Below, piece after piece: positions 1 through 42,813 of a DNA stretch of 42,813 nt. The translations under genes were made by a program, and so were the position numbers. The stretch spans positions 1 to 42,813 of the forward strand of contig QHNB01000094.1 of the NCBI GenBank assembly GCA_003217965.1. The letters are read 5' to 3'. The stretch's first letter is position 1. Each line of letters opens with the position of its first letter. The notes under the pieces were generated by a model that worked only from the letters and a program-made list of their open reading frames with translations, did no database searches and had not been told where the DNA came from. Origin of the DNA: Verrucomicrobiota bacterium (lineage in GTDB: Bacteria; Verrucomicrobiota; Verrucomicrobiia; Chthoniobacterales; UBA10450).

Positions 1-1
1 G

Positions 2-2017
2 AAGCACTATATCAGTTACATTCCGCAAGAGGACGCCTTCGACGAACACCTCACCATCGGCGAGAACTTGCAGTTCGCCGCCGCCATCCGTTCGCCTCAT
101 CTGTCGCGGCGCGATCGGATGCGGCGGCTGGAGGGAAAATTAGTCGAGTTAGGTTTGAGCGAACGGCGAGATGCGGTCGTCGGCAGCGCCGTTAAGAAGA
201 CACTGAGCGGTGGCGAACGAAAACGGCTCAATATCGGTATGGACATGATCGGCTCAGCGGACGTCTACCTGTTCGACGAACCGACATCAGGTCTGAGCTC
301 GAAAGATTCCGAACACGTCATCGAAATCATCCGCTCGATGGCGCACAACAAAATCATCATCGTCACCATTCACCAGCCGAGCTCGAAGCTGTTTCAGATG
401 TTTCACAAGGCGATCCTGCTCGACAAAGGCGGCCGGCTCGTCTTTTTCGGGACGCCGACGGACATGCTCCGCTATTTCGCCGAGGCCGAGCATCAACATC
501 AATTCGGCGCCGATCTTGGCGCGTGCCCCTCCTGCGGCACAACGCGACCGGAATTCATTTTCGATGTGCTGGAGACGCCGCTGCGGGATTTGAGCGGCGA
601 CATCATTTACGAAGAGAACAATCGTGGACAGCTCGTGCCAGCGCGGCGCTATTCGCCCGAGTTTTGGCGCGACAAATACGAAGCGTTCCGGCTGATCCAG
701 GACGTCAAACAGGTTTCGTTGCGTAAAGAACCAGTTGCGCCGTTGCCGGCAGTGCCGGAACAAAAGAAACGGCGTCCGCCCATTCGCTGGCACGATGAGT
801 GGACCCAATTGCGCACCTTGCTCAAGCGCGCGTTCATCAGCAAACTGCGCAACCGTGGGAATCTGGTCATCACCATCGGTGTCGCGCCTGTGCTGGCGTT
901 TTTGATTGCGAGCATCCTTCGCTATTCCGACAGCGGGAAATATGATTTCGCCTCGGCTTACCACATCCCAACATTTTTATTTTTGACTCTGATCGTGGCG
1001 ATGTTCCTCGGCCTGACCAACAGCGCCGATGACATCATTCGCGATCGCGTGGTCCTTCAGCGGGAACGCAACTTGAGCGTGCGCCTGCCCTATTACGTTT
1101 TCGCGAAAACAGTTTCGCTGGGCGTATTCGCGCTCGTGCAATGCATCCTATTCGTGCTCATCGGCAATTACCTCCTCGAGATCCGCGGAATGTTTTGGAT
1201 CTATCTCGGCATCGTTTTTCTGACGGCGATGGGAGGAATCGCGCTCGGCCTGGTGGTTTCCTCGCTGGTTTCCGATGCCAAAACGGCAGCTAACATCGTC
1301 CCGCTCGTTCTCATTCCGCAAATTATCATGGGTGGCGCCCTCATTAAGTATGAGGACATGAATCGGAACCTCGGATTGGTTTATTCACTCACTCACTGGT
1401 TCAGCGAGCATCCGACAAAGGAGCAGGCCCAAAAGATGGATAGCAAGTTGCAGGTGCCATTCATCTGCGAGTTCATCGCTATGCGCTGGTCCTATGAGGA
1501 ACTGGTCGTCGCCCAGGCGAAGTTGAATCCGCTGACACGCCGACAGGATCGCGCGCAAAGCGAAATCGATCGGATTGTCAGCAAACACGAAACGACTCCG
1601 GAACAAACGAAGCGATTGAATGACCTAAAGGAAACGCTGGCCGTGCTTTCCGGATTGGAAGCGAAAACGCCCGATGAACTCGACCATTATCTCGGACAGA
1701 TCGATCAGGTAATCGATCGTAAGCGGCCGTTCGATCGCGCACTCTACAAAAACGCCAACGGCCCGGTTACAGCTGAAACGCTTTATCAGAACCAAAAAGT
1801 TTCCGATCTGGTCTCGAACGCAGAGATGGAGCAGAACGATTACCGGCGCGGTGGGAAACCGAATGTCTTTTTCGGTCAGGACAAACGTTATGCTGCTTTG
1901 AGGATCAATTTGTTCGTTTTCAACACCATCGTTTTAATCGTGTCTACCCTCGGTTTGCTGGGTCTGCTGCATTGGATTTTGCGGCGAGACCTCGAGGTGC
2001 GGCGAACAAGAACGTAG
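2..2017 (+). CDS. ABC transporter, ATP-binding domain fused to ABC-2 type permease (5' truncated by window edge)
   Basis: Frame is open from nt 2 (..YIPQEDAFDEHLTIGENLQ); Q-loop PQED, signature LSGGERKR, Walker B VYLFDEPTSGLSS, switch His TIHQPSS; C-terminal multi-TM region. Confidence 0.93.
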   Translation, partial: KHYISYIPQEDAFDEHLTIGENLQFAAAIRSPHLSRRDRMRRLEGKLVELGLSERRDAVVGSAVKKTLSGGERKRLNIGMDMIGSADVYLFDEPTSGLSSKDSEHVIEIIRSMAHNKIIIVTIHQPSSKLFQMFHKAILLDKGGRLVFFGTPTDMLRYFAEAEHQHQFGADLGACPSCGTTRPEFIFDVLETPLRDLSGDIIYEENNRGQLVPARRYSPEFWRDKYEAFRLIQDVKQVSLRKEPVAPLPAVPEQKKRRPPIRWHDEWTQLRTLLKRAFISKLRNRGNLVITIGVAPVLAFLIASILRYSDSGKYDFASAYHIPTFLFLTLIVAMFLGLTNSADDIIRDRVVLQRERNLSVRLPYYVFAKTVSLGVFALVQCILFVLIGNYLLEIRGMFWIYLGIVFLTAMGGIALGLVVSSLVSDAKTAANIVPLVLIPQIIMGGALIKYEDMNRNLGLVYSLTHWFSEHPTKEQAQKMDSKLQVPFICEFIAMRWSYEELVVAQAKLNPLTRRQDRAQSEIDRIVSKHETTPEQTKRLNDLKETLAVLSGLEAKTPDELDHYLGQIDQVIDRKRPFDRALYKNANGPVTAETLYQNQKVSDLVSNAEMEQNDYRRGGKPNVFFGQDKRYAALRINLFVFNTIVLIVSTLGLLGLLHWILRRDLEVRRTRT

Positions 2018-2059
2018 CGACCGGGGTCGCAGCGAACGTATTGTAGCGTCCGTCGTCCG

Positions 2060-2103
2060 CAGCGGATCTGAAGAATTGCGGTGAGGACACCGCACTCTAC
2101 AGC
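2060..2103 (+). repeat. Outer inverted repeat, left arm
   Basis: cagcggatctgaagaattgcggtgaggacaccgcactctacagc; exact reverse complement of 3482-3525. Confidence 0.95.
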
Positions 2104-2157
2104 GCGGAGTTGATGACTGCGTACGTTGGTATTTTGCCCGGGTAGGGCGATTGACCA

Positions 2158-2204
2158 TGCCAGTCCGGCTCGGACTCGCCCGCGGGCGGTTCGGTGAACC
2201 GCCC
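2158..2204 (+). repeat. Inner inverted repeat, left arm
   Basis: tgccagtccggctcggactcgcccgcgggcggttcggtgaaccgccc, near-complement of 3324-3366 with small indels. Confidence 0.9.
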
Positions 2205-2232
2205 TTACCAGCTGTCGTCTGCCGGAAACGTT

Positions 2233-2257
2233 GGCAGCGAGCAATCGCTGCCTTACA
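2233..2257 (+). repeat. Hairpin + TTACA unit
   Basis: ggcagcga-gcaa-tcgctgcc-ttaca, perfect 8-bp stem. Confidence 0.8.
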
Positions 2258-2265
2258 CTGGTTTC

Positions 2266-3303
2266 ATGGCCAAACAAAAACTGCTAGCTCGCCTCATCGT
2301 TGCGCCGAGCGATACCGATGCCGATATGCTTTATGCGACCCGCGTTTTTATCGGCGATCCCTTTATTCTTCTCGAGCAAAAGGGCAAGCGGACCCTCGTC
2401 CTGAGTGATCTGGAAATCGATCGGGCAAAGCGAACGGCGAAAGCGGACGAGTTCCTCATGTTGAGTGAACTCGAGCGGGAAATACAGGGCGAATCCAAAC
2501 AACCGCCACCTTACGAAAAAGTGCTCGCACATTTTTTAAACAAACGCGGTGTGAAACGCGCGATGGTGCCCGCGACTTTTCCATTGGGTTATGCAAAAGA
2601 GCTCGAACGCTGGGGCGTTTCGCTGGAAACGAGCAATGGACTTTTTTGGCCAGAGCGCGAGACCAAAACCGCCGAGGAAATCAAGATGCTCGGCCACGCC
2701 CTTCGAATCACAGAAGTAGGGATGAAGCGGGCGATGGAAGTTCTAAAAGCGTCCAAACCGGGACCGGGCAAAAAGCTGAAGTGGTCGGGAAAACCGTTAA
2801 CATCGGAAGTGGTGCGCGCGGAAATTGATTCCGCGATTTTGCGGGCAGGCGGGCTTCCGGCAAATACGATCGTGGCCGGGGGCGATCAGGCCTGCGATCC
2901 GCATGAGCGCGGCCATGGGCCGATCTATGCAAACTCCCTGATCATCCTCGATATTTTTCCGAGGGACGCAAAGACAGGCTATTACGGCGACATGACGCGC
3001 ACGGTCGTGCGTGGCCGTGCGAGTGAAGAGCAGCGCAAGCTTTGGGAAACGGTTAGAGCGGGTCAGGCGTTGGCGTTGAAAAACATCAAAGCAGGGGTCG
3101 ATGGTTTGAGTATTCATCGGGCAATTCAAAAACTATTTGCCGAGCGCGGTTATCCGACGGAAGTGCGCAACGGCCGTCGCGTCGGTTTTTTCCACGGCAC
3201 CGGCCATGGACTTGGACTTGAGATTCACATTGAAGACGTGGTCATCGTGGAGCGAGACGGATGCCGGGTTCTCTCGCGTTTCCCCAAGCAATTAGAAATT
3301 TAA
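2266..3303 (+). CDS. M24 family metallopeptidase (Xaa-Pro aminopeptidase-like), apparently lacking an internal C-terminal segment
   Basis: ORF 2194..3303, likely start MAKQKLL at 2266; motifs LDIFPRD..GYYGDMTRTVV, FFHGTGHGLGLEIH, IEDVVIVERDGCRVLSRFPKQLEI; EPG-containing segment missing. Confidence 0.85.
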   Translation: MAKQKLLARLIVAPSDTDADMLYATRVFIGDPFILLEQKGKRTLVLSDLEIDRAKRTAKADEFLMLSELEREIQGESKQPPPYEKVLAHFLNKRGVKRAMVPATFPLGYAKELERWGVSLETSNGLFWPERETKTAEEIKMLGHALRITEVGMKRAMEVLKASKPGPGKKLKWSGKPLTSEVVRAEIDSAILRAGGLPANTIVAGGDQACDPHERGHGPIYANSLIILDIFPRDAKTGYYGDMTRTVVRGRASEEQRKLWETVRAGQALALKNIKAGVDGLSIHRAIQKLFAERGYPTEVRNGRRVGFFHGTGHGLGLEIHIEDVVIVERDGCRVLSRFPKQLEI

Positions 3304-3323
3304 CGAATATGGTTCGTGATAGG

Positions 3324-3366
3324 GGGCGGTTCACCGAACCGCCCGCGGGGCGAGTCCGGACTGGCA
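3324..3366 (-). repeat. Inner inverted repeat, right arm
   Basis: gggcggttcaccgaaccgcccgcggggcgagtccggactggca. Confidence 0.9.
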
Positions 3367-3444
3367 TCGGTTTCCGTCTGCCGTTCACCCGTTTTCTCCG
3401 CTGAGGATCGCGGACTTTCAAAAAGCGCACTCTCGCTTTCGTTT

Positions 3445-3471
3445 CTGCCGCCAGTGACGGCGGCAGCTACA
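3445..3471 (+). repeat. Hairpin + CTACA unit
   Basis: ctgccgcc-agtgac-ggcggcag-ctaca, perfect 8-bp stem. Confidence 0.8.
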
Positions 3472-3481
3472 ATGCCTGCGT

Positions 3482-3525
3482 GCTGTAGAGTGCGGTGTCC
3501 TCACCGCAATTCTTCAGATCCGCTG
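3482..3525 (-). repeat. Outer inverted repeat, right arm
   Basis: gctgtagagtgcggtgtcctcaccgcaattcttcagatccgctg; exact reverse complement of 2060-2103. Confidence 0.95.
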
Positions 3526-3624
3526 AGACAGCGGACGCTACAGCAGACCCCTGAGAACAGCGGACGCTACAAGTGCGGCCAAATGAACGGTGGCGCACGC
3601 GCCTGGTCTAACAAGAGGATAATT

Positions 3625-4326
3625 ATGTACCCCTACGGCTACGGCGGTTTTATTGGGAACTGGCTGCTCCTCATTGCGGTGCCAATGATCATCGGACTTT
3701 GGGCCCAATTCCGGGTTAGCAGCGCTTTCCGCAAATGGGGCGAAGTCCGCGCCAGCGCGAACATTACGGGCGCGGAATGTGCCCGCGAAATTTTAACAGC
3801 AGCAAACATTCGCGATGTCGATGTGATCGAGACGAATGATTACCTGGGCGATCATTATGATCCGACGAGCAAGAAACTTTGTCTCTCCAGCAACGTTCAC
3901 AACACGCCTTCGGTGGCGGCGCTCGGTATTGCTGCCCATGAGACCGGACACGCCATTCAACACGCCAAAGCATATGCACCATTGCAATGGCGAATGGCGA
4001 TCGTCCCGGTAACGATGTTCGCCTCGCGCATGCTGCCGTTCGTTATTTTCGGCGGTTTATTTTTCCACCTCACTGGTCTGATTACGCTTGGCATCTACTG
4101 TTATTTGATCCTCCTCGTATTCCAGTTGATCACCTTGCCGGTAGAGTTCGATGCCTCGCGCCGCGCGAAAATCATTCTCCAGCAGATGGGAATCGTGCAA
4201 CCGGGTGCCGAAGTTGCCGGGGTCAATCAGGTGTTGAATGCTGCGGCATTGACTTATGTCGCTGCTTTCATCGCCGTGCTCGGTAACCTCCTTTATCTGC
4301 TCTCCGTGCGCGATCGCCGCAACTGA
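3625..4326 (+). CDS. Zinc metallopeptidase, YugP-like membrane protein
   Basis: ORF 3316..4326 with likely start MYPYGYGGF at 3625; AAHETGHAIQHA (HExxH) and several TM segments typical of the YugP/DUF2265 family. Confidence 0.85.
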   Translation: MYPYGYGGFIGNWLLLIAVPMIIGLWAQFRVSSAFRKWGEVRASANITGAECAREILTAANIRDVDVIETNDYLGDHYDPTSKKLCLSSNVHNTPSVAALGIAAHETGHAIQHAKAYAPLQWRMAIVPVTMFASRMLPFVIFGGLFFHLTGLITLGIYCYLILLVFQLITLPVEFDASRRAKIILQQMGIVQPGAEVAGVNQVLNAAALTYVAAFIAVLGNLLYLLSVRDRRN

Positions 4327-4442
4327 GCCACCTTGCGGGGTTGAATAAGATGAGTTCCTCCGTCGCATTGCCGGCACCGCGGCGCATCTCCGATTTGTTG
4401 TCGTCGGGTCCAGGCGCGAATGTTAAACGAAGGACACGGGCC

Positions 4443-5039
4443 ATGGACCAGCCGCGCACGGACGAAGACCAGGAACTGGTTGCGCGCACGCAGGACGGCG
4501 ATGCGGGCGCATTCGATCAGCTGGTGGTGAAATACACGCCCCGTCTTTATGGCTTGGTCTATAACATGACCGCGAACCACGAGGACACGAATGATCTATT
4601 GCAGGACATTTTCGCCAAGGCTTACAAGTCGATTCGGGGTTTCCGCGGCAAGTCGTCATTCTACACCTGGATCCACTCCATTGCGGTCAACATGACGCTG
4701 AACTTCTTGAAGAAGCGCGGCCGCCGGTTTCATCTCAGCCTGGATGATGTCGATGCCAGCATCCAAAATGACAAAGAATTCCTCGAACTTACAGCGACGA
4801 GCAGTCCGGTGCGCGAAGCGGATCTTTCTGAGCTGCAGCGAAGATTGAACGAGGCTATGATGAAGTTGTCTGATGAACACAGAGCCGTGGTCACCATGTT
4901 CCACATTCAAGGGATGCCACACGCCGAGATCAGTAAAATCTTGAACGTTTCTGAAGGCACGGTACGTTCACGGCTCTTCTACGCGAATCGGCAACTGCAA
5001 AACTATCTAGAGGAATTTCGTAAAAATCCGGTGTCGTAA
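4443..5039 (+). CDS. RNA polymerase ECF-type sigma factor (RpoE-like)
   Basis: ORF 4341..5039; region 2 (DLLQDIFAKAYKSIRGFRGKSSFYTWIHSIAVN) and region 4 (LSDEHRAVVTMFHIQGMPHAEISKILNVSEGTVRSRLFYANRQL). Confidence 0.92.
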   Translation: MDQPRTDEDQELVARTQDGDAGAFDQLVVKYTPRLYGLVYNMTANHEDTNDLLQDIFAKAYKSIRGFRGKSSFYTWIHSIAVNMTLNFLKKRGRRFHLSLDDVDASIQNDKEFLELTATSSPVREADLSELQRRLNEAMMKLSDEHRAVVTMFHIQGMPHAEISKILNVSEGTVRSRLFYANRQLQNYLEEFRKNPVS

Positions 5040-5051
5040 GGGTGGGTAGAA

Positions 5052-5528
5052 ATGGACGAATTTGACGATAAAGAGATTGGCCGGCTGTTGCGCTTGAAGA
5101 AATTCGAGCAACCGCCGCCGGATTATTTCGAAAACTTCCTCCACGAATTCCATCGCCGGCAGCGCGACGAACTGCTCCGGCAACCACTGTGGAAAATCGC
5201 GATAGAGCGGGCGCAGGATTTTATGTTGCGCCTCAATGTCGGCCGGCTTGCGTCCTATCCGGTCGCAGCTACCGCCGTTCTAGTCTGCGCGGCGGTTCTT
5301 TCCTTGAAGATTTATCAGACGCCGCAAGCCCCGAGCGTTGCGCAAATCCAATCCACTGTTCCCGCCGTGCAGAGCGACTGGAATCTGGCTTCGCAGGTTT
5401 CCGGGGTGATGGTGGCCCAGCCGCGCCCAGTCTTTAATGCCAATCTCTCGACTCATCGGAAAACCGCCCCGCCGCGTTACGTGCTCGACAGCATGCCTGT
5501 GAGTTATGAGTCGACTTTGCGATTCTAA
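5052..5528 (+). CDS. Putative membrane-anchored anti-sigma factor / hypothetical protein
   Basis: 12 bp downstream of the ECF sigma gene; short cytosolic N-terminus, single central TM (YPVAATAVLVCAAVLSLKIY), periplasmic tail; no zinc-binding anti-sigma motif seen. Confidence 0.55.
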   Translation: MDEFDDKEIGRLLRLKKFEQPPPDYFENFLHEFHRRQRDELLRQPLWKIAIERAQDFMLRLNVGRLASYPVAATAVLVCAAVLSLKIYQTPQAPSVAQIQSTVPAVQSDWNLASQVSGVMVAQPRPVFNANLSTHRKTAPPRYVLDSMPVSYESTLRF

Positions 5529-6582
5529 TCGCGCGGCGATTGTTTTCGGAAAATCTGATCGCGTGGTTCGTTGGCTTATCCTGCTGATTTTTGCTTTCGC
5601 GCTCTCCGCGCGTGGGCAGGAACAATCTAGCGACAGCATCAGTCGTGAGGTCAAACAACTCTTTGATCGGTGCGCGCGATCGGTCGTGAAAATTCATGGC
5701 CGGGATGAGCACAGCGATCTTTCCGGTACCGGGTTTTTTATCGATCCCACCGGCACCATTTACACCGCCTACGCGGTCGGCGGAGAAGCGACTAATTTCA
5801 GCGTTGAATTCGGCGGCAAAAAATTTCCGGCCCGCCAAATGGTCGCCGATCTGCGGAGCGGAATTGCCATGCTCAAAATCGATAGCGCGTCCCCGGCGTT
5901 ACCAATTGGCAAATCGGAGCAGCTCACCGTGGCTGCGCCAGTGGTGATGATCGGTTATCCGCTCGATCTACCCGAAACACCCAGTTTCGGAATGATTGCC
6001 GGTTTTGATCGAAAATATCTCGACCGTTATCTGACGACTACTCATTTGCGGGCGAATTTGGCGACACAACGAGGCGAAGCGGGCGCGCCGCTTTTGAATA
6101 TGAAAGGCGAGGTTGTGGGAATCGTCGTGAGTAGCCTCGAAAATAGCTCTTCCTGCTATGCGCTGCCGATTGAAGCGGCGGAAAAAATCCGGAGCGATTT
6201 CGTGCGCTTCGGAGAAGTGCGTCACGGCTGGATCGGTGGCCATTTGACGGAAGCTGCCGAGGAAATCAATGGTTCGCGCGCGGAAATGACGGAAGTCTTA
6301 GAAAACACGCCAGCGGCAAATTGCGGCTTACAAGCGGGTGACATTCTATTGCGAGTCGGTCGCAAAGAAATCCATCAGCCCGATGATATCATCGATGCGT
6401 CATTCTTCCTCACCGCCGGGGACATTGTCCCAATCACGGTGAGGCGCGGCGGCGAGAAATTGACATTTAATGTGCGTGCGGAGCTCCACCCAGCTGTCCA
6501 GCATTTGCCAATGCTCGCCTCGCCTGGGGGGAACCAAGCGCTGCCGTTAAATCTGCAAAAACCGCCCGATAACACGCCTTAA
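5506..6582 (+). CDS. HtrA/DegP-like protein with PDZ domain; catalytic triad degenerate (probable pseudoprotease)
   Basis: Signal peptide; GTGFFIDPTGTIYTAYAVG, DLRSGIAMLKID, QRGEAGAPLLNMKGEVVGIV align to HtrA motifs TNxHVV / xTDIAVLK / NPGNSGGPLLN; PDZ region LENTPAANCGLQAGDILLRVG. Confidence 0.82.
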   Translation: MSRLCDSNRAAIVFGKSDRVVRWLILLIFAFALSARGQEQSSDSISREVKQLFDRCARSVVKIHGRDEHSDLSGTGFFIDPTGTIYTAYAVGGEATNFSVEFGGKKFPARQMVADLRSGIAMLKIDSASPALPIGKSEQLTVAAPVVMIGYPLDLPETPSFGMIAGFDRKYLDRYLTTTHLRANLATQRGEAGAPLLNMKGEVVGIVVSSLENSSSCYALPIEAAEKIRSDFVRFGEVRHGWIGGHLTEAAEEINGSRAEMTEVLENTPAANCGLQAGDILLRVGRKEIHQPDDIIDASFFLTAGDIVPITVRRGGEKLTFNVRAELHPAVQHLPMLASPGGNQALPLNLQKPPDNTP

Positions 6583-6590
6583 TTTCTAGC

Positions 6591-6710
6591 TGACGCCGTC
6601 ACTGGCGGCAGATGGTCATTTCGAGCTGCCTAGCGGACGAGAGATCTCGCGGTTGCCTTTCAGCACGCTCGAAAGATCCCTCGCGTTCGCTCGGGATGAC
6701 AGAAAGGGCA
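6591..6710. repeat. Composite intergenic repeat: GCCGTCACTGGCGGCA palindrome fragment plus GTCATTTCGAG...TCGCTCGGGATGACAG element
   Basis: gccgtcactggcggca is the exact reverse complement of 3446-3461; followed by gtcatttcgagc ... gaaagatccctcgcgttcgctcgggatgacag with inverted end motifs GTCAT / ATGAC. Confidence 0.6.
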
Positions 6711-6749
6711 TGATATCGGCGTTGCAAGCTGCCGCCGCGGCTTGAAAGG

Positions 6750-10606
<3,857 letters not shown>

Positions 10607-10721
10607 CTTTTCGTCGAAAATGGGTTTCGCAGCCTTACAAATGTCGGAAATCTCGGAATATTGCATAAGCGCATTTGAGCGGTGCAATGCGAATTTAAGT
10701 AAACTCAACAAGGAAATCGTT

Positions 10722-10871
10722 ATGCTCTGGACAATCTTTGTCATTCTGTTGGTGCTCTGGCTTCTTGGTTTGGTCAGCTCTTACACGCTGGGCGGATTCA
10801 TCCATATCTTGTTGGTGATCGCTGTCGTGATCCTGATCATTAACCTGGTCGGTGGGCGTCGCACACTTTGA
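10722..10871 (+). CDS. Small hydrophobic membrane protein (Lmo0937-like)
   Basis: MLWTIFVILLVLWLLGLVSSYTLGGFIHILLVIAVVILIINLVGGRRTL, two TM helices; likely start at 10722 within ORF 10620..10871. Confidence 0.75.
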   Translation: MLWTIFVILLVLWLLGLVSSYTLGGFIHILLVIAVVILIINLVGGRRTL

Positions 10872-10874
10872 CCA

Positions 10875-11096
10875 ATGAGGCCCGCCGGAATCGTCGGGAT
10901 CATCCTCATCATCATCGGTGTCATCGCGTTGACGCTTGGAGGCATTTCCTACACCAAGCGCGAGAAAGTCATCGATGCCGGGCCGCTCCAAGTCAGCGCG
11001 GATAAAGAAAAGACGATTCCACTTCCTCCTGTGCTTGGAGGAATTTGTCTGGTCGGCGGCATTGTCCTTGTAATCGTTGGCAGCCGACGATCCTGA
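10875..11096 (+). CDS. Small two-TM membrane protein (DUF3185-like)
   Basis: MRPAGIVGIILIIIGVIALTLGGISYTKREKVIDAGPLQV...; 3 bp after the previous gene. Confidence 0.65.
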   Translation: MRPAGIVGIILIIIGVIALTLGGISYTKREKVIDAGPLQVSADKEKTIPLPPVLGGICLVGGIVLVIVGSRRS

Positions 11097-11151
11097 GGGT
11101 CCTAGGCTCCTCCCTCGCGAGGCATCTTTAGCTGCCTAACTTCCAGCCGCG

Positions 11152-12645
11152 CTAATTGCTGTTATTCGCCTTGAGCACGGCGAAGGTCTTGCTGCCTTTG
11201 CGATCGAGGTAAAACAGCACGCCGCGTTTTGGATCGGCTTTGTTGAGCGCATCCCGGAATGATTTCGCATCCGTCACTGGCTTGCCGTCTACTTCCGTGA
11301 TCACATCTTCACGCTCGATTCCTTGGCTCGCAGCAATGCTGTTGTCAGCTACATCGGTCACGATTACGCCTTTCTGTTCCCCCAAACCCAAACGAGCCGC
11401 CATCTCTTTGGTGATCTCCTGGACCTGCAATCCAAATTTTCCGAGATCTTCCGGTCGCGGTTGATTCGGCTGCACATTCTCGTTCGATGCGCGCGAAATT
11501 TCGCTCGGTAACTCGCCTGTAGTAACCGGAATCTCCAGTGTCTGCCCTTTGCGCCAAACCGTGAGCTTGACCGGCTGTCCGATCTTCTTCTTCAAGATTT
11601 CATGTTGCAGCTGCGTGTCCGTCGTAACTGGCGCGCCATCCACTTTTGTAATCACGTCAAACGGCCGCAGGTCGCTTTTATGTGCAGGCGCGTCCGCTTC
11701 GATCGTGCGCACGACCACGCCTTTATCGACGCCTTTGAAGAAATCGCGAATACTGGCATCGTCGCCAAGCGATTCGATGCGAATACCAAGCCAGGGTCGG
11801 GCAATTTTCTTCCCAGCGATCAACTGCTGGCCAATGTCGTTGGCCAGATTGCTCGGAATGGCAAAGCCGAGGCCACGATTCAATCCGTTAATCAGCGTGT
11901 TCATGCCAATGACTTTGCCGTCAATATCGCAGAGCGGACCACCGGAGTTGCCAGGATTAATGGAGGCGTCGGTCTGGAGGTAATCCGAAATATTATAACC
12001 CCCGTTGCTCAGCAATTTGCTCCGGCCCTTCCCACTGATCACGCCGTAGGTGAAGGTGTAATCGAGTTTAAATGGGGCGCCGATGGCAAAAGCGAACTGC
12101 CCAACGCGCACGCCGTCGCTGTCGCCCATTTGCACCACTGGTAAATTCGCGGCGTCGATTTTAATGACGGCGATATCGGTTTTCTCATCCGTGCCGACGA
12201 CTTTCGCGGGAAATTCCCGTCCGTCCTTCAACTTCACCTGGACGCGATCGGCCCCTTCAACGACATGGAAATTTGTAAAGATGTAGCCGTCCGGCCGGAC
12301 AAGAAAGCCTGATCCTTCGCTTTGGACCGGTTGCAGATTGCGCGGCACGCGTCGTTGCGAGTTGTCATCCGGCGGTTGACCCTGGAAAAATAAATCATCG
12401 AAATTCAGGCCTTCACTGCCATCATTTTTCTTTGTCACTTCAATGATGACAACACTCGGCGCGACACTTTCGAAAACCTTGGCAAAAGCGTTGTTCAAAG
12501 CATGAACCACGTCCTTGCCTGGCTCGGCCGCGGCTGGCGGAATGGTGGGAGTTGCCCCGGTTTCGGGGCTCGCAGCGAAGGCCGTGGCCATGGCCGCGCT
12601 AAACAACAAAGCTAGAAAAGTTCGCATGCGTGGGAATTTCGACAT
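11152..12645 (-). CDS. Do/DegQ-family serine endoprotease (HtrA) with two PDZ domains
   Basis: Intact triad motifs TNFHVVEGA, EKTDIAVIKID, NPGNSGGPLCD; two PDZ-like regions; signal peptide. Confidence 0.95.
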   Translation of the reverse strand: MSKFPRMRTFLALLFSAAMATAFAASPETGATPTIPPAAAEPGKDVVHALNNAFAKVFESVAPSVVIIEVTKKNDGSEGLNFDDLFFQGQPPDDNSQRRVPRNLQPVQSEGSGFLVRPDGYIFTNFHVVEGADRVQVKLKDGREFPAKVVGTDEKTDIAVIKIDAANLPVVQMGDSDGVRVGQFAFAIGAPFKLDYTFTYGVISGKGRSKLLSNGGYNISDYLQTDASINPGNSGGPLCDIDGKVIGMNTLINGLNRGLGFAIPSNLANDIGQQLIAGKKIARPWLGIRIESLGDDASIRDFFKGVDKGVVVRTIEADAPAHKSDLRPFDVITKVDGAPVTTDTQLQHEILKKKIGQPVKLTVWRKGQTLEIPVTTGELPSEISRASNENVQPNQPRPEDLGKFGLQVQEITKEMAARLGLGEQKGVIVTDVADNSIAASQGIEREDVITEVDGKPVTDAKSFRDALNKADPKRGVLFYLDRKGSKTFAVLKANNSN

Positions 12646-12726
12646 GATCGCGGCGGTCAGCGTTCAAATGTAAAGCCCCTCAGGGTTTTCGCGAATGTCG
12701 ATGTACGAGTGCTACATTAAATCGCG

Positions 12727-13440
12727 ATGTGGAAAGCATTGCTGCTCATTTATCAAGAGCTCGATGTACGATTAGCGACGACTGAGCTGCGCGAGCGCCG
12801 CTTTCATCATTATCTGTCAGCCGATGCTATTGCTGATGCCGTGGACTCATTTCACGGGTTTCCTACCCTTGTGCGAGAACTCACCTCTGGCGCTGCGACG
12901 ATCGAATACGAGCTCGAAACGATGTTGCAGCCGCTCACGTCATTGACCCAGCGGGATGAAAATGAATTCTGGCCATCGCCTGACGATACTCGGGCTGAGC
13001 TTGATCAATGCGCGCCTACGGGCAGGTACGATTCGGTTTTCGTGCTTTGGCCCAAGCATAATTTCCAAAACAAAACGTCGGTACCGGGTGGTGCATGGGG
13101 TTTAGCCCTCGGTGCCAGTCACTGGAGCAACAATGCGACCTACGCTGCAGTTGCGAACGCACCGGGGCCGGCGTGGCGGAACGAAGCACACGGTGAAGTC
13201 TGGTTGCACGAGTGGCTGCATGGGGTCTGTCATCATTTCGCGCAGCGCGGTTTTGCCATGCCGCAGCGAGACGCTGACGGCGCTGAAATCCATGGTTATC
13301 AACGTTCTCCGACCGCTGGCTGGACCGATTACTATCGCGATCTGATGCGCGGCATGGTTGCCGAAAATGGGAGACGGCTCGGCATTCCGCTTGACGTTTG
13401 GGCTGAATCTTCCGGCAGTTTTCGGGTTGCGGCGCGATAA
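12727..13440 (+). CDS. Hypothetical protein with HEXXH motif (candidate zinc metalloprotease)
   Basis: 237 aa ORF; VWLHEWLHGVCHHFAQRGF contains HEWLH; no other family recognised. Confidence 0.6.
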   Translation: MWKALLLIYQELDVRLATTELRERRFHHYLSADAIADAVDSFHGFPTLVRELTSGAATIEYELETMLQPLTSLTQRDENEFWPSPDDTRAELDQCAPTGRYDSVFVLWPKHNFQNKTSVPGGAWGLALGASHWSNNATYAAVANAPGPAWRNEAHGEVWLHEWLHGVCHHFAQRGFAMPQRDADGAEIHGYQRSPTAGWTDYYRDLMRGMVAENGRRLGIPLDVWAESSGSFRVAAR

Positions 13441-13523
13441 CCAACTGGTGCCAAACGTACGAAAAGGTGCCTGCGTTGACACATTCTTTAAGGGTCTTAA
13501 CGTTTCCGTCCACATAATCGAAA

Positions 13524-14729
13524 ATGGTGAATCTCACCGAGGATAGAGCACAGGAGAAAGCGTTTCTCTCCCATGCGCCAGGGTACTGGCCTAATGTCTC
13601 GCCCGAGCTTTGGAACGACTGGAAATGGCAGCTGAAAAATCGCGTTACCACTCTGGCGCAGCTGGAAGGGCATCTAGAGCTAACCGGCGAGGAGCGAGGC
13701 GGGGTTTTGCTTTCCGGCGACAAACTCGCGCTCGCGATCACACCACACTTTTTTAACCTTATTCCGCGGGCTGATGCCGAGGATCCAATTCGGCGCCAAG
13801 TCATTCCCCGGATCGAAGAAACATGGTCCTCGCCCTACGACATGATCGACCCCTGCGGCGAAGATTCGCACATGCCGGTTCCCGGACTGGTCCATCGATA
13901 TCCGGATCGAGTGTTGTTTTTAGTGACCGATCGATGTGCCAGCTACTGCCGATATTGTACCCGCAGCCGCGTCGTCAGCGGGGTGGGTGAGCAGGAACTG
14001 CACACAGAGTTTGAAGCGGCCTTTCGCTACTTGGAAGTGCACACCGAAGTGCGCGATGTCTTGTTGAGCGGAGGCGACGCCTTGCTTTTTAGCGACAGCA
14101 AACTCGATCAAATTCTTGCGCGCCTTCGCGCGATTCCACACATCGAATTTGTTCGGATCGGGACGCGAGTGCCGATCTTCCTCCCGCAACGCATCACGCC
14201 GGAACTGTGCGCGATGCTGGCCAAGTATCATCCGCTCTGGATGAGCGTGCACGTGAACCATCCGCGCGAGCTGACAATCGAGGTAAAAGAAGCGCTCGAA
14301 CGTTTAGCGAACCACGGCATTCCGCTCGGGAATCAAAGCGTGCTTTTGCGCGGCGTGAACGATGATATCGGGACGATGAAAACGCTCGTGCACAAACTGC
14401 TCATCTGCCGGGTCCGTCCGTATTACGTTTACCAATGCGATCTGATCAATGGCTCGTCGCATTTGCGCACGTCGGTTGCTAAAGGCATCGAAATTATCGA
14501 GGATTTGCGCGGCCACACCACCGGCTACGCTGTCCCGCAGTTTGTCATCGACGCCCCGGGCGGCGGCGGCAAGGTGCCGATCAATCCCGGTTACATTCTT
14601 TATCACGACAACGAGAAAATTGTCATTCGCAATTACGAGGGGACGATTTTCGAGTATCCCGAGACAGGGAACGAGAACGTCCAGTTCGCCCCTCAGCGAG
14701 AGTACCACGACGAATACTTGTACTCGTAA
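13524..14729 (+). CDS. KamA-family radical SAM protein (lysine 2,3-aminomutase-like)
   Basis: CASYCRYCTRSRVV (CxxxCxxC), GGDALLFSD, PLP-site region DAPGGGGKVPINPGY. Confidence 0.92.
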   Translation: MVNLTEDRAQEKAFLSHAPGYWPNVSPELWNDWKWQLKNRVTTLAQLEGHLELTGEERGGVLLSGDKLALAITPHFFNLIPRADAEDPIRRQVIPRIEETWSSPYDMIDPCGEDSHMPVPGLVHRYPDRVLFLVTDRCASYCRYCTRSRVVSGVGEQELHTEFEAAFRYLEVHTEVRDVLLSGGDALLFSDSKLDQILARLRAIPHIEFVRIGTRVPIFLPQRITPELCAMLAKYHPLWMSVHVNHPRELTIEVKEALERLANHGIPLGNQSVLLRGVNDDIGTMKTLVHKLLICRVRPYYVYQCDLINGSSHLRTSVAKGIEIIEDLRGHTTGYAVPQFVIDAPGGGGKVPINPGYILYHDNEKIVIRNYEGTIFEYPETGNENVQFAPQREYHDEYLYS

Positions 14730-14732
14730 CGC

Positions 14733-14845
14733 CCGTTGTCATTTCGAGCGAAGCGCAGTCGAGAAATCTCTGACTAGTGAGACAGATAGTCCGAGATGTC
14801 TCCAGCTCGGTCGCTCCGCCACCCGGCGGATTCGCCGTGGCGAAC
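14733..14845. repeat. Dispersed intergenic repeat copy (GTCATTTCGAGCGAAGCGCAGTCGAGAAATCT type)
   Basis: gtcatttcgagcgaagcgcagtcgagaaatctctgactagtgagacag... in the kamA-ahcY intergenic gap; related sequence at 6612-6705. Confidence 0.6.
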
Positions 14846-14883
14846 ACGACAGGGTGGCCGCGATTTTCTGCCGTCGCGAAGGA

Positions 14884-16317
14884 TCAGTAGCGATAATGCT
14901 CGGACTTGTACGGTCCTTCCACCGGCACGCCGAGGTAATCGGCTTGTGCTTTGGTGAGCCGAGTGAGCTTGACGCCGATCTTGTCCAGGTGAAGGCGAGC
15001 TACTTCTTCATCGAGCTTTTTACTTAGGACATAAACTCCAATTTTGTACTGATCCCTGTTGCGCCATAGATCGAGCTGAGCCAGGACCTGGTTCGAGAAC
15101 GAGTTTGACATAACAAAGCTCGGGTGACCGGTCGCGCATCCGAGATTGACGAGGCGACCTTCAGCCAGAAGGAAGATTTCGTGACCGTCCGGGAAAGTAT
15201 ATTTATCGACCTGCGGTTTGATGTTGGTGCGTTTTACATCCTTCGCGGTATTGAGGGCATCGACCTGAATCTCGTTGTCAAAATGGCCAATGTTAGCCAC
15301 GACAGCCTGATCTTTCATGCGCGCCATATGTGCGAGCGTGATGACATCGATATTGCCCGTGGTGGTCACGTAAATGTCGCCCCAACCTAACGTCTCCTCG
15401 ATGGTTGTGACTTCATAGCCTTCCATGGCCGCCTGCAAAGCGTTAATCGGATCGATCTCCGTGATGACGACGCGGGCTCCCTGGCCGCGCAGTGACTGGG
15501 CACAACCTTTGCCGACGTCACCGTAGCCGCACACAACCGCGACTTTGCCTCCAATCATGACGTCGAGGGCGCGGTTCAATCCATCAATTAAGGAGTGCCG
15601 GCAGCCGTAAAGATTGTCGAACTTCGATTTGGTGACCGAGTCGTTGACGTTGATGGCCGGAACCAGAAGCCGCCCTTCTTGCTGCATTTTGTAAAGGCGA
15701 TGAACTCCAGTCGTTGTTTCTTCGGAGACACCGCGCCATTCCTTAACCAGCTCATGCCAGCGGTAGGGATTCTCCCGATTAATTTCCAGGAGCAGATCTT
15801 TGATAACTTGTTCTTCCTTGTTGCCCGATGGCGACTTCGCCCAATCACGGCCTTCTTCCAGTTCGTAGCCTTTATGAATTAAGAGAGTCGCATCTCCGCC
15901 ATCGTCGACGATGAGTTGCGGACCTTTCCCATCGGCGTGCGAAATTGCGCGATATGTGCACCACCAATATTCTTCCAGGTTTTCGCCTTTCCAGGCGAAG
16001 ACCGACACACCAGCTTTGGCGATGGCGGCAGCGGCGTGATCCTGGGTGGAGAAGATATTGCAGCTGGCCCAGCGCACGGTCGCGCCGAGAGCAACGAGGG
16101 TTTCGATCAGAACCGCGGTTTGAATGGTCATGTGCAGCGATCCGGTCACGCGCACACCCTGGAGCGGCTTCTCCGGCGCATATTTCTCGCGGATGGCCAT
16201 GAGTCCCGGCATTTCCTTTTCCGCAATGGAAATCTCTTTGCGTCCCCAGTTCGCCAGAGAAATGTCGGCGACTTTGTAGTCCTGTTTCGTGTTCGTTTTT
16301 GCAGTTGTTGTACTCAT
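14884..16317 (-). CDS. ahcY: Adenosylhomocysteinase
   Basis: [53 protein letters not shown]-terminal [10 protein letters not shown]. Confidence 0.98.
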
Positions 16318-16324
16318 TGGGTTC

Positions 16325-16744
16325 TCACAAGTAGGCTTCTTCCGCAGATTTCGCAGATTGGCGCAGATTCTCAGAAAAATTTAAGACGGGCCGTTTATAT
16401 TCGAGGCTCTCCGCTCCAAAATTCAGTAGGAGTCCGCGCTGCAAGCCGGTTGCCTTTAATTCGTTGATCAATTGCGCCTCATCCGCGCTCGTCAGCATCG
16501 CGATTGCTTTCGTTTCGACGATTACAGATTCAAAACAGACAAAATCCGCACGATAAGCGTAGGTAAGAAGCTTGCCCTTATAGCGAATCGGCAGCGCAAC
16601 TTCAGTGCTGAAGGGAATTTCTCGGTCCTGAAATTCTAACGCCAGCGCAGTCCGGTAGACGAGCTCGAGAAATCCGCGGCCAAGTTCGCTGTGGACCTCC
16701 ATCGCCGCTCCAATAATGGCGAACGTTTCGGGGTCTTTCTGCAT
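16325..16744 (-). CDS. GxxExxY family protein
   Basis: [24 protein letters not shown] (GFLELVY = GxxExxY), [33 protein letters not shown]. Confidence 0.92.
16343..16369. repeat. Left inverted-repeat cluster flanking the GxxExxY gene (3 x CGCAGATT)
   Basis: cgcagatt at 16343-16350, 16352-16359, 16362-16369. Confidence 0.85.
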
Positions 16745-16748
16745 TTTA

Positions 16749-16765
16749 AATCTGCGAAATCTGCG
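16749..16765. repeat. Right inverted-repeat cluster flanking the GxxExxY gene (2 x AATCTGCG)
   Basis: aatctgcg at 16749-16756 and 16758-16765, reverse complement of the left cluster. Confidence 0.85.
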
Positions 16766-16770
16766 GACTA

Positions 16771-17973
16771 TTACCGCACTGCTTTCTTTAACGCGGCTGC
16801 TTTGTCGGTTTGTTCCCAGGTGATATCGGGATCACCAATCTTGCCGAAGTGACCGTAGTTGGTCGTTTTCGAATAGATGGGGCGAAGGAGATCGAGCTGC
16901 TCGATGATGTCCGCCGGTTTGAAGCTGAAGATTCGCATAATGGCGCGCTGAATCGCTTCTTCTGGGACGCTGCTGGTACAAAAGGTATCAATGTTGACGC
17001 TGACCGGCTCCGGATGCCCAATGGCGTAGGCGAATTGGACCTCGCATTTCCGGGCGAGACCGGAGGCGACGACGTTCTTCGCCACCCAACGGCCCATGTA
17101 GGCTGCGCTCCGGTCGACTTTGCTTGGATCTTTCCCGGAAAATGCGCCGCCGCCATGGCGTCCCATTCCCCCGTAACTATCAACAATGATCTTGCGACCG
17201 GTTAAGCCGGTATCGCCCGAAGGACCACCGATGACGAAACGGCCGGTCGGGTTAATCAGATATTTGGTTGTGCCATTCATCATCGATTTTGGCAGAACCT
17301 TCCGAATCACTTTTTCGACGCAGAACTTTTCGATCTCGGAGTGTTTCACGTCGCCAGTATGCTGGGTCGAGATGACGACGTTCGAAATCCCGATGGGGCG
17401 GCCGTCGTCGTAAATGACGGAAACCTGCGATTTGGCGTCCGGCCGCAACCAGGCAACCTTGCCGCTCTTGCGAATGCGCGTCAGTTCGCGACCAAGGCGA
17501 TGGGCGAACATGATCGGCGCCGGCATCAGCTCGGGCGTCTCATCGCAGGCGTAACCGAACATCAAACCCTGGTCCCCAGCACCCTGCTCGGCCGTTTTTT
17601 TGCCGCGCGCTTTGCGCGCGTCGACGCCTTGGGCGATGTCGTGGGATTGATCAGTGATGACGGTGCTAACAAAAATTTTCTCGGCATGAAAAACATCATC
17701 GTCATGGATGTAACCGATTCCGCGCACGGTATCGCGGACAATCCGATTGATCGGAATGACCGATTCCAGGTGTGTGCCTCTGGGCAAATTGGGAATGGTA
17801 ATCTCGCCGCCGACAATGACGACATTGCTTTTGGCGTAAGTTTCGCAAGCGACCCGGCTGTGTTTATCGCGGGCGAGACAAGCATCGAGAACGGCATCGG
17901 AAATGGTGTCGCAAACCTTATCGGGATGACCTTCGCCGACGGATTCGGAGGAAAAAATGAAGCGACGTGCCAT
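16771..17973 (-). CDS. metK: S-adenosylmethionine synthetase
   Basis: ORF 16771..18051, likely start [19 protein letters not shown] at 17973; [34 protein letters not shown]. Confidence 0.97.
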
Positions 17974-18103
17974 GGCTTGAAGAACTTGATTCGTTAAAAG
18001 AGTTACAAGGTTAAATTGGATTAGCCGAGGGAACCATCCGGCCGTTGTCACGATGTAACATTTTTAACAATGTAACAGCGCCCCCGAGACATATTGACCG
18101 ATC

Positions 18104-18123
18104 ATGATATGTAGATATATCAT
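18104..18123. promoter_or_regulatory. Candidate ArsR/SahR-type operator (palindrome ATGATAT-N6-ATATCAT)
   Basis: atgatatgtagatatatcat; 7-bp perfect arms, 11 bp upstream of the regulator ATG, in the divergent metK/regulator intergenic region. Confidence 0.55.
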
Positions 18124-18134
18124 TTTGGTAGCGG

Positions 18135-19067
18135 ATGCCGTCAACCATTAATTTCCTGCGCACCGTGGCCGATCCGACCCGGCTGCGCCTCATGCTCCTG
18201 CTCGAGCACGATGAACTCTCCGTCGCCGAGCTTCAGGAGATCCTTGGCATGGGACAATCGCGTATTTCCAGTCACCTGGCTCAACTCAAACGGGCCGGCG
18301 CCGTGACCGATCGGCGGGCGGGCAAGAAAGTTTATTACGCCTTGAACAATTCGCAGGGCAACGGCACTCGCGCCCGGGCCCAGGAACTGGTTCACGCCAT
18401 GGCCCGTGAAATTCCGGAGACCAAGCGTGATCGGACAGGGTTGAAGCTGGCATTGCGTAAGCGCCAGGACAAAGCGCGCGAATATTTCGACGAGCTGGCC
18501 GGCAAATTTGGCCGCAGCTATGTCCCCGGTCGGTCTTGGGAGGCCCTCGCCCACACCCTCATTACGTTGTTGCCGGCGATGACCGTGGCCGATCTGGGCG
18601 CGGGCGAAGGCACGCTCTCGCAATTGCTGGCCAAAACCGCGCGCAAAGTGATCGCGGTCGATAATTCGCCAAAGATGGTAGCGTTCGCGTCGCAGCTCGC
18701 GAAAAAGCACGGTCTAAAGAATCTCGAATACCGGCTGGGAGACATGCAGGACCCGCCGATCGCGAAGAATAGCGTCGATCTGGTTATTTTCAGTCAAGCG
18801 CTGCATCATGCCACTCGTCCGGAACGCGCCATTGGTCACGCCCATTCGATTTTAAGGAAGAACGGTCGAATCGTGATTCTCGATCTGCTCAGTCACCGAT
18901 TCGAACGGGCGCGGGAGCTTTACGCCGATCATTGGCTTGGTTTCAGTGAAGTGCAACTGCACGAGTTTCTGGAAAACACGGGATTTAAGAATATCGATGT
19001 CCGCGTGGTGGCGCGGGAAAAGCAAAGCCCAAATTTTCAGACGATTTTTGCTACCGGCGTGAAATAG
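18135..19067 (+). CDS. ArsR-family HTH regulator fused to SAM-dependent methyltransferase-like domain (SahR-like)
   Basis: N-terminal wHTH (FLRTVADPTRLRLMLLLEHDELSVAELQEILGMGQSRISSHLAQLKRAGAVTDRRAGKKVYY), C-terminal methyltransferase (TVADLGAGEGTLSQLLA.. VIAVDNSPKMV). Confidence 0.92.
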   Translation: MPSTINFLRTVADPTRLRLMLLLEHDELSVAELQEILGMGQSRISSHLAQLKRAGAVTDRRAGKKVYYALNNSQGNGTRARAQELVHAMAREIPETKRDRTGLKLALRKRQDKAREYFDELAGKFGRSYVPGRSWEALAHTLITLLPAMTVADLGAGEGTLSQLLAKTARKVIAVDNSPKMVAFASQLAKKHGLKNLEYRLGDMQDPPIAKNSVDLVIFSQALHHATRPERAIGHAHSILRKNGRIVILDLLSHRFERARELYADHWLGFSEVQLHEFLENTGFKNIDVRVVAREKQSPNFQTIFATGVK

Positions 19068-19092
19068 TTGCTGAACTTTAGACGAGCGTATC

Positions 19093-21789
19093 TTGTCTGA
19101 TGTGGTGGAGAGGTTTGTAATGGCGTCACCCGCCCCAATGCCCTCGGAGACAACCGCGCGTCCTCACGTCGAAATCGCGCATGTCCTGTTCATAGATGTC
19201 GTTGGCTACTCGGCCTTGCTCATCAATGAGCAGCAACAGATTCAGCAGGAACTCAATCAGGTCGTGCGCGGCACAGAACAATTTCGGATTGCAGAAGCGG
19301 AAGGTAAATTGACTCGGCTGCCGACCGGGGACGGCATGGCCCTAGTTTTCTTCACTACGCCAGAGGCGCCTGTGCAATGCGCCCTCGAAATCAGCGAAGC
19401 GTTAGCCAGCTACCCGCGGCTGAAATTGCGGATGGGGGTGCACAGCGGGCCCATTAGCAGTACTACGGACGTGAACGACCGGTCCAACATTGCCGGCGCT
19501 GCCATCAACATCGCGGAGCGGATCATGTCTTGCGGGGATGCGGGGCACATCTTGCTCTCGAGGCGGGTTGCGGAAGATCTCGGCCAATACGCGGAATGGC
19601 AGCCATATTTGCACGACCTTGGTGAGGTCCAGGTCAAGCATGGCGTAACGCTTGCGGTCGTTAATCTCTATACAGAGAAGCTGGGCAACCCGGAATTGCC
19701 ACAGAGAATCAAGGAGGCCAGAGAGGCCAAGAGCTCGAGGTCTGGGGCGTCGGCGACGAAAGATTCCGCGTCTTCCGAAGCCCGCGGCTTCTTCGAGGAA
19801 GTGCAACGACGCAAGGTTTATCGCGTCGCCGTCGCCTACATCGTGGTGGCGGGCGGCCTGATTCAGCTTGCTTCCGCCGTCTTTCCGGCGTGGGAGTTGC
19901 CAAATTGGGCGCTGCGCCTCGTGGTCGTGCTGTTGCTCACTGGTTTTCCCATCGGGCTGATACTGGCATGGGCTTTCGACGTTACGCCACAGGGCATCCG
20001 CGCAACTCCACCGCCCAGTCTCGCCTCGCCGCGCCGGCGTGGCCGGCGCAATCTTCTTATTTTACTCGGCGCGGGCGTGGTTATTTCAGCGCTGGCAGGG
20101 TTGTTTATTTTGCCGCGCGCCTCCGCCCGCAAACTAGATAAGTCAATCGCAGTCCTGCCGTTTGAAAATTTTAGCGACAGCAAAGAGAACGCATTTTTCG
20201 CCGACGGCATTCAGGATGATATCCTAACTAACCTGGCCAAGATCGGTGACTTAAAAGTAATTTCGCGCACTTCGGTCATGCCTTATCGCGGCAAAAGCGC
20301 GAGCGCGCGCGAGATCGGTAAGGCGCTTGGTGTTTCCGCCATTCTCGAAGGCAGCGTGCGCAAAGATCGCAATCGTGTTCGTGTCAACGTGCAGTTAATC
20401 AACGCGGCGAACGACGAGCATATCTGGGCGGAAGACTATGATCGCGATCTGACGGACATGTTCGCCATTCAAACCGATCTGGCCCAGAAGATTGCCAAGG
20501 AGCTGCAAGCAAAGCTTTCACCAACCGAGAAGGAACAACTCACACGCAAACCGACCGAAAACGGGGAGGCTTATCTCGCGTTTGTCGAGGGGCACAATCT
20601 GTTTGTCAGCGGGATCGAAGACATTGAGAAGCTAAAAAAAGCCGAGCAACTCTACCAACGCGCCATTCAGCTCGACCCGAATTTCGCTTTGGCTTACGCC
20701 AGCTATTCACAGCTGGAGAGTTGGCTCTTCCACACCTGGTCGAACCCTGACGCGCGCGAGAAAGCGCGCTCGCTGGCGAAACGTGCTTTGGAGTTGCAGC
20801 CCGACCTGCCCGAAGCTCATCTCGCGCTCGGCTTTTCCTATTACTATGGTGATTTGAACTTCGACGCTGCCTTGAGCGAATTCGAAAGTGCGCGGCGCGG
20901 CTTGCCCAATGGGATGGACACCTACCTCGCTCTCGGTGCGATTAAGCGACGTCAAGGGCGGTGGGCCGAATCTACCGCTGATCTCGAAAAGGCCGCAAAT
21001 CTCAGCCCAAAGGACAGCTGGCCGCTGCAAAATCTGGCGTTCAACTACCAAATGCTGCGCGATTTCAAGAAGGCCAACGAAACAGTGGACCGCGGCCTCG
21101 CCATTTCGCCAGGTTCGTTCGGACTGTGGGAAATCAAATCGAAGCTCGCCTGGTTGGAGTCGGGCGACACCAGCGTCGGCGAAAAAGGTCTGCAGCAATT
21201 GGAAAAAATATCTGACTCAAGCGAGAAGCAGCATTACCTCTGGCCCGCCCGATGTCAGATATTTCTCTGGCAACGCCGTTACGCCGAGGCATTGCAGGCC
21301 GCGGAAAATTGGCCGGACGATCTGGCTGAAGCCAAACCGGAAATGATAATCAGCAAGCAGATGCTTGTCGGATGGGCTCGCAAAAGTTTGGGTGATGAAA
21401 GCGGCGCACGCACGGCCTTTACCAAATCAAAAGAGGTTGCGCAGTCAAAGCTGGCTTCGCTGCCCAATGATGCCGGCATGCACGCTCAGCTGGGACTCGC
21501 CCTCGCTCTTCTGGGCGATAAAGAAGGTGCCGTAGCCGAATCAAAACGAGCAATGGAACTACTTCCGGAAAGTAAAGATGCATTTGAGGGGCCGTCTATC
21601 ACAGAGGCGGCTGCCCAGGTAAGCTGCATCGTTGGCGACCACGCCCGCGCTATTGAGCTGCTCGATCACCTTCTGACACGGCCGGCTGCTCTAACCGTCG
21701 CAGCGCTCAAGGTCGATCCCATCTGGGATCCGCTGCGAAATGAACCGGCCTTTCAGCAGCTGCTGTCAAAGCACGGTGCGAAAGCTTAG
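19093..21789 (+). CDS. Class III adenylate/guanylate cyclase domain + TM + TolB-like domain + TPR protein
   Basis: HVLFIDVVGYSALLI..PTGDGMALVFF; TM segment; KSIAVLPFENFSDSKENAFFADGIQDDILTNLAKI; multiple TPR-like repeats. TTG at 19093, alternative ATG at 19120. Confidence 0.88.
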   Translation: MSDVVERFVMASPAPMPSETTARPHVEIAHVLFIDVVGYSALLINEQQQIQQELNQVVRGTEQFRIAEAEGKLTRLPTGDGMALVFFTTPEAPVQCALEISEALASYPRLKLRMGVHSGPISSTTDVNDRSNIAGAAINIAERIMSCGDAGHILLSRRVAEDLGQYAEWQPYLHDLGEVQVKHGVTLAVVNLYTEKLGNPELPQRIKEAREAKSSRSGASATKDSASSEARGFFEEVQRRKVYRVAVAYIVVAGGLIQLASAVFPAWELPNWALRLVVVLLLTGFPIGLILAWAFDVTPQGIRATPPPSLASPRRRGRRNLLILLGAGVVISALAGLFILPRASARKLDKSIAVLPFENFSDSKENAFFADGIQDDILTNLAKIGDLKVISRTSVMPYRGKSASAREIGKALGVSAILEGSVRKDRNRVRVNVQLINAANDEHIWAEDYDRDLTDMFAIQTDLAQKIAKELQAKLSPTEKEQLTRKPTENGEAYLAFVEGHNLFVSGIEDIEKLKKAEQLYQRAIQLDPNFALAYASYSQLESWLFHTWSNPDAREKARSLAKRALELQPDLPEAHLALGFSYYYGDLNFDAALSEFESARRGLPNGMDTYLALGAIKRRQGRWAESTADLEKAANLSPKDSWPLQNLAFNYQMLRDFKKANETVDRGLAISPGSFGLWEIKSKLAWLESGDTSVGEKGLQQLEKISDSSEKQHYLWPARCQIFLWQRRYAEALQAAENWPDDLAEAKPEMIISKQMLVGWARKSLGDESGARTAFTKSKEVAQSKLASLPNDAGMHAQLGLALALLGDKEGAVAESKRAMELLPESKDAFEGPSITEAAAQVSCIVGDHARAIELLDHLLTRPAALTVAALKVDPIWDPLRNEPAFQQLLSKHGAKA

Positions 21790-22543
21790 CGCGGTTTTCA
21801 TCGCGCTCGTTGTCAGTGGAGGGGCGCGCGGTGAGTGGCAAATCGTCGCTGGCGCCAAGGAGGCCTCTGCGATCGCCGGCATCGAACATCGGCACGTTGT
21901 GATTCAAGATTCAGGGAACAGTGCTCGCGCGACGATTGATATTGCGCTTATTGCAGCAAAATCGGGGACGTTGCGAGTGATCGATAATCCGACCGGCAGC
22001 GAGCCTCTCGCCGATGCGATGCGGCGCGGGAATTGCGTCGCCGGTATCAACGGAGGCTATTTTGATCCCAATTTTAAGCCGATCGGGCTGACCATTTCAG
22101 ATGGTATGATTATTTCGCCGCTGATCCGCGGCCGATTGCTCACTGGTGTGCTTTGCTCATCAGATCACGGAATCGAAATCGTGCGGCTGGGCGAATTTTC
22201 CAGAAGACAGAAATTAAATGCTGCGGTCGAGTGCGGCCCATTTTTGATTGACCTCGGAAATCGGATTCGCGGTTTGGATGTAACACGATCAGCGCGGCGA
22301 ACATTTGCCGCAGTCGCGCGCGGAGGAAATGCAGCGTTGGGAGTTTCCAGCGATCTAAGCCTGGCGCAGTTAAGCGAGGCGCTGTCGAGTATTTCTCTCC
22401 GAGATGATTTCAAAATCTGGCGTGCACTGAACCTCGATGGCGGATCGTCGAGCGCGTTTTGGTTTGCTCGGGGAGAAGGCGACGCGTTTTCAATTCCGGA
22501 AGAGAAGACGGTGCGCGATTTTGTGGCGATTGTGCCAAAATAA
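21740..22543 (+). CDS. Phosphodiester glycosidase (NAGPA-like/DUF2233) family protein
   Basis: CVAGINGGYFDPNFKPIGLTISDGM, AALGVSSD, RALNLDGGSSSAFWF; signal-peptide-like N-terminus; overlaps the upstream CDS by 50 nt. Confidence 0.8.
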   Translation: MNRPFSSCCQSTVRKLSAVFIALVVSGGARGEWQIVAGAKEASAIAGIEHRHVVIQDSGNSARATIDIALIAAKSGTLRVIDNPTGSEPLADAMRRGNCVAGINGGYFDPNFKPIGLTISDGMIISPLIRGRLLTGVLCSSDHGIEIVRLGEFSRRQKLNAAVECGPFLIDLGNRIRGLDVTRSARRTFAAVARGGNAALGVSSDLSLAQLSEALSSISLRDDFKIWRALNLDGGSSSAFWFARGEGDAFSIPEEKTVRDFVAIVPK

Positions 22544-22661
22544 AACTCAGGAATTTCCGAACAGAGAAAGGGGACTCGTTCGCGCTGATGGATCACACGG
22601 GGTGCCTTGTGTATTCTAACCTCAATAGCGAGATCCTTCACTTTGTTCGGAATGACAAGTC

Positions 22662-23417
22662 ATGCGCACTTTTGGCGGATTCAAATCTCAAGATCGATTT
22701 TTTTACGGCGAGGTACGCGCCGAAGAAATAGATGTCCTGGCGCAGCCGTATTGGCTAGGAATCCGGACCACCGGCGAAATTCTTCCGCTCGATAATGTCG
22801 AGATTTCCATCCCGGTCGCGCCTTCCAAGCTGATCGCGGTCGGCTTGAACTATGCCGATCACATCGCCGAAATGAAACGGACTCCGCTCGGCACACCGCT
22901 CATTTGGTTCAAAGCGCCAAGCTCGCTCCTGGCACACAATGGCACAATCGAGATCGCGTATCCGGAACACCAGACCGATTTCGAGGTTGAGCTCGCGGTC
23001 GTGATCGGTGCGACAGCAAAAAATGTGAGCAGGGGCCGCGCGCGCGATTTCGTTTTTGGTTACACCATTGGCCAGGACATCAGCGACCGAGATCTGCAGA
23101 AGTCGGAAAAGCAATTTGGGCGCTGCAAATCGTTCGACACCTACACTCCAATAGGACCGTTCGTCTATAGCGATGTCGACGCGGCCGATCTCGACATTAC
23201 ACTCCGGCAAAACGGCGAGGTCAAGCAACGTGCCCGCACAAGTCAGATGATTTATTCGGTTGCGGAAACCGTGTCGTTTGCGAGCCAGCGGCTGACATTA
23301 TTTCCGGGGGACGTGATTTTGACCGGAACGCCCTCCGGAGTCGGTCCACTTCATCCGGGCGATGAGATCGAGGCCCGGATTGATGATTGGCCGCCGCTGC
23401 GAAATCGAGTGAAATGA
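22662..23417 (+). CDS. Fumarylacetoacetate hydrolase family protein
   Basis: IAVGLNYADHIAEM, DFEVELAVVIG, VFGYTIGQDISDRDLQ, DVILTGTPSGVGPL. Confidence 0.93.
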   Translation: MRTFGGFKSQDRFFYGEVRAEEIDVLAQPYWLGIRTTGEILPLDNVEISIPVAPSKLIAVGLNYADHIAEMKRTPLGTPLIWFKAPSSLLAHNGTIEIAYPEHQTDFEVELAVVIGATAKNVSRGRARDFVFGYTIGQDISDRDLQKSEKQFGRCKSFDTYTPIGPFVYSDVDAADLDITLRQNGEVKQRARTSQMIYSVAETVSFASQRLTLFPGDVILTGTPSGVGPLHPGDEIEARIDDWPPLRNRVK

Positions 23418-23644
23418 CAGTTTTTATTGAACAGTGAGACCGAAAATTTTCGAATGAAAGCGATTTCGCGTGCTTGCACTACATCCCAGGTACTCGGATA
23501 ATTCGATATTAATGCGCAGCGTCATACATGTTGCTGCAAGTGCTTAAGATGAAAAGTTTTGCTGGACTCCTGACGATTCCGTTTGGGATAAAGCTACGAG
23601 GGAAGATTCCTCATCTCCGAGCCGGTCCTTAATTCTCTCAGTTT

Positions 23645-24670
23645 ATGAAAACATTGCTTATCGCCTCTCTTGTCTCCGCCACCATTGCGCTGAACGCCTC
23701 TGCACAGAATCAACCGCCGCCGCCACCACCTGCGGCTACGCAAGCGCCCGCTGTGACCAATCCGGCCCAACCGGGTGCCGTTCCGCCCACGACGATGTCG
23801 CCGGCTGCTCCCGGCCAGGCGCCGGGGGCGACACAGCCGCTTGCTCCGGGAATGTCGCCGGCAGGAGCTCCTCCTGGCACCATGGCTTCCCCCGCCGGTC
23901 CGGGCGTAATGCCCAGTCCGGCTGCCTCAATGCCGGCCACGCTCAGCCCAGCGCCGTCGGGCTCCCCGTCCACGGCACAATCCCCACAAAAAGCCGGTTG
24001 GACCAACTTCATCCTCGAAAATTTCCATAAAGGCGGCCCGATTATGTGGCCGATCCTAATCATATCGATCATTGCGGTCGCGGTTGTGCTCGAACGGATT
24101 TTCTGGTGGACCGGCCGCTGGATGCGTCGCGATCCGAAACGGATCGAGAAAGTTTTTACTGCGATTGAAACGGGGGATGTGGCCGAGGCGTCCCGTCTTT
24201 CGCGTGGGTCGCGCGATCCGGTATTGCGTATGATGTGGAACGGCTTGAACCACCAGCACGCCTCGCTGCAAGGCGCGTTGCAAGTCGCCGCTGGCATCGA
24301 AATCAAACGAGCTGGCCGCTTCCTTGTCGTGATGGATACACTGGTAACGTTGGCACCCTTGCTCGGTCTTTTGGGAACGATTACCGGTCTAATTCGTTCG
24401 TTTAGCTTCCTCGGCAACGAGGAGCTGGCCGTGCAAGCGGTCACCGGCGGTATTGCTGAGGCGCTGATCGCGACGGCCTGCGGTCTTGGCATCGCCATTT
24501 TCTCACTGGTTCCGTTCAACTTCTTCACCTCGCGAGTGTCTAACTTAGAGTTCGAATTGCAGACAGCTGCGACGAACCTCGAAGTCATGTTGGAAGCCCA
24601 AAACAAAGCGCGCCAGGAAGTGGAGATCGAGTCGCGCACGCCCTCCTCAGCCACGAGGTCGTCAATTTAG
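23645..24670 (+). CDS. exbB: MotA/TolQ/ExbB proton channel family protein with Pro/Ala-rich N-terminal extension
   Basis: Signal peptide and about 100 aa P/A/G-rich region, then TMs; LVTLAPLLGLLGTITGLIRSF, GGIAEALIATACGLGIAIFSLVPFNFF. Confidence 0.9.
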   Translation: MKTLLIASLVSATIALNASAQNQPPPPPPAATQAPAVTNPAQPGAVPPTTMSPAAPGQAPGATQPLAPGMSPAGAPPGTMASPAGPGVMPSPAASMPATLSPAPSGSPSTAQSPQKAGWTNFILENFHKGGPIMWPILIISIIAVAVVLERIFWWTGRWMRRDPKRIEKVFTAIETGDVAEASRLSRGSRDPVLRMMWNGLNHQHASLQGALQVAAGIEIKRAGRFLVVMDTLVTLAPLLGLLGTITGLIRSFSFLGNEELAVQAVTGGIAEALIATACGLGIAIFSLVPFNFFTSRVSNLEFELQTAATNLEVMLEAQNKARQEVEIESRTPSSATRSSI

Positions 24671-24678
24671 GAGTTTAA

Positions 24679-25125
24679 ATGCGCGTCACCTCGCCCGTTC
24701 CTCACAAGAAAGCGCGCATTGAGATCATTCCGCTGATCGACGTTATGTTTTTCCTGCTCGCCAGCTTCATGATGGTGAGCTTGAGCCAGGTCCACATGAA
24801 GGGCATTAAAGTGAATCTGCCCACTGGTGCTTCGGGCGAAACGCAATCCAAACGCGACTACATCAGTGTGTCAGTTGATTCCAATGGTAACCCATATTTT
24901 GACAAGCAGATGGTCACCTATGAAGCGCTGACCTCAATCTTGGGCAAAGTGCATCAAGAGAATCCCGACGCCAAGGTGTTCGTCCGCGGCGATCGGGACA
25001 CGGTTCATGGGAACGTCATTCGCGTGCTCGATATCTTGCGCTCCCAAGGTTTTTATAAGATCGCTTTCGAAATCAAGAGCCAGGCGGCGGCGGGCGTGCC
25101 TTCCGCCGGAACCACTGGTCCGTAA
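24679..25125 (+). CDS. exbD: ExbD/TolR biopolymer transport protein (copy 1)
   Basis: ARIEIIPLIDVMFFLLASFMMVSLSQVHMKGIKVNLP. Confidence 0.92.
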   Translation: MRVTSPVPHKKARIEIIPLIDVMFFLLASFMMVSLSQVHMKGIKVNLPTGASGETQSKRDYISVSVDSNGNPYFDKQMVTYEALTSILGKVHQENPDAKVFVRGDRDTVHGNVIRVLDILRSQGFYKIAFEIKSQAAAGVPSAGTTGP

Positions 25126-25129
25126 AACT

Positions 25130-25768
25130 ATGGCCGGACCTGGACCTCTTCTTTATCGTCCCGCTCCCAAGTGGCAGGTAATCGCTGCGTTCGGTGGGGC
25201 CATTGCCGTGCACGGCATCGCGGTGGCGATCGCTTTCCATAAAGAACCGCCGCCTGCTGATTACTCCGATGTCCCGACGGCCACGATCGAGGCTACGCTC
25301 GACCAACCGCCGGAGGACATACCCACGCCTCCGCCGGAAGACATTCCGATTCCTGATCAACCTCCGCCGCCGGAAATCCAGCCGGAATTCCACGAAGAAA
25401 CCACTCCGCCGCCCAAGCAGAATAAACCGGCCAAAGCTCAGCCGATCAAAGCGCCGCAGGTTGCCGGTCCACCACGTCCTCCCGGCATAGCGACCGCGTC
25501 GCAGGCCAAGGCGAGCGCAATCAGTGCTCCCCGGCCGGAATATCCCTATGAAGCGCGAAGCCGTCACATTATGGGCAGTGGTGTTTGCGTGGTCACGGTC
25601 GATGTGGGCAGCGGAAACGTCACGGATGCGACTATGGTCCAAAGTATCGGCAATCCGATTCTCGACAATTCCGCCGTGAGCGCGTTTCGGCGGTGGCGAT
25701 TCAAACCGGGAAGCGTGGCAAAGGTTAAGATACCGATCACGTTTACGATGACCGGTGCGTCTTATTAG
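25130..25768 (+). CDS. tonB: TonB family energy transducer
   Basis: ORF 25007..25768, likely start MAGPGPLLYRP at 25130; N-terminal TM, proline-rich linker, C-terminal TonB domain (PRPEYPYEARSRHIMGSGVCVVTVDV..SAVSAFRRWRFKPG). Confidence 0.9.
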   Translation: MAGPGPLLYRPAPKWQVIAAFGGAIAVHGIAVAIAFHKEPPPADYSDVPTATIEATLDQPPEDIPTPPPEDIPIPDQPPPPEIQPEFHEETTPPPKQNKPAKAQPIKAPQVAGPPRPPGIATASQAKASAISAPRPEYPYEARSRHIMGSGVCVVTVDVGSGNVTDATMVQSIGNPILDNSAVSAFRRWRFKPGSVAKVKIPITFTMTGASY

Positions 25769-25769
25769 T

Positions 25770-26192
25770 ATGCGTGTTTCGTCTCCCATACCGAAAAAAC
25801 GGGCGCGCATTGAGATCATTCCGCTGATCGACGTTATGTTTTTCCTGCTCGCCAGTTTTATGATGGTGAGCTTGAGCCAGACTCACATGAAGGGAATCAA
25901 GGTCAATCTCCCCTCAACCGCCGCACCACCACCGCAACAGGTGAAAGATTTCGTCTCTATCCGTGTGTCGCCAGGAAACACCATTTTCTTTGACGGCCAA
26001 TATGTGCCTGACGATCAGGTTTTGCCTCGCCTTTATCAACTGCATCAACAGAACCCAAACATAAAAGTCTCGATCAGCTCCGAAATGATGGCGATCCACG
26101 GCGACGTAATTGCGGTGCTGGACAGAGTGCGTCAGGTCGGCATTCAAAAAGTGGGTTATCAAATTCGGGCGGCGCCGGCCATTAATCGTTAG
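25770..26192 (+). CDS. exbD: ExbD/TolR biopolymer transport protein (copy 2)
   Basis: ARIEIIPLIDVMFFLLASFMMVSLSQTHMKGIKVNLP; shares 53 bp of identical DNA with copy 1. Confidence 0.92.
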   Translation: MRVSSPIPKKRARIEIIPLIDVMFFLLASFMMVSLSQTHMKGIKVNLPSTAAPPPQQVKDFVSIRVSPGNTIFFDGQYVPDDQVLPRLYQLHQQNPNIKVSISSEMMAIHGDVIAVLDRVRQVGIQKVGYQIRAAPAINR

Positions 26193-26777
26193 TCAGCCCC
26201 CCAGGAATTCCCGCAGTTTTTCCAACGCACGGGCGCGATGGCTGATGCGGTTCTTCACCTCTGCGGGTAACTCGGCGAATGTTTCGGTAAACCCCGCCGC
26301 CACAAATGCTGGATCGTAACCGAAACCGTTTTCACCGCGGGGCGAGTCGGCGATGAGCCCACGCGACTCGCCGCTCACTGCTTTCAAAATTTTCCCGTTA
26401 TGGGCGATGACGATGACGCAGCGGAAACGCGCCGATCGCCTCGGCCGGTGCAATTTTTCCAATTCCCGGAAAAGTTTCTCTACGTTATCGCGATCGGTTG
26501 CGCGGTCGCCGGCGAAACGAGCCGAACAAATTCCGGGGGCGCCGCCGAGAGCATCCACCTCCAAGCCCGAGTCATCCGCAATGACGAGCTCCTTCGGGCG
26601 CACTCGCGAAACGGCAAGGGCTTTGATCGCTGCATTCTCCTCAAAAGTGCTGCCTGTTTCCGCGATTTCCGGTAGATCGTGCTCGTTGCTCAGATCAGTG
26701 ACCTGAAATTGGGGCCCGAGCAGATCGGCAAATTCCCGCGTCTTGTGCCGGTTCCGCGTTGCGAGCAAGATTTTCAT
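26193..26777 (-). CDS. rdgB: RdgB/HAM1 family non-canonical purine NTP pyrophosphatase
   Basis: LLATRNRHKTREF, ADDSGLEVDALGGAPGICSARFAG, GENGFGYDPAFV, SHRARAL. Confidence 0.95.
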   Translation of the reverse strand: MKILLATRNRHKTREFADLLGPQFQVTDLSNEHDLPEIAETGSTFEENAAIKALAVSRVRPKELVIADDSGLEVDALGGAPGICSARFAGDRATDRDNVEKLFRELEKLHRPRRSARFRCVIVIAHNGKILKAVSGESRGLIADSPRGENGFGYDPAFVAAGFTETFAELPAEVKNRISHRARALEKLREFLGG

Positions 26778-26860
26778 AAACAGGATAAGTCGGCAAAGCA
26801 GCGGCGCCCGTAAATTTTTCAGTTTCTTTCCTGGATTCCTGTGTTCCTGATTGTTCTCGG

Positions 26861-29464
26861 ATGAGCGAGCGACGCAAACCCTATCCTTTCGATCTCTTTG
26901 AACCCAAGTGGCAGCGCATTTGGGAAGAGCGCCAGATCTTTCACGCGCCGAATCCAGGAGAATCGAATTTCGATCCTGGCAAACAAAAGTTCTATGTCCT
27001 GGACATGTTTCCCTATCCGAGCGGAGCTGGGCTGCATGTCGGTCATCCCGAAGGTTACACCGCCACTGACATCATTGCGCGCTACAAGCGAATGCACGGC
27101 TTCAACGTGCTGCATCCGATGGGCTGGGATGCATTCGGTTTGCCGGCCGAGCAGTATGCAATCAAAACCGGCCAGCATCCGGCGATTACAACGCGTGAGA
27201 ACGTAGCGAAATTTAAAAGCCAACTGAAACGCATCGGGTTCTCCTACGACTGGCAGCGCGAAATCAACACCAGCGACCCTCATTTTTACCGGTGGACGCA
27301 GTGGATTTTCCTTCAAATCTACAACTCCTGGTTCAACCCGGAGACGCAACGAGCGGAACCGATTACGACATATCGCGGCGCTGATCCCGATAGCGTACGG
27401 CTGGCTTATGTGGCCGATGTGCCAGTGAATTGGTGCCCCGAACTGGGCACTGTGCTCGCCAATGAAGAAGTGATCGATGGCAAGAGCGAGGTTGGCGGAT
27501 TTCCGGTCGTCCGCCGGCCAATGCGCCAATGGATGCTGCGAATCACGGCTTATGCCGAGCGCTTGTTGAATGAGCTCGAAGGGCTCGATTGGCCAGAAGG
27601 GATCAAATTGCTCCAGAAAAATTGGATCGGACGAAGCGAAGGCGCGGAAATCGATTTTGCGGTAGCCGGGGTCGATGACTCCGGTGCCGCGGTCAGCGAC
27701 CGCGGCTACAGCACCGGTCGCAGCTACAAAATCCGTGTCTTCACCACGAGACCGGACACGCTTTACGGCGCCACTTATATGGTGCTCGCGCCGGAACATT
27801 CGCTCGTCGAATTGATTGTGAGCGAAGAGCAATGGCCGGCGGTGCGCGACTATCGCGAGCGCACCGCGCGCAAGAGCGACTTGGAACGCACGGAACTCTC
27901 AAAGGAAAAGACCGGTGTTTTCACCGGTGCCTTTGCCCTCAACCCGGCCACCGGTAAGAAAATTCCCATCTGGATCGCCGATTATGTTCTGCTCGGTTAT
28001 GGCACCGGCGCGATCATGGGCGTACCGGGCCATGATGAGCGCGATCTGGAGTTCGCGCGCAAATTTCAGTTGCCGGTCATCCCAGTCGTCCAAGCGCCTG
28101 GACAAACCCCTGCCGAATCGATCGGGTTTGTCGGAGACGGTATCGCGATTAATTCGCCGATTATCGAGGGTTTATCGAGCGCAGAAGCAAAGAAGAAAAT
28201 CACCCGCTGGCTGGAGGAGCGTGGCCTAGGGAAGGGGGCGGTTAATTATAAACTGCGCGACTGGCTTTTCTCGCGGCAGCGTTATTGGGGCGAACCATTT
28301 CCGGTAATTTGGGAGAAGGGCGCCCACCGAGCGCTCGACGAAAACGAGCTGCCGGTCGTTCCGCCGGCATTGGAGGATTACAAACCAAGCGGAAGCGGGG
28401 ATCCGCCGCTGGCCAAAGCCAGAGAATGGGTTCGGTATTCCGATAAAGCGACGCGCGAGACCAATACGATGCCCCAATGGGCCGGCTCCTGTTGGTACTA
28501 CCTGAGGTTTTGCGATCCGAAAAACGATCGGCGTTTTGTGGGCGAAGAGACGGAACGCTATTGGATGGGAGGGGCGACGCCGGGCGGAGTCGACCTTTAT
28601 ATTGGTGGCACGGAGCACGCAGTCTTGCATCTGCTCTATGCCCGTTTCTGGCACAAGGTGCTTTTTGACTTGGGCTATTTGTCAAAGCCGGAGCCGTTTC
28701 AGCGGCTGGTCAATCAGGGACTGATTCTCGGAGAGGACAGCCAAAAGATGTCAAAATCGCGTGGCAACGTCGTCAATCCTGACGCCGTGATCGATGAGCA
28801 CGGCGCAGATGCATTTCGATGTTACGAGATGTTTATGGGACCGCTCGAGCAGATGAAACCCTGGAGCATGCGTGGCGTAGAAGGAGTGGCCCGATTTCTG
28901 GCGCGGGTTTGGCGGTTGATCATGGAGGAAAATCAAGCCGGCGAATGGGAGCTATCGGCGCGTCTCCAAGAGATCGCGCCGAACAAGGCGCAGCAAAAAA
29001 TTGTTCACGGCACGATCAAGAAAGTGACCGAAGACATCGAGTCGCTCTCATTCAACACCGCCATTTCCCAAATGATGGTTTTCGTGAACGCGTTCACCAA
29101 CGCACCGGCGATTCCGGTTTCAGCGATGCGGACGCTGCTGGTGTTACTGAATCCGTTCGCGCCGCACCTCACCTCGGAGCTTTGGGAAAAAATAAGCGCC
29201 CGCTTTGGCGACAAGCGGAATGATGTAGCTGAGCAGAAATGGCCTGAGCATGACGAGGCGGTGCTAGTGGTGGACCAAATCGACGTTGTGGTCCAGATAA
29301 ATGGAAAGCTCCGCGACAAATTGCGCGTGGCCACTGACGCGAATGAAGAGCAGTTAAGAGCTGCGGCGTTGAATCTGCCGAAAATTCAGCAGCACCTAGC
29401 CGGAAAAGAAGTTCGCAAAGTCGTGATTGTTCCCAACAAAATCGTTAACATCGTCGCGAACTAA
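26861..29464 (+). CDS. leuS: Leucyl-tRNA synthetase (with an unusual about 20-aa insertion near the CP1 editing domain)
   Basis: [54 protein letters not shown]; insertion [19 protein letters not shown] before [12 protein letters not shown]. Confidence 0.97.
27681..27717. repeat. Palindromic repeat embedded in leuS
   Basis: ccggtgccgcggtc agc gaccgcggctacagcaccgg: inner arms gccgcggtc/gaccgcggc 27686-27706, outer ccggtgc/gcaccgg, CTACA tail as in the intergenic palindromes. Confidence 0.75.
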
Positions 29465-29481
29465 TTAAGGAGGAATCTGCC

Positions 29482-29937
29482 ATGTGGAAAGAATTCAAAG
29501 AGTTCGCAGCCAAAGGTAGCGCTTTCGATCTTGCGATCGGTGTCATCATCGGTGCCGCCTTCAGCGGAATCGTCAATTCGCTGGTTAAGGACATCATCAT
29601 GCCACCGATCGGACTGATCACGGGCGGGCTCGATTTTTCGAACAAGTTTTTGATTCTTAAACATCCTCCGGGCGGGGGCTTTTTCGCCACACCGGCCGAT
29701 GCCGTGAAAGCCGGGGCGATTACCTGGAACTACGGAAACTTCATTACGCTTGTGATTAATTTCATCATTGTCGCTTGCGCGATCTTTCTCCTGGTAAAAG
29801 GATTCAACCGGTTGAAACGGCCGCATCCAACCGCGCCCCCGGTGGCGAAGGATTGTCCGGCGTGCGCCATGTCGATTCCGGCTAAAGCGACTCGCTGCCC
29901 GCATTGTACAAGCGAGCTCGAGGCGGCTCGCGGTTAG
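29482..29937 (+). CDS. mscL: Large-conductance mechanosensitive channel MscL with C-terminal zinc ribbon
   Basis: [45 protein letters not shown]-terminal [18 protein letters not shown]. Confidence 0.95.
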
Positions 29938-30587
29938 GCGGCGAATTCGCCCGGCTCCAGCGGCAAAATTCGCTCAGGCGTACAAAGCCAGATCCGATTT
30001 TGCCCCGGTTCCACCCATGAAGTGCCGGCTGCCCAGGGTGAGAAGGCCGGCATAACCCAGCAGGTCGATTCCTGAACAAACGCGGGAAATTTCAAGTGAA
30101 GTCCGGCCCCATCGCGCAACGTCGCCGCCGGATGGAAATGCCCGATAATTTCGATCCGGCCGGAGTTCTTACGCGGACTGTCGCCGTGGTAAAATTCGAA
30201 GGCTTCGGTGCGGAAAGATTCGACGAAATCGATGGCGCCCTGGAGTTTGCGATCGTGATTGCCGGCGATGGTGATCGTCTCGCAATATTTGCGCGCATCC
30301 GATAAAAGTTTTTTGGCGGGCTCGATGGCGGCGTCATCATGCACAAGGTCGCCCAGAATAACGAGAATTCTCGGCTCATAATCGGTGATAAGCCCTAGCA
30401 AACGGGCGCTGGACGATTCCATCCCCCAAAACGGAACTAGTTGGCCAGCAAGACGTTGGCTCAGCTCGAACCCGAAATGAAGGTCTGCGATGGCCAACCA
30501 ACCTTCCTGCTCATGAAAGAGCCCGAGGCGTGCATCCAGGAGCACGTTTTCTGCTACATAAGCTTGGGTCAGCGAAAGGGGGCGCAA
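29934..30587 (-). CDS. Metallophosphoesterase, PdeM-like
   Basis: [42 protein letters not shown]; apparent TTG start at 30587. Confidence 0.85.
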
Positions 30588-31168
30588 TGGGCGCAGGGAA
30601 ATTATCGCTTGTTAGATTCGACTTCAACGGCTATTCAGCGCGGGTTTTGCAAGGACCATTGCTGCTGCGACTTACGCTCGCGTGCTTGCTCGCCGGATTC
30701 CTCGGAAGTTGCGCCACTCAACCGGTTGCGAGCCGTAACAAAGCGAAACCACGGCGAATGAACGTGCGGACCACCGCTTACTGCACGTCAGAACGTGGCG
30801 GAGGCGGAAAACACAATGCCGTTGGTATGTACCTTTCCGGCCGGAATGTCATCAGTGCGGCTTCCGATTGGTCGCGTTTTCCGCTCGGCACTCGTTTTCG
30901 CCTGGTCGGCACGAATCAGGAGTATGTCATCGACGACTACGGCGGCGCGCTCATCGGCACAAACACGATCGACCTGTTCACCAATTCCCGCCTCGAGATG
31001 AAGCGCTGGGGCGTCCGACACGTTGATATCGACATTTTGCAATGGGGTTCGGACGAACAGAGCTTGAAAATTCTCGCGCCACGGGCGAAACACAAAAAAG
31101 TCCGGCGGATGCTTGTGGCATTAAATAGCAAAAAGAGACCAATCGAAGTCGCGGATAAGCGCCTTTGA
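30587..31168 (+). CDS. 3D domain-containing lipoprotein-like protein
   Basis: ORF 30530..31168, likely start 30587; lipobox-like LAGFLGSC; NVRTTAYCTSERGGGGKHNAVG.. YVIDDYGGAL..TIDLFTNSRLEMKRWGVRHVDIDIL (3D motif). Confidence 0.8.
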   Translation: MGAGKLSLVRFDFNGYSARVLQGPLLLRLTLACLLAGFLGSCATQPVASRNKAKPRRMNVRTTAYCTSERGGGGKHNAVGMYLSGRNVISAASDWSRFPLGTRFRLVGTNQEYVIDDYGGALIGTNTIDLFTNSRLEMKRWGVRHVDIDILQWGSDEQSLKILAPRAKHKKVRRMLVALNSKKRPIEVADKRL

Positions 31169-31200
31169 TTTCGGGAGCATCGCGCCGAAACTCACGCGCG

Positions 31201-32172
31201 ATGAACATTCTCGTCGTTGGCGGGGCGGGCTACATTGGCAGCGTCTGCGCGGAGCTTTTGCTGAACGAAGGCCACCAGATCGCCATCCTCGATAATTTAT
31301 CTGAAGGCCACCGTGCTGCGGTCGATCAGCGAGCCCGCTTTGTCGAGGGAGACCTGGCCGATCGGGATGGGATCGCGCAGACCGTTGCTCGTTTGCGCCC
31401 AGACGCAGTCATGCATTTCGCTGGCAGTGCCTTGGTTGCCGAGTCGATGCGCGATCCTTCCAAGTATTTTCGAAACAACATTGCCAATGGTTTGAATCTG
31501 CTCGACGCCATGGTTGCCGCGGACGTTCGGCAAATCGTTTTTTCATCTTCTTGCGCAACATTCGGTTTGCCTGAGCGCACACCGATTGATGAAACTTTTC
31601 CACAACTACCGATAAATCCCTACGGGGAATCCAAACTCGCTTTTGAAAAAATTCTCCGCTGGTACGATCGGATCCACGGAGTGCGGTTTATCTCGCTGCG
31701 CTATTTCAATGCGGCAGGAGCGTCAGAGAAATTTGGAGAAGATCATCGCTGCGAAACTCATTTGATTCCAAACGTGCTGAAAGTCGCGCTCGGACGACAG
31801 CCGCATGTCGAGATTTTCGGCACGGATTACGACACGCCGGATGGGACCTGTATTCGCGATTACATCCATATTCTCGATTTGGCGTGCGCACATATCCTGG
31901 GCTTAGGTACGTCGGCCAGTGCCTCTTACAATCTCGGCACTGGCGGCGGCTCGAGCGTGCGCCAAGTGATCGACTCTTGCCGCAAGGTGACCGGCAAAAA
32001 GATTCCCGTAATCGAAAGATCCCGCCGTTCTGGAGATCCGCCGCGGCTCGTTGCCACTTCGGAGAAAATTAAACGTGAACTCGGCTGGCGGCCGCAGTTC
32101 CAAGCGCTCGATACTATCGTCAGCAGTGCGTGGAAATGGCACCAGCGATTTCCGAACGGGTACGGCGATTGA
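31201..32172 (+). CDS. galE: UDP-glucose 4-epimerase
   Basis: NILVVGGAGYIGSVCAELLL, YGESKLAFEKIL, RYFNAAGAS, DYDTPDGTCIRDYIHILDLACAH. Confidence 0.95.
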   Translation: MNILVVGGAGYIGSVCAELLLNEGHQIAILDNLSEGHRAAVDQRARFVEGDLADRDGIAQTVARLRPDAVMHFAGSALVAESMRDPSKYFRNNIANGLNLLDAMVAADVRQIVFSSSCATFGLPERTPIDETFPQLPINPYGESKLAFEKILRWYDRIHGVRFISLRYFNAAGASEKFGEDHRCETHLIPNVLKVALGRQPHVEIFGTDYDTPDGTCIRDYIHILDLACAHILGLGTSASASYNLGTGGGSSVRQVIDSCRKVTGKKIPVIERSRRSGDPPRLVATSEKIKRELGWRPQFQALDTIVSSAWKWHQRFPNGYGD

Positions 32173-32280
32173 TCGGGACGGAGCGGTACTAGGTCTGCCG
32201 CCGCTTGTAACTCCCGCTGTCCGCAGTGGCAGGCAGGCTGCACAGCAACAGCGTCTACAAGTCGCTCGTAGCGATAAAAC

Positions 32281-32303
32281 GCCCGCCGGTTATGCCGGCG
32301 GGC
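32281..32303 (-). terminator. Rho-independent terminator for the minus-strand gene 32337-32741
   Basis: gcccgccgg-ttatg-ccggcgggc, 9-bp perfect stem; on the minus strand followed by GTTTTATC. Confidence 0.75.
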
Positions 32304-32336
32304 GCCGCACTTCTTACAAAAACGATCAGTTACCTG

Positions 32337-32741
32337 TTAGGGCTGAGTTGTGGTCGTTGTGGTGGTAGTCTCCTTTGTCACCGTCACCGGCCTGGTCAGC
32401 ACCACGCGTTTGACGATCATCCGATCACCCTGCCTGACGTAGTGAACCGTTGCAGGCATGTCCGGGCGAATCTCCGTCCAGGCCACAGTATGCCCAGTTG
32501 GGTCCACAATTGTGGTCTCGGGCGTGTAATAATAGCGCACCGGCTCTGCCGTTCCTGCGCGGAACGTGAAGTAATCACCGGCTGGCGCAGCAACAAACGC
32601 CCCAGTACTCGTGGTCAATCCCACCCCGACCGGGCCGACATCTGCATCGACTGATGTCGTTGTTTGCGCCATGGCTGCGCTGGCCCCGAGCACGCAAGCC
32701 GCGCCGATGGCCAACATTTTGGTTAATCTGTTGTCTTTCAT
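32337..32741 (-). CDS. Hypothetical secreted protein with Thr-rich C-terminus
   Basis: Signal peptide (MKDNRLTKMLAIGAACVLGASAAMAQ), polyThr tail TKETTTTTTTTQP, followed by a terminator. Confidence 0.7.
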   Translation of the reverse strand: MKDNRLTKMLAIGAACVLGASAAMAQTTTSVDADVGPVGVGLTTSTGAFVAAPAGDYFTFRAGTAEPVRYYYTPETTIVDPTGHTVAWTEIRPDMPATVHYVRQGDRMIVKRVVLTRPVTVTKETTTTTTTTQP

Positions 32742-32895
32742 GTTTGTCCTTTGCTTTGGTTAACGGATGCTTTCCGTCGTGACTGATTTGGACTCGCCGC
32801 CGGCGGCTTTTATTCAACCGCATAGAGGCTTCGTAAACACTGTGAGAGGCGGCCTCATTTTTCCACAGTGTGCGTTAATTGTCCCCCAGAGCTGA

Positions 32896-34134
32896 ATGCA
32901 GCCGCTTACCGGTTTTCGCGATTTCCTTCCCGCCGACTGCGCGGAGCGGAATTATATCTTCGCCAAATGGCGCGAGGCCACGCGGCGCTACGGCTTCATC
33001 GAATATGACGGTCCGCTGCTCGAGGAGCTCGATCTCTATAAGAAGAAATCGGGCGATGAAATCGTGCGCCAGCTCTACGAATTTGTCGACAAAGGGCAAC
33101 GCGCTGTTGCCTTGCGGCCAGAAATGACGCCCACCCTCGCGCGCATTATTGCGACGAATCATCGGAATTTTCGCAAGCCGCTGAAGTGGTTTTCCATTCC
33201 GCAAGTCTTCCGTTATGAACGTCCGCAGCGCGGACGATTGCGCGAACATTTTCAGCTCAATTGCGACATTATCGGCGAGTCTTCGGCCGAGGCCGATGCG
33301 GAACTAATTGCGCTCGCCATCGATGTCGTGCGCGCATTCGGTTTTGGCGCAAACGATTTTGTTGTCCGGATCAGCGACCGGGAGTTCTGGACCGAGCTTT
33401 TGAAAGTCGAAGGAGTGCCGCCAGAGCGCTGGGAGGAGGTCTTACAGACAATCGATAAATCCGAACGTGAAGCTCGCACAAAAACAATGGAGCGTCTGGG
33501 CGCCTTGGCCGGACCGGTTTTCGAAATTTTGGAGAAAGGCGGCGAGAGCACAAAGCTCAACGAGATCATCGATAATCTGAGAGCGCGGGGATTAAGCGAT
33601 TTCGCTACGGTCGATGTGAGAATTGTTCGGGGTCTCGCCTATTATACCGGGGTGGTCTTCGAAATATTCGATCGGGCCGGTAAATTTCGCGCGATTGCCG
33701 GCGGCGGACGTTACGATCAACTAATCGCACAGCTCAGCGACAATGCGGTCTCTCTTTCAGCGTTAGGGTTCGCTATGGGCGATGTCGTTCTGGGCGAAAT
33801 GATCCACGAGAATGCGTCGGCGCTTAGGCAGCTGGAAGTATCTGTTCGTTCCGATCACGCCATTGACATTTACGTGGTGATTGCCAAGGAAGAGCGCCGT
33901 GCCGCTGCTCTCGCTGTCATTCAACAATTGCGCGACCAAGGCTATGGGCTGGACTATCCGATGACGCCGACAAAAGTCCCAAGGCAGTTCCAAACGGCGG
34001 AACAACTTGGAGCGCACACCGCGATTTTATTTGGTGACGAATGGCCAAGCGTTGCGGTGAAGAATCTTGCGACCGGGGAGCAGCGGCTCATTCCTCATGA
34101 AGAACTGCTCACCCATTTGACAGCCAATCGCTGA
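32896..34134 (+). CDS. hisS: Histidyl-tRNA synthetase
   Basis: GFRDFLPADCAER, ALRPEMTPTLARII, QVFRYERPQRGRLREHFQLNCDIIG, GLAYYTGVVFEIFD, GGGRYDQL; C-terminal anticodon-binding-like domain. Confidence 0.92.
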   Translation: MQPLTGFRDFLPADCAERNYIFAKWREATRRYGFIEYDGPLLEELDLYKKKSGDEIVRQLYEFVDKGQRAVALRPEMTPTLARIIATNHRNFRKPLKWFSIPQVFRYERPQRGRLREHFQLNCDIIGESSAEADAELIALAIDVVRAFGFGANDFVVRISDREFWTELLKVEGVPPERWEEVLQTIDKSEREARTKTMERLGALAGPVFEILEKGGESTKLNEIIDNLRARGLSDFATVDVRIVRGLAYYTGVVFEIFDRAGKFRAIAGGGRYDQLIAQLSDNAVSLSALGFAMGDVVLGEMIHENASALRQLEVSVRSDHAIDIYVVIAKEERRAAALAVIQQLRDQGYGLDYPMTPTKVPRQFQTAEQLGAHTAILFGDEWPSVAVKNLATGEQRLIPHEELLTHLTANR

Positions 34135-34164
34135 ACTCGCCAGCCGAGCCCGCGCAGCCAATCG

Positions 34165-34923
34165 CTATGCTGTTCGCTCGGCTGCCTTAAGCAATTTAAT
34201 GGCGTCGCGCAATTCTGCTGCGCGTTCGTAGAGTTCGCTTGCGATCGCGCTTTCCATCTCGCGCTGCATGATCTCCAGCTTGGTCAGCGGTCGCTTGGCC
34301 CGGACCTCGTCCAACCATTCTTCGAGAAACGCGATTTCACTGCTTTTACTTGCTAGTTCGGGAAAGTTGGAATGCTGAAAGAATTCAACGATGGCGTCGC
34401 GACCCTTCTCGATTTCGCGCATACCATCTCCAAACTTGCCCTCATTCAGAAAGATCGACGCCTTGGCCCGTGTATTCATCATCAGGACGTAGGGTCGGAA
34501 TTGTTGAAAATTCCAGACGATCTCTTCCCGCTCGCTGTGTTCGTCGACAAAAGTGAAGAGATCGAGGTTTCGCTGAGTGTCGCGGATTACTCCAGCGAAT
34601 TCGTTGAGCTGAAACAGGCTAACGTAGCGGTGGTAATACTGAATGCCCTCTTGTTGTAATTCGGAACATTCCTCGGCCGTCAATTCATAGCTGTCACCGG
34701 CTGCTTTGGCGAGTTCGGCACGATGCTGGTGATAGGCAAGTAGTGATTCACACCCGTGCGGCCGCTGGCCATCCGGCCGGCCGGTCATTTCCATTTGCAA
34801 GACGCCGAGATCGAGCCGCAATTGCAACTTATCGCGGCCGTCAAAGCCCAGTATCTTCCTTACCTTGATCATGCCAGGCTCGTGGGGCCACTCTTTCAAG
34901 ATGGCATTGAGATCCAAACTCAT
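34165..34923 (-). CDS. UvrB/UvrC-motif-containing protein
   Basis: Likely start MSLDLNAILKEWPHEPG at 34923; C-terminal UVR motif LTKLEIMQREMESAIASELYERAAELRDAIKLLK. Confidence 0.85.
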   Translation of the reverse strand: MSLDLNAILKEWPHEPGMIKVRKILGFDGRDKLQLRLDLGVLQMEMTGRPDGQRPHGCESLLAYHQHRAELAKAAGDSYELTAEECSELQQEGIQYYHRYVSLFQLNEFAGVIRDTQRNLDLFTFVDEHSEREEIVWNFQQFRPYVLMMNTRAKASIFLNEGKFGDGMREIEKGRDAIVEFFQHSNFPELASKSSEIAFLEEWLDEVRAKRPLTKLEIMQREMESAIASELYERAAELRDAIKLLKAAERTA

Positions 34924-35010
34924 CGCATAGAAATGATCGTTTACGGGTGCCGATTTTGTCAACGCTGACGAAGCATTGCAGGGTGAACTTTTTCGCGAGA
35001 TTCTTTCCCG

Positions 35011-35898
35011 ATGGAAGCGGAGATCGATGCGTTCATTCGTTACCTGGCGATTGAGCGCGGCCTCTCGGAGAACTACCAACTGTCAACCCGCCGTTCCCTC
35101 ACTGACTTCGCCCAATGGTGTGCGCGGCGTCATCTGCGCAGCGGCGCCGATCTCGCCGTCGACCATCTCACAGACTATCTCTCGGAGAGAAAACGCACCG
35201 GCCTTTCCGCGTCGTCGATCAAATTGATCGTCGTCGCGCTCAAAATCTTTTTCCGCTTTTTGCTTGGGAGAGGAATGATCTCTCGCGATCCCAGCGAAAC
35301 CCTGTCGCTGCCTCGGATCGAGCGCTATTTGCCGGAAACTTTGAATGAAGTTCAAGTGGAACAACTACTAAATGCCATCGATACTAAAACGGAACTTGGC
35401 CTGCGCGATCGCGCCATCGTCGAATTGCTTTACGCCAGTGGTTTGCGTATTTCCGAGCTGACGGTAGCGCGGCTGGAGCAATTCAACGACGAAGAACGAA
35501 TTTTGCGTGTTACCGGCAAGGGCAACAAGATGCGACTCGTGCCCGTAGGTCGCAAGGCTTCCCAGGCCCTCGCCGCTTATCTTTCGGCTGAACGGCCAAA
35601 ACTCGTCACATCCAAATCTGGGAGTGAGATTTTTCTTTCCGCCCGAGGCCGAAAGCTCACCACCACTCGCGTTTGGCAAATCGTAAAGAAACATGCAAAA
35701 CGCTCGGGTGTGGAAACCAATATCTATCCACATCTTCTGCGGCACAGTTTCGCCACCCATCTGCTTGGCAATGGCGCCGACCTTCGAATCATTCAAGAAA
35801 TGTTGGGCCACGCGGACATCTCGACCACCCAAGTTTACACGCACGTAGATCAGCAGCGTCTCAAAGCCGTGCATCGAAAATTTCATCCTCGTCCATAG
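35011..35898 (+). CDS. xerD: Tyrosine recombinase XerC/XerD
   Basis: YASGLRISEL, TGKGNKMRLVPVG, HLLRHSFATHLLGNGADLRIIQEMLGHADISTTQVYTHV; standalone and near housekeeping genes. Confidence 0.92.
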   Translation: MEAEIDAFIRYLAIERGLSENYQLSTRRSLTDFAQWCARRHLRSGADLAVDHLTDYLSERKRTGLSASSIKLIVVALKIFFRFLLGRGMISRDPSETLSLPRIERYLPETLNEVQVEQLLNAIDTKTELGLRDRAIVELLYASGLRISELTVARLEQFNDEERILRVTGKGNKMRLVPVGRKASQALAAYLSAERPKLVTSKSGSEIFLSARGRKLTTTRVWQIVKKHAKRSGVETNIYPHLLRHSFATHLLGNGADLRIIQEMLGHADISTTQVYTHVDQQRLKAVHRKFHPRP

Positions 35899-35966
35899 AC
35901 GAAGGCAATAGGCAGACATAGGAAAGTCGTGCGGACGAGAGGACGCCCGCTACAATTCGAGTTTTT

Positions 35967-37628
35967 ATGAAACGATTTCTGCTGTTTGTGCTGGTTGGAG
36001 CAGTCGTAGTATTGCTCGTCCTATTTGCGCTCCGCCGTCAGCCGGGCCCTGCCCACTCAGCCGCGGCCCGCCTGCTGCCATCCGACACCGCGCTGTTGTT
36101 CGAGATTCCGAACGCGGAGAAAAATCGAGAAGATTGGCACCGCACGGAATTGTATTCGCTTTATCGAGAGCCAGCCGTGCAGGCATTCTTACAGAAGCCG
36201 AAGGCGCAAGTGCAAGAGCGCAGTCCGCTCATTAACAGCTGGCGCGAGGCTGGAAAACTGCGGATGCGCGGCGCGTTCCTCGCAACGAATAGCTTTGATG
36301 CCAAAGCTGGAAACGCGCAACGCAGCACGAACGATTACGAGAAGCATCGCATCGATGTTATCGCCGGAGAAATTACGCTTGCGTCTACCGTCGTGGGTAA
36401 CCGTTTCCTGGTCGCCACCAACATTAACGATTTGATGGCGATGCTTGATCGAGTCGACGGCCGCGTGAAAACGCCGGCACTTGAATCAGATCAAAATTTC
36501 CGGGAAGCCATGAAGGAAATGCCGGCGGACCATGCGTGGCTGTTTTACGTTCAACCCAAACAACTGGGACAAAAGCTCACCGCATTGCGAGCACAAGATG
36601 GACGCGCCTTGCCACCGGGCGAACAAACAATGATCGAACGAATCCGAAGCTTCTCCCATGCAACGGTTTTTGATGGTCAGAGAATTCGAGAGGTGGATTT
36701 CACGGCTATGCCACGAATGTTCGATGCCAAACTGACGCGCGACACTCTTTCAATCGCGTCGCCCGATACCTTTCTCTACCTCGCTACAATCATTAATCTT
36801 CAACAACTCGCCTGGAATCAAATGCTCGCCAATGCCGCTGCCGCCACTGGCCAAAAACAGGCCCTAGCCCAGGCAGGTATTACGGCAGACGATTGGAGGG
36901 CCGCCTTCGGTGACGAAGTGTCGCTCATCGCGGATTGGCCGGCGAACGCGCGAATTCCCGGCGTGGTGGCGACGCTAACCATTCGCGATCCTTCGCGTGC
37001 GAAGAAGATTGTTAGCACACTTGCCGCTTCGTCGGGCTGGCAATCAACGATTCGAGATAATGTGCAGTATTTCACTGCGCCGATGGGGGGAAGCAGTCTG
37101 GCGATCAGCCTCATCGTGGCAGTTTCCGATCGCTTGCTCGTAATTGGCGGCGATTCAGCCAGGGTTGATCGAGCAGTGGCGCTGCCAAAAAACGGGACTG
37201 GATTGGATCGTTCGCCCAATTTTCGCAACGCGGCCAAGCTCGTGCCCGCTCCCGAGCAGATGTTCACCTACGTCGATTTGGCCGCCCTCTATTCGAGATT
37301 GGATGCGACGCTGCGCCCCATTCTGCAAATGAGCGCGGCGTTCGTTCCTTCGCTGACTGAGCATATCGACCCGGCCAAACTCCCGCCTGCTGAGGTCGTT
37401 GCACGTCACTTGAGCCCGGTCGTGGCGTCACAATGGTACGCGGGAAATGGTTATCGGTCGGAATCAGTTGGTACCATTACGATTGGCCAAACTGGCGGGG
37501 TGGCAGTGGCAGCATGGCTGGGCACGACACTTTTGAAGAATAAGACGAGCGTCATTTTGGCCTCTCCCGCGGCGACTTCTTCGGCAGCTCCCTCAACACC
37601 TTTGGTGAGTCCGGTGCCGACCCCGTAA
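35967..37628 (+). CDS. Hypothetical membrane-anchored periplasmic protein
   Basis: N-terminal TM (FLLFVLVGAVVVLLVLFAL), 553 aa, long ORF with coding-like composition. Confidence 0.75.
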   Translation: MKRFLLFVLVGAVVVLLVLFALRRQPGPAHSAAARLLPSDTALLFEIPNAEKNREDWHRTELYSLYREPAVQAFLQKPKAQVQERSPLINSWREAGKLRMRGAFLATNSFDAKAGNAQRSTNDYEKHRIDVIAGEITLASTVVGNRFLVATNINDLMAMLDRVDGRVKTPALESDQNFREAMKEMPADHAWLFYVQPKQLGQKLTALRAQDGRALPPGEQTMIERIRSFSHATVFDGQRIREVDFTAMPRMFDAKLTRDTLSIASPDTFLYLATIINLQQLAWNQMLANAAAATGQKQALAQAGITADDWRAAFGDEVSLIADWPANARIPGVVATLTIRDPSRAKKIVSTLAASSGWQSTIRDNVQYFTAPMGGSSLAISLIVAVSDRLLVIGGDSARVDRAVALPKNGTGLDRSPNFRNAAKLVPAPEQMFTYVDLAALYSRLDATLRPILQMSAAFVPSLTEHIDPAKLPPAEVVARHLSPVVASQWYAGNGYRSESVGTITIGQTGGVAVAAWLGTTLLKNKTSVILASPAATSSAAPSTPLVSPVPTP

Positions 37629-37714
37629 CTCGCGCCATTTCGGCTAGCCACAGTTGGCTTGCTCAGAGAGAAATGTGCTGCGAATTCGCAAATCTGTGTT
37701 ACATTTCCGGCCCT

Positions 37715-38029
37715 ATGGCTATTCTCAAGAAAAACGCATTTTCCCGCCGGGTTCCTGATCTAGTCACGGAGGAACTCGTCGCTGTGCTTTCGCGCAGGGC
37801 GTCGTTCGAGTTCAAGCAGCTCTTCGACATCGTGCACGAAAATCTCCGTGCCCGCAACGCCGCGAGTGGCGGAGAGGAAATGCTCCGGTTGCGTGCGTAT
37901 GAAAAACTTCAGAATCTGGTTGCACGCGGCGCTGTAAAGAAGAATGGCAAAAAATACAAGGGCTTGCCCTCGGCCCTGGCGAGCGCGATCGCACCGCCAA
38001 ACGGTCATATTCCAGCAGGCGTAAAATAA
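37715..38029 (+). CDS. Hypothetical small protein
   Basis: MAILKKNAFSRRVPDLVTEELVAVLSRRASFEFKQLFDIVHENLRAR..; likely start 37715. Confidence 0.6.
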   Translation: MAILKKNAFSRRVPDLVTEELVAVLSRRASFEFKQLFDIVHENLRARNAASGGEEMLRLRAYEKLQNLVARGAVKKNGKKYKGLPSALASAIAPPNGHIPAGVK

Positions 38030-38051
38030 TAGGCTGCGGCAGCGTTGGCGC

Positions 38052-38423
38052 ATGCTGCGAGAATACATTCCGGTTTTGCTCCAGATCATTGTGGCGGTTG
38101 GCTTCGCCGTCGCGGCATTGGTGGTGAGCGTGATTCTCGGAAAGACCGGCCGCCGTAATCGGATCAAGGATTCAGCATACGAATGCGGCATGGTGCCGCA
38201 GGGAGAAGTACAGCCGCGATTCAGCGTCAGATTTTATTTGGTCGCGATGCTGTTCATTCTCTTCGATTTGGAAATCGTCTTCATGTACCCCTGGGCGGTC
38301 GTTTATCGGGAATCCATCCGGCACAGCTCGGTGATCTTTTGGAGCATGTTCAGTTTCATCTCGATCTTGATGATCGGGTATATTTACGCACTCCGGAAAG
38401 GCGTGCTCGATTGGAAAAAATAG
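38052..38423 (+). CDS. nuoA: NADH-quinone oxidoreductase subunit A
   Basis: KDSAYECGMVPQGEVQPRFSVRFYLVAMLFILFDLEIVFMYPWAV. Confidence 0.95.
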   Translation: MLREYIPVLLQIIVAVGFAVAALVVSVILGKTGRRNRIKDSAYECGMVPQGEVQPRFSVRFYLVAMLFILFDLEIVFMYPWAVVYRESIRHSSVIFWSMFSFISILMIGYIYALRKGVLDWKK

Positions 38424-38535
38424 GCTCGTCGCTCCTGCCTGCTGCGGCGATGTAAAAGGCCATCTTTTCTCTGTGAAGCGGGGTCAGTTTCGTCCTTGCG
38501 CGGCCTCACCAGACCGCCTAATAGCTTGAGCCCCC

Positions 38536-38853
38536 ATGGTGCATCACATCGTCCTTTATAAGCTGAAGCCCGAGGTTACGCCCGCGCGCGTGGAAGAGAT
38601 GATGATGAACACGCGCATGCAGTTATTGAAAATTCCGGAGGTCCTCAACATTAAATGCGGCAAGCGCATTGATCCGGAAATGACCTGGCCCCTTTTCATC
38701 GCCATCGATTTCGAGTCTATGGACAAATACGCCATTTTTCGTGAGGACCCGATCTTCGTGAAATTTAACGAAGAAATTATCAAGCCTAATACCGCTGACG
38801 CTCTCTCACTCGACTTCGAAATGGACCCTGGGAAAGACGTGCGATTCTCATAG
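38536..38853 (+). CDS. Dabb family (stress-responsive alpha/beta barrel) protein
   Basis: MVHHIVLYKLKPEVTPARVEEMM..., FIAIDFESMDKYAIFREDPIFVKF. Confidence 0.85.
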   Translation: MVHHIVLYKLKPEVTPARVEEMMMNTRMQLLKIPEVLNIKCGKRIDPEMTWPLFIAIDFESMDKYAIFREDPIFVKFNEEIIKPNTADALSLDFEMDPGKDVRFS

Positions 38854-38923
38854 GATCCGGCACGGGTCAAAGCCCGGTTCAGTACTTGCCTGCGCATCCG
38901 GACGTCCAAAATCAGCAACAACC

Positions 38924-40147
38924 ATGCGGCTGGGCTATATTTATTCGCGTTACCCGGTCCTCTCCCAAACATTTTGCGACGCCGAAATGCTAGAGCTGGA
39001 GCGACGGGGACACGAAATCGTCCTCGCCTCGCTCTACCCTCCCAAGACCGAGCTGCGCCACGAATATCTGGCAAAACTGCGCGCCAAAATTCAGTATGCG
39101 CCGGACTCGGGCGCCTTAGATAAGCTGGCGCGCAAGGCGAAGCGGAGTGGGCGGTGGCCGGCAGCGATGGTGCAGGAACACGACCTAAAATATGGTGCGG
39201 AGTACAAGGCAGCCCTGCGCGCGCGTAACGCACTTTTCTTCGTCGAGCTTTTCGAGCGGGAACGTATTCCGCATTTTCACGTTCATTTTGCCAATCGGGC
39301 CGCCCACACGGCCCTATTTGTAAAAGCGATTAGCGGCATTCCCTTCAGCATCACCGCCCATGGACAGGATTTTATGACCGATCTCGGCAACGAAGGGCTA
39401 TTACGCGAGCTTTGCGCGGCCGCAGAATTCGTTGGGGCAGAAACAGACTACAGCCGAGATCTGCTTGCTTCTCGCTGTCCCAAGGCTGCTGGGAAAATCT
39501 TTCGCGTCTACAATGGCATCGATCTCAGTCGATTTCCGGAGAGCGGAAGTCATCCAGCATCGCCCGGTCCAATTCGGTTGCTTAGCGTCGGTCGTCTCGT
39601 TGCCTTCAAAGGATTTCAGCACCTGATTGATGCGTGCTCCGAGCTGGAGAAACGTGGAATTGATTTTGCCCTTCAAATCATCGGGGATGGCCCATTGCGA
39701 GACGAACTTGAAATGCGCGCCCGCCGGTACGGCTTGAGTGGCAGAATTCAGTTCGCCGGCGAGCAATCGCAGAATCAAGTGCTCAGTGCTTTGCGTGCCT
39801 GCGATATTTTCGTTCTCGCCTCCACTGTTGACGCGCGCGGCGCCAGTGATGTCTTTCCCACCGTAATCGCTGAAGCAATGGCGAGCGGAAGACCTGTGGT
39901 GTCGACAACCGTCGCCGGAATTCCAGAATTAGTGGCAAACGGCGAGACCGGATTGCTGGTTCCTCCAGACGATTCTCGAAGGTTAGCCGACGCGCTGGAG
40001 CGTCTCGCGCGCGATGGCAGCCTGCGCGCGAACTTCGGTCGGGCCGGTCGTCAGCGAATCGAAGATGTGTTTACCATCGAAAGAACGATTGAACGGTTGC
40101 TGGCCCGTTTCGCAGCAACGGCACGTTCGGTTTTGATCCGGCGCTAA
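38924..40147 (+). CDS. Glycosyltransferase family 4 (GT-B) protein
   Basis: FHVHFANRAAHTALF, SITAHGQDF, LLSVGRLVAFKGFQHLIDA, DVFPTVIAEAMASGRPVVSTTVAGIPELV. Confidence 0.93.
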   Translation: MRLGYIYSRYPVLSQTFCDAEMLELERRGHEIVLASLYPPKTELRHEYLAKLRAKIQYAPDSGALDKLARKAKRSGRWPAAMVQEHDLKYGAEYKAALRARNALFFVELFERERIPHFHVHFANRAAHTALFVKAISGIPFSITAHGQDFMTDLGNEGLLRELCAAAEFVGAETDYSRDLLASRCPKAAGKIFRVYNGIDLSRFPESGSHPASPGPIRLLSVGRLVAFKGFQHLIDACSELEKRGIDFALQIIGDGPLRDELEMRARRYGLSGRIQFAGEQSQNQVLSALRACDIFVLASTVDARGASDVFPTVIAEAMASGRPVVSTTVAGIPELVANGETGLLVPPDDSRRLADALERLARDGSLRANFGRAGRQRIEDVFTIERTIERLLARFAATARSVLIRR

Positions 40148-40150
40148 ATT

Positions 40151-40954
40151 ATGTCAGAAGTGGTCGCAATGACAAAGAAAGCGATCTTGCTCGCAGGCGG
40201 CGCCGGCAGTCGTTTATTTCCACTAACGCGGATCGTCTGTAAGCAGCTGCTACCAATCTACGATAAACCGATGATCTGTTACCCGCTGGCCACGCTCATG
40301 CTCGGAGGCCTGCGCGAGATCCTTGTCATCTCTACTCCGAAAGATTTGCCAGTGCTGCGTAATTTCCTCGGCGACGGCACGCACTTGGGCATTAAACTCG
40401 ATTATGCCGAACAGCCGAAACCGGAAGGCATCGCCCAGGCGTTTTTAATCGGAGCGAAGTTTGTTGAGGACAGAGGCGTGTCGCTGATTCTCGGCGACAA
40501 CATTTTTTATGGGAAACTGGATTTCTTCCGTGAAGCGCTGGCGTTGAAACGGGGCGCCTGCGTCTTTGGCTATCAAGTTCGCGATCCAGTTTACGTGTAT
40601 GACGAACGCGTCGTCGAATTTTGCCGGGCCCTCAAACCGTCAGCTCGCGGGGAGATCGAAATCACCGATCTCAATCGGCGCTATTTGGAGGATGGCGAAC
40701 TGCAAGTGAAGCGATTAGGTCGCGGTATCGCCTGGCTCGACACTGGCACACCGACGAGTTTGCTGGAGGCGAGCAATTACATTGCCACCATCGAGCACCG
40801 CCAGGGAATGAAGATCGCATGCCTTGAGGAGATCGCGTTGCGCATGGGATTTATCCGTGCGGCTGAGCTGTCGTCCCTCATCGATCGACTGCCAAAGGGC
40901 GACTACCGCGATTATCTGCAGCGCGTAGCCGATGAGGGACCGATTCCGCACTGA
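40151..40954 (+). CDS. rfbA: Glucose-1-phosphate thymidylyltransferase-like (RmlA/RfbA), lacking an internal segment
   Basis: KAILLAGGAGSRLFPLTRIVCKQLLPIYDKPMICYPLATLMLGGL, LGDNIFYG, RGEIEITDLNRRYL, GRGIAWLDTGTPTSLLEAS; EEKP region absent. Confidence 0.9.
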   Translation: MSEVVAMTKKAILLAGGAGSRLFPLTRIVCKQLLPIYDKPMICYPLATLMLGGLREILVISTPKDLPVLRNFLGDGTHLGIKLDYAEQPKPEGIAQAFLIGAKFVEDRGVSLILGDNIFYGKLDFFREALALKRGACVFGYQVRDPVYVYDERVVEFCRALKPSARGEIEITDLNRRYLEDGELQVKRLGRGIAWLDTGTPTSLLEASNYIATIEHRQGMKIACLEEIALRMGFIRAAELSSLIDRLPKGDYRDYLQRVADEGPIPH

Positions 40955-40956
40955 GA

Positions 40957-41610
40957 TCAGCGCGGTTGCTCCTTCAACAAATGATTTGTGTCGGCAAGAA
41001 GTCTGGTGACGGCATCTGCTTCAGTGCCATCGTAGTAACCTCGGATTTGCCCGCGACGATCGACTAGAATCATGCGCGTGCTGTGTAACGGTTCGCCGTT
41101 TTCGCCGGCATGCTCCGCTGCGGCCAGTTTGAAGCCATGCTCGGACAGATCGTAAATCGCAGGTTTCGGTCCGGTGAGGAAATCCCATCGCCCCGGTTCG
41201 GCCTGCAATCGATTCGCGTACTCGCGCAGCATCTGCGGTGTGTCTCTTTCGGGGTCGACGGTGAACGAAACGAAATGTACCTCTGTCTTCTCCAGCGGCT
41301 TTTGCATTTCGCTCATCCGGCTGCTGATCATCGGACAAGGGCCGGGGCAGGTCGTATAAATAAAATCGGCGATCCAAATTTTGCCGGCTAATTGCGCTAA
41401 GCCAAAGGGCTGCCCATTCTGATTTGTAAACTGAAATGAAGGTACCGTGCCGTAAGAAGAAATAGTACGCTGCCGGAGCGCGTTCACTTCCAGGTGACGT
41501 AGCCAAAGCAAGAGTCCGAGCGTGATCAGCGGGATCAGAATCAACGTCACCTTCCAAGCAATGCCACTGCGTGTCGGCGTACGATCTGTTGTCACAAAGG
41601 TTGTATTCAT
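40957..41610 (-). CDS. SCO1/SenC family copper chaperone for cytochrome oxidase assembly
   Basis: WIADFIYTTCPGPCPMISSRM, DPERDTPQMLREYA, LHSTRMILVDRRGQIRGYY. Confidence 0.93.
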   Translation of the reverse strand: MNTTFVTTDRTPTRSGIAWKVTLILIPLITLGLLLWLRHLEVNALRQRTISSYGTVPSFQFTNQNGQPFGLAQLAGKIWIADFIYTTCPGPCPMISSRMSEMQKPLEKTEVHFVSFTVDPERDTPQMLREYANRLQAEPGRWDFLTGPKPAIYDLSEHGFKLAAAEHAGENGEPLHSTRMILVDRRGQIRGYYDGTEADAVTRLLADTNHLLKEQPR

Positions 41611-42506
41611 GATTTCGTCAGAACGAGTGCGCCGAGTAGCAATGGAAGATAAACAATCGACGCGATGAATAATGAGCGCGCTGCGCTTGGCGTGCGCATC
41701 CTTAAAAAACGCATGGCAACAGCAGTGAACAAACCGCCGAGCAAAAGCTCGATTGCAAGGTAAACAAAATTGGCAATTCCAAGAAACGTCGGCAGACCTG
41801 CGATCACCAGCAGCAGGATGCAGAAGAAGACGCTCTGGCTGGCGCTGCGCTCGCCACTGCGGTCATCACTCGAAATCATGCGAAATCCTGCCCGCGAATA
41901 GTCTTCGCGGAACATCCACGCGATGGCGAAAAAATGCGGTAACTGCCACAAAAAAACGATCGCGAAGAGACTCCACGCGCCTGCGCCAATATTTCCCCGC
42001 GCAGCCGCCCAGCCGATCATCGGCGGAATCGCGCCGGGAATTGCACCGACCGCCGTGTTGGCAGTGTTGGCGCGCTTCATCGGCGTGTAAGCAAGAATGT
42101 AAATTCCGATCGTTATCGCTGTCAGCGCCGCACTAAGCAGATTGCAAACAATTGCCAAATACCCGACTCCAAAAATCGACAGCACGACGCCAAGGAGCAA
42201 TGCTTGCAGCGGTCGCATTCGGCCGGCCGGTATCGGACGCATTTTTGTACGGCGCATCATCGCGTCGGCGGTGCGTTCCCACCATTGATTGAGCGCAGCA
42301 GCCCCGGCGGCTGCAGCGGCGGTTCCAAAAACAACGTGAAACAGCGCCATGTAGTCGATCGGCGATTCCGATCCGAGGTAAAAACCAACCGCGGTTGTAA
42401 CCAGAACAAGCAGTGTCAATCGCGCTTTGACGAGCACAGCCAGATCGGCAAGGAACCGATTGCGCGACGGCGCAAGATTGGGATTTCCAAGCGCGGCCGT
42501 TTTCAT
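41607..42506 (-). CDS. ctaB: Protoheme IX farnesyltransferase (heme O synthase)
   Basis: NQWWERTADAMMRRTKMRPIPAGRM, LAYTPMKRANTANTAVGAIPGAIPPMIGWAA, WQLPHFFAIAWMFREDY. Confidence 0.95.
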   Translation of the reverse strand: MKTAALGNPNLAPSRNRFLADLAVLVKARLTLLVLVTTAVGFYLGSESPIDYMALFHVVFGTAAAAAGAAALNQWWERTADAMMRRTKMRPIPAGRMRPLQALLLGVVLSIFGVGYLAIVCNLLSAALTAITIGIYILAYTPMKRANTANTAVGAIPGAIPPMIGWAAARGNIGAGAWSLFAIVFLWQLPHFFAIAWMFREDYSRAGFRMISSDDRSGERSASQSVFFCILLLVIAGLPTFLGIANFVYLAIELLLGGLFTAVAMRFLRMRTPSAARSLFIASIVYLPLLLGALVLTKS

Positions 42507-42813
42507 GCGGAGGCGCGGTCGCCCTGCAGCGTACGCGGGTCCGAGCCGGACTTGTACTGTCGCACCCTATCAACTTGTCCTTGTGAAATTCGCCAGCAAA
42601 TCGCAGAAATGCTCACGCCAAAAGATAGCATGATCGCGCCGAGCGCGACATGCGCTGTCGCGACGTCGGCTGCCTTATTGCTCCAGACTATCCAGGCGCC
42701 AAGCGTAATCTGACAAACGACCAACACGACCCACAAGATCGACAATCGCTTCAGCGCAGGAAAGCGGGGCGCATCTCTCCAAACGCGAAGACAAAAGGCA
42801 ACTACAGCAATGG
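42503..42813 (-). CDS. ctaA: Heme A synthase CtaA/COX15-like, C-terminal fragment (5' end beyond window)
   Basis: Reading frame is open to the window edge (..VVVAFCLRVWRDAPRFPALKRLSILWVVLVVCQITLGAWIVWSNKAADVATAHVALGAI..). Confidence 0.82.
   Translation of the reverse strand, partial: IAVVAFCLRVWRDAPRFPALKRLSILWVVLVVCQITLGAWIVWSNKAADVATAHVALGAIMLSFGVSISAICWRISQGQVDRVRQYKSGSDPRTLQGDRASA

Follow-up and report, generated by a model that had tools for sequence, protein, structure and literature searches.

The locus between metK and ahcY described here is, with a probability of about 0.7, a copy of a minimal mobile element with a single gene, whose nuclease product processes the arrays of its own kind. 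Such an element would be some 430–500 bp long and would end in inverted arrays of 8–10-bp repeats that are matched within each copy, its sole product being a small PD-(D/E)XK nuclease of the Cas4/lambda-exonuclease type. It would insert without target-site duplication, mainly into short junctions between co-directional genes, and the element gene would be expressed by read-through from the host operon. We infer that the protein binds the arms and cuts them, most likely by recognising repeat arrays of its own kind and cleaving at or near these, and that it would mobilise gene-bearing copies together with gene-less hairpin derivatives. The chemistry of excision and insertion is likewise put forward as a proposal, in which host repair or the nuclease would join the element to a new junction. 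Comparison among loci establishes the anatomy of the element, the locus-specific matching of its arms, the presence of empty, deleted and replaced sites, copies bounded by the element ends, derivative hairpins, an orientation bias and an intact active site.

Organisation of the metK–GxxExxY–ahcY locus

The source genome is a 2.64-Mb draft (87% complete, 350 contigs), and the window, i.e. the whole stretch of 42,813 nucleotides that was analysed, is its contig C348. The locus is transcribed from the minus strand in the order metK, GxxExxY, ahcY. The upstream, co-oriented neighbour is metK, coding for S-adenosylmethionine synthetase (positions 16771–17973, minus strand), which was assigned by sequence comparison with relatives and from established knowledge. 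The GxxExxY gene itself (16325–16744, minus strand; TIGR04256/PF13366) encodes a PD-(D/E)XK nuclease-like protein of 139 amino acids, in which GxxE, D and ExK are all present. The downstream gene, again co-oriented (14884–16317, minus strand), we take from established knowledge to be ahcY, coding for adenosylhomocysteinase. Gaps of about 7 and 26 bp, reported in the initial annotation of this DNA, are correct: 7 bp separate the GxxExxY gene from the ahcY start codon (16317) and 26 bp separate it from the metK stop codon (16771).

The same annotation had placed three CGCAGATT units on one side of the gene and two, in inverted orientation, on the other. These positions were confirmed, with units at 16343, 16352 and 16362 on the plus strand and at 16749 and 16758 on the minus strand. 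Specifically, the 5' arm, upstream of the gene (16749–16767, minus strand), is composed of two CGCAGATT units at 9-bp spacing, corresponding to TCCGCAGATTTCGCAGATT on the minus strand. The 3' arm (16341–16369, minus strand) is the inverse of the 5' arm and contains three units; it lies downstream of the GxxExxY domain and inside the last codons of the gene, so that the array is within the reading frame and encodes a C-terminal tail. Both arms were aligned with orthologous arms. A 17-bp core, claimed to be exact at both ends, is indeed so, and the full exact inverted match is even longer, extending over 19 bp (TCCGCAGATTTCGCAGATT, 16341–16359 versus 16749–16767). From outer arm end to outer arm end, the whole element would span positions 16341–16767 (minus strand, 427 bp), as indicated by the empty and remnant metK–ahcY sites of relatives and, for other copies, by DNA homology between sites that ends at the outer ends of the arms.

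The number of CGCAGATT octamers alone is unremarkable, with five in the whole window versus 3.4 expected. The paired-array pattern CGCAGATTNCGCAGATT has no second occurrence in the 2.64-Mb genome, and a scan of the window found no other inverted pair with periodic arms. Rfam returned no match near the element. In addition, a short sequence with 7-bp inverted halves, ATGATATGTAGATATATCAT, is located at positions 18104–18123, in the divergent gap between metK and a gene coding for an ArsR-type HTH and SAM-methyltransferase protein (18135–19067, plus strand); it is a candidate operator of the metK–ahcY operon.

Most GxxExxY genes are flanked by inverted arrays specific to each locus

For each locus, the 150 bp upstream were aligned with the 150 bp downstream after reverse complementation of the latter and, as a control, the upstream region of one locus was paired with the downstream region of a different locus. 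The sample comprised 92 intact GxxExxY domains from the source genome and 57 relatives; the named relatives of this genome are Verrucomicrobia/Chthoniobacterales MAGs. The median arm score of the 92 loci was 40, versus 16 for mismatched pairs, with 84% of them lying above the 95th percentile of the control. A score of at least 30 was reached by 86% of the GxxExxY loci versus 1 of 1500 (0.07%) ordinary ORFs of similar size. Matched arms were also found in 27 GxxExxY loci of the wider phylum (median score 35, control 17) and in 56 loci from many phyla, including Verrucomicrobiota, Planctomycetota, Bacteroidota, Patescibacteria, Chloroflexi, Proteobacteria and others (median 35.5, control 16). 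Arms went undetected at about 14% of the GxxExxY loci among the relatives and at more elsewhere, for example in Sporomusa. When the four-helix-bundle loci described below are included, the relatives provide 162 loci that share 88 junctions, and the loci are therefore not statistically independent. The proposal of a small mobile cassette with the repeats as its ends is thus supported and withstood the refuting outcomes that the initial annotation had named, most other GxxExxY loci carrying flanking inverted arrays and related metK–ahcY junctions being frequently empty or occupied by a remnant. The further assumption that CGCAGATT is a feature common to these loci did not hold: as a family-wide motif it was rejected, since the repeats change from junction to junction and each junction has its own.

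The arms of GxxExxY loci show a self-period of 8–10 bp in 138 out of 154 cases, and the spacing of repeat units was seen to vary by 1 bp in a 737-kb contig. The median element length is 467 bp for GxxExxY and 455 bp for the four-helix family. The source genome contains five GxxExxY copies, one of them frameshifted, near nuoF/nuoG, metK/ahcY, gatB, pcrA/malQ and cdsA/dxr, each with inverted short-repeat arrays of its own. At cdsA/dxr (locus L007) the frameshifted copy adjoins a separate gene-less inverted pair, and both carry GACAGAATGAACAGAAT repeats.

Among orthologous copies, the units are altered in step in both arms. At metK–ahcY the first repeat unit is of the CAC/CAC or the CGC/CGC type, and a similar in-step change distinguishes the CAGGAAA and CTGGAAA types at the nuo junction. 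Furthermore, arm similarity between copies at different sites increases with protein identity (rho 0.185; none of 300 permutations gave a higher value). Together with the missing signal for an RNA stem (see below), the in-step changes and this correlation would fit a protein that recognises the two arms as DNA, although a shared ancestry of the gene and its arms may account for part of the correlation.

The GxxExxY protein is a predicted nuclease with an intact active site

The window protein matched TIGR04256 with an E-value of 3.4e-39 (133.8 bits, cut-off 35) and PF13366 with an E-value of 2.9e-36 (124.8 bits, cut-off 22). At least 92% of the 92 sequences retain the G, E and Y of the name motif and, after these, the D and the ExK. 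In the wider set, E26, Y29, D66 and K78 are found in 55 of 55 sequences, and the catalytic set E26, D66 and E76-x-K78 is conserved in the same alignment. For this protein, searching solved structures by sequence was uninformative. An AlphaFold2 model was obtained with a pLDDT of 90 and a pTM of 0.81; when this model was submitted to Foldseek, the best match was the Cas4 protein SSO0001 (4ic1), accompanied by LHK-Exo, RecE and MGME1, all with moderate TM-scores of 0.4–0.5. The GxxExxY protein thus carries a full PD-(D/E)XK catalytic set on a modelled fold like that of a minimal Cas4/lambda exonuclease, and is a predicted nuclease. The dN/dS values of the metK–ahcY orthologs range from 0.015 to 0.09 in those comparisons that allowed an estimate of dS, which was saturated in most; the intact active site is under purifying selection.

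The family was found in 103 of the 195 genomes of the phylum, at up to about 12 copies per genome, and PADLOC gave no match to known defence protein models up to an E-value of 0.1. The pcrA/malQ copy of the source genome (L006, 1510–1836) may be catalytically dead, because E-x-R replaces the expected catalytic E-x-K in its sequence; its arms persist.

Empty, deleted and replaced sites argue for mobility

The comparisons in this section rest on draft MAGs. Empty metK–ahcY sites, which the initial annotation had proposed to look for in relatives, are frequent: most relatives have only 2–26 bp between the two genes, eight carry a GxxExxY gene and others carry four-helix genes. One genome with a metK 96% identical to that of the window (G005) holds an internally deleted remnant at this site, which indicates that the GxxExxY gene is expendable. 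The cvpA-like/gatB junction was observed in even more states, namely empty, with GxxExxY, with four-helix genes, with a four-helix element beside a leftover GxxExxY arm, with an internally deleted four-helix element, and with several gene-less hairpins of differing repeat types.

Copies at unrelated sites indicate the ends of the element. Loci L278 and L287, which differ in site and flanks, have 500 bp in common at 88% identity, and their homology stops at the outer arm ends, to within 5 bp. The same was seen for other close pairs of copies; more distant pairs retain the gene only. In the phylogenetic tree each junction forms one clade (for metK–ahcY, eight rows with support of 100/96), and nested jumps are visible as a second site inside the gatB clade and as L112 inside the malQ clade. 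This well-supported grouping by junction implies that the element entered most junctions a single time and was thereafter inherited or lost. Movement is accordingly rare, most copies at a junction descending from one old insertion.

A search for target-site duplications, also proposed in the initial annotation, found none: 0 of 137 elements had one of at least 4 bp, where 0.7 would be expected by chance. This argues against a classical DDE mechanism. As no duplication is present and the metK–ahcY copies are one clade within the GxxExxY family, the metK–ahcY copy is probably an old insertion, inherited and then lost in some lineages, rather than a recent one.

Gene-less derivatives were also detected. 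In the 737-kb contig, two gene-bearing inverted pairs exceeded the threshold of the scan, which also picked up four gene-less hairpins (65–98 bp), with 0 hairpins in shuffled DNA. Each of the four has a match among the arms of a GxxExxY copy of its own genome, while the sets of other genomes match two at most. Similarly, within the L278 genus, the genome of L278 contains a 106-bp hairpin with the ends of this copy, and isolated ends are found elsewhere. Taken together, comparison of these sites suggests that the elements are mobile. Speaking against this, the family is nearly missing from plasmids (8 of 72,556 records) and is absent from the phage collection searched. At one locus (L373, G027:C25 40861–43864), adjacent junctions show outward-facing CGCGGAT-type arrays, as if successive operon junctions each held a gene-less element.

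The co-orientation of the three window genes had been correctly noted; it had also been called odd for the family, and here the opposite is true. Co-orientation with both neighbours is the rule, applying to 47 of 51 scorable GxxExxY loci and to 34 of 38 four-helix loci (81 of 89 copies in all), whereas convergent or divergent neighbours flank two of the four gene-less hairpins of the scanned contig. A sense bias of gene-bearing copies versus gene-less hairpins suits selection for being transcribed.

A second, unrelated family shares the architecture

In several relatives, the metK–ahcY junction holds, instead of GxxExxY, a gene of the four-helix-bundle family (TIGR02436, S23/IVP) with its own inverted arrays of 7-bp units. 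This family is present in 49 of the 58 relatives, frequently in many copies. At 70 such loci the arms are locus-specific and inverted (median score 33.5 versus 16), and 91 of the 116 arms repeat every 7 or 14 bp. We do not claim metK–ahcY as a hot spot, because both families occur at only 3 of the 88 junctions, a number nearly reachable by chance overlap. Something other than the GxxExxY nuclease may move such elements, given that the four-helix family has the same architecture and no nuclease.

Comparison with known systems and alternative explanations

The 23S rRNA intervening sequences of Salmonella, Leptospira and Coxiella encode the S23p (TIGR02436) four-helix-bundle protein. The window element is like them in size (about 430–450 bp), in its one small sense gene and in its inverted-repeat bounds, and their mobility too is suspected, though unproven. 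It differs in its protein, an unrelated PD-(D/E)XK nuclease, in its units of 8–10 rather than 7 bp and in its location at an operon junction of protein genes rather than in rRNA. In particular, it lies between metK and ahcY and so not in a 23S rRNA gene, and its gene belongs to TIGR04256 and not to the S23p/four-helix-bundle family, TIGR02436 being found only in the analogous elements of relatives.

In a different explanation, the element would move or persist by way of RNA. A long stem formed by the arms in the operon transcript would be cut by RNase III, like that of a 23S rRNA intervening sequence, which would make the insertion tolerable, and insertion would proceed via an RNA intermediate into transcripts. 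The strong sense-orientation bias, the lack of target-site duplications and the unrelated partner family, whose S23/IVP protein is the one encoded by rRNA intervening sequences, are consistent with this explanation. So is the Coxiella 23S rRNA intervening sequence, which has three tandem heptamers (GACAGAT) before its S23 gene and inverted repeats at its bounds, measures 428–444 nt, is sense-oriented and is cut by RNase III (PMC4990558). The window element also folds with both arms paired (z -2.0). However, mismatches between arms were G-U versus A-C in 52 versus 75 cases for GxxExxY and in 43 versus 35 for the four-helix family; since G-U is not in excess over A-C, this test gave no signal of selection on an RNA stem. 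Moreover, no reverse transcriptase is encoded, half of the scanned gene-less hairpins lie outside co-directional junctions, and selection for being transcribed can yield the orientation bias as well. We therefore regard a transcript-based origin as unlikely.

The element is also like REP/REPIN sequences with their RAYT transposases, and MITEs such as ERIC, in being a short intergenic inverted-repeat element with gene-less derivatives beside gene-bearing copies in a genome. Unlike these, it lacks a tyrosine (HUH) or DDE transposase, its only gene being that of the PDDEXK_3 protein, and it has multi-unit array ends that vary by copy, with few copies per type. In design, it is comparable to an rRNA intervening sequence or to a MITE family that includes an autonomous copy of its own; it belongs to neither, because the location and the protein are wrong, there is no transposase and there is no duplication.

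Recognition of the hairpin arms might instead fall to a third party resident in the genome, such as a REP-associated transposase or a general recombination or replication process, with the GxxExxY and four-helix proteins as unrelated passengers that aid persistence. The use of one architecture, and even of the same junctions, by two unrelated proteins would fit, as would the many REP-like palindromes in these genomes. Against this, the period splits cleanly by protein family (8–10 versus 7 bp) and arm sequence tracks the protein, where a single end sequence would be expected if all copies depended on one outside enzyme; we consider this explanation rather improbable. More doubtful still is a domesticated operon gene, inserted long ago and now serving the host or the SAM cycle, for instance as a translationally coupled regulator with the arrays as operators or regulatory RNA stems: the single metK–ahcY clade of 8 genomes in 7 genera, the purifying selection, the CAC/CAC versus CGC/CGC change of the first repeat unit and the end of the gene within or beside the ahcY start agree with it, but the junction is empty or holds an unrelated gene in most relatives, a deleted remnant exists there, and GxxExxY also sits beside nuo, gatB, dxr and malQ genes that have no common theme.

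The reading of a self-mobilising nuclease element, which we prefer, has parallels in homing endonuclease genes and in the Cas4/lambda-exonuclease nucleases nearest to the model, a small nuclease gene being an element of its own. The GxxExxY element is distinct from those families in that it is not in a conserved coding sequence or intron, has its own inverted arrays, has no cas genes and is far smaller than Cas4 or lambda exonuclease. In Beggiatoaceae, TAACTGA heptamer repeats are intergenic, tandem, located near the starts of operon genes and suspected to be mobile (PMC4679880). In contrast to GxxExxY elements, those sets are direct, inverted pairs being virtually absent, and no gene of the GxxExxY or four-helix families is named as linked to them (PMC4679880).

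A literature search that covered neither preprints nor most subscription papers returned no description of such elements, and the mentions of GxxExxY found were not about repeats. The kind of element of about 450 bp described here, widespread and settled between bacterial operon genes, is apparently undescribed. The GxxExxY family is common and has no assigned role, and its packaging with matched inverted arrays gives it a testable one. The matched arrays explain a class of repeats and hairpins inside operons that had gone unrecognised. They also provide a shared framework for the 23S rRNA intervening sequences, the origin of which has been an open question since about 1990. Should the protein cut its own arms, the elements would rank among the smallest DNA elements able to move themselves, and each would carry its own recognition sequence at both ends.

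Evenly balanced, in our view, is the broader proposal of a new general class, consisting of one small gene between inverted short-tandem-repeat arrays and using at least two unrelated drivers, the Cas4-like GxxExxY protein (8–10-bp units) and S23/IVP (7-bp units). The rRNA intervening sequences would then be a special case that landed in rRNA; each driver would recognise its own repeat, so that specificity and arms would co-evolve, giving many independent lineages per genome.

Two minor observations concern the surrounding sequences. The metK genes beside ahcY (L040, L041, L047 and the other metK–ahcY loci) form two groups, about 64–69% and 77–96% identical to the window metK, which suggests an in-place replacement of metK. 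Finally, the contig G020:C14 (loci L199–L235) carries further palindromic repeat families, TGTCATGTCGAGCGAAGTCGAGACATC, TTCTGGGGAGCACAGG, GTAGGGACG and TTGTCGATCTTG, which are REP-like and unrelated to the GxxExxY arms.
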